Positions 1 to 64,000 of a DNA stretch of 64,000 bases are shown here, piece after piece; within the stretch, counting starts at the first letter, position 1, and every line of letters begins with the position of its first letter. The translations under genes and the position numbers were made by a program. Location of the stretch: NCBI GenBank assembly GCA_004519485.1, contig CP038124.1:186001-250000 (forward strand), read 5' to 3'. The stretch comes from Nannochloropsis oceanica (lineage: Eukaryota; Sar; Eustigmatophyceae; Eustigmatales; Monodopsidaceae). The notes beneath the pieces are model-generated. The model did not search any database. It was not told where the DNA came from and was given only the letters and a program-made list of their open reading frames with translations.

Positions 1-1308
1 CACCTTCGCCTCCAGCGCCTGCCCCAAGCGCACCATCTCCTTCTCCAGTTTTTCCAGCTCGACTGTGGCTGCCGCCGTCTTTTCCCGTACTGCTGCAGTC
101 TCCGCCAGCTCGGCCTGTATTCCTTCTTCCTCCTGCTCCTTCCTTCTCAAACCCTCGTCTCTCCTCGCCTTCAGCCGCTCCAACTCCCGTTCAAGCGCCC
201 TGACCATCCCCAGCACCTCCCTCCCTTCCCTTTCTCTGTCCCTCAAAACCTCCTTTGCCTCCTCCATCGCCTCCTCCACCTCCTCCCCAAGCCGCTGGTG
301 CCGGGCCACGCCCACCTCCACCTGGCCCCTCCTCTGCGCAAGTTCCCATAATGCCCTCTCCCTCGCCTGCTGCATGGCCATCAGCTCGCCGTTCTCTCGC
401 ATGACCATAACGACGTTCTGTTGTACCGCCTCCACCTGTGCCTGCCTCGCCAAAAGCTCCTCCTGGGCCTGGGCCAGCCGTGCGTTGACCGCTGCGAAGT
501 TATGCTTGAACGAGTGGAGGAGGGTTAAGGGACTCTCCCCTCCTCCTCCTCCTTCTCTCCCTCCTCCTCCTCCTCCTCCTCCTCCTCCTCCCCCTCCTCT
601 CAAAGGCGATGCCATCTTAACTATGATAGAAGCAGCCATGGTGTCCTCCGCCCGGCGGGTATGTTGATTGGTGCGAGGATGTTGCCGCTGTCGCTGCTGG
701 TCGTTGTGCTGCTGCTGGTAGTGGTGAGGGTGATGAGGAGGGAGGACAAGCAGCGTGTCAGGCTCTAGGTCCAAATCACTAGGGGAGGGCGACAGCGAGG
801 AGGAGGAGGATGTTGTGGGCGAGCTTTGGGAGAGCGAGCCAGAGGAGGAGGAGGAGAGAGGAGAGGAAGGGGTGGCGGCCTTGACAGGCATACGGAAACC
901 GGCCCCACCAGCAGCACTAGCGCCAGCGGCACCGCCAAGGGGAAGAGGGGGACCGTGATAACTTCCACTGCCCCCATGATCCCCTTCTCCGTCTTTTCCC
1001 CCTCCTCGTCGTTCCCCCTTTTCGATCTCCTCCTCGTCGTCGTCTAGCTCCCCATCAGGTTCGCTTCCCATGAAGAGGAGGGCCCGCTTATTCTCTGTCC
1101 GCCCTCCTCCTCCTCGCCCTCCTTCTGTTTGTCCTCTTGTCATATCACCTTCACGACCACGCGTTGGGCTAACGAGGCGTACGGAGTAGGTGTCTGCACC
1201 CGGCGCTGCCTGCATGGTAGTCGTCGTTGTGCAGCTGCTTCCAAGCGTGCGTCCTCGACCAGCCTTTTGAAAAACAAAGCCGCCCCCACCACCGCGTCGT
1301 GTTGCCAT
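1..1308 (-). CDS. Coiled-coil protein, N-terminal part (runs off window)
   Basis: An open frame on the minus strand starts at ATG 1306-1308 and stays open to position 1, so the C-terminus lies outside the window. The visible ~436 residues begin MATRRGGGGG. They continue through a low-complexity Gly/Ser/Glu region (about residues 80-185), a His/Gln-rich stretch and a poly-Gly run. From about residue 250 there is a long Glu/Lys/Arg/Leu/Gln-rich segment with heptad-like spacing (for example ELEKLEKEMVRLGQALEAKV at the window edge), which reads as coiled coil. No catalytic motif is visible. Two in-frame downstream ATGs at 1215 and 1143 are alternative starts. I do not recognise the family; a cytoskeletal, centrosomal or trafficking scaffold is possible but unproven. 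The plus-strand frames here are antisense low complexity. Confidence 0.55.
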   Translation of the reverse strand, partial: MATRRGGGGGFVFQKAGRGRTLGSSCTTTTTMQAAPGADTYSVRLVSPTRGREGDMTRGQTEGGRGGGGRTENKRALLFMGSEPDGELDDDEEEIEKGERRGGGKDGEGDHGGSGSYHGPPLPLGGAAGASAAGGAGFRMPVKAATPSSPLSSSSSGSLSQSSPTTSSSSSLSPSPSDLDLEPDTLLVLPPHHPHHYQQQHNDQQRQRQHPRTNQHTRRAEDTMAASIIVKMASPLRGGGGGGGGGGGGGREGGGGGESPLTLLHSFKHNFAAVNARLAQAQEELLARQAQVEAVQQNVVMVMRENGELMAMQQARERALWELAQRRGQVEVGVARHQRLGEEVEEAMEEAKEVLRDREREGREVLGMVRALERELERLKARRDEGLRRKEQEEEGIQAELAETAAVREKTAAATVELEKLEKEMVRLGQALEAKV

Positions 1309-2478
1309 GTGCTTATTGAAAATGCTGTCTTTTTGTTGGCTCGCTCGGGTCTGTGCCGTGTGTGTGTGACCGAGTGGGGGGTTGAGGCGGCGTGTCGTGA
1401 TCAGGGAAATATTTTTTCGGGGGGTAAGCGGTCGTGCCGCAACAAGAAGTAATAAAGTGGGAGAGGGCAGTGGTATATTCGCCTCTTTGCGCTTGTATGA
1501 TAAGAAAAATTATAAGAAGGAAGGGAGGAGGAGGAGGAGAAGGAGAAGGAGGTGAAGACGAAGGAGAAGGAGAAGAAGGAGGGGTAGGAGGAGGAGGAGG
1601 AGGAGATGAAGAAGATGAAGGAGGGCGGGAACAATAACCCCCTACCCCCCAAAATTCCTTGCATAAAGCTCAGCAAAGTCAATATACACCCTATTACGAC
1701 AGAGGCGGATGGACACGTACAATTATCTCATTAAATTTAAGCATCCATTTCCTAGTGTTTCCAATAATCGTTATTCCTCCCATCGCTCGCTATCCCCCAG
1801 CTCTTTTCCTCTCTTCCCCTTAGGAGAAGTGGAACTGGCTGCCATGGGTTGGTTTCCCAGAAATTGAGGACATGCTCATAATTCCGACGTTCATTTTTTG
1901 TCAACTTCTAAGTACCTTTGTCTAGTATGGATAATCTTCCGGATCTGCGACTCTGTACACGGTGGGACCATACCCTCCATTTTTACCTCCTCTTCCTTGT
2001 CTTTGCATATATTCAAGTGTCTTATACTGCTCGGTCACGGATCGATCGTAATCTTTACCGTGTGAAATATTAACAAGGAGAACGTGCGCAAAGACCCCTC
2101 AAACCATATAAAATTCCTCCTGATGCCTAACACACAATGAGCAGAGAAAGGAGCAGAAATAAGAGAGCGACCGGAAAAAAGGGAAGCACACACTCCAGTC
2201 AACGCTATTGGCTCTCTCATTACGGACGCCTCAACAAGTTTTCAGTTTCACCGGCGACCATACACACTCAAGTAAATCAATGGAGAACAGAACATGAAAC
2301 ACGTAAAGACTTGCAATCGTCGTTGTTACCTAAAATTAATTCTGTGGGTCCTCTTCCCATCCCCTCCAAATACATACATGCTTTTTTCTATTTCCTTTCT
2401 CTCCTCTCATACATTGCACTCTTCACCGCGGCCATTTCTCCCTCGTTGCCGACAGCGCCTCCATCTCTCCTGCTGAGT
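1309..2478. other. Intergenic region between two minus-strand genes
   Basis: This holds the presumed promoter of the coiled-coil gene (next to 1308) and the 3' untranslated region of the 5-phosphatase gene (next to 2479). It contains a purine-rich GGA/GAA tract at about 1520-1630 and an AT-richer stretch at about 1680-2330. I see no splice-supported gene. The open frame crossing 2137-2946 is mostly antisense to the neighbouring gene. Confidence 0.5.
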
Positions 2479-4326
2479 TTACAAGGGACTCGTCGTAACC
2501 CGCATGTCGAAGCACAGCCACCCCTGGAACTGACCACCTTTGGTAAGTGGAAGTCGCATCGCTCTGCTCTGCTCCTTTCTCCCTCCTCCTCCCAGGCCTC
2601 TGCCCTCCTCCGCTTGGTCATCAAAGAAAGCGACAGAGACCGGCACCACACACTCACCCAGATCCCATCCCTTGGCGTCCGACAGTCTGATCAGCATGTG
2701 CTGCGAGAACTTCGGAGACGCCACCGTCTCAAACCGCACCGGGAAGCCTTTCCCTCCCCATCGGACGTCTCGTCGAGCGCTCGCCGTAAGATTCCGGCTT
2801 CGGCCCCAGCTGCCAGAACGACCATGGCCACTACTGCTGTTCATGTCCCCGCCACCGTCGCCGCGGCCATTGGCCCCGCTGCGTCCACGCTGTCGAAGGG
2901 TGGAGAAGGGGGAGGTGGAGGGGAGAGCGCCGCGAGATGGAGCTAGCAAGGGGACAGAGGGTAGGGCTTCTCCCAAGGCCGAGGCCAGGCGTTCCTCTGC
3001 CACGGGGTCCTCGGGCACGAGTGGAAAGAGAAACACGACAGTGTGTGGCGACGGCGACACCGACGACGTCACTCCTCCCCCGCCTCCATTCTTGGTGATC
3101 TTTGCTCCCTTGCTCCCTTCCTCCTCCTCTCCTGCCCGAGGCGGCACAAAGAACTCGACGTGAGGCCGACGAAATGTGAAGGTGAACACCGCCAAGTCCT
3201 GCCCCTCGTCCTTCTCCTCCCCCTCGTCCTCGGCTACACTCTCGCCTCTCTCCTTGCCGTTCAGTGACGTAGACCGGAAGCCCTTCACGCTCCCATCCAC
3301 TGTCAAGGAGAACGTGGCGACCACGGGCCGATGGTCCGAGAGCTCGATCTCATCATTCATGTCGTAGTGCAGCAGCCGCAGCAACTGGCCCTGCCCCGGC
3401 ATGGAATGAGAAAGGATGCGGTCCGTGTAGCTTGGGGTTCGGATAACGCGTGCATCTTTCTCCAGCTCGTCCGCGTTCTCGTCCTCGTCCTCGTCCTCCT
3501 CGTCCGGGCGAAGGTCTGCTTCGTCCTCTTCTGCATCATCGCCAGGCCGTAAGTCTTTTTCGACAGTGGAGCCGGAAGGCAAGAGAAGCGGAGGAGCAGC
3601 AGCAGTGGTAGCGGCAGGAGTGTTGCTGGAGCGCACCCGAGAAAAAGACGACTGAGAGAAGAGAGGGAGGGAAGATGGAGTCGGCGCGACCACCGCCGCT
3701 GGAGCCTTGGCGGTCGTCCGCGTCGTGTAGGCCCTCGCCACCAACCGCTCCACCGAGGTAAAGTCCCCCGCCAGCCCTCCCTTCTTCCCTCCCTCCTTGC
3801 CTCCCTTCTGCCGGTGCCACCTGTAGGAGGGAGGAAAGGCGATCGTCCCTTCCCTCCATCCCCAGAAGACCAGGCGCTGCTGCCGTGACAAGTGCAGCTC
3901 GTCCAAGGTACGCACCCAGGCCCAGGGCGAGGAGGAGGATGAGAGGGAGGAAGCGAGGGAGAATGAGGTAGCGAGCGCGGGAACGGACGTCGTAGCAGAA
4001 GGGTTGGAGGGATGTACAAGAGGAGGGAAGTCGGCAGAGGCAGGCAATGAGGTGGAGCTGGAAGCGGAGGATATGGAAGGGGAGCGAGAAGAGATTTGAG
4101 ATGTCGGAGGCACTGGTACTTGCAGCTCAGCGTCGCCGCCCACGTCTCCAGATTGAGAAGCGTAGCGATTGACAGCATGGTCCCGCTGCTGTCGTCCCTT
4201 TCCAGCCCCCCCTTCCTCCTCGTCCAGCTTCCTGCTCCCAGCTCCTTCTCCTGCTCCTTGCGTTTCTCCTCGAACCAGACAGCTGTCAGAAGCACTGATG
4301 CTGCTGTAACCGTTATCATTAATGCC

Positions 4327-4371
<45 letters not shown>

Positions 4372-7300
4372 CCTCCGCATCGTTCTCCCGATGCTGCCAC
4401 CGCTGCTGCTGTCAAGAGCCCTCGACGACCTGAAGAGCCGTCGAAGAGTTGCGCCCAGGCCTCCCTCCTTCCCTTCCTCTTTTATTCCCTCATTCCGGGT
4501 TTCTATCAACGACATGGATACTTCATTCAAAGGAATACTCAACGAGGAGTAGGGAGGATAGAGCGGCATAGCCGCCCCTCCTTCCCCTTCTTCCTCCCAT
4601 CCCTCCACACCTCCATCCTTGCCTCCCTGCAGCAGGCGTGCATATTGAACCTCTCGCCAATTCAGAGGCTTTCGACTGCGATTTCCCCCACTGCTGCCAT
4701 CCCACTTTCCTACCCCTTGCATTGATGAAGGAGGCATAGAGGACGGGAGGAGGAGGCGGGCTTGGCTGAGGCGAGCGGAAAGAGCGACGCGCGTTAGGAC
4801 GTCGCGAGGGGAGGTCAGGCAGCGGTAGTTGGCGTCCCCACAAAAGAAAGTCTGGTGGTGCAGGTGGTGGACATCCACAGCCACCCCATCCCCTCCCCAG
4901 ACTAGGCCCAGCCGTCGAAGCATCATCCGCGCATCCCGGTTCCTCCTCATCAGCATGTTCTTGCCATGCTTGTCCGAGGCAAAATGAGCCGTCACAAAGG
5001 CCACGGTCGTGTCGAAGTACCGGGCGCTCAAGCCGACGACACCTTTGTTTGGTATGCGGAGCCACCCGCCCATGACCTCTTTGCCTGTCGCCAGCCGCGT
5101 GCGTGTGGAGTGATGGAGAGAGAAAGCACCGGCTGATTGGTGTATCAGGGAGAGAGGTATAGAGAGAGGGAAGGAGGGAGGGTCAAAAATGAGATTGGTC
5201 GGTCGGTCTGTGCATTCAAGATTTCATCAATTAAAAAAAACGACCCCTTTCTTCACCCTTTGCCCCGGGCATTACCTGTCACATCCGCCGCCTTGACGAA
5301 AATGATGAGGCCGACGTAGCCATGGAGCACGACGGCGTCGCCGATCTTGTCGTGGAAAAGGGCGTAAGCGGAGGGCCCACCGAGGTAGCGGTGGAGGACG
5401 AGGCGGAGGGTGGGGAAGCAGGTGCATTCCTGGACGCCGATCGCATAGAGGTCAAGGCCGGGGGGCAGGAAGCGGGGGAGGGAGGCTTGGAGGGAGAGGA
5501 AGGTGGCAGGATCGTCAAGATTCACGCCGCCCATGTTGTAGGTGGTGACGAGCAGGCGAAGATTCTTCGTTGTGGACGAAGATGAGGGAGGGCGGGGGGC
5601 GTTGCCGTTGTTGCTTACGCTGGAGACACTGGGGTTGGGAATCTGCCGTTGCTGTTGTTGTTGTTGCTGCTGCTGCTGCTGCTGCTTGTGCCTGGCAGAG
5701 ACAGCTTCTTCGGCAGCGGCGACGATGGCAAGGGCCTCGTCTTCGGGGGAGGAGGAGGTGGGGAGTGGGTGCGATGACGGCGAGAAAGTGACGCCCTTAT
5801 CCCGTGGTTGCGTGGGGAGGAAGTTGAGGGTTGGATGGGAGTTCATCCGGACTATCATGGGCCGGGCCAGTACCCCTGCTCCCCATCCACCTACTCCCCG
5901 CTTTCCGTCCTTCCCTCCTTGTCGAACACCAACCCCGCGTTCCAAGTCGTCCTCCTTAACCCCAAACGCCTCCTCTTCCTCGTCCTCCTCTTCCCCCTCC
6001 TCGTCCTCCTCTTCTTCTTTGCCATTCCTTCGGTTTACAAGCCACCCCAACCAGGGACAAATCCACGATGAGGAGGAAGAAGAGGAGGAGGAAAGACAGC
6101 AGCCATTGGGCAGGTCCAGACCGAGGATCAAAGCGTCGACAAGGCCGAGGGAGCAGAGGATGGTGGAGCGAATGAGGAGGGGGGCCGCCCGCGGGGGAAG
6201 ATCAAGAAGGTGCCGGATCCAGACGATCAGATCCATGGCAATAACCATCAGCCACACTGAGGGAGGAAGAAAGGGAAGGAAGGAAAAGGGTGAGGTTCAG
6301 TGGGATGAACGGAGAGAAAGGAGGAAGCGCACGAGGGCGAGAGGGAATGAAAAGGGGGCCAGGGTGCGTGGGGCTAGAGAAGGGGAAAGCTTATTACGAA
6401 GCCAAAAAAAAGAGACACACTGTAGTAAGGGCCATACCTCCCACAATGACATAAAGGATGAAGGTCAGGCGCTTGAGAAGCTGCCGGTTGAGGGCAGGCT
6501 GAAATGACTGCCCCCTATTGCTGCCGACGCTGGAGGTGGAGAAGCGGCGGGAGGGTCCGCGGATGTGAGGGCGGTTGGGGGTGGAGGAGGAGGAGGAGAA
6601 GGAAGAGGAAGCGGAGATTGAGACGGAGAAAGAGGAAGGTGCAGAGCGAGTGGCGGAGGAGTTCGCCGTGGCGAGCGGTTGGACTGCTAGGGAGCTTTCC
6701 TGCCTGACGCTGTGGCCTGCCTCTCCCTCTTCTTGTCCTCCTTCCCCCACTTGGCGTAGTTCATTCTCTCTCGGAGCGAGCATAACGTCATCCTTGCCCC
6801 AACTGGCCTGTCCCGCATGGCCTTCCCCCGTTAGACATGTCTGCTTGCCACCATATATTTCTCCCCTTCCGATTATCGTCGTTGTTGGTGATGTTGCTGC
6901 TGCTGCTGCTGCTCTTGGTGTTGATGTTGTTGTTGTTGTCGTTGTTGTTGTTGCTGCTGCCGCTGTTGCCGCTGCTGCAGCGGCCGTGGGAGCCGGGCTT
7001 CGCAGGATCCTCATGACCCCCATATACCACCAGGTGATGAAAGAGAGGCAGAGGGGAATCAGCAGAAGGTCCGTGAGGACCAGCCGCCCGACTCGAAAGC
7101 CAAACAGCTCGGAACGGAGGCCGAAGGCGAGGGAAGCTCGGATAGCCAGGTAGATGACGGAGCCGAGCGTCATGAGGATCACCCGGGGCTTGCGGTACAG
7201 CTGAAGGGCGGTGACCTGGCGGAAGAAGGGAAGGAGGGAGGGAGGGATGAGGCGACAAGGTGAGAATCAAACTTTTTTCTTTTTTTAAATTCCCAAAAGA

Positions 7301-8015
7301 AACTTGAGTTGGTAGAGAGGAAGTGGATGAAGCCGACGAAGACAGGACAGAGACAGAAGAGCTGCAGCCAAGTACCTTCCGGACCATGTAAGCATGCATG
7401 CAGTAAGCGATAGACCCGTGCAGAAACAGAGTCTGAGCAGCAAAGAATTCGCGCGCCGCTCCCAGCGCGTAATTGTTCTGCGTGAGCATGTCTTGAGCAG
7501 GGAGCCCGCCGATCGATTGTCCCACGGGGGTGTAGCAGTCCAGCACGTATACGTCTAAGTTTCATAAAGGTGGGTGGAGTGAGAGACAACAGGAAAATGA
7601 TAATAAGGGTGTTTTGGTATATTCTCGGCCTCGCCCTTCTTTCTGCTGTCCACTTGACCTCCTTCTTTCCTGTTTCCATCTACTTACAATCGCAAATGCC
7701 GTAGCAGATTTCGTATATGCACAGGAGGACCATCAAATGGCCGAAGAGGTCAGCCGCCGTAAAGTACCCCGTCTCTCTTTCCCTTCCTTCCTCCTCCCCT
7801 GTCTTCCGCCTCCATCGTCGCCAGAGAAAAATGGTCCCGTGCGTGGCGTAGCGAGCGCGGAGCAGGCGAGCGAGGAGAAAGAGGAGGGCGAGCATGGAGA
7901 GTGTGATGATGCAGAGCAGAAATATTTTAAAATTAAGATCCCTTGGAGCCACACAATTGGGGCGGAGCAGGTGGAAAGGGCGATACACCGGGCCTCGGGG
8001 ATAATCTTTGGGCAT
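2479..8015 (-). CDS. Receptor-like multi-span membrane protein fused to inositol polyphosphate 5-phosphatase (GPCR-INPP type)
   Basis: Five exons: 8015-7688, 7554-7376, 7215-6438, 6256-5276 and 5084-2479. All introns are GT-AG, phases agree, and they give 1,623 aa. An in-frame stop just upstream of ATG 8015 fixes the start. Residues ~30-480 hold seven or eight hydrophobic spans, for example FKIFLLCIITLSMLALLFLL, VILMTLGSVIYLAI and LTDLLLIPLCLSFITWWYM. A Ser/Thr/Ala/Asn-rich loop lies before the sixth. From ~657 an IPPc domain follows: TYNMGG, YAIGVQE, VTAHFAS, FFCGDANYR (~839), EGTIAFPPSYRW (~1172), RTPSYTDRIL (~1307) and SDHRPVVATF (~1339). These are the Mg-binding and catalytic motifs of phosphoinositide/inositol-phosphate 5-phosphatases. 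About 280 low-complexity residues interrupt the domain. The last ~270 residues may form a C2- or Ig-like module. Known biology: oomycetes encode GPCR-bigram proteins joining receptors to phosphoinositide enzymes. Coupling of ligand sensing to phosphoinositide removal is inference. Confidence 0.85.
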
Positions 8016-9131
8016 GATTGGCAGTGGTGGTGGTGGTGGTTACCTGCGCGGAGGAAGCGATGACTGGGGAAAGCCAATCGTATGATCAAAGTCTGAAGCG
8101 TAGTACTCGAATAAGCTGCAATTGGCTGCCTCCGCTTAGTGTCGATCAGAAGTAATGTGCACTAGGATCCCTTGTCAGCAGTAACGCCGCTGGTAGATGT
8201 CAGAGTGAGACACCAGTTATCGTGTGTTCCCTTAAAGGCTGCTATTGCATAAGCTGTAGTCTAGCCACGGATGAGGCGGTGGTCGCTGGCGGCTGCTTGT
8301 TAGAACACACGCGGAGGACGGACCAAGGTCAAAGCGGGGGGAGGTATGTCTTCCCGACTCATGAACTACTACTCTCCACTTTGTAGCATTAGAAAGTCCA
8401 CGGCTGCGGCAAGGAGGCTCTACAGGAACAGGAGATGCATGGGGTTGTGCCCTGTGTACATGGGTACATAAATGTGAGCATGAGTGTCTAATAGAGATGC
8501 TTGAATTGCTGCGACAACATCAGTTTTGTTGTCATGCATTCAGCTCCGCTTCGCGGCCGAGCGTCGCCGAACGCCTGTTCGACCCCCGCCCGAGTCACAC
8601 CGCCATGTCACCAGCCCACTGGTCACCTTCTCCTACCCCCAGCCCCACCTTCGGGATAAAAAGGCGAAATACCACACTAGAAGGTTGCCTCGCACACCGC
8701 ATCAAACAAAAAACTTGACACGAAACACGAAAAAAACGTTAGGCTGTTCTTGGAATAATACAAACTAAGAAGCAACTTGCTTGATCCCTAATGGTAGATC
8801 TATCCTTCTAAGCCCCCAAGAGCTCCACAAAACACTGTCTCAAGTCATGCACCACATTCTCTTCCACCATACAGACCGCTCAGTGCGCCGTTTTGCTTTG
8901 CCATTGGAGTGTGCGTCTTTTTTACGGCAGTTTCTTGACTGTGCTTCTTCCCAGTGGCTGGGACACCCCGCAGAGGCAAGGCTACGCTACAGCCCAGCCC
9001 GGGCCACAGGCCGCAACACCAGCAGCAAGCACCGGCGCAAGGAGCTCACCACCCACATCATCTTCGGGGAGCTGCATAAAAGCAGGCCGGAAAAAGTACC
9101 TCTATAGCCACCCAAGCAGCGTTACCACAGC
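8016..9131. promoter_or_regulatory. Divergent intergenic region (5-phosphatase fusion / PEX5)
   Basis: Both flanking genes read outward from this 1.1 kb, so it should contain both promoters. The sequence is of mixed composition with no long microsatellite. I find no tRNA-like A/B-box pair and no conserved open frame. No specific regulatory element could be assigned by eye. Confidence 0.45.
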
Positions 9132-12100
9132 ATGGACTTGATCAATAAATTAGTGGGTGGGCAAGGCTGCACGGCGGATGGCGCCGCTGCCGCTCGCAAC
9201 CCCTTGGCCCGCTTGGTGGATAGCGTCCTGGATACAGCACCGGTGTGTAGAGGCTGTCTCAATCATCCCCGCGTCGTATTTTTTCATCCAATCACCTCTC
9301 CCTACCCTTTCCTCCCCCGTCCCATCCCATTTGTCTCGCCCCCTTTCTTACTGACTCCCCACATTCATTTGACGCACCCCTACCCCCCCCCCCCCCCCCT
9401 CTCCTTTGTTCCTGCCATTACACCACCAATACAGATGCCTGACGGCGCCATCCGTGATGCGGGGGCGCATAGCGGTCCCATGGCGGCCGGTCTACAAGCC
9501 GGACTGTATGAAGGGGGGGAGGCCATGCTCCACCACTACCATCCTCACCACCACCACCACCCGCCTCACGGCCCCCCACCGCCGCCCCCTCTTATGGTGA
9601 TAGGGAGGGGAAGGGGGAGAGGAAGTGAAAGCAGGGGAGGCGATCCGTGGGCGCAGGAGTTCATGCAAATGCCACCGGATGCCAGGTAGGAGGGGGGGAG
9701 GGATGGAGGGGATCAGGGGAGCGAAGGAGAGATGGAGGAAGGCACAGTCAGAGAATTTATAGATGAAGTATGGTAGATCTGAAGACAGTGAATTTTGTAC
9801 TTTTCCTGAAGCTATTTGCATAATCTAATCTGACACACAAATGTGCCCACACTTACATGCTGGTGACGACAACAGAGCCATGCATCACCAGCAGCAGCAG
9901 CAGCGAGAGATGGAGGAGGCTTTCCTGGAAGCGGAGCGGATGCGGAAGTACAGCACCGGCCCAACTAGGGTGCGTTGTCCCTAGCAAGTAGTCATCCTCA
10001 GTTTCCAGTTATTTTCCTCGCTCGTACTGTCTCTTTCTCTACTCCAGTTATTTTCCTCGCTCGTTCTGTCTCTTTCTCTACCACTTATCCCCTCGTTTTC
10101 CCCCATCTTTCCTCCCTCCTTCCCGGCAGCTGCATCATCAAAGCCCCGCTTTCCATCACCAACACCAACGCCCCTTGCCGCAGCAGCAAGGTCATCACGA
10201 GTGGAGCGCGGAGTTCGAACAGTCTCTTCCTCCCCAACTTTGCCCCTCTCCCCCTCCTCCGCAGCACCAGCACCAACAGCATCCACACGCAGCATCCTTG
10301 GAGGCAGTGTGGGAGGAAGCAGAGGTCCATGCCCAGCAATTGCAGCGCCAGTGTCAGCAGCAGGAGCAGCGCCATCAACAACAAGGAGGGGAGCCGTGGG
10401 CTCAGGAGGTAGGCGGGGGAAGGGAGGAGGGAGGGAGGGAGGGAGGGCACACATTCATAGATCTTCATTTTTTGTTCCTTGGCACCGAGCGAGCTACTGC
10501 ACGCCCATCCATATCCACCGGGACCCGCCTCTTAATCGGCCCTTTCACCCAATATTGTTCCCTTCCTCCCTTCCTCCCTTCCTCCCTTCCTCCCTTCCTC
10601 CCTTCCTCTCTTCCTCCCTCCCTCCCTCTTACTCTCTGCCCAAGCTTGAACTGGGGGAAGCATGGTCGCACGCCGGCCAAGCCTTTCCCGCCCTCGAAGA
10701 GAGTCGTGTCGAGGCAGGCTCCTCCTCACTCCCTCCCTCCCTTGAGGCCTCCCTCCCTCCCTCCCTCCATGAAGACGACGCTCAGGCCACCCGTGCCGCC
10801 TCGGGGGCGGTCCTGGAGGCCTTGCGGGAGGGAGGGAGGGAGGGGGGGGTGGGAGCCAAAATGGCGCGGTCGGAGTTCGTGGGGTTTATCTCCCAGTTGA
10901 ACAAAGGCGAGCTGGCATTCGAGGGCAACACGGTAATATGCACATTGTGGCGGAACCCGGCCATCCCACTCGCCTCTCATTCCCTTCTCCCCTCTCTCTC
11001 CTTTTCCTCACACCAGTAGCCGCGCGCGAAATGAATGCTAGATACCGCACGGAGGGCACCAAGCGCATCTTTCTCACCCCTCCCCCCGCTCCTCCCTTTT
11101 TCTTCCCTCCCTCAGGTGGTGCCCAGAGCGGGAGATTTTGAAGGCGCCTGGGCAGAGACAGCGGAGGAACGGCGGCACCAAGTAGCGCAAGGACTAGGTC
11201 TGGAGGGGGAGTGGGAGGCCGCCGAACGGGCAGCAGTAGAGGTGAGAGACAAGAGGGAGTCAGGATTGAGAGAGGAAATGTGCTTGAGGGAGGGAGGGAG
11301 GGTGGGTGGGAAGGAAGAAACAGCAGTGCCCACTCACCGGTCATTCCCGTCGGGTACTCACTCACGTGGATTTGTCTTTTCCATCACCAGGGACCGGATA
11401 TAGGGGCTGCGGCGGGCTTGGAGGGGGCCTGGGCAGAAGCTCATCGAGTGAGAGGCGGGCAGGGGTACGTAGTGGAGTAGAAGGAAAGGGAATGACGGAG
11501 GGAGAGAGAGGGGGAAGGGGACGCGAGGCCAATCTCAATGACGAATTTGATAACAACCAATTTTAGCTCTGATTGCCTGTGATGGCTTTTTAACTGCAAT
11601 CTGACTGGGACGTTGCCTCCCTGCCTTCATTTCTTCATTGTCTGCCACCTTCTCTCAGGAGTTGCCCCACCTTTAACCCTCCCTCCCTCCCTTCCTCCCT
11701 CCCTCCCTGTTTAGTGCCGATTTGTCAGGCAGCGTCAAGGCGGGACTGGACGAGGCCTGGGCACAGGCCGAGGTCGAGGCGAAGGTAGATAGAGGGGGTT
11801 GGAGCCGGGGGGAAGGGAAAGTGAAATAGTAGCAAGAAGAGGGAAACGGATGACGTACTTAAATAAGGTATGGATACTATGAAGCAGATTGAAAATTCTC
11901 TTCCCACATTTCCCATTGCCCTCCCTCCCTTCTTCTCCAAGAATGCGGACCTCGAGAGCCTGTGGAAGGAGGGGGCGGAGGGGAAGGACCTGGATATGGA
12001 CGCGTTTTGGGACCACGTGCAGTCCGTGGCAGGGGAATACGACAACGCCATGGCCAAGGGTGAGGAGGCGGGACGAGGTTGGAGGGGGTGGGAGAGAAAT

Positions 12101-13898
12101 CTAGTCGGTGGACCAGGAAGGGAAGCCGCCTGTCGTCATGATGTCGTGTGTATTTGTCCTATAGCCGAGATTTTCACTGTAGCCGCCGTTTCCTCTTTCT
12201 CCGCTTCTATTCTCTTATCCCTGCCTCCTCAGACGCCGTCCCCGGCATAAGCAAGGCAGACGCCGTCGAGCTAGAGGCGTCATGGCAGCAGCAAGCTCGC
12301 GACCTGGAGGAGTGGGCAGCGAGGGGGGCGGCTGAAGGAGGACTGGAGGGAGGGCAGGCGGCGTACGGTTTCGCAGACGACAACGAATTCATGGACCACG
12401 CGGATGCATTTGCTGAGGGGTAAGGAGAGAGGGGGGAAAGGAAAGCAGAAAGGGGAGGAGGAGGAAGGATCATCACCAGGAAAGATGCGCGTATTCTCAC
12501 ACTCCTCCTCACCTTCTTGTCTTTTATAGCATGGCCCTCTTCGAAGCCGGGGAGCTGCGTCAGGCCGTGCTGGCTTTCGAAGCGGAGGTGCAACGAGCTC
12601 CACACAATGCCGAGGCCTGGCGCATGCTCGGTACGTCTCATGTCATCAACACTTCACGTGGACATCAGCTTCTTACCTTCGTCTTCACCACTTTCCTGTC
12701 TTCATTGAGTTTTCTTTCTCCCTTCTCGCCCATTTAACATCCACTTCCTCCTTTTCCCCTTCTACGCCCAGGCATGACCCACGCCGAGAATGACGAGGAC
12801 AAGCGGGCAATCGCCTGTCTGGAGCGCGCCGTCGACCACGACCCCCACTCGCTCCCCACCCTTCTCGCCCTCGGCGTCAGCTACGTCAACGAGCTGGACT
12901 CGGTACGAGCTCTGCAGAACCTCAAGGCCTGGATCGAGCACAACCCCAAGTACCAGGTACGTCCCTTCCTACACCCACACTCTCTCCATCTGATCGCTCT
13001 GCTTCCTTCGAGCTTATTTCGCACGACATGCAGTCGATGGTGCATTGATGTACGACTTCCTGGGGCTTTCTTTCCTCTCTTGCTTTCGTAGGGCCTGGAA
13101 ATCCGCGTAGACGAGTACAGCGACGGCTCTCTCATGGACGAAGTGATGCAGCTTATGCTGCAGGCCCATGACTGGGACCAGGCCACTAGCGGACCGGGCG
13201 GCCAGGGTAGCGACGCGGACGTGCAGATCGTCCTCGGCGTGCTCTACAATGTCTCGCACGACTTTGACTCGGCAACGGCAGCTTTCAGGCAGGCTTTGCT
13301 CTCGAGGCCCAGGTAGGGAAGGAGGAAGAAGCTGATGAAGGGAAAAAGGTCGGCGTGAAAGTGTGTAGGAATGATTATTATTTTCTCATTTGTTCGCGAT
13401 CTCTCCCTCGCTACCTTGCTCTCTCCGTCTCGCAGCGATTACTCCCTGTGGAACAAGCTGGGTGCCACGCTCGCCAACAGCCAGCGGTCTCAAGAAGCAC
13501 TTCCTGCTTACCACCGTGCCCTTGACATCAAACCCAAATATGCACGAGGCTGGTTGAACCTGGGAATCTCGCATGCTAATCTCTCCAGGTGAGTAGAGTG
13601 TCTTTCTCCTCTACCTTATTTGACGGAGCCACCCTCAAATTGGGACCATGGCATATCTGTCTTCTCCACACCTTCCTCACCCATCCCACTTGTCCTTTCC
13701 GCCCTTCCTCTCATGGGCATGCCCAACAGCTTCGATGAGGCCGCCAAGTGCTACCTCCAAGCTTTGCGGCTGAACCCTGAGGCAATGCACATCTGGGGCT
13801 ACCTGCGGGTGACATTCACGTCCATGGAGCGTTTTGACCTCGTCCAGTTGGCGGGTCAGCAAGATCCAAGCGTGTTTGATGCGGAATTCGGTCGGTAG
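9132..13898 (+). CDS. PEX5: PEX5, peroxisomal targeting signal 1 (PTS1) receptor
   Basis: Fifteen exons: 9132-9242, 9435-9685, 9876-9969, 10130-10408, 10645-10932, 11116-11241, 11391-11464, 11715-11784, 11942-12059, 12233-12419, 12530-12630, 12772-12956, 13092-13312, 13436-13588, 13730-13898. Phases are consistent throughout and give 808 aa. The N-terminus carries the family's conserved cysteine (C13, in GGQGCTADG), used for ubiquitin-dependent recycling, followed by NPLARL. The first half is His/Gln-rich and disordered. It has many Trp motifs, including WAQEF and WSAEF, which fit the WxxxF/Y PEX13/PEX14-binding pattern. From ~533 to the end lie the TPR repeats that grip the C-terminal SKL-type signal, for example [20 protein letters not shown] and [15 protein letters not shown]. 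The protein cycles between cytosol and peroxisome membrane to import matrix enzymes. It is longer than human PEX5 (~640 aa), mainly through the Trp-motif region. Confidence 0.95.
10005..10081 (+). repeat. Tandem duplication of ~39 bp in PEX5 intron 3
   Basis: Two adjacent near-identical copies, about 10005-10043 and 10044-10081, both containing CCAGTTATTTTCCTCGCTCG. They lie upstream of the exon 4 acceptor and duplicate a pyrimidine-rich stretch. Confidence 0.75.
10556..10625 (+). repeat. CCTT/CCTC-rich repeat in PEX5 intron 4
   Basis: A run of about 70 bases of CCTTCCTC units directly upstream of the exon 5 acceptor at 10645. It doubles as an extended polypyrimidine tract. Confidence 0.8.
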
Positions 13899-15284
13899 AA
13901 GAAAAGAGGGAGGCAACCAAGTAGGAGTTAAAATTTTAATTGTTGGGAACGATCCAATTTTATATACAGGACGGGAAGGATAGGGAAAGTCAGCATACGC
14001 AGCTGCAGGTTTGTGATTAGAAGAAAAAGCTTAAAAGGAAATTCAACAATACAGACATACAGCTGCACCCAGCAAGCATCAAGATCATTCCCTCCAAGAG
14101 TATTTTTTGGATTACTTCATTTACTTTTAAGACATTCTTCTGTCGTCTTATTATCCGATCTTGTCAGGGAATAAAGTAAAAGACTGATCTACGTAGAGAT
14201 TGAAGACCCATAAATAGGAGTGACCGGAGTAGGAAAGCGGAGAGTTGGTAAGGCAAGATTAAGTGCCTTCCAGCCTGCACAAGACCGCCCAGTACCATCC
14301 TGGTATCTGCACCAGTGCAAGGAAGATCGACCTCCTCGTGCTGGTTGCCTAAACAGCAAAACGTAATGGTCTTTTCACAACAGGAGAAGTTCGCAGCGGC
14401 TCCACCTCCAGCGGTAAATGTAATTAACCGTAGGGTAAAATAAATGGAAATCAAGCATCATAGAAAGACTTCGACTCACGGCGAGACGTGATGACGAGAA
14501 AACACTCATCGCACCGAATGAGCTAGCGCATAGTTAAAGCCGCCAATCCAAAGATAGACTACCGGGACCAGGAACCAGGCAAATGTCCTAGGTAGGTATG
14601 TTGAGTTGGTACTTCTTTTCTATTCCCCCTTTGCTCCCCAACCCTCCGCGCTCTCCCACCTACCTTCCCTTCTTCAGACCCATCCGACCAAAACCAGACA
14701 TCTGCAGACTACCCTCGCACTCAACACCCTTTGTCGCGTGGAGAGACAAGAAGGAGAGTAGGAGGGCACAATGATGAAGAGTGCGACGGTGAATTGACAC
14801 GGACGGAGAGACAAAAATATGGACGACAAATAAAAGCTACACTACATCTTCCTTTTCCTCTATCATTTTACCTTCTTTTCCCACTCATTCCCTTCCTGCT
14901 TCTCACTCGCTCTTCTAATTTATCGAAATTTACAAACACTTTTTTTCAGCCAACTCTTTCCTGCCCTTCCCGCAGTTCTCGGCCCAGTCAGCCTACCCCG
15001 ATTTCATCTGCTCGCGACGAGCCGTTTCTCTTGTTACGTTTTTAAACTCGTTGTGGTTCAGTTGGCTGTTTGCCTGTCCGTGTCTCCCCTTTACCCACTA
15101 ATTCATTTGGCCTCCATCCCCACCTTTCCTCTATGTATATTTACCTCATCCCTTTCCCTCCCTCCTCCACGTCGGTCACAGCCGAGAGGGTGAATTCCTG
15201 GTACAGACAAATTACCTCCCCCTCCCTCCCTCCCTCCCTCCCTCCCTCCCTCCCTCCCTCTGGGCGTCATCTTCGGTTACCACT
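13899..15284. other. Convergent intergenic region (PEX5 3' end / PPR-like 3' end)
   Basis: The 1.4 kb between two converging genes presumably holds both 3' untranslated regions. It is AT-richer near 13930-14200 and contains a pure CTCC repeat near its right end. I see no supported gene. Confidence 0.5.
15220..15260 (+). repeat. (CTCC)n microsatellite
   Basis: About ten uninterrupted CTCC units lying 25 bp beyond the stop codon of the PPR-like gene, probably in its 3' untranslated region. Confidence 0.9.
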
Positions 15285-17265
15285 CTACTTCAATCCGAAA
15301 TCAGGTTCTTCCACCCCTCCCTCTTTCTCTATCTCCTTCAGCTTTTTCTCCAGCACTTGGAAGAACCCGAACTCACCCGTAGCAGCCGCCACGTCCTGCA
15401 GCATGGCTCCGCTCTGAGGTGTGACACGGTACCCGAACCTGTTCATCATGGCCACCACACGGGCAATTCGCAGCGTCAGGCCCCTCAATTCGTTCTTGGA
15501 CGTCAAGGGTGCAGACGACGACGACGACGATGCCGCAGGCGAGGAAGTCTGGATAGGGTCGGAGGGCGGAAGGGCGGCCTCCCTCGTCTTCATGAACACG
15601 CGGCACATGCGCCAGAGAAGCATGTTATACCCGTTGGCCGACGCGCGGAAACGACTGTGGGTAAGCCGGGGATCCGTCAAGTGCAAATAGGCCAGGTGCA
15701 TCCTCCCGTTCTTCACCATGTAGTTCTTGAAGTACGTGCCCACCCGCACGTCCAAGGGAAGGCGGCGCGTGAGCAGAATTGAGACGGCCCGGTCCGCCAG
15801 GTCCAGGCACCCTTGGTCCAGCAGGCCTTCCACCAGGGCGTTGCCTAGTGAGGCGGGGAGGGCGAACCCCCCCAAATGAGTGGCTTCCAGGAGCTCCGAT
15901 GCGAGTTCATAGAGGTTCCGATCGAGGCAGGCTTGGAGGAGGAGGAGGAGGGTGGGGCCGGAGGGGAGGCAGTCGAAGCGGGTGTGGGCCCTGAACACGT
16001 CCACGGCCATGTCCAGCCTATTAGCGTGTTCGAGCAAAGAGCGAGTAACCCAGTAGAGGGAGACGGGCTCCAAAACTCTGCCCCCCTGATTCTTGGCGGC
16101 GTACCAATAGTTGTAGAGGACGACGGTTTGATTGACCAGCCCCGCGGCATGCAGGGCCTCGAAGGCCAGGGAGGTCTGTCGGGGAGGCGGTGGGTTGCGC
16201 GGGAAGCGCTTGTACCTTCCTTGGTAGATCGACAGGGCCCCCGTGTAGTTCCGGCCGTCGATTAGCGCGCGCATCTCGTCCATCTCCCGCTGCTCGGCCT
16301 CCAGGACGAGGGGCACCACCTCCAGGTCGCCCTTCTCCGTGACGTACCACACCTTGTGCCCGATTTTGCCCGCCATCTTCTCCAGGACCGGCCGGAGCTC
16401 TTGCTCTGTCACAGCCACGGATGCCTTGCGGGCCAGCTTATCGAGAGCTGGGCGGAGGGTTGTCTCCACTTGGGCGGCGGAGAGAAGGGGTGGAGAGGTG
16501 GAGAGGGCCTTGTCGGCCACCTTGTCCGCAAACGTTTGAGCAATGGACCCGTAGACGCGTCGGACGTCGGCTTCTTCCAACTCGCGCTCCTCGCGTTGCC
16601 GAGGAGATAGAACGACGGAGAGGGGGGAGAGGCGAGTGGCTATTGGTGGAGGGGAGTAGGGGAGGAAGAGAGGGAGAAAGCACGTGTCGGTGCATGCCGT
16701 TTTGAAGAGCGGCAAAGGAGGGAACTGAGAAATAAGGTACAGTTGGGAAGGGAGCACATGAAAGACGCCAGCACACGAGCATACACATGCAAAGACTGCC
16801 CACTGGCAACCCACGGGGCGGTGGCCACATACATACATAGTTTGACAGACCGACAGACACTGTCTGACACACGCTCACACACACACATAGAAATACGTAC
16901 ACAAACATACACACGCAAACGCACAGAAGCACAGCAAAAAGATGCCCACGGACAGGTACATAGACACACAAAGATAAAGGAACACAGACACACAGGCACT
17001 TTATGACACGGAACTATGAGGAGAGTTTGGCATCACTCCCATCTCAGTGACGCCCGTGTTTAGACCCTCACTCTAAGGACGTACCTGACCGCCTAGGAGC
17101 TGTCTGAATCATATCGCTAGATCTTCCTGTGGGGACGGAAGGCACGATAAAGGCTTGCGCAGCGGCGGCAACCAGAGCGAGCACGCCGAAGACTTTGCAG
17201 GAGGATGACGAGGGTGATGCTTGCCTTGGGGCGTGGCTGCGGCCATCTCTTCTGCTGGATGCCAT
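15285..17265 (-). CDS. PPR-like helical-repeat protein with bipartite plastid-targeting presequence
   Basis: Two exons, 17265-17085 and 16639-15285, joined by a 445 bp phase-1 intron (donor GTACGT, acceptor CAATAG); 511 aa. The first exon encodes a signal peptide (hydrophobic core VFGVLALVAAAAQA) followed at once by F-I-V-P, an AQA|F site. This is the A-x-A-F type junction that routes proteins into secondary plastids of stramenopiles. The mature part has an N-terminal Lys/Glu-rich segment (~60-170). Repeated ~35-residue helical pairs from ~200-400 resemble degenerate pentatricopeptide repeats (for example SLAFEALHAAGLVNQTVVLY, PVSLYWVTRSLLEHANRLDM). PPR proteins usually bind organellar RNA, so a role in plastid RNA processing or translation is likely but inferred. 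The last ~100 residues include a Ser run and a short helical tail. Confidence 0.7.
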
Positions 17266-17850
17266 GGTGCGCTGAGTTTGCAGGAGCGCCTCCCTTGCAA
17301 TGCACTTACTCTTAAATCAGCTGTGGTGGCGGTGTTGGCAGGCCGGAAGGTGTGATTTTGGTGTAAGATGAGAAAAATTGATCGAAGAAAGCACAGAAGC
17401 TTCCTTCCATAAATAAGAGGAGGCGGGGGAAGAGTGCGCCGCGGCGGGGTTTTGCACTCCCCAAAGCCGCAAAAGGATAGCACAGCCACGCGCATCGCCG
17501 GTGGTTTACTTTGAAAAACGCTGTGGTGTAGACTAATCTCGTCCAAAATGGAAGCCAAACTCTTGCCCCTTCGAGATGTGCATTTGACTCAGACAGGCGC
17601 GCTAAGCAGCTTTTGCTTGCCTCGCGGAAAGCGAGGGCTAGTGATGACAAGGGCCTTCCGTATTTCCGTGGTGATTACATCCTGATGGGCGGGTCTGTGG
17701 TTGTAGTCTCGCCCCTTTCCTGAATACGTGTAGTCGGGTGGGTGTGTCTGGGTACGACGTCCGCGTTGTGGTGGACGAGGCATTGCATCACACCCATCCA
17801 TCTGTCTAATTTCTCTTGCCCCTTTACAGCAAAGCCAGCCAGCGAAAATC
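17266..17850. promoter_or_regulatory. Divergent intergenic region (PPR-like / SR protein)
   Basis: About 585 bp separate the two start codons. The right end (CTCTTGCCCCTTTACAGC just before 17851) resembles a 3' splice site, so the SR gene may have a 5'UTR intron here. No other element was recognised. Confidence 0.4.
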
Positions 17851-20502
17851 ATGAGTGACTACGGAGACGACAACGCTCCTCCTCCCCCTCCCAGTGGCGG
17901 TGGCGGCGGTGGTAGCGGCGGAGGAGAGCGCAAGGGCCCCCCCAACATCGATGGCATGCACGTAAGTTTCTTGAAAGTAGTGAGTAACTCGCCGAGGATG
18001 CGCTGCGGGAAGCAAAATGGGCGGCGGGAGTGAATGAGGGTAGACAGAAAGGCATGTGGCCGGCCACAGTGATTATCCCTGACATGCGACACCCGCGCAC
18101 TTGCCGGCAAGGCTTTTGGCTCAGCATGCAATCAGGGACTCTTGTGATGGTTAATATTGCGCGTACATCTCTCAACATCGTCTCGTCTGCAGACTGACCA
18201 TTCGCTCCTCCTTTACTCCGCTCTCCTTCCCCGCTTCCTCACATAGACGCTCAAGATCGACAACATCCGCTACGACTGCTCGTCGGAGGACCTACGAGAT
18301 CTCTTCAAGGAGTAAGTGGCATCTTCACGCATGCATACATTTTTTTTCTTTCCTGATGTATGCCCGCAGTCTTGATCTTTGTATAACTTAGGTTCAACCA
18401 GAAGATGTTGTATGTTTGTGGTTCAATAAGCGCTTTAAAAGCCCACCCCAAGACTCACTTGTTCAATCGTTTGCTTCATCTTATCTATCCACAAGAAGAT
18501 AATGGATGAACACGTTAAAAAGATGACGTGATGGTGGTTTGGTGGTCGTGTCTTTGGAAAGAGGAGGGAGGGAGAAAAATCAGGGATAGGTGACATTCTG
18601 TCAGCAGCAGCAGCGGCAGCAGTAGCAACAGCAGCAGCAGCAGCATCAAGAAGTACGCTAGCAAGCGAGCCTGTCCCTGCACCTTTTTTTGTTGCTAAGC
18701 AATGTACATGAATGATGTGACTGGGCTGCCCTTCCCTGATGCTTCACGTTCCCGTTTCCCGTGTTTCCTGTCCTCTGGCTCTGCCCCTGTCCGACCTGCC
18801 CTGCCTGCCATAGACCTGCCCTGCCTGCCATACCTGTGTTTTTACCTTCCATGCGACAATTAGTGAGGCTGATGGCCAGCGCCTTTTCGTGAGTCTGCTT
18901 TCGTGTACCCCTCATGGCCGCTACCATCATTCTTTCCTGTTCTGTCCTGACCACCCACGTTAATTTGATAGCCTGCGGCTGCCCCTGCCTGCGTGAGAGA
19001 CGTGCGCGCGTGTTCGCAGCGGCTCCTCAAGTTCCTGCCCCCTTGCTGCTGACCCAGGCATGCTGACCCGACTCCTGACGTTTCCTTACAACACACCAAC
19101 CCTCTTACCACAAACAAACAAACAAAACCAACTGCTGCCGCCCTCTTCTTTCTTCAACTCCTCCTCCCCTCTCCGCCATCTCTCTTCTTCCCTCTCCACC
19201 TCCTTCTCATCCCCGTTCGTTTTGTTTGGCAGCACTGGAGATATTGGGGACGTCTACATCCCTCGCGACCACCGCTCAGGCGACTCCCGCGGGTTCGCAT
19301 TCGTGCGCTACTACAACAAGGAGGACGCCGAGAAGGCCATGGAGAAGCTCGACGGGACCGACTTCAAGGGCCGGGACCTGCGAGTGGCGTTTGCAAATCG
19401 CAAGAGGCCCGACAATCCCCGGGAGATCGGAGGCTACCGAGGGGGAGGAGGGGGAGGACGCTACGGGTGAGAGACTGGTGGGGGAGGGAGGAAGGGAAGG
19501 GGAAGGTTCTTTAAAATATGCCTTTTTTAGTTGTACATGCTCATCTCTCCTATATTATTTAACACGGACACACACGCATATGCGTATAGGGACGACCGCC
19601 GCGGTGGCGGCCATGGCGGAGGATATGGTGGCGGAGGAGGAGGATATGGCGGGGGAGGAGGATATGGCGGCGGAATGTACGGTGGCGGGCGTGACCGATG
19701 TAAGTCTTTTTGGTGCGGGTGTCTTCCTCCCTCTCATTCCTCCCCCCTGCTACCCTTCTTCTCTCTCTTTCTTCTCGTATTTTCTGTAACGTTTACACCT
19801 ACCCTGTCACCTTTCCCTTCCGTCCTCAGTCGATGACCGGCGGGGGGGGGGGGGCTATGGTGATGACCGCCGTGGGGGGGGAGGTTATGGTGGCGGAGGA
19901 GGTGGCGGCTACGGGGGCGGCGGCGGGGGAGGATGTAAGTGTCCATTCTCCCTACTTCCTTTTCCCGCTCCATTCATTAAGTGTGCCTCACTTTCTCTTC
20001 ACCCTCCCTGCCGCCATTAAATGTGCCTCCCTTTCTCTTCTCCCTCCTTACCGCCATCCCTCCCTCGAGACTTCCACATGACCTTCTTCTTTGCTTCCTC
20101 TTTGTCCTCACCTCCCTACAGATGACGATCGCCGCGGTGGCTACCAAGGCGGAGGAGGAGGTGGCGGCGGGCGGTGTAAGTATGCTTTCTTTCCCCCCGA
20201 CCGTCCCTGCGTCCTTCCCTACCTGGCCGTCGTCCTCCATTTCATTTGCAACTGTGACTCCCTCTCTCCGAGCAAGCACTTTTGCGGCTTTCTCTCAATC
20301 TCGCTTCCTCTGTAACCTTACCTGGAACCGTACCCTAATCCTGAATTCCACCCTCCCTCCCTCCCTCACTCTCTCTCTCTCTCCTTCGACAGACGACGAT
20401 CGCGGCGGCCGTGGCTTCAGCGACGACCGCCGCGGGCGTTCTCGTTCCCCCCCCCCTCGTCGTGGTCGCTCTCGCAGCCGCTCCCCTCCCCGTTACGACT
20501 AG
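17851..20502 (+). CDS. SR-type splicing factor (RRM + RGG + RS), SRSF2/SC35-like
   Basis: Seven exons: 17851-17961, 18247-18311, 19233-19466, 19590-19699, 19830-19934, 20122-20175, 20393-20502; 262 aa. A Pro/Gly-rich leader (MSDYGDDNAPPPPP) precedes one RRM (~38-115), with RNP2 LKIDNI and RNP1 RGFAFVRYY plus the SR-family signature DIGDVYIPRD. Next comes a Gly-rich arm of repeated DDRRGG modules, then a short RS tail (GRSRSRSPPRYD). SR proteins bind exonic enhancers and recruit the spliceosome in the nucleus; SRPK-type kinases phosphorylate the RS tail. Exons 5 and 6 are both symmetric phase-1 modules beginning (F/Y)DDRRGG. A 921 bp intron splits the RRM, much longer than its neighbours. An RGG-rich hnRNP-like factor is the alternative, but DVYIPRD with the RS tail favours SR. 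Confidence 0.88.
19978..20058 (+). repeat. Tandem duplication of ~40 bp in SR gene intron 5
   Basis: Two adjacent copies of a sequence starting with a TGTGCCTC core and ending in CCGCCAT, about 19978-20018 and 20019-20058, with a few differences. Both are pyrimidine-rich and lie upstream of the 20122 acceptor. Confidence 0.65.
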
Positions 20503-21136
20503 CCCAAGTTGAAGGTAGAGGGAAAGGGCGGGAAGGAAGGATGAAGGGAGTGGCGGAGGGAGCGGTGGAGGGATGGAGCGAGGGAGGGGTCTGCATTCAG
20601 AGGCGAAAGTAGGATGCACCAGTCTCCTAAGACGGCAGCATTGGAAACATGGTCAGAAGGAAGCAAGCGGCTTGTTATGGGAGATAGGCTCCGGCGGTTG
20701 CTTGCCGCCTGCAGGAATCTACCTACCAATCTGGCTATTTATCTTACTGATGCCTGTCAGTCAGTTGGTGCCATACGTGCGCCAGCCAGGCACACACAGA
20801 GAAGTGAAAGCAGACGGTGAGGACACGGAATAAATGGGAGGGGAGAAGGGCTTTGATTTTCCTCCATCACTTTTCTGGGTTTCTTACACGCACGTCCGTA
20901 AGCGAAAAAGGAAAAAAACTCAAAAGCCATCCAGCCAGCCATGGCGCACTAGTTTTGATGATGCGGTGCATTTTCTGGTCTTTGGGGGGTTCGTTTTCTT
21001 ACTCTTTCTCTTATTCCTAGCCTTCATTTTCACTGTCCATCCTCTTTTTCCCCCAGCATCTCCAAAGTAAATTGGAAGAAAGGGACATAGTGGGGCGGTA
21101 CGGTGGCCAAGCGCTCCTTCATCACCCCCGTACTCC
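20503..21136. other. Convergent intergenic region (SR protein / GGT-like)
   Basis: Converging 3' ends with no supported coding frame. The region includes a T-rich stretch at about 20985-21060 and is presumably 3' untranslated sequence and terminator signals. Confidence 0.45.
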
Positions 21137-22816
21137 CTACCAGCCATACACACACCCGTCCCCACGTCCGTCCGAACCCCCCCACAGCACGCCCGTGGCC
21201 GGGTCGCGTGTCACCACCTGCGCCTTCCCAAACACCGCCCGATGCCCATAGCCCTCCCTCCGTTCATCCAACACGGTGTGGCCCCTCCGCCGCAACTCCT
21301 CCACGACGCCTTCCTCGATCCCTTCCTCGAAAGATATCGCCCCGCCCTGCGTCCCATCCTTGATGCAGAACCGCGGGCAGTCCACTGCAGCTTGAGGATC
21401 CATGTTAAACAGGAGGAGATTCAAGAGCACTTGGACGTGCCCTTGCGGCTGCATGAAACCTCCCATGTTGCTGAAGCTCGAGAACAGATCGCCCGACGAC
21501 GCCCAGGTGGCCATTCCGGGGATGATGGTGTGATACGGCCTTTTGTGCGGGGCCAGCACATTCGGGTGCCCGGTTTCGAGGGAGAAGTTGTGCCCGCGGT
21601 TCTGCAACGTGAAACCACAGCCACGGGGCACCAGGCCCGAGCCAAAGTACATGTAGTTGCTGTTGACGAAGGAGACGGCGTTTCCCTTCGCGTCTACCAC
21701 TTGGAAGGAGACGGTGGAGGAGGAACGAGTGGGTGTACCCTTGAAAACATCCGCCTGGGCGACGAGAGGATTGAAGCCTTCGACGCGCGCGGAGGCGTAC
21801 TCCGGGGAGAGAAGGTCGTCGAGCGGGATCGAGGACGAGTCTGGGTCCGAGACGTAATACCTTGAGTCGGCAAAGGCCAAGCGCATGACCTCCAGCAGCT
21901 GATGTAAATAGTCAGCGCTATTATGCTCCAAACCTTCCAACTGCCGCAAGGCACTCAAGTAATTCAAAGCCAGCAATGCCGTCAACCCCTGCCCGTTTGG
22001 CGGAATCTCCCACACCCTCACCGGGCCATACGTCGTCGAAATCGCTTCCACCCACGTACTTTCATGTTCCTTCAAATCCTCCATCGTCATCACCCCTCCC
22101 TGAGCCTGGATCATATCTACAATCGCCTGTCCAATCCTTCCCTCATAGAACGCCTTCTTCCCACCTTTCCCCAACTCTCGCATTGAAGCCGCCAATGTCG
22201 GGTTCTTGAATACCTCCCCTGCCATCGGCGCCTTTCCCGAAGCCGACAAGAGCTCTGCCTGGTGGTTTCCCGGACGATTGAGTTGCGTCTCGTTCTCCCT
22301 CCACCAATGCGCAGTCACAGGACTGACGGGAAAGCCTTCCTCGGCAAGGCGGATAGCAGGCGCCAGGACTTCAGCGAGGGTAAACTTACCCCCCGACCCA
22401 AACCGCTCCAAGCTGTCCACCCACCCGGCCGCCGTCCCAGGCACAGTTACACAGTGGATGTGCGCGGGATCCATCTCGTCGCATTCCTCGCTGACACCCT
22501 CCCTGCGGGCCTCTTGCCGGGCCTTGTCCAAAGTCAGAGCTTTCGGGCTGCGACCACTTCCGTTCAAGCCGTGCACTCTCTTGCTAGCCGCCTCGTAGTA
22601 TAGCATGAAACAATCCCCGCCAAGCCCCGTCGAGCACGGCTCCGTCACATTCAAGACTGCAGCCATGGCAATAGCGGCGTCTACAGCATTTCCGCCGGCC
22701 TTGAGAACGTCTAAGCCCGTTTGCGAGGCGTAGGGTTGAGAGGAGGCCACCATCCCTTGTCGACCCAGGACAGGGCTCCGTCGCGACTTGAACCGCATGC
22801 CGTCATCCCGCCACAT
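21137..22816 (-). CDS. Gamma-glutamyltranspeptidase family protein (YwrD-like Ntn hydrolase)
   Basis: Single exon, 559 aa. The sequence follows bacterial-type gamma-glutamyltranspeptidases from end to end: MVASSQPYASQTGLDVLKAG and NAVDAAIA near the N-terminus, GLGGDCFMLYY, VPGTAAGW, PPNGQGLTALLALN, and STVSFQVVDAKGNAVSF. The Thr in STVSF (~367) is in the position of the autoprocessing N-terminal nucleophile. There is no signal peptide, so a cytosolic enzyme of the YwrD type is more likely than a secreted glutathione-degrading one. The family cleaves gamma-glutamyl bonds, of glutathione or related amides; the actual substrate cannot be read from the sequence. The absence of introns and the strongly bacterial look are compatible with an old transfer, but codon use resembles the neighbours. 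The start at 22816 is chosen because homologues begin just before the MRFKSRRSP segment. Confidence 0.88.
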   Translation of the reverse strand: MWRDDGMRFKSRRSPVLGRQGMVASSQPYASQTGLDVLKAGGNAVDAAIAMAAVLNVTEPCSTGLGGDCFMLYYEAASKRVHGLNGSGRSPKALTLDKARQEARREGVSEECDEMDPAHIHCVTVPGTAAGWVDSLERFGSGGKFTLAEVLAPAIRLAEEGFPVSPVTAHWWRENETQLNRPGNHQAELLSASGKAPMAGEVFKNPTLAASMRELGKGGKKAFYEGRIGQAIVDMIQAQGGVMTMEDLKEHESTWVEAISTTYGPVRVWEIPPNGQGLTALLALNYLSALRQLEGLEHNSADYLHQLLEVMRLAFADSRYYVSDPDSSSIPLDDLLSPEYASARVEGFNPLVAQADVFKGTPTRSSSTVSFQVVDAKGNAVSFVNSNYMYFGSGLVPRGCGFTLQNRGHNFSLETGHPNVLAPHKRPYHTIIPGMATWASSGDLFSSFSNMGGFMQPQGHVQVLLNLLLFNMDPQAAVDCPRFCIKDGTQGGAISFEEGIEEGVVEELRRRGHTVLDERREGYGHRAVFGKAQVVTRDPATGVLWGGSDGRGDGCVYGW

Positions 22817-23023
22817 GCTGCCTGTAAATGTACCGGGTACCGGTGGGATTATTCAGTAAGTGATTGGAATTAATAATGAGGCGGTGATGGTTACCAGCTT
22901 CCATCTGCGAGTCGTCATCAACAGCGAGTCGTCATCAACAGCAAGCGATGTCACACTGGCACCCCACCACCTCAGCCTACGCCCCGTTTTTCATGTCTCG
23001 CGTACCCACCATATACAGCAGCC
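22817..23023. promoter_or_regulatory. Short bidirectional promoter region (GGT-like / DnaJ-type zinc finger)
   Basis: Only 207 bp lie between divergent start codons, so the two genes probably share a promoter. It contains a direct tandem repeat of an 18 bp unit (AGCGAGTCGTCATCAAC) near 22907-22945. Confidence 0.55.
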
Positions 23024-24030
23024 ATGGTACCACAAGCCGCTCCACTAGCATTTAGAACCCGCCACGTCGCCCTTCTTCTTGTAGTCCTCGTCATCGCCTT
23101 GCTTGCTGCGACCGCGTCGTCCTCGTCCGCGTCTTCGCCCCTTGGGTTTGTACCCTCTACACAGCAGCTCCAGCAGACCTCCTCCTCGAGCTCCACTTCA
23201 TGCTGCGGTGGTCGGCACCCTGCTTCTCCCGCGCACCAGCACTTCCACGCAAGCCGTGCCGCAATCACAACGAAGCGACACGCGCTCCCACCTTTTGACA
23301 GCCCCCTCGATCCCGCCACCTTGGAGAGCATGGCTGCCACTGCTGCTGCGTCCTCCGCTGCCGCTAGTGCCGGCGGGGCTATTCACGAAGTCACTCCCGA
23401 GCAGCTTTGGGTAAGTTTTCGTGTGTATATGCGTGCGCTTGGTGGGACGACTAATTGTCCTCTCAAAGTATTCATGTCGACCCCTCTCCTCCCCCCTCTC
23501 TCCCAGGTTGGTTTTATCGCTGGCGTCTTCCCTTTCATCTGGGCAGGGTACGAATTCTGGAAACGCATCGATACACAGCAACGGTGTGGGGTCTGTCAAG
23601 GCTCGGGTCTAGTGTACGAAAGCGCGACGGGTAAAAGTCTCACTACAGCCCGAAAGTGCTACGCGTGTGGTGGTTTTTTGCCGGTGAGGAAGGAGGGAGA
23701 GAGGGAGGGAGGGAGGCGTATCTTTTGTAAGACACCACAAGTGACATAATTATCATTGATGTCGTCGTCATCATCATCATCATCATCATCATCGTCATCA
23801 TCTTCACCACAGTAACTGTTCCATTTTGCCCACACCCTTTCTCACATTTCCCCTAATCCCTCCCTCCCTCGCTCTTTCCCGGCCTCCAGTGGGCAGGTTG
23901 GAAGCGGTTCTGGCTGAGCAATCTGGACATTGGAAATGGAGGTGTACTGCAGCGACCCGCCCCGGATTATGAAGCCTTGAGTGAGGCGGCGAAGAGGAGG
24001 AGGGCGGGAGGGAAGGAGGGGAAAGACTAG
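23024..24030 (+). CDS. Plastid/secretory-targeted DnaJ-type cysteine-rich zinc-finger protein
   Basis: Three exons: 23024-23410, 23507-23683, 23890-24030 (all phase 0); 234 aa. The N-terminus is a strong signal-anchor-like peptide (HVALLLVVLVIALLAATA) followed by a long Ser/Pro/Ala-rich, transit-peptide-like stretch to ~125. Next is a short hydrophobic segment (VGFIAGVFPFIWAGYEFW). A single zinc-binding region follows: CGVCQGSGLV, then RKCYACGGFLPW. The CxxCxGxG pattern is that of the DnaJ cysteine-rich domain, as in plant thylakoid disulfide/assembly helpers with no J domain. The tail is basic. A role in photosynthetic protein folding or assembly in the plastid is inferred from the presequence and fold. 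No J domain is present, so it is not a true Hsp40. Confidence 0.7.
23762..23803 (+). repeat. (TCA)n microsatellite in intron 2
   Basis: A near-perfect run of TCA units with one TCG interruption, inside the second intron of the zinc-finger gene. Confidence 0.9.
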
Positions 24031-24656
24031 ACCGAAAAGAAGAGCGAACGAAAGTGTGTACCACAGATAGAACCACGTAGGGGTTCCGAATATCGGAATA
24101 TCATTAATTGCCTTATTTCCTGATTTATTGCACTAGATCCGACAGGCTTTCTGCCACCTTGTTTGTCTGTCTTTTGGCGCCATCCTTATATTCCGGTCGT
24201 CGTCGCCTGTCCATGTGTTTTTGATTCGGAGCGCGCCGGGTGGGGGGCATCGGGGGCGCTGGCTCGGGGTGAGCGTCATCACTCTCTCCCTTGCGTTGTG
24301 GTTATACTCTACTTTAAATTTCCCTGGCATTCTCCTCAGCCCTCTGGTGGCGAGGCGGCTGCTTTGTGCGTGAGAGTGCGTGTGTGCCCACTGCCCACCT
24401 CTCTCTGAGTGCTTTCTTCGACTGCCTGCTTATCCTCACCATCCCATGCGGCGGCCTTGCCGTCTTGCGCTTTCTTACTTCCCTCTTTCTTGTCGTCGGA
24501 CAACGCCTTCTGTACATGTGCCACGCGCTCTTTTACTACCCCCTTCAATCCCAACAGCCGCTGTAGCCTCCAAGGCCCTCGGCAACCCCTGTTCATTTCC
24601 AGTGACAATAAATTATTATCTCAACGCTTCGTTTCCGACCCCTCCACTTCTTCTCC
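24031..24656. other. Convergent intergenic region (zinc finger / TVP38)
   Basis: 3' ends of two converging genes. Possible AATAAA-like signals occur at about 24608 on the plus strand. No supported gene is visible. The proline-rich plus-strand frame at 24380-24961 is mostly antisense to the acidic tail of the neighbouring gene. Confidence 0.45.
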
Positions 24657-26394
24657 TCACTCCTTACACCTTCTCACGTGTTCATTCGGGCCCTCACACG
24701 GCCCAACCACCCCAACCTCTGCCTCCCTTCCCTCTCCTCCTCCCCTCCCACCCTCATTCCCCTCCACTTTCCCCCTTGCCGCCTCCCCCGCCCCTCCATA
24801 TCCACTCCCCCTCAGAGCCGCCATCCGGCCTGCCAACAACGCCTCCCCCTCCTCCTCTTTTCTTCCCCTCCTCCCCTCCTCCCAATCCTGACCCCCCCAT
24901 AAGCCCGCCCTTTCACCCTCTCCCCTCTCCTCCCCCTCCTCCTCCTCCTCCTCCTCCATGACATCCCTCTCCTCCTCCTCTGCCAAGGCCCCCATATATT
25001 TTACCGTATAAAACCTCAACAGGAAAGCCACCACCACCGCAAGGAGCAGCCCCCCCATCATCACCCCTACCTCCTCCCAGCTCACCTTTCCTCCGTGTCT
25101 CCCTCCCCTCCCCTCCACCACATCGTAAAGCGAACGAGACGAGGCCCCGGTGTGTGCCCACAGAAGAGTGTACGGCAAGGAGGCAGCCAGTGTGCAAAGG
25201 GCGAAGATGTGGAAGGGACAGGGTAAGGTCGCCATGCCGTAGTTCTAGGGGAAGAAGGAAGGAAGGGGGGAAGGAAGGGAGAGACAAGAAATATGATGGT
25301 TAGAATGGGCCATCGCTGCAGCAAGAGGAAAGGAAACAGGAGGGATCAACGTCCATCCGGGGTGGATGGATGAGAGGAAGAAGGGAGGGAGGGAGCCAGA
25401 TATTGGTCTACTCACCTTGACTGCGATCGGCAGGTACATGAAGCGGAGAAGAAGGCACATCTTCCAAGGATGCCTCTCCATAGCCAAAAAGAGTGCACGG
25501 GCCCGACGAGCATTGTTTCTGCCACTATTGCTACTGCTGTTGTTGCTGCTACTGCTGTGGTCTCGGGGCGTGGGAGGGAGGAGAAGGCCGTTTCGGAGGG
25601 AGTCGGCGGCGACGCAGCGACCGAGGAGGAAGGCGAGGCAACAGCCCATGGGTTTGGCAAGCCCGGTGGTTATGAGGGCGACGGGGAAACCTGAAGGAGA
25701 GGGGCAGGGGAAGAGTTGTGTGAGAGAGGAAAGACGACCAGGAAGGTAGGGTGGAGCGATCAGCTTAAGTAAGAGTGAAGGGAAAGATTACGTCCCAAGA
25801 GGAGAAAAGAGGAACTTATGACAAGCACTTACCAAAAATAAAGCCCCCACACAACTCCACAAAGGTAGAAGGCAGACACAAGACCACCCACAGGACCACA
25901 AACGCCCCATAATAAAAAGCCGAGTCCGGCGCCCGCTCTTGCATCCAGGTGGTCAATCCCATCAACTTGCTGTGATAGAGCGCCATAAAAATGCCCCCGA
26001 CAGCCAAAAGTATCACCACCACGGCAAACAAGGACAGCGCCGGACATAAATGTTGAAGGCGGCTCGTGACGGTAGTCGGGGAGAGGAGAGCGGATGAGGC
26101 GGCAGCGGTGACGAGGTACGGGAGGTCGTGCAATGTTGGGGGAGGACTCGAGGGGGCGCTGCTTTCGTTGGTGGCGGAACTACGGCCTTCAGTGTCCATG
26201 GATGCAGTGGCGACTGTGTCGCTTGAATAACTTACCAAGCATTTGCCCCCTCCATTTGTCACTTTTCCTTCATCCTCGTACTCCTCCGCATCTGCACCCC
26301 CGCCTTCCGCCACCGGGAGGTGGTCCAGCAATGCCGCTTCATGACCGGCTTTGGTCATTATATTCTTTTCTCGCCACGATAAGACCAGATTCAT
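24657..26394 (-). CDS. TVP38/TMEM64 (VTT/DedA-superfamily) membrane protein
   Basis: Three exons: 26394-25833, 25690-25416, 25244-24657; 474 aa. After ~115 low-complexity residues come hydrophobic spans: LSLFAVVVILLAVGGIFMAL, YYGAFVVLWVVLCLPSTF, and the VTT signature VELCGGFIFGFPVALITTG with GCCLAFLLGR. The cytosolic-loop motif RFMYLPIAVKNYGMAT corresponds to the family's R..P..P....Y..G pattern. Two further spans follow. The C-terminal ~110 residues are very acidic (Glu/Gly repeats). VTT proteins act in Golgi/ER membranes, and relatives (TMEM41B, VMP1) scramble phospholipids. The exact role here is inferred from family. The intron between the signature's GFIFG residues is phase 1 and clean. 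ATG 26394 is the first in-frame ATG; 26358 is an alternative. Upstream coding exons cannot be excluded. Confidence 0.85.
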
Positions 26395-27054
26395 CAAGAG
26401 GGGCACACAGAGTTGTGGCTGGCTGGAGACAAAAACTTCGCCAGTGCCGCCGACGATTTAGGCTGCTAGGGTGCTCAGGGGTAAGGTAGGGAGGAAGGGA
26501 TAGAGTTGACGAATTGGCGTTGCAGAGCGAAACGAGGCTCGCCGTAGAAAGAATGTCTTTCCGCGGTCGATCGACCGTGGAATGCCGGCTTTTCGAGGTT
26601 TAGGGCACTGTAGTTGTGAAGTAGGAGGGAGGCCTGAGCAAGGGGGAGGCGAAGGGGTCCGCGAAGGGTCCGATGACGATGGGTATGGGCGTGAGGTGGA
26701 GGAGGCATCGAGACACAGGCTGGCCATCACAGTGTGGGTGATCCTCGGCAGCCTGTTAGGGGTATGGAGCATGCTCGAATGCACACACTGGGAACGATAC
26801 ACTCATCACTTTCAAGGCTTTGCGCATCTCGCCTAATCTCTCGATTTTATGTCTCGATCAGCGATAGCCTGGACGCCATATCGTCAACATCATTTACATG
26901 CACCCTTGTCTTACCCCTTCCCTGCCCATCCTTCAACACCACACAGCACATAGCAGCAGCAGCCTTGTCATGAGTGCCGTCCGGGGTGGCGGTATCTGCG
27001 GCAGCAAGCTCAAGCGACAGCGATTGACGATGAGACAATCTGCTCCCACCCGAG
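26395..27054. promoter_or_regulatory. Divergent region upstream of TVP38-like gene and unresolved plus-strand ORF
   Basis: Likely carries the promoter of the TVP38-like gene. All three plus frames are partly open from about 26954 onwards because of base composition, so the 5' end of the next transcription unit could not be fixed here. Confidence 0.35.
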
Positions 27055-27657
27055 CCCCTCCCTGCCCCTCGAATACGCACCCGGCGCTACGATAATGAGT
27101 TGGGTTTGTCAGCTTATTTCGACGAGGCCCCCACAGCTGCCGCCGCGGCTGCTCAAGCAGTCAAAGTGGAGGAGGAGGAAGATACGTCTTCGGACGAAGA
27201 TGATGAAGCGCTGGCAGCATGGTTTGCGCTGCCCGCCCCGGCCCATACTGCCACTTTATCACCGGCCCCTCCCCCCATGCCTTCTTCGCCATTGCCTCCT
27301 CCTACCACCATGCAAAGCCTCGCGGTGTCCATGACGCTCGCATCTCCATCCCTCCCTCCCGCGCCTTCCACTTCATCCTCTATGGAGATAACGTGGGGCA
27401 GCATTGATGGGGAGAAGAGTGCGGAGGAAAGCAAATGCAGCGGTAGTGGCAGCAGATGCAGCAGCAGCATAAAATACAACAATAGCAACAAGGACATGCG
27501 CAAGAAAGACGACGAAAATACCACCACCACCAGCGGCAGCAGCAGCAGCGTCGCCCCTCCCACCTCTCATGAAGACCTCAGCGACACCAACCCCCCTCCT
27601 CCTGCTACAGCCCCTGATAGCTCTTACAGCTCCCACCCCATCAAGCAAAAACGATAA
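27055..27657 (+). CDS. Uncertain ORF, acidic low-complexity protein (5' end unresolved)
   Basis: A frame open from about 27034 to the TAA at 27655-27657 reads PLPAPRIRTRRYDNELGLSA, then an acidic patch (VKVEEEEDTSSDEDDEALAA). It ends in a long Ser/Thr/Pro-rich tail. Codon use in the first ~60 codons looks genuine. There is no in-frame ATG: a TGA lies just upstream at 27031 and the nearest good ATG (26970) is in another frame. A 3' splice site near 27054 (CCCACCCGAG) is possible, but no matching donor was found. It might be an upstream exon of the 27932-28549 gene, a separate small gene, or noncoding. No domain is recognised. Confidence 0.3.
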   Translation, partial: PLPAPRIRTRRYDNELGLSAYFDEAPTAAAAAAQAVKVEEEEDTSSDEDDEALAAWFALPAPAHTATLSPAPPPMPSSPLPPPTTMQSLAVSMTLASPSLPPAPSTSSSMEITWGSIDGEKSAEESKCSGSGSRCSSSIKYNNSNKDMRKKDDENTTTTSGSSSSVAPPTSHEDLSDTNPPPPATAPDSSYSSHPIKQKR

Positions 27658-27931
27658 AAAAAAAGGGGGGGGGGGCGCACGTGGGGTTGTGTTTGGGCAT
27701 GATTCGAATGACGAAAGGTTACAAGGCCTACGCTGATCCTTTGCTGAATCTACACGCCGCACGCGACACCTGGCGGATGCCTTGGAATATGAGGTATAAC
27801 GGATTAATGTTGGGAAGATTTAGAAGGAAGAGATATTGAATCATGAAAGGGTCTCTCCCCATACTCTTCTTTGCTCCCTTGTCATCATCCTGTTTTTTTC
27901 TCATGCCTCCTTTTCTCTCCCCCTGTACAAG

Positions 27932-28549
27932 ATGGACATGGACATCATAGCCCTGTGCGACTCACGGGAGATGGAGGGGATGGACCACGTGCAGGAGTCG
28001 ATAGGCAAGGACAAGCTTATCAACGGCTTGTTCGAAAACCCGCCATTGCGTGACGTTATGGTGAGTAGTGTATGTGAGAGGGGAAGAGCGGGAAACAACT
28101 GATAAATCCCAGACATTAAAGCCCGTTCAAAGACTGTAAGAAAAGAATTTGCGCGGCACACTCGAAGCATTATCTACTTGGCTCCCGCTCACACGGCTTG
28201 CCCACTCTTCCCATCCTCCCTTCATCAAAACCAGCGCGCCATGCGTGGGCGAAAGATAAGCTTCATTTTTGGGGACTATTTTCGCTTCCCACCCCAGTAT
28301 GCCCGAAGAGCCTACCGCGCCGTAGCAAAGCACCTGCTGGTTGCACTGCAGCGCTCCGGCATGCTCTCGCCGTATTGTCAAGTGTATTTGCTTTACCTCA
28401 AGCAACACGAGGGGGTCGAGAATGTGTTTGAAGGACTTACTACGGATAGGACTCTTGATCCGACGCTGGTGAGCGAGCGGGAGAATCCGTTGTATCGTGC
28501 GACAAGGACATTATTTAATGAGGAACGTTTGCATAAGTGTGGGGATTGA
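27932..28549 (+). CDS. Conserved-looking protein of unknown function
   Basis: Two exons, 27932-28060 and 28235-28549, with a strong donor (ATG|GTGAGT) and acceptor (AAAACCAG); 147 aa if ATG 27932 is the start. The protein begins MDMDIIALCDSREMEGMD. It continues with an Arg/aromatic-rich helical core (GRKISFIFGDYFRFPPQYAR, then a Leu-rich helix) and ends RLHKCGD. It is not low complexity and codon use is ordinary, so it is probably real. I cannot place it in a family. The sequence just before ATG 27932 (TCTCTCCCCCTGTACAAG) also looks like a 3' splice site, so one or more 5' exons may be missing, possibly the ORF at 27055-27657. Confidence 0.55.
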
Positions 28550-28910
28550 TGCCCAGAACCCCCTTTTTGCGGTTGACGTTGTGAGATTTTTACTTGGGTT
28601 TGGCTTGAGCGGCGAGATGGCGGGATGGAACGGAGGAAATAAGGGCAGATCAGAATGACTCTACTATGTAGAAGAAAATAATATTGAATGTTTTGGAGTC
28701 ATCGTGCGCTTCATTTTGTTTTAAATAATTTGGTGCTGTGGTGGAGGAGCTGCCGGGGGGTTATGTGCCGGGAGGGAGGGTTCTGAGTGCGTCAAGTGAA
28801 GCAGAGCAACCCAGGGTCATGAAGTCTCCCCCGCGACAGCACTCATTTCACACAGCACCGTGTAAATTCACTTCGCATCCACCGAATATGCACATAGTCA
28901 CCTCACATAC
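28550..28910. other. Intergenic region
   Basis: About 360 bp between two plus-strand genes, holding the 3' untranslated region of one and the promoter of the next. No further element was recognised. Confidence 0.45.
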
Positions 28911-30047
28911 ATGCCATGCCCACCCTTACAGCAACACCACACACGCAAGCCTACTTTTTCAATTGCACTCGCGTGTCAAAGCCCGACCCAAGGCCTTCCT
29001 TCAGGAGCAATGTCGCCTCCTCCTCATCACTCCCTGTGTGTCACCTTTACCTCGACAACAACCTCGCCCACTTGCGGCTTTGTCCTTTCCCCGGTTCCCA
29101 CCGCGTCGTCACTTCAATTGGCACCATGCTCGCGCAGAGGACAGCTTCGCGTTTCAACTGCGTGTTGGGCGCAACCACAACAACAGCCACCGCAGCAAGC
29201 ACGCCCGGGCAGCGTCAGCGCCGATGGCAAAGCGCAAAAAGCCAGCTTCTACAAACGTCCCTCTAAGGCCATTGAGATGGGTGGCGGCTTCTTTATCCCC
29301 GGCCTTGAAGGGTATAAGCTCCGATTGGCCACGGCTGTCCTCGTGTTGGTTCTGCTGGCCTTGAATCGCTTTCCCGGATACGCCCCCCCAATCTCCCAAA
29401 GCACGAGTGAGATAATTGGCGCCGGCGCGGCCGTCATCCTCCTAGCCCAATCCCTCATTGAGAAGCTCATTACCGATTCGGGCTCTGCACCAGAGGAGGA
29501 TGATGATAGCGACGACGGCAGGGTCAGCACAAGCAGCACAGGCAGTGGCAGCGGTGGCAGCAGCAGGGTGGGTGGAGTAGAGGAGGAATGCTTCGGACTG
29601 GTAGCACGAGACCCCCAATTGGAAGACGACGTCCGATGGGCTGGCTATGCTTTAGATGAAAACCTAGGCTGTCCCTCCGTGGCCGTTCTACACGGGGAGC
29701 AAGGCTTGGTGTACTACCGTCGGCGGTCGAGCAAAGATGCTACCTCTTCTTCATCTCTCGAGCTCGCCACGGCCTTGCTGCAGACCTTACCGGTGGGGAC
29801 CCGCCGAGCCATCGGGATGGGAGACGCCTTAGCAGCACTAGGAGGGGTGGCAGGAAATAGCGGAGCACAACTGGCGCAGGTTTTGGGGATGGCAAAGGCT
29901 GAGGGTGCGGTGGTGGTGAGGATTGGAGAGAGGGGGTTGTTGTTGGTGGCGCCCCCGGTGGGAGGGATAATGAGAGATCAGGCCGTGTGGGTCGAACGGG
30001 CAGCGGCGTTACTCGAGGGGTCGGGTCGCGGAAGTGAAAGGTTCTAG
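28911..30047 (+). CDS. Cytochrome b6f heme-attachment assembly factor, CCB2/CCB4 family
   Basis: Single exon, 378 aa from ATG 28911. Residues ~1-120 are a Ser/Thr/Pro/Gln-rich leader. Then comes GGGFFIPGLEGYKLRLATAV, leading into a first span (VLVLVLLALNRF), a loop (PPISQSTSEIIGAGAA) and a second span (VILLAQSLIEKL). The paired spans separated by the Q-S-T-S-E motif are the pattern of the CCB2/CCB4 (DUF2930) family. These act in the thylakoid membrane as part of system IV, attaching heme ci covalently to cytochrome b6. A soluble C-terminal domain (~210-378) follows, including VEEECFGLVARDPQLEDDVR. Its presence marks the organism as photosynthetic. The N-terminal targeting sequence is not clearly bipartite; the true start may lie at ATG 29010 or 29126, or an upstream exon may be missing. 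Confidence 0.65.
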   Translation: MPCPPLQQHHTRKPTFSIALACQSPTQGLPSGAMSPPPHHSLCVTFTSTTTSPTCGFVLSPVPTASSLQLAPCSRRGQLRVSTACWAQPQQQPPQQARPGSVSADGKAQKASFYKRPSKAIEMGGGFFIPGLEGYKLRLATAVLVLVLLALNRFPGYAPPISQSTSEIIGAGAAVILLAQSLIEKLITDSGSAPEEDDDSDDGRVSTSSTGSGSGGSSRVGGVEEECFGLVARDPQLEDDVRWAGYALDENLGCPSVAVLHGEQGLVYYRRRSSKDATSSSSLELATALLQTLPVGTRRAIGMGDALAALGGVAGNSGAQLAQVLGMAKAEGAVVVRIGERGLLLVAPPVGGIMRDQAVWVERAAALLEGSGRGSERF

Positions 30048-30388
30048 ATGGACGGAAAAGCAACCAAATAAATGAATAAATTAGAATGAGGTTGAACGTT
30101 TATGGGCTGATGCCAGCGCTGTCCGTTTTGGTGGGGATGGGCAACTATTATTGAGGGCTATCCCACGGATCTCCTTGTCCTTCTGTCCATGGTGGCAAAT
30201 CCACGGAAATCACTCTTTTTGAATTCAATTAGTTTGATTCTTTTGTGAGCGCCGACGAACTTCCCTTCATGCTTACAATGCAATTGCAACAGGACTCTAG
30301 TCCAAAACAATGCATATCTCCAGTTCTCGACACGACTTACAGGTCTATCTAATTACACAAAGCCATCCCTCCCCCATTTCCTCCCTCC
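30048..30388. other. Convergent intergenic region (CCB / AIR9-like)
   Basis: Converging 3' ends. An AATAAA-type signal occurs near 30068 (CAAATAAATGAATAAAT), shortly after the CCB stop codon, and fits polyadenylation of the plus-strand gene. Confidence 0.5.
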
Positions 30389-33757
<3,369 letters not shown>

Positions 33758-34250
33758 CGGTGTATGGTCGGGCTTGAAACGAACCGCCGTGTGCACGTGT
33801 GCAGGTGTTCTCGTTTGCTGCGATGAGATGGGGCGAGAAGGGAATAAGTGAGATAAACAGTACATAAGTACGGCGCAGGGATAAGCTTGTTCGTGTGTGG
33901 CCCTGGAGGAGGGCTTACGCAAGTGCAGGCTTGTTCTGGCAAGGAAGTGCCTCGTTGTACGATTGGTAACGGCTCTTGGCCATAGCAGGGCTGCCTGCTG
34001 CTTGTCGCGCTCGCAGTCGGAGCTCTCGGCGAAGGGTTGATTTTCCTCTTGTCGCCCAAAGTTGTAGTGAATCATCCACCTTCCTGGGCTTCAAAAACAC
34101 TTCTCATGCACAGGTTGAAGGGCCTGAGTCCGGTTGCTCGACAGATTTGCTCAGCTAGCCCCCGAGCGCGGTACTGAAAGCAACAGCCACAAGTTGCACC
34201 AGCGGGAGGGAAGGGAGAAGCTCGTAAAAGGTTTTCCTTCCATCGCGACA
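33758..34250. promoter_or_regulatory. Divergent intergenic region (AIR9-like / Ariadne)
   Basis: Start codons of two outward-reading genes lie at the edges, 493 bp apart. No motif was assigned. Part of it (to 34075) is an in-frame extension of the minus-strand gene and may be 5' UTR. Confidence 0.45.
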
Positions 34251-35213
34251 ATGCCCCCTAAGCGTCAAGGAAGCGCCGCCAGGGAAGGACCCGGGCGCAA
34301 TGGAGGGCGACAACGTCGCAGGATGGACAAGGAACAGAGTGGTAAAGCGCAAGCTAATGAAGAGGAAGAAATGATGGGGGAGGTCGACTCGATGCCTCCG
34401 GCCAGCAGCCTTCAAGGTACGTCGTGTGGATAAGTCTGGGGATACACATTGAGTGAAAAGTTGGTACTGAGTGCGGAAGGGTATGGGGATTCCTCGTGCA
34501 TTTTTGTATCCTTCCTCACACGCACCCCCCCCCACAAATTACCTCCTCCATTCCCGTCGGCACCCTGGATCATTAATTGCCGTGACCAGTTGCACCACTT
34601 CCTCTCTCGACCCTCCCATCGTACGTACTCCACCAACAATATCAAGCAGCGGATGAAGAGACGCGCATAGCCGAGGATATGGTTGACCAGGGCAGCAAAA
34701 TGAAAGCGAGGGAGGGAGAGGAAGAGGACGAGGAGGAGGAAAAAGAGGAGGTTGAGGACGAGGAGGAAGACAGCTATGAGTATGAATATGATGAAGATGA
34801 CGGAGGCGGGTATTTGTCTATCATGGATGGTTCAAGCAGCACAAACGGGGATGGCAAGAACTCGCCACTTAGCACATGGGGAGGGAAAGGGGGAGGGGGG
34901 GTCTCACCGTATCGCATCTTGAGTGAGACGGACTTGGCGGTGCAGCAAAAGAAGCTGATGGGGGATGCCATGGAGTTGCTGAACGTGGAAGCGCTGCAGG
35001 CGAAGGTAAGACCGTCCTTCCCATTCACCCTCCCTCCCTCAAGGTACAAATTACCAATCCTGCTTTCCTTGCCCTCGCTTTCTGTCTTTTTCTCTAGATG
35101 CTGCTAAGGCGGTACAGGTGGAATGTGCGGGAGCTCATGGACAATTTCGAAGAGGCCACCCACTTCCTGGAAGAGTACCGCGCAGCAGCAGTAGCAGCCA
35201 AGGCTGAAACAGC

Positions 35214-35276
<63 letters not shown>

Positions 35277-35321
35277 GGGAGGTGGGAGGAAGCAGAAAAA
35301 GGGCAAGGGGGGAGGGCGAGT

Positions 35322-35356
<35 letters not shown>

Positions 35357-37475
35357 CAGCAGCAGCAGCGGCGGCGGCGGCAGCAGCAGCGCCGACCACT
35401 TTTGAGTGCCAGGTTTGCTTCGAGGAAAAGAAGGGAGGGAGGGAGGGGGAGAGCGAGGGAATGTCGTTGGAGTGTGGGCATGTCTTCTGTCGAGACTGCG
35501 TGGGGCAGCAGTTCAAGACCAAGGTAGAGGAGGGAGAGGCCAAGAAGCTTACCTGCCTGTACCCGCGCTGCCCGCAGAGATATAAGGAGGAAACGGTGCT
35601 TGAGTTGCTAAAGAAGGAGGATGTGGAGAAGGTGGGTAGGTAGGTAGGTAGGTAGGGAGGGAGGGAGAGCGGGAGGGTAGTGATCGAGTGAGCTGGCGAT
35701 TGTGATCCAACATGTGTTCCCTCACTCCCATCTAACCCCTTCCAGTACTTGAAGCAAGACATATTATACTATGTGGGAGACTGCCAAGGCGTGATAAAGC
35801 CCTGTCCAGGGGTCGACTGTGGCCTGTACGCGCAGCTGCAGGAGGGAGGGGGTGAGGGAAGGAGGGAGGGAGGGAGGATTAGTGTGGTCGGTAGCCGAGC
35901 AGCAGCGGCAGAAAGAGGGAGGACAGCGCCGGTGCTTGTGAAATGCCCTGGGTGTCGGCTCAAGTGGTGTTTCTCGTGCGCGGCAGAACCTCACTTTGTC
36001 CTGGCGTGTGAGTACGCGACCAAGTGGAAAGAGCGGACGGCGGACGAGGCGGAGATGGCCACGTTGGAGCTGTTGAAGACGACGAGCAAGCCTTGCCCGT
36101 GGTGTGCGGCCTTCGTGCATCGAATTGAGGGCTGCAACTTCATGTAAGAGGGCAGACGGGTGGGTGGGAGGGATGGGAGGGGGGAAGGGAGGGCGGGCAC
36201 CATGGACAAGCGAGTGTGCCTTGGTTGCGGCGCTGTCTTGTCAAGGTGAGCTGGGTGCTGCTGACCGGCTGCCTTGCTGGATTTCGCTTTGAGCATGGCA
36301 CCCATAGCTTGCGGTCACGATGATATCCCTCCAAAAACCTACATGCACACATGTCTCTCCCTCTCATTCCTCTCTCCCTCCCTGCTCCGTTCCCCTCCCC
36401 CAGGCGGTGCAAGTGCGGCGGATACTGGTGCTACAAGTGCTCGGGGAGGGTGGAGAAGAACGTGGGCCACACCTGGAACCGCATCGAGGGCCACGAGTGC
36501 GGGCGGGAGGGAGTGGGCTCTGCCAACGGGGACGACACTAAGCGCTTCATGTTCTACCTTAACCAGTACCGAGCCCAGGTACGCCTTTCCCTCCTCCCTC
36601 CCTCCCTCCTTTCTGCCCTCTCTTTCCCCTGTACTTCCTACTCGTGGCACGGTCGGAGTACGCCACACCACCTTTCGGTCTCATAGTCCAGGTTTTAAGC
36701 CAGCCCTCCCTCCCTCCCTCCCTTGCACCCAGACATTCCTCAACGAAGACGACGCCCGGGCCAAGGGGGCGGAGCGCGAAGAGATGGAGGACGTGGCGCT
36801 GGTGAACAAGGCCAGGCGGGCGCTAGCAAATTCGTACGTGTTCGCCTACTACGCCTTTGATCCGGCCTCCTCATTGAGTGGCACGAAGCTGACGCTGTAC
36901 CAGGACAAGCAGCAGCAGTTGGAGCAGGAGGTAGACCCGTAAAGGAGGGACAAGCGGGGAGCAAGGGTCGGGCGATTTCCTGTATAAAATGAAACCATAG
37001 ACAAAGGGTTTCTTAAATTTATACACACAGTCGTTTCTTTTCTTGCCAGACGACCGCGTTAGCACCATGGATTCCTCAATCCTCTTCCATTACCCCCCCC
37101 CCCCCCCTTGCCCCCCGATAGTGCGAGGTGTTCGCAGCCATGTTGGTAGATATGCACATCCCCAACCTCAAGCGACGGCCCAAGGCCCTGGAGTTGACCT
37201 CCCAACGAGACAAGCTCCGGCATTGGCTCCAGGTAGGTAGGAGGAGGAAGGCGAGGGATGGGTGTAAGTGTAGTCGGTCCTTGCTTGTATTGAGATATAA
37301 GAATAGTGGGTGGATGTGCCCCCGCTTATGTATCATAGAGCCTTCACTCTCTTCATCGTTTTTCTCTATTGCCCCCTCCCTGTCTGTCCAGGCACTGCAC
37401 GGCACCATCATTCACGACATCATCGATGACAGCTGCGGTGTCACCATTCCCGAGTTTGACCTGGACGGGATATGA
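34251..37475 (+). CDS. RBR E3 ubiquitin ligase, Ariadne family
   Basis: Eight exons: 34251-34416, 34650-35005, 35098-35631, 35746-36143, 36404-36578, 36733-36930, 37122-37232, 37392-37475; 673 aa. An acidic N-terminus (EEEDSYEYEYDEDDGGGY) is typical of Ariadne. RING1 (~278-340) reads CQVC...LECGHVFCRDC...CLYPRC. The IBR (~365-445) includes VKCPGCRLKWCFSC. RING2 (~469-520) reads CPWC...IEGCNFMRCKCGGYWCYKC. The Cys in MRC fits the catalytic acceptor that forms the ubiquitin thioester. The helical C-terminal Ariadne domain follows (TFLNEDDARAKG...YVFAYYAFD). Ariadne ligases are autoinhibited and switched on by neddylated cullins. Long poly-Ala runs (AGC repeats) sit just before RING1, and a Gly/Arg insert lies in the IBR. 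All motifs are intact, so it should be active. Confidence 0.93.
35211..35395 (+). repeat. (AGC)n repeats encoding poly-Ala
   Basis: Two AGC/GCA runs (35211-35275 and 35323-35395) within exon 3 of the Ariadne gene. They are read as Ala and separated by a Gly/Lys-rich linker. Confidence 0.92.
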
Positions 37476-38254
37476 GCCAGGAGGGAGGGACGGAGGGAGG
37501 GAGGGAGGCAGGGAGAGCAGGCGGAAGGGAAGGAGGGAAGGAAGAAGAATGAATGAGGCAGGGATGAGAGGGGTTGGGGGATACGTGGTTAGAGTGTGCA
37601 TAAAGTAGGTGCAAGTACAAGTAGTGGATAGTGGATTTATAAGAAGAGTAGAACCAGTAAATGAGCCCCGAGTAGCATCCTCCTATCTTTCATTTGTTCA
37701 TTTTGAGAATGTCTCTCATATAAGTATGAAGGAGGGGAAAATGAGAAAAACGCTTTGTGTGGGCCTGGTATGAGCTAGAGAGGGAGTAACATTAGTCTGT
37801 GTGAGGCTAGTCAGGTGCACGACTGTAGGCATGAATAGGGAAGAGAAAAAGACAAGCAGGACTCACACACACATCACCAGTACAGGTTCAGGTTGGAGTG
37901 TCAATTTGAGCTTTTTTGCACCTAGTGACTGGTTCGGGAGGAAGATGTGGGCGTGCCGCAAGGGCAAGGCAGCTCCTGCAAACCTTTGGAAAAAATGGTA
38001 GAAAGAGCGGCCAAAACGACAACGACAGCGAAAAGCCTTGGAGCTTGAATGTCTGCTTGTTATGTGCTTTTACCTTTCTCGTTTTTGACTGCTTTTGCTT
38101 TCATACATGCTGACTGTACACGCTCACACACATCTTTCCTCTTCACTCCTACCTCGACCTTTCCATTCTCTCCTCGTAGTCTCCCTGTCATCCGCTCTCT
38201 CCACCCCCCTTCCTCCCTCCCTCTTTCCCAACATCTTTCCTCCCCCTTCCTTTC
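37476..38254. other. Convergent intergenic region (Ariadne / XRCC4-like)
   Basis: About 780 bp of presumed 3' untranslated sequence from both genes. It begins with a GGGA-rich stretch and becomes AT-richer at about 37620-37750. No gene is supported. Confidence 0.45.
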
Positions 38255-39802
38255 CTAATCCGAATCCGAATCATCCATCAAACCCCTCCTCAGAACTGGA
38301 TTCATAGCGGCGGCGACGCCTCCTCCCCCTCCTCCTCCTCCTCTTCCTCCTCCTCGCCCTTTCTCCTTCCTCCCAAAATCGTCGTCTCTCTCAGAGCCTC
38401 TTGTCGCCGGTCTTCCTCCTCTTCCACCACCACCGTCATCACCACTACCATCACTGTGAATGCCCTCACCTCCCTCCTCACTCTTGCCCTTCGCACTGTA
38501 AGCTACTAAATCATCACCATCATCACCACTGCTGCTGCAGCTGTCATCGACGCCATTGTAATCGCTGCTGCTACTGTCCAGTCCCCGTTTCTCCTGTTTC
38601 CTCTTTTCCTTCAACTGCCGCTGCTGCTGCTGCTTCTTACTGCTGCTGCTACTGCTGGCACCGCTCTTCTTCGTCTCCCTCAACAACGCATCTATCCCTC
38701 CAAGAACTTCCTTTGTGCCTTTCACAGCCGACAATAAGCTCCCCATCCCTCCCTCCCTATCTTCTTCGCTCCTCCCCTCCACCTTGACCTTTTTCAAGGG
38801 CAACGCCAAGCTACTACGGTTGCTCTTGCTCCTGCCACGACCGGTTCCCGACGCAGCAGCAGCGGACAGTCTTCTCCTCTTCGCCTGCATTTTCTTGTGA
38901 CTATTCTCTTCCTCCTCTCCCTCATTTCCTCCTTCCTCCCTGGCATCGCAAAGCAGCTTCCGCTGAGCTCTCAACTTTGCCTTCGCTCCCTTCCAGCCCC
39001 CGCTTGCTCCCCCAGCGCCTCCGCCCTGTCCCTCCTCCTCCTCTTCCTGCCCCCCTCCCTCCTCTTCATCCGTCATCTCTGACTCCCTCTCCTTCTCCCC
39101 TACCCGTTGCAGAAGCTCGGCAATCTTTGCCCTTTTCGTATTGAGAAGCAAATTAAATTTGAACATTAACTCCTCTTGGACCCTGTCCTTATTTGCCACC
39201 TCCATCATCAAAAGACCCTGCATCTTTTCATGTTCTTCTTGGTATAGACTGTTTAGTCTTTCTGCCGCTAGCAAGGCACAGTGGGCATGGGCTAGTTGTG
39301 TGGCTGTGCGTGACAAGGCCATGGCCAGGCTTCCGACTGGGGCGTCAGTGGCGCGCAAGACAGTCGGTTTTAAGAGCACCTTTTTGCCTTTCTCCACCAC
39401 CTGCTTAATTGTCAACGTCGCCCCCGCTGCGAGCTTGTCTTCTTTTTGTGTTGATAATGAGGAAATCACTTCCAGCGTTGTAACTGTTTCGGGGCTACGC
39501 AAGAGCTCCGCTAGAGTGACCATCTTTCCAGCAGTCTCCCCTGCAGGGATTGTAGCAGTCCAGACCTGTGGCTCCTTTTTTTGTGCGTCACCCTGCTCAT
39601 GATGCACCTGCACAATAAAAAAAGCTTCCTCCTTACCGTCCTCCTTCTGTCTGCAGCCTTGCTTGTCGAGGAACAGGCATAAGGGAACGGTGTCTGTGGT
39701 CACATTGGCCGCCACGGGAAAGAAGCTCGATTGCTCATTGTAGGAGAGGACGAGTGGGTCAACTTTAATTGGAGCGGCCGCACCGCTGCTGCTGCTTGCC
39801 AT
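38255..39802 (-). CDS. XRCC4-like non-homologous end-joining protein
   Basis: Single exon, 515 aa. An N-terminal beta-rich head (~1-155, with FFIVQVHHEQ and QVWTATIPAG resembling the head of XRCC4) leads into a helix (~165-235). This contains the segment ELMFKFNLLLNTKRAKIAEL. That segment fits the XRCC4 coiled-coil signature (F..vLN.KKaKi..L) next to the DNA ligase IV-binding site. The rest is disordered, charged and rich in Lys/Glu and Ser/Asp, and ends MDDSDSD. XRCC4 dimers hold ligase IV and XLF at double-strand breaks in the nucleus. The match rests on one clear motif plus overall layout. XLF, PAXX or another protein with the same head-and-stalk fold (SAS-6, CCDC61) are alternatives. At 515 aa it is longer than human XRCC4 (~336 aa) because of the tail. 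It is divergent from the THADA gene, with starts only 342 bp apart. Confidence 0.6.
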   Translation of the reverse strand: MASSSSGAAAPIKVDPLVLSYNEQSSFFPVAANVTTDTVPLCLFLDKQGCRQKEDGKEEAFFIVQVHHEQGDAQKKEPQVWTATIPAGETAGKMVTLAELLRSPETVTTLEVISSLSTQKEDKLAAGATLTIKQVVEKGKKVLLKPTVLRATDAPVGSLAMALSRTATQLAHAHCALLAAERLNSLYQEEHEKMQGLLMMEVANKDRVQEELMFKFNLLLNTKRAKIAELLQRVGEKERESEMTDEEEGGGQEEEEEGQGGGAGGASGGWKGAKAKLRAQRKLLCDAREEGGNEGEEEENSHKKMQAKRRRLSAAAASGTGRGRSKSNRSSLALPLKKVKVEGRSEEDREGGMGSLLSAVKGTKEVLGGIDALLRETKKSGASSSSSSKKQQQQRQLKEKRKQEKRGLDSSSSDYNGVDDSCSSSGDDGDDLVAYSAKGKSEEGGEGIHSDGSGDDGGGGRGGRPATRGSERDDDFGRKEKGRGGGRGGGGGGGGVAAAMNPVLRRGLMDDSDSD

Positions 39803-40144
39803 GCCGGCGTTGGCGCTGCGTGTCCGTGTCTATGCGATGTGTAGGTGGGAAAGGCAAATGAAATGAAGTCAAGGAATGTTTACCTCCTCGGGTGTTGCCG
39901 TTGCTGAAGGATGGCGTGCGCATTGACGGCATCGATGCCATCGATGGCATGGGAGGTCGCGGCTTTGTCTAGGGCATTTACATCATTTACTGCAACAAAA
40001 GTCACACATTTTCCCTCACAAATTACCGACTCACAGGACTTCAGCTTCACGCCTCCTTTAATTCGCGAGCTCACGGCCAGAGCTAACTCAGATCCCTCTT
40101 CCATCTACCAACGACCTCCCCTCCATCAGGGCTACGACACAGCC
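39803..40144. promoter_or_regulatory. Bidirectional promoter (XRCC4-like / THADA)
   Basis: 342 bp between divergent starts. It contains the palindrome-like GCATCGATGCCATCGATGGC at about 39928-39947. The frame of the large gene is also open here from ATG 39911, so part could be coding if that start is used. Confidence 0.45.
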
Positions 40145-43100
40145 ATGGCATTGGTCAAGCCCAAGCACCTAGTCCCTTTGGGGCCAGTGGCCCTAGATGG
40201 CGTGGTGCGTAACCTTTCAATATTGCGACTCGAAGGGGAGAAGGCCGATGACGACCCATTGGGCGTGCGCCTCTTGGTGAGAAAGGGCTTACTTACGGCC
40301 AGGAGCGGCAAGGAACAAGCAGACTTGTTGGACACTTTCAAGGAGAAGATCAAAGCCATGACTACCACACATCCTCCAACGCCAGTGTCGCTCCCAAGCT
40401 TGGAAGAAGCCTACGCGCTCATGCTGCAGCTCTATTTGCACCCTCGGACGGCCTTGCTAAAAAAAGCAACCCATCGCATTCTCCTGCAACTCGTCGCCCT
40501 CGCTGCCGCCCAAAGCTTTCCCACCCTCGAAACTACCCAAGCCCAGACCTTTATAGATCAGTGGATCCAAGAAAATGGACTCTTACGATCAGAGTCGATA
40601 GAAAAGCATGCGCGAGTCGAGATATCGACCATTCTGCAGCTCATTGACGAGATGGCTTTTTTTGGTCCCACGCGCGCGGCATTGTGTCGCGGCCGAGGTG
40701 TAAATGATCATGACTACTCAATCCAACCCTTTATGCGCTATACTATCAAGGCCTTGGTTGAAGCAGCAAGGCCTTTCGTTCAGCAAAAATCACAAGACTG
40801 CAATGTTAATGGCGGTAGCCAGCAGAATCAACAGAAGGAACAGCAGCAGAGGCAACAACAGCAGCAGCATGAAGGATCTGTGGGCTTGGCGCAGGAGGCC
40901 CTCAAAGCCTGGACGACGCTGTTTGCCGCCTGGAATAGTGCAACAGAAGATGGAGCAGAGCGGCAGAGTATGCTACATTGGCTGTGTGGAGGGAGTGACA
41001 TCAACGGTCATTCATCATCTTCGTCCGAGAGTTTATTTTCCTTACTCCTCAACTCTACCGTCTGCTTCCTCGGCGCGGCATCGGTTCCCTCCGAAATGAA
41101 AGGCCAGGCGGCCTTAGGACTCATTCTAGCAACTCTTCATGCATGTCCTGCAGTGCAAGAGGCACGTGACACACAAGCACGAGCCCTGCAGTCCTGCTTC
41201 CTTCCGACCTCCACCTCCTCCTCCATCACAACAGGGCATTTCCCCTCATTCCCCGCTCTCAACAGTGTGGCACCCCTCTTAACCCCTCTTGCCCAAAACT
41301 ATCCCGAAGCTCGCCTTTCTTTAGCCAAGGCCCTGCTGATAGCGACGCCTGTCAGCATCCTCACCACCCCTCTCCCCCGGCATGACACTAACGACGACGG
41401 GCACAGTAGCGGTAGTAGCGGTGGTAGCAGCGGTATCACTACACTTTTGGGAGGCCCAGTCCTTGACCTACTCCTGGCCGAATGCCAGTCCCCCCTGCCA
41501 TCCGCACGTCTCCTCGCTTTCATGAGCTTGGAAACCTGGCTGCTACGTGCAGCGGAGTACGTGCATGCTGCTACTGCTACTGCTGCTGCTCCTCTGGGTG
41601 GAGTCGTTGATGCCCTCTCTCTCAAAAGTGCCCTCCCGACCACTGCCAACTTTCTTTTCTGGAACTGGGAGACAACGAACAGGCGGGTAGCCACCGTCGT
41701 CCCCTCTGCCTTTGAGCGCCTTGTCCAGCTGCTGCAAGCCCTGGAAAAATTGGGGGAGGGAGGGAAAGAGGGAGAGAGGATAGAAGGGTGTCAGCCACTA
41801 CCATCAGGCCTCCTCTCCATCGCCCAACTTGCAACTATGCTGGCGAAGCAGCCCGCATCCCGTCGCTCACGCTATGCAGGCCTCAAGATCCTCGTTCCCG
41901 TCGTAGGAGCTGCACAGCTGCTAACGCAAAGCCCCACCCTCATTCCCTCCCTTCTTGATGCCATCACGGGGTCCAGCAGTACAGCCGCCTCAGCCAGTCG
42001 CCTTTTTTTGCAGATACTTCGAAATTTGAGCGCGGGTACAGAACAGGGGAAGATTAGCAGCAGTGGAAATAGTAGCAGCCATGATAAGGTGCGAACCCTG
42101 TGGTTGCGACCCGTGGCGGCGGCTTTGGTGGACGGGCGGGACGGGGCACGAAGGGTGCGTGTTGCTGACTATTTGCTGGAGGAACTATTGAGCTTGGATG
42201 CGGGAGGAAACATTTTGGCCTTGCTCCACGAGCTACGCAGGCTCGCAAAAGAGGAGGAGGACGACGAGCACGACCAGCATCAGCAGCAGCAGCAGCAGCA
42301 GCAGCAGCAAAGGGACCGCATAATGCTCTGGGCATTATTAGTGGTGGCTGAGGTGGCTCGTCGGTTGGGTGGGGGGCAGCTGACAAGCACTAAAGTAGGT
42401 GGGAAAAAGGCGGGGAAAGCAGCCACTATTGTAGACGTCGAAGTTGGGGCAGCGTATCCTATGCTTAGTGTGGCAGAAGCTAGACAAGGTTGCCTCTCGG
42501 GCTTTTCGGAGGTAAGGATGGCGGCTCTCCGCATGCTGGTTGCCTCTCCCAAGACCACCACTATTCCTACACTTGCAGAGCAAGCCTTACTGGAGGAAGC
42601 ACTGCCTATCGCCCTTAAGGCGCCTCTCTCAAGCCAGCGTCATGGGTTGGAAAGGGCCCTGCGCCCCCTCTTTCTCCGCTATCAAGAGGCATTGCGGGTA
42701 GCCCTGGGCAAACTGCACGCTCAAATCCAACGAGGAGGAAAACTGTTGCCGAAGGGATCTTCCCTTCTTCTCTCGCCTCACCCGTCTCTCCCGACACAGG
42801 AAGAAGCAGCTATACAACGGATCGAAATCTGCATCGCCCGCATCGGTAGAATTCTCTGCGAGGGATTCTATCCCGGCACGAACGTTTCGCGAAACGCTCC
42901 CACTCTGGACGTGCTCGCGCTCTACCTAGCCATCATCCAACCCCCAAAGTGTGCTGACGAAATTACCTCTGCTGTGTATGCTCGTGCCTTGCACCCCATT
43001 CATGCATCCTCTACAACAGTACACACCCTCCTCAATCTTTTCCTTGCGCCCTGGGAACGCACACGTAAAGCAGCTTTTGACCTATTGGTCTCTTTCCCGG

Positions 43101-46100
43101 CTCCTTTGTGTGGCTTGGGGGACACGCCTGAAGACTTGGCGCCTGCTGTGGCATGGGCGCTGCAGCTAACCCTGTCAGCGAGGAGGGGGGAGAGCGAGGC
43201 GGGTGCCTTGATGCTGCGGCTTGTTTTTGAGGTGTATGTGGTAGGGTTGGGATGGGAGGGGATTCCGTTATTGGGTAGCAACAGCAGCAGCAGCAACAGC
43301 AACAGCAGCAGCAGTCGATGTACTAATAGCAATTGTAGAAGAAAGGGGGAGAGTCGTACTTTGTTTTTGCAGGAGCTCGTAGAATTAATTGAGGTACGAT
43401 TGGCAGCTTTTCAAAGAGGGCTAGCCGCGTGGGGGCATAAGAAAATAGTACAGGGGGGAAGGAAGAAAGGCGGTGATGGTGATGGAGGAGGAGGAGGAGG
43501 AGGGGGAGGAGGAGTGACGATGGTGTACGGCGCCATTCAAGCGGCCAAGTACGTGTTGGAGGAAGCAACATTGAGCTGCAGTACTGTTGGTGAGAACAAG
43601 GGTTGGAATGAAGCTGTGGTTTCGCTGATGACTGTGTTAGATCAAGCGTTAGAGGTGTCGTTGGGAATAATTGGAACGGCAGGCGAGGGGCTGCCGGATT
43701 CGTTGTTTTCAGAACTCGGAGATGAGAATAGAGAGGGAGGAGGTAAGGAGGGAGGCGTGGAAGAGTATCGAGAGGAAGCGGCGTTGCATACGGCGGGGCC
43801 AGGCTTGGTTGTGGATTGCCGAGGGCATTTGATTCGACGGGGTAAATCGGATGGGGGGAACAAAGGTAGGGAGGATGGGATGAATTGCACGCAGGACAAT
43901 GGCAAAGATAACGAAGAGGGGGGAGACGAAGACGATGATGCGCGTCAGCGACTTATTGTCGGGGGTTGGATGATGGTCAAAGAAGTGGGGGCCTGCTTGG
44001 CCGAGATCGTCAGTCAGGCTGTCGCTCCTTACTCGACCGCCATCGGCAGCAACACCAAGTTTAAGAACAGGAGGCAGCAGAAGCAGCAGCCAGATGCCAC
44101 AGTCCGTGGCCATGTAAAATCAGACATGCCAGACCTGCTAGCATGTCTGGGTGGAAGCACCAAGATAGATTCTACCGGCCGAAGCTTACTCGAAGCTCTT
44201 GGACGGATGAAACACATGGGCGCTATTCAAGTCACCCAAGCAGCGCTCCTCGCTGTCTCCAAAGCCTTGCTCCTCTGCTCTTCCTACCCTTCCTTAGCCC
44301 TCCTTCCTCGCACCTGGATGGAAGGTCTCTTAGACCGGCTCCGCAACCCTCGGCAGCATTTTGTCCTCCGGCGTTCCGCTGGGCTCGCCTCTGGTTTCCT
44401 CAGTATCGTCGGCGCCGAGCCAGCCAACCGCCCGCCCGTTCTCCTCCCAACTCTCATGACTCAACTCCTCTCCCTTGCAAGCGACAGTAACAACAACAGC
44501 AACAGCAGCAGCAACAGCAGTAGCAGCGATAATGGCGACTGCTGGCGCACACGAATCCACGCCCTGAATGTGTTGCGGCTCCTCCTCCTAGATTCAGGTC
44601 CATCCCGGGATGTCGCCCAACGCTTTATGGCCCCAGCTATGGAGGTGGTTTTGGAAGGGTTCCGCGACTCCCGGTGGGCAGTTCGCAATTCAGCTCTCAT
44701 GGTCTTTGGTGCTTTGATCAATTCTGTTGTGGGCAGCGGGAAGAACTGCTTGGGTGCCGCGGACAGTGGTGAAGGGGAGCGAGGAGGGGGAGGGGGGCTG
44801 GCTGGGGCGGCTGCAACGCAGGCGGGTCCATCGAGTGCCCATGATTTTTTGAGGCGGCATCCAGATTTTTTATTTATTGTTGCGGGGGAGCTGAAGAGGG
44901 GGATGGAAGGCGAAGTCATGAAGCAAGGGAGGAGAAACTCAGCGTTAGTCCTAGCTTTAAAAAATTTGGCGAGTGTGGGGGTTGCAGCTGTGGCTTCATT
45001 TGAGAATGAAAAGTCGACGAAGGCAGTGACGACGAATCCCTCTCTTTTCCCCTTGATATTGCTCTTATCCCGCCTCAGGCCCCCTTCGGAACAGCTAGCC
45101 GAGGACGAGACAAGCAGTGCCTTGGACTTGTCCCTAAAGGAATGCCTTCCCTCGGTCGCTCAATGTGCATGTTTGCCGGACGGGCTGATGCGACTCACGG
45201 CCGCTCGCGCCTTTGCATCTTTAGTAGGGCCATCCCGAGCCCCTTTGGTAGTGGCGGCACTGGTATCAGCCCTTCCTTCTTCTCCTCTTTCTTCCTCATG
45301 CGATGGTAGGGCTTCTGCTTCTCTCGATTGCAATGTTCTCCATGGCATCCTGCTCATGACCAACGCCTTGCTTCGAGGGACCATAAGTGTAACGCGGCGT
45401 CTGTACCATGAAAACACCGAGGACAGGGAAGTCAAGATGCTCCTTTCCTATCTAGCCCCACTGTTTTCAGCCGGAAAAGGTGTGCATGTGTGGGAGGAGA
45501 AGACGTGGCTGGCGGGCCCAACAATGACTTGCCCACCAGTAAGGGAGGAAGCGCTACAGATGTTTCTGCATTTCCACCATCTCTTTGCTTTGTTCGAACA
45601 GCAGCAGCAGCACCACCACCAGTACCAGCAACAGCAGTTTTTACTGCACGAAATTCTCTCTAACTCCCTCACGGACCTACTGGACATAATTCGCGACGGC
45701 GACAATCGCATTTCCTCTCTCCCTGGTTTTGCTGGTCTTCTGGCCTGGGCCACAAGGTGGGGTCTTTTGCTTTCTCTTCAAAATAGAGATAAAGCTGGAG
45801 ACCGAAAGGGAAGCCTTTGTCTTTTAGAGAAGTTTTTGACCACTTGGATAAGGCATGGTGTTGTTGAAGTACGGCAAGAGAGCCTGCGTGTTTTACTTTT
45901 TCTTCTGAACAAGCGTGGGGTGGATCTGGGGGAGGGAAAGACGGAGGAAGATGAAGCTGACGAGTATCATCTTATGCATGAGACTGTATGGCGCGCGGGG
46001 CGACAGCAATACATGCCGGGGGATGCCTTGTGGGAAGAAGCGGAGATGGCTTTGATAGCGCAGGTGGAGGGGTGTGAGCGGAATCCCAATCTGATTAAGG

Positions 46101-47488
46101 GCCAGATGGCGGCTTTGTGCTTGTTGTTGGAGAGGAAGAAACATCATCCAGGCCTCGAGAGGGAGGAAGAGACGGCAGGAGGCAAACCTGGGTACCTATG
46201 GCGGCTGGTATCGGATGCCTCGTCGCAAGCTTCTTCTGCGTCTGCGTCGTCATCGTCCTCTGTGTCGGTCATCTCAGGGGGAGGAGGGGACATAGCTGCG
46301 CGGGCATTGGAATTGATGGGTCACTTTGTGCGACAGGAAATGGACAGAGAGGAAGGGGTAGTCATCCCTTCACCTTCCACTTTATCGTCCCACTCTCTCC
46401 CCAAAGTGGTGGAAGGGTGGGTTGGGTTGTTGGAAGCAGCAGCTGTGCCTGAGCAGGCACCGGCCATGCGCATGGCGGCCCTACAGTCCGTGCGGGCATC
46501 GAATCTTATGACGCAGCTCCAGCACACAAGCACCACTGTCCCCTGGCAGGGCCCCCTCCTTGTTCGTACCCTCTTTATCGTCTCCTTGCTGGCACAAGAC
46601 GACGAGGACGATGTTCGCGAGGCAGCACGCGCAGCCTTGGCAGACGCTGTTTGCGCCTGCGATGAAAAACAAAGCACAGACCCAACTCTCGCTTCTGCGA
46701 CAGCGAGTAGATCCTCTCCTGCTACTCCCTGTTTGGACCTCATCGCTGGCCGTGCCTTGGCTCGCCTGGCAGCGCATAATCCTGCTGCCGGTAACGCATG
46801 GACCCGGGCGGTTGTCCGGTTGGTGGCGTTGCGGATACAAGGGCTGGCAACGACGCTGGAGGATACCATTATCCCTCCTTGCCTGGGCTTGCCTCAGCAG
46901 ATTTTTAGACCGGAGCCGGATAATGTCTATGAAGAGCAAGCTGTGGTCTGCTACTGGGCCGTGCGCTCTTTGTTGGTGGCGTTGGCGGCGGAAGAGGAGG
47001 AGGAGAAAGAGGAGTTGAGGGACAACAGAAGCATTTACTGGCAGGAGGGAGAGATGGAGGAGTTAAGGAGCAGCAGCAGTCCGCTGAAGAAAGTGGAGAT
47101 AGAGGATTTATTTCCCCTCCACCAGTACGCTAGCCTTCTGGCAAAGGCGTTTGAGTCGTCTGCGTGGATCGGAGGGCTGACAAACCATCCTGATGTCTTC
47201 TCGAAGCTCTTTGCCGCTTTCTTGGGATGGGTGCTTAGGACGGTGCTACAGGGGGAAGGAAAGGGCGATTATACTGAAAAAATTACGACTGTATTAGAAG
47301 TTCGAGGGACGGATCACCCACTCATGGCGTGGGCGCTGAGAAGTGTGTTGGTGATTTTGATGAGGATGAAAAGTGAGACTGGAGAGGAAACAAGTGGCAG
47401 TGTCGGCTCACGGGCCAGGACGGTCTTAAAGACGGTGAATTGGGCAGTGGTGGACGATTATGCACCTTTTGTACGGCCGTCGTTGTAA
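40145..47488 (+). CDS. THADA: THADA/Trm732 homologue, giant HEAT-repeat tRNA methylation cofactor
   Basis: A single uninterrupted frame of 2,447 codons (7.3 kb). ATG 40145 sits in a strong context (ACAGCCATGG) and codon use becomes convincing there. ATG 39911 in the same frame would add 78 weakly coding residues. The protein is helical HEAT/ARM-like throughout. Around residues 1385-1525 it has the DUF2428 core of THADA/Trm732: RRSAGLASGFLSIVGAEPAN, WRTRIHALNVLRLLLLDSG, then GFRDSRWAVRNSALMVFGAL. In yeast Trm732 partners the methyltransferase Trm7 (FTSJ1) for 2'-O-methylation of nucleotide 32 in the tRNA anticodon loop; human THADA does the same. A cytosolic location is expected. Gln and Ser/Asn runs (for example near 42280 and 44490) are insertions between helices. 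Introns are absent despite the length. Confidence 0.85.
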   Translation: MALVKPKHLVPLGPVALDGVVRNLSILRLEGEKADDDPLGVRLLVRKGLLTARSGKEQADLLDTFKEKIKAMTTTHPPTPVSLPSLEEAYALMLQLYLHPRTALLKKATHRILLQLVALAAAQSFPTLETTQAQTFIDQWIQENGLLRSESIEKHARVEISTILQLIDEMAFFGPTRAALCRGRGVNDHDYSIQPFMRYTIKALVEAARPFVQQKSQDCNVNGGSQQNQQKEQQQRQQQQQHEGSVGLAQEALKAWTTLFAAWNSATEDGAERQSMLHWLCGGSDINGHSSSSSESLFSLLLNSTVCFLGAASVPSEMKGQAALGLILATLHACPAVQEARDTQARALQSCFLPTSTSSSITTGHFPSFPALNSVAPLLTPLAQNYPEARLSLAKALLIATPVSILTTPLPRHDTNDDGHSSGSSGGSSGITTLLGGPVLDLLLAECQSPLPSARLLAFMSLETWLLRAAEYVHAATATAAAPLGGVVDALSLKSALPTTANFLFWNWETTNRRVATVVPSAFERLVQLLQALEKLGEGGKEGERIEGCQPLPSGLLSIAQLATMLAKQPASRRSRYAGLKILVPVVGAAQLLTQSPTLIPSLLDAITGSSSTAASASRLFLQILRNLSAGTEQGKISSSGNSSSHDKVRTLWLRPVAAALVDGRDGARRVRVADYLLEELLSLDAGGNILALLHELRRLAKEEEDDEHDQHQQQQQQQQQQRDRIMLWALLVVAEVARRLGGGQLTSTKVGGKKAGKAATIVDVEVGAAYPMLSVAEARQGCLSGFSEVRMAALRMLVASPKTTTIPTLAEQALLEEALPIALKAPLSSQRHGLERALRPLFLRYQEALRVALGKLHAQIQRGGKLLPKGSSLLLSPHPSLPTQEEAAIQRIEICIARIGRILCEGFYPGTNVSRNAPTLDVLALYLAIIQPPKCADEITSAVYARALHPIHASSTTVHTLLNLFLAPWERTRKAAFDLLVSFPAPLCGLGDTPEDLAPAVAWALQLTLSARRGESEAGALMLRLVFEVYVVGLGWEGIPLLGSNSSSSNSNSSSSRCTNSNCRRKGESRTLFLQELVELIEVRLAAFQRGLAAWGHKKIVQGGRKKGGDGDGGGGGGGGGGVTMVYGAIQAAKYVLEEATLSCSTVGENKGWNEAVVSLMTVLDQALEVSLGIIGTAGEGLPDSLFSELGDENREGGGKEGGVEEYREEAALHTAGPGLVVDCRGHLIRRGKSDGGNKGREDGMNCTQDNGKDNEEGGDEDDDARQRLIVGGWMMVKEVGACLAEIVSQAVAPYSTAIGSNTKFKNRRQQKQQPDATVRGHVKSDMPDLLACLGGSTKIDSTGRSLLEALGRMKHMGAIQVTQAALLAVSKALLLCSSYPSLALLPRTWMEGLLDRLRNPRQHFVLRRSAGLASGFLSIVGAEPANRPPVLLPTLMTQLLSLASDSNNNSNSSSNSSSSDNGDCWRTRIHALNVLRLLLLDSGPSRDVAQRFMAPAMEVVLEGFRDSRWAVRNSALMVFGALINSVVGSGKNCLGAADSGEGERGGGGGLAGAAATQAGPSSAHDFLRRHPDFLFIVAGELKRGMEGEVMKQGRRNSALVLALKNLASVGVAAVASFENEKSTKAVTTNPSLFPLILLLSRLRPPSEQLAEDETSSALDLSLKECLPSVAQCACLPDGLMRLTAARAFASLVGPSRAPLVVAALVSALPSSPLSSSCDGRASASLDCNVLHGILLMTNALLRGTISVTRRLYHENTEDREVKMLLSYLAPLFSAGKGVHVWEEKTWLAGPTMTCPPVREEALQMFLHFHHLFALFEQQQQHHHQYQQQQFLLHEILSNSLTDLLDIIRDGDNRISSLPGFAGLLAWATRWGLLLSLQNRDKAGDRKGSLCLLEKFLTTWIRHGVVEVRQESLRVLLFLLNKRGVDLGEGKTEEDEADEYHLMHETVWRAGRQQYMPGDALWEEAEMALIAQVEGCERNPNLIKGQMAALCLLLERKKHHPGLEREEETAGGKPGYLWRLVSDASSQASSASASSSSSVSVISGGGGDIAARALELMGHFVRQEMDREEGVVIPSPSTLSSHSLPKVVEGWVGLLEAAAVPEQAPAMRMAALQSVRASNLMTQLQHTSTTVPWQGPLLVRTLFIVSLLAQDDEDDVREAARAALADAVCACDEKQSTDPTLASATASRSSPATPCLDLIAGRALARLAAHNPAAGNAWTRAVVRLVALRIQGLATTLEDTIIPPCLGLPQQIFRPEPDNVYEEQAVVCYWAVRSLLVALAAEEEEEKEELRDNRSIYWQEGEMEELRSSSSPLKKVEIEDLFPLHQYASLLAKAFESSAWIGGLTNHPDVFSKLFAAFLGWVLRTVLQGEGKGDYTEKITTVLEVRGTDHPLMAWALRSVLVILMRMKSETGEETSGSVGSRARTVLKTVNWAVVDDYAPFVRPSL

Positions 47489-47926
47489 TGAGATAGCGAT
47501 ACGAAAGTGGGGCGATGAAAGGTAGCGTGCTTACGCAGAACATGAAGTGAGAAAGTTTGTAAAGTCGATTTAAACAAGAAAGTAATAAAAGAACACGAAA
47601 GCAGAGATTCTTGTCAACGAATTGCTCATTTTTCATTACTTTAAGAATAAATTGTTTCCTTTTCACTGCCTTCGCTCGCTAATCTCTTCGCTTTTCAGCA
47701 AAACATCAACATTCCTACGCCAATACTGAAACCCCGACGGACTCTTCTTCCAAATAAGACAAAATTAACACTCCACACAATCCCAGTTTACGCAATATAC
47801 TACGGTTTTAACTCGATTGCAGCAGAATTCTAAGAGGACATACTGAAATATCATTACGAAATGTAATGGTGCCCCATTTCCCTCACTCCTCTCTTCACCT
47901 CGGTCCATCTTCTCATCACGGTTCCT
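47489..47926. other. Convergent intergenic region (THADA / thioesterase)
   Basis: Presumed 3' untranslated regions of both genes. It is AT-rich, with an AATAAA-like signal near 47584 (AGTAATAAAAG) and another near 47644. No gene is supported. Confidence 0.5.
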
Positions 47927-49250
47927 TCACTCCTCCACCACCTTGCTCAGCCACGCCAGCAAGTCAGCCTCCTTCTCCTTCAAAAAGAAATGCCCCCCCG
48001 GAAACGTCTTTATCTGAATCCCCGACGTGGTATACCTTTCCCACTCCGGCAGTTGCTCGGGAGGAGAACGGGGGTCATCTACCCCACCGATCACCCACAG
48101 GGGCGTGTGAACCTTCTCAGCGGACTCGTTCAAGACGTATCTGTCCATACAGAGGTGGTCCATCTTAATTCCAGCCAGCACTGAGGAGATCAGGAGCTGT
48201 ATTTGTGATAGTCAATGGGGGAGAGTGTGGTAATTATCGATTATTTTCGTTTTCAGGGAATGTGTCTTTTGTTCTCCTCCACCCCTGAAGCAGCTTTTTT
48301 GCATGATTTTCATGCTCGATTTTTCTATCCTTCCCTCCGTGATACCTTATCCTTAGCCATCTCCTTGGTCATCCCTCCACAGTCGACCATGCTCTGGATC
48401 ATCTCGTCATCGTCCTCCTTGTAGTAGGACATGGGGAAGCCCCACCTAGGTTTTTGAAAGGTTGAAGTGTAAAGAGTAAAATGGACGATGGTTTGGAGCG
48501 TTGCCTGGTCCACATTTATTTTGTTCTCGTCCCATGCCTCATCTTTTCTTGCCATATACTCCCCTCTACCCTTTATACCACCCACGTACCGATGCAACGG
48601 CCGACATCCCCCAAACACGCACATCTTCGGCACATAGTTGTACTCCTGCTTCATCACCCGAGCCACATGAAGACCAACCATAGCCCCAAATGAATGCCCA
48701 AAAATTACTAGTGGGATTTGAGACGCGTAATACCCGAGGACAGAGCAAGCCTGTGCAATTTTCTTCGCAAGGAGATTGACGTCATGGATCGGTTTGTCAT
48801 TGAAGCGGGCGTTGCGTGCCGGCAGCTCCACCTTGACCACCTCCACCGTCTTCAAATCCCAATTCTTAAACACCCCCGAATTGCTCCCCGCCCACCCTAG
48901 ACAAATCATTCGAGCCTTAGCTCCACCCACACACTTTCCGTTCGACAAGAGCCACTTTTGCGCGACGGCTTCGGTCATGATGGCTGCACGACGCTGAGCT
49001 TGCAAAACAGGCTGTGCTGTCGCCATTGGCGCAGATTTGGCAGCTTTGGCTTCGGCGGTATGGGCTTCGAGCGCCTTAATGACTTGTGGAGGCACACAGC
49101 AAGATGGTCCACAACCTGGAGGGAGGGAGGGAGGAAGGAAGTAAGGGAGGGTAGGGACAATTGCGCAAGCGAGCATCTTTATTGCGAGGATTACCGAGGG
49201 AAGGTAGGGAGGGAAGAGTAAATAATCAAACAGTATGTTCACTTACCCAT
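47927..49250 (-). CDS. Type II thioesterase (alpha/beta hydrolase) with predicted N-terminal acylation
   Basis: Four exons: 49250-49247, 49115-48590, 48445-48346, 48196-47927; 299 aa. The first coding exon is just ATGG. Its splice to GT|TGT yields MGCGPSCCVPPQ: Gly2 and Ser6 fit the N-myristoylation consensus, and Cys3/7/8 are likely palmitoylation sites. The body is a GrsT/TesA-type thioesterase: ICLGWAGSNSGVF (oxyanion region), FGHSFGAMVGLH (nucleophile Ser, ~143), GGVDDP (Asp) and PGGHFFL (His), completing the triad. Such enzymes normally remove wrong acyl groups from carrier proteins of polyketide or peptide synthases. Here a membrane-anchored acyl-thioesterase or lipid hydrolase is possible. 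The split at CAT CG|GTACGT...CTAG|G removes a non-homologous stretch and restores the expected family spacing. Confidence 0.82.
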
Positions 49251-49666
49251 TTTTTCGATGTTGGTAGGTCGTCCTCGATTTGTGAGGCGGCTTTGGTGTT
49301 CTTGCTCGGAGGACCGATGCCCTGCTCTTCGTATGTCGATCACAGAGAGCTATTTGTCGTTAAGAAATGCGCTGCTTGAGTTGGATATTCGCTTGAAGAC
49401 GGGGATCATGCGCATGTGAGAAGAGATATCGAGTGTGTTGCTCAGGCGACGGATGAGCTTGCAACGGCTTCTTGACCAGAACGGCGTTTCACACTGAAGT
49501 GGCAACGGCCCTCTCCCCCATTTGCTCCTTGTATGTTGTGTTGTTTGTGGCATGCTCTTGCTCCTGGGTTATGTATGAAAGTACATACCTCACTTCCCTT
49601 AGGCTCAAACCCCTTTGACATTGCCAGCCTGAGCTGCGTTTCCCCGGATGTCCTGCACCCACCATC
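49251..49666. promoter_or_regulatory. Divergent intergenic region (thioesterase / MYB)
   Basis: 416 bp separate the thioesterase start from the proposed first coding exon of the MYB gene. It should hold both promoters and the thioesterase 5' UTR. No specific site was assigned. Confidence 0.4.
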
Positions 49667-52572
49667 ATGTCTTTTGAGTTCGAACTCGACGGAATCCGTT
49701 GGACATTATTGCACCCCTTCGTCTTCAACAGCATCTACGGAACTCTGACAAGGACTGAACCTGCCCCTCCCCGCACCAGGAACGGAAGTATAACAGGCAA
49801 ACGCCCAGCTTCAAGCGATCGGTACGCAGACACATTGACCATGGTTGCGCCCGCGTTTGTTCCTCAAAGTAAGTACTTGCCCTGCCCTCATCAAGGGAGG
49901 CACGGAATGGAACGTTACGTTGCGCCGTTTCTACCCCTACGCCCTCCCTTGCTAGAAGTTGCTGTACACACACCAGGCACTGCATGCAGCACACATGAAG
50001 CACTTCCATTCTATCTTTGATGACCATGCTAATTCAGTAGTGGCTGTCCACTTGTGACCTTGCCTCTGGCCTTCCCCTATGTCCCTTTACCAACGGCTTC
50101 TTGATAGGTTGGTTACCATCGCAAGTCCCCCGCTGACCCACGACTCATATCTTCCCACACCGCACACACGCAAACACGCGCATGCATACAGGCCGGCCCA
50201 TTTTCTCTCCCCCCGCAGCCGCCGGTTCCTTTATCCTTCCTTCTTGTCCTCCTCCTGCTGCAGGGGCCATCCACGCCGCAATTGCACTAGCAACTGACAT
50301 TCCCTCTTCTTCTTCTTCTTCTTCTTCTTCTTCTTCTTCTTCTTCTTCTTCTTCTTCTTCTTCTTCTTCTTCTTCTTCTTCTTTTTCTTCTATGTTGTCT
50401 CAAAATCGGAAGCGCAAATCTAGTAAAGGAGAGGAGACGATGCCGGAGGACGGGAGACAGGAAGATAAAGCAGCAGCAGCAGCGGAAGGGCAGGGTGCCC
50501 GTTTCTGGTTTGAGGAACATGATGAAAAGTTGCGGGCAGCTGTCATGGTGGAGGGTCCTCGGAACTGGAAGAAGATCGCTGAAGATTATTTTGGGAATGA
50601 ATACAACGATACGCAATGCTTGAATCGGTGGTTCAAGGTCTTACGGCCAGGGTTGATTAAGGGCCCATGGACAGTGGAGGAGGACGCGATTATCGTTCAA
50701 TGTATGCAAAGCGGTTTGACGAAATGGGCTGACATTGCAGGGCGTATCCCTGGACGACTAGGAAAGCAATGCCGGGAACGTTGGTTGAATCACCTGGACC
50801 CGAATGTGAAAAAAGATGCCTGGACTTTTGAAGAAGACGCCATCCTCGTCGAAGGTCAGAAGCGTTATGGTAATGCTTGGGCTACGATTGCAAAATTGTT
50901 GCCCGGTAGGTCAGAGAATGCAATCAAGAATAGGTGGAATTCAGCAACACACTCTAAGATGCGACACGCACGAGGCCGCCCTGCTACGGGCTCTGCAGTT
51001 GCCGGCGCCACTGGCTGTGAACGCTCTGCAGTTCCCCGTCCCTATCCCTCTCCTCCAGCATGCCCTCAGTGGGACTATGCTCTCGAGGTTTCCATGGTAC
51101 AATCCTACTGTAGACATCTCCTCTCCTCATCGTCTTCCTCTAAAGCAGCCGCAGAACCAGCAGCAGCAGCAGCAGCAGCACCGGCTGCCTCACCAGCAGC
51201 GACACCAGCAGCGACACCAGCAGCGTGGAACTATACCTCTCCGACGGCCAAGATGATGACAGCCCCCTTAGAAGAAATCTCGGATTTTATCCCTTGTGTT
51301 ATGAATGCCCTACAGCAAGCCAAGCCCACGACATATGGTTTCATCGTCTCCTCATCCCCCTCTTCCTCCTCCTCGCCCTTCCCATCCTTCCATCTAAGTT
51401 CCTCTCAGCTGAAGTCTCTGCATGCCCGTCTTTGGGTAGCCCTAGAAAAAGAGGCTCATCGCCAAGGACCCGACAGCTGTCTCTACCACACTGTCTCTCG
51501 AGCAACCAATAAGAAAAGGATGAAGCAGTCGACATTCCTGGAAGCATCTGATGCCGGGACTTTAACGTGTTCGTCTCTCAGCGTAGGTGGAACAGGGCGC
51601 CAAAAGCACGAATCGTCGACAGTCCTTTCTGCAGCCGCCGCACCAGGCACCTTCACTTCTCCTCTCGTGGCAGCTCCATCAAGCAAGGTGACGACGGTAA
51701 CAGAGAATTGCAAGGAAACAGAGGCTGCAGTGTCCGTCGTGCTTGGACAAGGAAGGCCGAAGGACGTGTGCGAGGCTGCTGCACCTCCTGCTGCTCGTTC
51801 GCCCCCTCCTCCTCGAAAGCAGCAGCAAGCAGCAGAGGCCGTGTCATTTCTCCGTGATCATCGTCATCCCCGGCCCCAGCAGCAGCACCACCACGGTCGG
51901 CCTCATGATGAGGAGGATAGTATATCTTCCATTTCGGCAATGAGCTCAGAAGCCAGCGTTGGGGACACGGAAGATGAGCAAGAGGAAACCAGTCCCAGAC
52001 CAAAGGCACACATTTCTCTTACTGTCCCCCATAATGCCGCCAACCCCGCACCTTCCCACTCCTCTCCCTCCTCTTCTTCTTCGTTCTCGGCCGTGGAGGA
52101 GCACAGTGGATTGCAAAGCCTGGCTTCGGCTGTCAGCTCTCTCTGTACCCCCATGTCCATGGATGGCAACACCGATCACGGCCGCGGCAGCATTAGCACC
52201 TGTAAGCTTGCCTTATCATCCTTTCCCCAAAAGAAGAAGAAGAAGCAGCAGCAGCAGCAGCAGCAGCAGCAACTGCAGTCTGGAGCGTCAAAGCCTTTGT
52301 TGGTGCCCTCTCAGTGCATGCGTGATGTCATTTCCTTGCTCTTCTTTGCGGTGCGACAGGAAGAGGATGGGGCGCGTCGAGGACTGCTTCAAGACGCTCT
52401 CCATGCGGCCACTCAGGAGGTACCGGCCATGGTAAATTTGGTGGAGGGAGTACTAGGATGTACTGGTAGTGGTTTTAGCTTGACGAATGAGGATGATCGT
52501 TTGTTCTTGTTGGACCACCTCATGACGGCGACTCATAGGGGGGTGTTTGGACCTAGGAGCCACCATTGGTAG
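49667..52572 (+). CDS. Three-repeat MYB transcription factor (3R-MYB, c-Myb type)
   Basis: Proposed exons are 49667-49868 and 50219-52572 (851 aa), joined by a phase-1 intron with a GTAAGT donor and a CCCCCCGCAG acceptor. A safer minimal protein starts at ATG 50392 (726 aa). Three MYB repeats follow: R1 ([13 protein letters not shown]...[10 protein letters not shown]...[10 protein letters not shown]), R2 ([18 protein letters not shown]...[14 protein letters not shown]) and R3 ([20 protein letters not shown]...NAIKNRWNS). All carry the spaced Trp residues. [10 protein letters not shown] is the hallmark of c-Myb/plant 3R-MYB proteins, which control G2/M cell-cycle genes in the nucleus; that target set is inferred. 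The rest is Ser/Ala/Gln/His-rich, with a helical C-terminal segment (~50 residues). If the upstream exon is used, a TCT repeat is translated as about 26-31 Ser before residue 125. Confidence 0.85.
50304..50391 (+). repeat. (TCT)n microsatellite at the 5' end of the MYB gene
   Basis: About 26 TCT units plus imperfect flanks directly before ATG 50392. It is either poly-Ser coding or a pyrimidine-rich leader, depending on the start codon used. Confidence 0.93.
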
Positions 52573-53213
52573 CATAGAGGAGGATGTCGATGGCGGAAGA
52601 TACGTGCCGTGATAGGGTGTAGTAGTGGTGGTAGTTGAGTCTATTGATTATTTTTTATTGCTATATTTATGAGCAAAGAGAATATGTAAGGCACCGCACA
52701 CGTGCATTAGATCTATACAAGCAAGCAAGGAGTATGTGCGAGGATGCGTGTAGAAACATAGGAAAGGATCTCTTCAGTGAAGGGAGAGTTTTCTCCCTCT
52801 GGTCACTGTTGAAAAGAAAATGACCCAAGCCCCGTGTGCACTTAGTCGTCCGCCAATCCACAGATAAATCACGTAAAAGAAAAAAAATGTGACCCGCAAT
52901 TCTGGTGTTTGGTTGGTTGTGGTGCTGCCTGCAATCCTTGTAGCGGGGCCGTTGCAGTCTCCCAAAGTGAGTCGGATTCGATTTGAGGGGCCAGCAGATG
53001 CCCTTTCTTATGCTCCTCACTGATGTACCGAAACTCGTGGAGGCTTCTTGAATAAGTATGTGCGGAGAGCAATAAACGATCGCCGGAACATATCTGTATC
53101 CTCGGAAATTGGGGATACCCGGAGGTCTCCGGAGGCACTCTTCACCGCACCATAAACACAGACAAATAAACCTGACCAAACCCCAACTGCGCTTACAACC
53201 ATAGGGAACACAC
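52573..53213. other. Intergenic region between MYB and APH-HAD genes
   Basis: The 641 bp hold the 3' UTR of the MYB gene and the promoter of the next plus-strand gene. The minus-strand open frames here have no splice or domain support. Confidence 0.45.
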
Positions 53214-55463
53214 ATGGATCCCGTCCAGGTGGCCTCACTGGAGCGGTATTTGCCCCAAGTTCTCCCCGCAGCACTTCTGCGTTCCCCGGCCTCTTCACCG
53301 ACCTCCTTCCCCCTGCCTCCCCTCAAGATCAGAGCCACCATACTTGAAGGCGGCCAGAGCAACCCCACGTTTCTACTCACGCTGCAGCCGTCAGGGGATC
53401 GTATCGTGCTGAGAAAGAAACCGGCACTTGTCAAGGTGGCGTCGGCGCACGCAGTAGAGAGGGAATACCGGGTGCTCCAAGCCTTGCAACATTCGGCCGT
53501 GCCCGTCCCACCAGTCTACCTCTTATGCGATGATGCCTCGATAGTGGGTACTCCCTTTTACCTTATGGGTTTTGTCGAAGGGCGTGTTTTTCGCGACCCG
53601 ACCTTGCCAGGCGTAAAGGATCCAAAGGAGAGGAGGGAGTGCTTCCAGGCCATGCTGGAGACATTAGCCGCTATTCATACAGTAGATTGGCGGGGAAGGG
53701 GCCTGGGGACTTTTGGAAAGCCGGAAGTTGGTTATTTTGGTCGGCAGCTTAAGAGACTGAAAAGTGTGATGGAGAAGCAGGCGGAGGACGCGGGTTACTT
53801 TCCCGGATCAAGGGAGTTAAGTGAGGATATGCTAAGGGTGGTAGCACAACCTGGAGGGGCAGTGAGGGATGATGAGACTTGTTTGGTGCATGGCGATTAT
53901 AAGGTAAAGTATTTTCTTGAAAAGGGAGAGTGGGCGCGGGGGCGCGCGGGGGCGGGGGGGATATTGTCCAGGGATGCGTGATGGTTCTCCCTGCCCCCAT
54001 TCAAAGCTTGCATCCCACTACATAATCCTCACGCCGGCACGCGTACGAAACCCAAACACGTTGCTGTCTCTCTCGCACAGATAGATAATGTGGTCTTTCA
54101 CCCTAGTGAGCCGCGGGTCGTCGCTGTGCTCGACTGGGAGCTTTCTACCCTTGGGCATCCCATGGCCGACCTCGCCAATCTCTCAATGATGTTTTTTGTC
54201 CCTTCGGTCCCTCACTCCCCGGTCTCGGGCTTGCTAGGGCTAGAGTTAGACCAGTTAGGCATCCCAGATGAAGAGGATTTGGTGAAAGAGTACTGCCAGC
54301 TGGTAGGGAGGAAGCCTCCGGGGAGGGAGTGGAGGTTCTACACGGCCTTCTTGTTCTTCAAGAATGTGGTGGTCTTGCAAGGGGTCGAGGCGAGAAGGCG
54401 ACAGGGCGTGGCCTCATCAAAGCTGGCTGTGAAACTTCTAGATCTAGCTCCGATTCTGGTGCAGATTGCGGCACAGCATTTGGAGGAGGCGCAAGAAGCT
54501 GGAGGAGGAGGAGGAGGAGAAGGAGGAGGAGGAGGAGGAGGAGGAGGAATTAGAGTAAGCAACACAGCAGGAGTAGCAGAAGGAGCAAACTTTCCTTCTC
54601 CACACCTTCAAGAACTACCACAAGGACAAGTCGACGGTATCTCGACCGTAGTCTTTGACTGGGGCGGGGTCCTGACCTCCCTCTCCCCCCTCTCCTCTAT
54701 TCGCGACTTCGAAGCCTCTCACAACCTCCCCAAGGGCTACATAAGTATCGCCATCCACGCAGCAGGCGACGCCCACGGCCTGTTCCAACGGGTAGAGCGA
54801 GGCGAATTGCCTCTAGATGACTCGTCGCTGCGAGCTTGGGAGGTTGAACTAACCTCTCTCAAGTCCCATCAAGCTTATGCTGCAGTAGCCGAACGTTTCT
54901 CAGGAATGAAAGCGCAAGATCTTCCCTCCTCTTTTTTCCCCCGTCGTCTCGATACCCGTTCCATGTTCCGGCATATTATCGAGGCTTCTGTCACAATAGA
55001 CCCAAGCATGCTTGCCGCTGTGCGGGCCCTGCGTGCCGCCGGTTTTCGAACAGCAGTACTGACAAATGATTTTCGAGTCGCCCCTGGTGTTTTTTCTTCA
55101 GCTCACGAGAGGGAAGCTTGGCTATGGGCACGGTTGGACATTATGGGGCGTGTGCTGAATGATCGTAGCTTGTTTGAGGTCGTCGTGTCGTCGGCGGCGA
55201 CCCGGGCCCGTAAGCCGGAGCAGCGTGTGTATGAAGTGCTGTTTGAAGCATTGGGTCTGCCGATGAGCAGCGCAAACCAGATTTTGTTCTTGGACGACAT
55301 TGGTCGTAACCTCAAGGCAGCCCAGGCCCTGGGGATTCGGACGGTTCTTGTGACGGACGAGAACCGTGAGCAGGTGGTGGCGGCATTAAAGGGGCTTGCA
55401 AGATCAAGGTTGCAAGCAAAAGCAGGAGGGGGGAGGTTGACGGAGCGGGGATCACGACTGTAG
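53214..55463 (+). CDS. APH-HAD fusion protein (ACAD10/11-related) ending in peroxisomal signal SRL
   Basis: Two exons, 53214-53903 and 54081-55463 (phase 0); 690 aa. Residues ~30-350 form an aminoglycoside phosphotransferase/ACAD11-type kinase fold. It has a GGQSNPTF nucleotide-loop region, VLRKKP (Lys), the Brenner motif LVHGDYKIDNVVFHP and metal-binding AVLDWELSTLGHP. After a poly-Gly linker (~375-395), residues ~417-665 are a HAD hydrolase of the epoxide-hydrolase N-terminal type: VVFDWGGVL, TNDF (~557), ARKPEQRVYE (~606) and ILFLDDIGRN (~637). The first motif has Gly for the second Asp, as in many relatives. Animal ACAD10 carries HAD then APH then an acyl-CoA dehydrogenase that degrades 4-hydroxy acids; here the order is APH then HAD and the dehydrogenase is absent. 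The C-terminal Ser-Arg-Leu is a canonical PTS1, so import by PEX5 is expected. Hydroxy-fatty-acid breakdown is inference. Confidence 0.88.
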
Positions 55464-56078
55464 GGGACGCCACATGCAAGGCAAAGGACGAAATGAAGAT
55501 GACTAAAAACAAAAATAATAATACCAAAGTACATATTTGTCCAGGCGAGGACTCTTGAAAAGCGCGGGCGAGAAGCAAGTGGAAAATTTGAGGCGATTCT
55601 CCGAACCCATATGTTCTTTGCGGGTCTTCTTGCCTTTTTTGAATTTCTTGGCGTGCTTGCATGCTTGCTTGCTGGCTTGAACTGCTGCCTTACCTCTCCA
55701 GTGCACGACACGCAACTGCACACACAACACGCGCATGCAGGCCAGCCTTGCAGCCGTTGCAACACTTCTTCAGCGATCGTGGGCGTGTGGGCGAGCAGCA
55801 GCACACGAGGGAGGCCCATCACCCCCTGCATGTGCATTCTTGCCTTCTTAGGATTATATCCAGCCGGCCGCCGGCCAAAAACATCTGTTTTGGCCATATC
55901 TACACACACAGCACATGACACCTTACATTCTTCTTCTCCCATGCTGGTCACAATAACCTGAGACGCTTGGTGCCGCATTCAAATTTGCAATGGGCCTGCC
56001 TCATACCCACTCACAGAAAACACATGGTCCCTTTCCTCACCCCACATTCCCCACAGCGACAAAAAACCAACAAGAACC
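55464..56078. other. Intergenic region
   Basis: The 615 bp between two plus-strand genes have the right half acting as the promoter of the hydroxylase-like gene. The long minus-strand frame spanning 55103-55978 is antisense to the HAD domain and then runs into this region; it has no domain. Confidence 0.45.
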
Positions 56079-57446
56079 ATGCGCTTCACCGCGACGGTGC
56101 TGCTGCTCCTACCTGCGGCCTCGCAAGCTGTGCATCATTTTAAGGAGCTCAACAGCATTCAAGACTTGGAGTTGCTGGGCCTGATCAACAAGGATAGAGG
56201 CATGGCCCAGAAGCACCTCCTCCTCGGCTTCAGCAACGCGGAATGCGTCGACAAAGTGCGCAACGTCGGCTTTCCTTACGATTACGCCGCGTTGGGGGAG
56301 CACGTGGAGACGGGGGAAGTCATGCTGGAACGGGACGATGAGCTCGCCCGAGCGTATAACATCACGGAGTGCAACCAATACGTTTATGTCCCCCGTGGCG
56401 GCGACGTCCGCACCGACTTTGACGTGCTTAGCGCCCATGACAAGCTGCAATTGCATAATTGGCTTTTTACGCACCTGGCTATCGAGATTGAGATTGTAAA
56501 TGACTTGCCTTTTGACGTCTCGATTAAGTGGGAGGACACCGGCCGCCGTGAAGGCCCACACGATCTTATCGCCATCCCTCGGGGGAAGTCAGCCTCGGTC
56601 CACACCTTTGAATCGCACCACCTTCGCTTCGTTAGCCACCAGCCTGGGGCGGGGTCGGAGACTTTCTTGCGTGTGCGTGTTGATGGGTCAGAGACGACGT
56701 TGCGGCTTTCGGATTACCTTTCTAATGACGCTTCTAGGCAATGTGCCAATCCCCTCGACTGCTCTGCAGGTGCAACGGGCGCACTGCCCAAGAACGTGAA
56801 TAACGAACATGGGTCCTCGGATGACATCCAAACAGCAGTGGAAGATATGGAAATCTGGCGAAATCGAGACAGCGAAAACCGAGCCCGAGTCATCCGCAAT
56901 GAAAACCAACCACAAACCAAACCCCGGTACACGCCATTGGGCTTCAAAAGAGCGCGTATTCCCGACGATATCTACAAAATGATGCTCCATAGGTACAATA
57001 CCGGCGAGCGTATCTCGGAGCCATGGCCTAAATCAGATTGTCACACCAATTTTTTCGAGGCCCCCTCCACGATGGTCTACCTGACCGACGCGGAAAAAAA
57101 CCAAATTTTCGCGGCAATGAAGCCGGTTCTGAGTGAGTGGGCGGGGGGGGTGAACTTATTTCCGACTTCTGTGTATGGTGTGAGGATCTACCACAACGGT
57201 TCGTGGTTGAGGGAGCATGTGGACACGGGGGACACGCACATTATTAGTGCCATTATGAACATCGCTCAGGACGTAGAGGAGGATTGGCTGTTGACCTTTA
57301 TCGACCACAATGGGGACAGGCATTTCATTACCTTGGAACCAGGGGATGCGTTGTACTATGAATCGGCCTCGTGCTTGCATGGGAGGCCTGTAGCCTTCAA
57401 GGGCTCTTTCTTTGCGAATGCCTTTGTGCATTTCAAGGTGGTTTAG
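56079..57446 (+). CDS. Secreted 2OG-Fe(II) dioxygenase (prolyl 4-hydroxylase-like) with VHL-like beta domain
   Basis: Single exon, 455 aa. A clear signal peptide (MRFTATVLLLLPAASQA) directs it to the secretory path. Residues ~131-215 (IEIVNDLPFDVSIKWEDTG, then IPRGKSASVHTFESHHLRFV) follow the strand order of the VHL beta domain (I..N.....V...W.d.....PG....h.f..H). The C-terminal ~100 residues are a double-stranded beta-helix oxygenase: YGVRIYHNGSWLREHVDTGD carries the iron-binding H-x-D, and CLHGRPVAFKGSFFANAFVH carries the distal His. The family uses 2-oxoglutarate and O2 to hydroxylate proline or similar residues; ER/Golgi cell-wall or glycoproteins are probable targets. The Lys that normally binds 2-oxoglutarate ~11 residues after the His is shifted. 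The middle (~230-300) is linker-like. Substrate and the role of the VHL-like part are inferred. Confidence 0.8.
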   Translation: MRFTATVLLLLPAASQAVHHFKELNSIQDLELLGLINKDRGMAQKHLLLGFSNAECVDKVRNVGFPYDYAALGEHVETGEVMLERDDELARAYNITECNQYVYVPRGGDVRTDFDVLSAHDKLQLHNWLFTHLAIEIEIVNDLPFDVSIKWEDTGRREGPHDLIAIPRGKSASVHTFESHHLRFVSHQPGAGSETFLRVRVDGSETTLRLSDYLSNDASRQCANPLDCSAGATGALPKNVNNEHGSSDDIQTAVEDMEIWRNRDSENRARVIRNENQPQTKPRYTPLGFKRARIPDDIYKMMLHRYNTGERISEPWPKSDCHTNFFEAPSTMVYLTDAEKNQIFAAMKPVLSEWAGGVNLFPTSVYGVRIYHNGSWLREHVDTGDTHIISAIMNIAQDVEEDWLLTFIDHNGDRHFITLEPGDALYYESASCLHGRPVAFKGSFFANAFVHFKVV

Positions 57447-58751
57447 AAGGAGGAGAGAGGAGGAGTGGTGGGGTGAACCAAAGGAAGGATGAACAGAGCG
57501 GATAGGCCGCTCCCCCCCCTAGCTCTCTGTATTTCTTCTTCCATTGGCAAAGCGGTAGCATACATACATGCATGTAAAGAAAAGAACTCAAAAAGAAGGG
57601 AAGAGAGGGAAGGAGAGAGAAAGAGAGCGTCCTACTTCGCGCACGGAAAGATAACATAAGGGTCGCAGCAGCCCAAGGACAGAAAGAGACGAGGAAACAC
57701 GCCTCGGCACCAAAGCCAAAACAATGGATAGGCAATAGACATGAGGAGGACGAAAAGTAAACAGAACAAAACGTGCAACACTTACGAGCAAAAAAATAGG
57801 ACAATTTGTTTCCTCTTTAAGAAGGGATGTACAGGCAGGCATATCGATGCTTCTTTGCCGTGATTTGATCATTTCACCGATAAAAATACGCGCATTCGGT
57901 CACCCATCCAATTGACTCCAAATCTGGTCGTGGAGGTGGAGGTGATGCGCCTATTTTTCCCCCTACATTTTTTCCCCACTTTTCTTCGCCGATTTTTTTA
58001 TAATTGTAGAGTATGGCATAGGGCATGCAGATCTTTTACTTCTTGTTTGTCGTCGTCGTCTTCTGGCCCTAGGGCGGGGGGGGGAGGAATGGAGGGCGGG
58101 ACAACACCAATGCGCGGGGAATCCAAAACAATCACACAGCCCAACAGAGGTGCTCGGGGCGACACGTACCGCGCCCAGATGACAAGGTACAAAGGGGGAG
58201 CTAGAAGCTGACTGGTGGGCGGCTTCTTGCTTATCGTCAATTGGTGTCATCGTGGGGGCGCATGACTGTAGGGGTGTTGGGGGAAGGGGAGGAGGAAAAG
58301 GAAGCAGGACCGCGCCATCACACACAAGATAACGGACCTCGTCAGCAGCTTGAGAGAGAGGATGAGGGAGACTGCTGGTGGCTTGTCGGCTCTTCTCAGA
58401 TCCGGCTACTGCGGGTAGGAAAGAAGGGGAGAGAGGGAGGGAGGAAGGAAGGGGATTTTTTTTTCTCTATCTGTTTTCGAAATTTGACTTCTGTATTGTC
58501 TATTTCTGTCATTCTCACTCACTCACACACTCATTCACACAACAATTATCTCACTCACTCACGCGCTGCCATGCAAGGGGCAGAGTATCGGTTATGACCC
58601 AACTAAATGCCTGTTGCACCGACATGCCAGCAGCCCACCGACACACACAACACGCAAAAATAAGCATGACTGCCCGAGCTGGCTTCAAGCTCGCGTCGAG
58701 GTAAAAAGACCTGGATAAAGGAGAATACAACATGGCTCAGGGCGCTTTGTC
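57447..58751. other. Convergent intergenic region (hydroxylase-like / DUF3605)
   Basis: 1.3 kb of presumed 3' untranslated and spacer sequence, with no open frame supported by splice sites or domains. A CA/TCACTCAC-rich stretch lies near 58510-58565. Confidence 0.45.
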
Positions 58752-60932
58752 TCATCCCATCTCTTGCTCTTCCTGAAGCTTTTGCTCGTGCGCTTGAACG
58801 GTCGCTGGGCTGTCAACAAGGGAGCAGGAAGGGAGGGAGGAGGGGGGTGGTGACAAACGCTGTTTTTTCTCCCTTTTCTTCATCTCCTTCCTCTTTTTCC
58901 TGCGCTCTTTCTTCGCTTCCTCTGTCTCATCTGTCTCCTCTTCGTCCCGCAAGTCATCGCCATCCCTCTTCTTGCCCCTGCTTCTGCTGCTCCTACTGCT
59001 GCTGTCATGCTCGTCCTCGTGGCCATCGGCGGAAGGAGCTTCTTCATTCCCTGCGGCTCCTGCTGCTACTGCCGCTGCTGCCTCCTCCTCGGTGGAAGGG
59101 TTGAGACCGACGTCCTCGTCGGGGACCTCCTGTGTGAGTGAAGGGGGTGGAGGGAGGGAGGGAAGGAGGGAGGGAGGAGGGGAGGGATATAAGAAGGGGA
59201 CGATCAATGAATAAGGGTTTCTTGACATGAGAGAAAATAACCACACCTGTGTACAAACACACATCTTCCCCCCTTCCTCCAGCCCTCCCTCCCGCCCTCC
59301 CTCGCCTACCTGTACGTAAACATGGACGTGGTAGATTTGGATGGACCTCGAGGCATTCTCGTCAAGGTTCCACCGGCGGACCTCCCTCCCTCCCTCCCTT
59401 CCTTCCTTCTCCATCCAGCCCGACATGAAGGCCTCCACGTCTTCCAACGACAACTCCCGCCGAGCCCAGAGCGTCATATGCCTGATCCCTTTGGGGGTGT
59501 TGTACCTGGAGGGAGGGGAAGGAGGGAGGGAGGGGTGACAGATCTGAGTCTAGAGAAGGCATAACGGAATGAAGGAGGGAGAGAGGGGAGGAAAGAAGGA
59601 AAGGAGGGCGGATGCGCCATGCTCATGGGAATTTGTGACATTTTCTCTCTCGTACAGGATTGATTGTGAGGGAGGGAAGGAGGGAGGGGGGGAGGGACAA
59701 AGGATACTTACGGAAATTTGTTGTCTTCCAGAACAATGTCCTCTTCATGGAGGACAGACTGCAGGATCCATTCTTCCCGCGAGGCGTAGGTGGCATCGAT
59801 GTAGTCCTGGTCAGGAGGGAGGAGATAGAAAGGGTGAGAGAAAGGGAGGGGGCGAGGCATGAGAGGGGCGGGACACGAAAAGCTGAGCTGGGCCTTAACG
59901 TGGTGACGGAAAACAAGCTCAATTCAACAAGGAAACACACAGATATACACGCACGCACACATACATACATAGTTGAATCAGTAAACAAATAAACCACAGT
60001 TTTAAAATAATGAATCAAGGGTCCCATGGAACTAAACAACAAACCACCCACCACGTGGCCTAGAGCCCACATACCACTACTAACTAAACAACATACCACC
60101 CACCACGTGCCTAGAGCCCACATACCATATGATCCCACTTTCTCTCCTTGCACTCCCGCGTTCGATCCCAGTACTCGATCTGTAGCGTCCGTTTACATGC
60201 AGGATTCACGCTTGTCGGATGCTCCCAATTCTGTTCCGCTCGGAATCTGTCGTCCACTTGCGAGCCCCCTTCATCCTCCCCTCCATCTCCATGTCCCTGC
60301 TTCCCCTCCTCTTCCTGTTGCTGCTCATCGGCGCCGCTGGCTCCCTCCGTCTCCTCCTTCTTTTTGGACGTCCGCATTGAGCCCAAGCGGTATCTCTCTT
60401 TGTCTTGTCGCCTGTCCTCCTCATCGCGCGTAGGGGAGGGCGAGGCAGATCGATGGTGGTAGGAGTAAGAATGATTGTGCCGGCGATTCTGAGTCGACAC
60501 CGAAACAGCTGGCGGCTCAACAGGCGTAGAGCTGACTGCTTTGACTACTCCTTCTACTCCCCCTTCGACCTCTGGCAAGACAGTATCGAGTCGATCTATA
60601 AGGCGGCCTTTCCGATAAGGAGAATTGCTGGAGGTGGAGGTGGAGGTGGAGGGCGGGAGGGATGAAGGGGAGGAGGCAGCTGTGATTGGCGGCAAACCAC
60701 TCACCTCCCGAGCCTTATGTTTAGTGTTGCTTTTGATACTGCTGATGCTATTGTTGCTGTTGCTGCTGCAGCAGCTGCTGTCCTCGCGACGGAGACGGGA
60801 AGGCCTGGACGGTACGGAGGGGGGTTCGTGGTGAGCAAAGGCCTCATTCTCACTGATGGTGCTCATACTGCTACTGCTGCTGCTGGCGATAGTATCGGCA
60901 GTTATCGTAGTCGCGCTCGTTCCAGGGGGCAT
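58752..60932 (-). CDS. DUF3605-like protein of unknown function
   Basis: Four exons: 60932-60126, 59806-59712, 59505-59310, 59129-58752; 491 aa with consistent phases. The first ~230 residues are Ser/Thr-rich and low complexity. From ~240 a folded part follows: WDRTRECKERKWDHMDYIDA, then ILQSVLHEEDIVLEDNKFPY, TPKGIRHMTLWARRELSLED and SRSIQIYHVHVYVQEVPDED. The string FPYNTPKGIRHMTLW...IYHVHVYVQ resembles the N-x-x-P-Y-G...I-x-H-x-x-x-W...H-V-H-V core of the DUF3605 family, best known from fungi. No enzyme function is established for that family. The C-terminal ~120 residues are acidic then basic (EEEAAAAVAAG, KKERRKKRKEMKK). The exon 1 donor lies in a locally duplicated sequence. First in-frame ATG 60932 was used. 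Confidence 0.68.
60030..60130 (-). repeat. Tandem duplication (period ~52 bp) covering a splice donor
   Basis: Two near-identical copies, about 60030-60081 and 60082-60130, differing by a one-base deletion and a few changes. Both share ACTAAACAACA and CTAGAGCCCACATACCA. The right copy contains the exon 1 donor (ATG|GTATGTGG on the minus strand); the left copy repeats the same donor-like sequence inside the intron at 60074-60073. Confidence 0.85.
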
Positions 60933-61623
60933 GGGGGAGGGCAGAGAGAAGAGAGAGGCTTTATTTTGTGTAGACAAGGACGAGAGCGGCTCGCAGGGGA
61001 AATATCGAGCTCTGCGCCGGAGAATCCAGGGACTGCCGCTCGGCAAGTAAACGTGTCAGCTTTTGCACCTGCAGCAACTATACGTCAAAGGTGTGGGTTG
61101 GAATGTGAAAGGGGTTAGGGTAAGGGCAGTGAAATTTCTCCTTTTTTGCTGCCGTCAGCACATTTAACAACTTCTTTCACAAACACACACGACAACAACA
61201 AAGAATCCTACCCTCGCCTCAAGGACAACATGTAGGGGGTAGTTGATGTTGTCCGAACAGCAGCAGCAGTAACGGCATGATTGTGCGTTGTGGTGGACTG
61301 GCAAGTGCGTGCTGTGGAGAGCATCGGGATTTGGGAAGGGGTGAGGAGGGATGACGATCAGGGTAGACTGACAGGGACACTGTGGACCAAAAACGCAGCG
61401 CAGTGCTGCATCTACTCCACAACTGCGATGCTACAAGTCCCCAGTCTATGCATTGAGTGTGGTGCAAGTGAAATGTGGGGTTTGTGACCTGGTGGTCTCT
61501 CTACAAAGCGGGTCTCCTTCGCATCACGTCATCCAAGTCGATCGCAAAAGCCCACGTCGTTTACGTCACTTGAATTTTCACGCCTTTTTTGCTCCAGTAC
61601 CACAGGCTTAGCCAGCTCCAGTC
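60933..61623. promoter_or_regulatory. Divergent intergenic region (DUF3605 / WDR53)
   Basis: 691 bp between outward-facing starts should contain both promoters. No specific motif was assigned. The minus-strand frame extends a little upstream (to ~61046) without an ATG. Confidence 0.45.
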
Positions 61624-63099
61624 ATGGACGATGACGAAGGAAGAGGAGAGCGGTATGCACCGCATGCCCTGTCGTTTTCCATAGACCTGGACAGCGCTTC
61701 ATGGTCGATGCTGAAAGGCCACCGTGGGGAGGTTCTATCTCTCGACATTTTAGGGCTCGAGCGGGCAGGAACAGGGCGTGACGCTTCCGGCATGGTTTTA
61801 CTGGCATCGGGAGGGGAGGATTCAACATGCCGGGTGTGGGATGTGGCGGCCGGCCGGGCCATTAAGTGCTACACGGGCATGTTCGAGGATAACGAGGGAG
61901 TCGGGGCAGTGGCATTCGTCGATGCCTCCCGCCTCCTTGCTGCCACCAGCACCTCAATTTACGAACTGGACTTAAACTTCCCAGGTGTAGTTGTCAGAGA
62001 AGCATTGGGTACACTCCCATCAGTGACCAACGATGAGATCAACCAAGTAGCCGTTCATCCTAGGAAGGGCAACAACCATGTGGCCGTTGCGGATGACAGT
62101 GGTACTGTTACTCTCCTTGACTCTTCTGTCCGTCCACCCAAGCCCATTCGAACCCTTCGAAGATCCAGCGACAATTATGACTTGTGTACCTGTGTCGCAT
62201 TCCGACCACGGGTGCCATATGACTTGGCGTGTGGGTTTCATAGTACGTGCACAGTGGGCCTATGGGACTTTTCGAAGGGCCAGAAAGGCTGTCGTGCTGT
62301 CGATGTATCGGCAGCAGCAGTAGGAGAAGGGGAATGTGAAGATGACGATCCCACTATAGCACCGTCAGCGGCGTCTTCATGCCAGTTGTTCAATCCCCCG
62401 TATGTTAATTCTCTGGCTTTTTCGGCTTGTGGAAGGTGGGTGGCGGTGGGGAAGGGGAATGGGGAGGTTGGGATTTATGACTACGTAAAGGGGGGAGGAG
62501 AAGGAGGGGGAGGAGGCAGCGGAGAGGCTATAGCGGTGTTACAGGGCGGGCACACCACTAGTGTTGCGGGCGTAGTATTCCTGGATATGGGTGTCGGAGA
62601 GGAAAGGGGAGAGGGAAAAGGAAAGAGTAGGAGGAAGAAGGGAAGAGGAGGGGGTGGTGGAAGGGAAGAGGTAGCATTCTTGGCATCAGTTGGCAATGAT
62701 CGCATGCTCAATTTCTGGGAATGTTCGCTTCCTAGACTTGCCGGTAACTGCAGCAGCAACAGCATCAAAAGCAACACCAACTTCAACAGCAACAGCAGCA
62801 AGTTAAGACGGCCGCGGATTTTGAAGCAATTTACTGATTTGCCGGGGAAGCCAAATTGGATGGTCAGCACCGTTCTGATGTCTGATTCTGCTGCTACTGT
62901 CGCTCCTGCTGCAGCTACTTCTCAGCTGGAGGTTCGCGGTGAAGAAAATGAAGAAGGAGGGAAAGAGGCAGGCAGGGGAAAGGGGGAGGACGGTGTGACA
63001 CAACGGTCTTTGCGAGTGTTTGTTGCGATGACCACCTCGGAGATCGCGGTGTTGAATGTAGATATCAGTGTACAGCGGGAGACGCATCAGCAGTCGTAG
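61624..63099 (+). CDS. WDR53: WD40-repeat protein, WDR53 homologue
   Basis: Single exon, 491 aa. WD repeats are readable along the protein: LKGHRGEVLSLDIL...LLASGGEDSTCRVWDV, VGAVAFVDASRLLAATSTSI, and NQVAVHP...VAVADDSGTVTLLD. Further units are CVAFRPRVPYDLACGFHSTC, NSLAFSACGRWVAVGKGNGE, and HTTSVAGVVFLD...LASVGNDRMLNFWE. The segments EEIN-like DEINQVAVHP, ADDSGTVTLLD, SDNYDLCTCVAFRP and QLFNPPYVNSLAFS track human WDR53 (ADDSGAIKILD, SVAFRP, QLLNPALAHS). WDR53 is a poorly studied propeller protein reported among DDB1/CUL4-associated factors. A role as substrate receptor for that ubiquitin ligase is inference. Gly/Lys/Arg and Asn/Ser insertions lie between blades. The last codons and stop sit in a duplicated CAG-rich sequence. 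Confidence 0.9.
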   Translation: MDDDEGRGERYAPHALSFSIDLDSASWSMLKGHRGEVLSLDILGLERAGTGRDASGMVLLASGGEDSTCRVWDVAAGRAIKCYTGMFEDNEGVGAVAFVDASRLLAATSTSIYELDLNFPGVVVREALGTLPSVTNDEINQVAVHPRKGNNHVAVADDSGTVTLLDSSVRPPKPIRTLRRSSDNYDLCTCVAFRPRVPYDLACGFHSTCTVGLWDFSKGQKGCRAVDVSAAAVGEGECEDDDPTIAPSAASSCQLFNPPYVNSLAFSACGRWVAVGKGNGEVGIYDYVKGGGEGGGGGSGEAIAVLQGGHTTSVAGVVFLDMGVGEERGEGKGKSRRKKGRGGGGGREEVAFLASVGNDRMLNFWECSLPRLAGNCSSNSIKSNTNFNSNSSKLRRPRILKQFTDLPGKPNWMVSTVLMSDSAATVAPAAATSQLEVRGEENEEGGKEAGRGKGEDGVTQRSLRVFVAMTTSEIAVLNVDISVQRETHQQS

Positions 63100-63294
63100 G
63101 AATAGCAGCAGTATCATTTGCAGCGGCAGCAACAGCAGCAGCAGCAGCATGAGGAGGCTGGGAAGCAGCGTGATCATCAGTGTACAGCGGGAGACGCACA
63201 GCAGCAGCAGTCGGAGGAATAGCAGCAGTATCATTTGCAGCGGCAGCAACAGCAGCAGCAGCAGCAGCATGAGGAGGCTGGGAAGCAGCGTGAT
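63064..63294 (+). repeat. Tandem duplication (~112/120 bp) at the 3' end of WDR53
   Basis: Copy 1 (63064-63175) begins in the last coding codons (ATC AGT GTA CAG) and contains the TAG stop. Copy 2 (63176-63294) repeats the whole stretch with a slightly longer CAG run. Both copies include ATGAGGAGGCTGGGAAGCAG. Confidence 0.92.
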
Positions 63295-64000
63295 GAAGAA
63301 GGCATCGTTATGTACATATAGAACACAATTTTGATTGGGGGGATGGGGCGTTGGAGTGAAAATCAGAAAATGTCAGGAAGGTGGCAGGAAGTGATATTGT
63401 CGCGCTTTGTTCTACTTCGCTTTTTTTGTTCTCTTGATATTCCCACTTATCGTTCCTTCGCTCCTTTTTTTAGTTATTCGTCTTCTTCATCATCTCTAGT
63501 CTTCCTTTTTGGCAACTCTTCCTTTCTCACTGCCCCAGGGGATGCGACTGTTCTCTCCTTCTTTTCTGCCCATCCCCTTCCCCCCCCCCCTCTTCCCGCG
63601 GCAGACAGATACACCTGTACCTGGTCCCTCCCTCACCCCCCCCCCACTCTCTCTCTCTTTCGAGCTCTTTCTATTCATGCCGGGTCTCGCGGTCCGAGAC
63701 CAGGGATCCAATGCGATGCAATGGAATCCTCAAGCGGAAGGGAAGAAAAGGAATGAGGGAATGAAGGAGGACGGGAACAGTCACCTTCATCGCACCTTGA
63801 CGCCTCGAACTTTTTATGCAGCTCCTAATGTTTCACCTTTTCTCTCCGTAACACTCTCTGTATATGCTCCTCTCCGTCTTTCTTTTTGTTACTCTACAAC
63901 GCTAGTACACTACTATATTGCTGCTTCATCCCGCCTTCCCGCCCTCCCGCCCTCCTCCTTACAGCTGCCTTTTTCCGCTGACCAACATTCCTGATGAGAC
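63295..64000. other. 3' flank of WDR53, right window edge
   Basis: About 700 bp of pyrimidine-rich sequence (poly-C near 63580 and 63640). No start codon with a supported coding frame is seen. It holds the WDR53 3' UTR and perhaps the upstream region of a gene beyond the window. Confidence 0.4.

Follow-up and report, generated by a model that had tools for sequence, protein, structure and literature searches.

The minus strand of the window, i.e., of the whole stretch of 64,000 nucleotides analyzed here, carries between positions 8015 and 2479 a gene that joins a seven-transmembrane (7TM)-like region to an inositol polyphosphate 5-phosphatase (IPPc) domain. In the initial annotation, its five exons (8015-7688, 7554-7376, 7215-6438, 6256-5276, and 5084-2479) gave a protein of 1623 residues. 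Translation of this model showed no internal stop, and all four introns begin with GT and end with AG. The features of the locus are the following.

2479..8015, minus strand: complete coding region in five exons, encoding 1639 residues after correction of the fourth acceptor
7688..8015, minus strand: exon 1, with the N terminus, TM1, and most of TM2; initially annotated exon and placement of the TM spans
7376..7554, minus strand: exon 2, with the end of TM2, a loop, and TM3; alignment to paralogue C2 and protein P0002 gap-free at both junctions
6438..7215, minus strand: exon 3, with TM4, TM5, a long low-complexity loop, and residues 1-10 of TM6
5276..6256, minus strand: exon 4, a single open frame that runs from the remainder of TM6 through the whole of TM7 and the linker to the initial IPPc motifs TTYNM and VQEC
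2479..5132, minus strand: exon 5, with the remaining IPPc and the C-terminal region; preferred start 5132, initially annotated start 5084
6111..7925 (introns included), minus strand: seven predicted TM spans, from sequence reading and from seven long helices in a low-confidence model of P0002
3322..5546 (introns included), minus strand: IPPc catalytic domain, interrupted by low-complexity inserts; Pfam, SHIP2 alignment, and motifs
2482..3201, minus strand: C-terminal region, possibly C2-like; conserved in an alignment of the window protein, paralogue C2, P0002, P0004, P0005, and P0006

The window protein matched an uninterrupted paralogue from the same genome (C2, the intronless locus L014) and the database protein P0002 over its whole length, and most gaps fell into low-complexity stretches. 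The first three exon junctions were gap-free in this alignment. At the fourth, the annotated acceptor omits about 15 residues that all four relatives in the alignment (C2, P0002, P0003, and C27) possess. An acceptor 48 bases upstream, at 5132, lies in frame after CAATCAG and adds 16 residues (AGAFSLHHSTRTRLAT), for a total of 1639, and only one gap, of one residue, interrupts their alignment with paralogue C2. Moving the start from 5084 to 5132 raised the Pfam score for the first part of IPPc from 46.7 to 48.2 bits. Because both acceptors are in frame and this gain is small, the alignment of homologues is the main argument for 5132, which is probably the true start of exon 5; position 5084 would leave out residues present in relatives and is less likely. 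The initially proposed five exons with matching phases thus hold as one frame with GT..AG introns, but the fourth acceptor was probably misplaced. Downstream of this gene, a separate open frame on the minus strand (positions 1-1509) runs off the window edge and encodes, as judged by eye, a long, charged, coiled-coil-like stretch after low-complexity sequence.

Seven or eight hydrophobic spans had been proposed for the N-terminal half. We retained seven, at residues 31-52, 90-114, 143-167, 181-202, 211-237, 419-442, and 455-477 (limits set by eye), whereas the candidate eighth, the hydrophobic stretch 731-756, falls within IPPc and was rejected as a membrane span. TM3 was below the hydropathy threshold and was placed via the alignment to relatives, and the long low-complexity loop separates TM5 from TM6.

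In the whole window protein, Pfam recognized one family, IPPc (Exo_endo_phos2, PF22669; E value, 4.3e-25), in three stretches. All eight motifs sought were present, namely, TTYNM (666), VQEC (703), PNKG (783), AHFAS (804), GDANYR (854), FPPSYRW (1188), PSYTDRI (1322), and SDHRPV (1354). We take these to be the catalytic motifs, and they were checked by alignment with SHIP2. Its closest relatives with a solved structure are the animal 5-phosphatases SHIP2, SHIP1, and INPP5E. Unlike these enzymes, the window protein has a receptor-like membrane part and no detected SH2: IPPc remained the sole family at E values up to 10 over the whole protein, so that the SHIP combination of SH2 and IPPc was not found. 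A structure model of the IPPc half (P0006) was unusable (pLDDT, 28.5). The conserved C-terminal region gave no Pfam match over the cut-off and no real profile match to the C2 domain of another IPPc gene of this genome, C22 (hhalign, 0.4%); judged by the look of its sequence, it may be a C2 domain.

That both halves belong to a single gene was borne out by exon 4: its one open frame (6256-5276) starts within TM6, covering 14 of its 24 residues, and continues through the complete TM7 and the linker into the first IPPc motifs. Similarly, paralogues C2 (1404 amino acids) and C27 (1435 amino acids) each harbor hydrophobic spans and IPPc within one open frame; eight and six spans, respectively, exceeded the hydropathy threshold, and seven were read by eye in each. 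The fusion is therefore independent of splice prediction. The database proteins P0001 (1402 amino acids) and P0002 (1290 amino acids) have the same arrangement, with the reservation that P0001 may be the same gene as C2, with which it shares 99% identity over residues 1 to 290. The alternative that two adjacent genes, one for 7TM and one for IPPc, were erroneously merged into one model would have to be reconciled with the open frame of exon 4, with the two single-frame paralogues, and with these fused proteins, and we rejected it as having practically no chance of being correct.

We then asked how IPPc is distributed in this genome. PF22669 was found in 17 stretches at nine places, six of which adjoin a 7TM-like region: the window gene (C26), C2, C27, C18, C17, and C8, the splice models of the last three being our own. 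At the other three (C3, C4, and C22), no 7TM region was recognized beside IPPc; upstream of C4 and C3, there were scattered hydrophobic stretches in several frames, and for C22 the upstream part of the fetched stretch was covered. C3 encodes IPPc, ASH, and RhoGAP domains and is OCRL-like, and C22 (L013, G000:C22:262001-272000) combines IPPc with a C2 domain match just over the cut-off (23.3 bits versus 22). The His motif ends in Asp in all six fused loci (HFASD, HFAAD, HLPAD, or HLSSD); it reads HLAAH in all three IPPc genes without 7TM and HLTSG in SHIP2. A tree of the IPPc blocks (ten block sets, 132 columns, with a short first block for C18) separated the six fused loci from C3, C4, C22, and SHIP2 at an ultrafast bootstrap of 78, which is suggestive of a group of fused IPPcs apart from the others.

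One of the fused paralogues, C8 (L016, G000:C8:772001-782000, at about 5093-5800), has a TAG in place of the Q of VQEC and a frame change before GDLNYR and therefore may be a pseudogene. If the window gene were decaying as well, i.e., still present with its function lost, this damaged-looking relative and the heavy low-complexity growth of the window gene itself would be in line with such a fate. However, the window gene is open over 1639 codons and has kept all eight motifs, and we regard decay as very unlikely.

The outcome of the protein database searches depended on the query. With the full window protein, nothing was found at an E value of 0.001 among 7974 scored candidates. Residues 1 to 290 of paralogue C2 recovered three proteins, and a trimmed four-row alignment recovered these three and three more, i.e., six proteins at an E value of 1e-10 among 7996 scored, all near paralogue C2. 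None of the proteins recovered was identifiable as an oomycete sequence.

The receptor part of the window protein had no Pfam match of its own. Among the paralogues, the receptor part of C17 (L015, G000:C17:467001-477000, minus strand), as spliced by us, matched the class E cAMP receptor GPCR family Dicty_CAR (PF05462) with 33.5 bits, above the cut-off of 21, and C18 scored 10.7 bits, below it; the Pfam search gave no PF05462 match in the window receptor part, C8, or P0002. On this model, C17 is the clearest link of these fusions to a named GPCR family. A chain of significant comparisons led from the window receptor part to C18 and from C18 to C17, and no clear pairwise link connected the window receptor part with those of C27 and C8 (14 and 17 of 300 shuffles). 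Since it has no PF05462 match over the cut-off, we call the window protein a relative, and not a member, of Dicty_CAR. A six-frame genome search with Dicty_CAR was silent, as it was in the controls, and did not pick up even C17, in which several exons make up the receptor part, so this silence does not show absence. Additionally, the low-confidence model of P0002, a relative of the window protein, showed seven long helices, and when a low-confidence model of a relative was compared with known folds, the matches listed were mostly GPCRs. From these sequence and model data, we infer, indirectly, a GPCR ancestry of the membrane part.

The lack of a direct receptor-family match in the window protein would also suit a membrane-anchored 5-phosphatase, in which the seven helices merely position the enzyme at a given membrane without sensing anything. 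This is the main rival explanation. It is at odds with the seven-helix layout, with a TM7 stretch, [GT]xxD[AS], that is kept in all six fused loci (picked by eye, with no chance test), and with the score of C17 above the cut-off for a receptor family. We therefore consider a mere anchor unlikely, and a receptor-like module is the reading that we prefer.

Fusions of this type have been described. The initial annotation compared the gene with GPCR-bigrams, rightly so, but its suggestion that a receptor/5-phosphatase is new to an alga did not survive: according to the text of van den Hoogen et al. (2018, mBio, PMC5784254), who named the GPCR-INPPs, Phytophthora infestans has seven, other oomycetes have between one and nine, and the only GPCR-INPPs outside oomycetes are those of the alga Nannochloropsis gaditana, with seven genes and no GPCR-PIPKs. 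In the literature searched, two papers by van den Hoogen and coworkers, this one included, were the only ones found on the subject, and term searches of the main texts of PMC10925823 and PMC12223298, on oomycete phosphatases and membrane proteins, gave no mention of such fusions. The window protein has the same layout as these bigrams, with seven N-terminal spans (residues 31-477) followed in one polypeptide by a C-terminal inositol polyphosphate phosphatase domain with its motifs (PF22669, SHIP2 alignment). It likewise belongs to a small algal gene family, with six 7TM-linked IPPc places here versus the seven reported in N. gaditana. The window gene therefore adds an example to a known fusion type. 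New here are the linkage of six of the nine IPPc places to 7TM regions, one of them apparently disabled, and a paralogue whose receptor matches the family of RpkA. The proposed origin before the oomycetes is compatible with a distribution over oomycetes and N. gaditana; alternatively, horizontal transfer or independent fusion may account for it.

RpkA and the GPCR-PIPKs of Dictyostelium and others (PMC10445921, PMC5784254) similarly fuse a receptor to a phosphoinositide enzyme, but this enzyme is a 5-kinase, in contrast to the 5-phosphatase of the window protein. RpkA is described as Dicty_CAR plus PIP5K (PMC10445921), and its receptor thus belongs to the family matched by C17; the term "cAMP receptor" is absent from the main text of PMC5784254. 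It is conceivable, although we would not favor it, that the receptor half shares descent with the cAMP-receptor-type module of RpkA and the GPCR-PIPKs, so that one receptor type would be coupled to opposing enzymes, a kinase in some lineages, a phosphatase in this alga, and both in oomycetes.

With regard to other signaling genes, the genome has G-alpha stretches over the cut-off at one place, RGS stretches at two, and PIP5K stretches at five, as well as PI3/4-kinase stretches. We screened 10 kb at each PIP5K place for GPCR-PIPKs and saw no frame of at least 90 amino acids with more than two hydrophobic spans; a receptor part divided among short exons would escape such a screen. The PI-PLC-X search was silent in this genome and in control genomes alike, so absence cannot be read from this silence.

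Overall, we are fairly confident that the window gene encodes an algal GPCR-INPP bigram, a receptor-tethered membrane 5-phosphatase that would lower PIP2/PIP3 on cue. The N terminus would lie outside the cell, and the seven-helix receptor-like domain would sense a cue and keep the 5-phosphatase, whose sequence is closest to SHIP2, on the cytoplasmic side of the membrane. There, the enzyme would take the 5-phosphate off PI(4,5)P2 and/or PI(3,4,5)P3. Topology and substrate are, like the GPCR ancestry, inferred from the predicted protein. More speculatively, a ligand might bind, and receptor activation might directly reposition the tethered phosphatase or alter its activity, possibly with the genome-encoded G-alpha acting alongside. 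Models proposed in PMC6033456 include direct activation, cleavage, and G-protein coupling, among others.

If the enzyme is indeed receptor controlled, a single molecule would couple the perception of a cue to the removal of PIP2 or PIP3, and the usual chain would be bypassed. Transformation is available in Nannochloropsis-type algae (PMC13427358), and the GPCR-bigram question is therefore testable in such an alga, for which the single-frame paralogues and the Dicty_CAR-matching C17 represent useful anchors.
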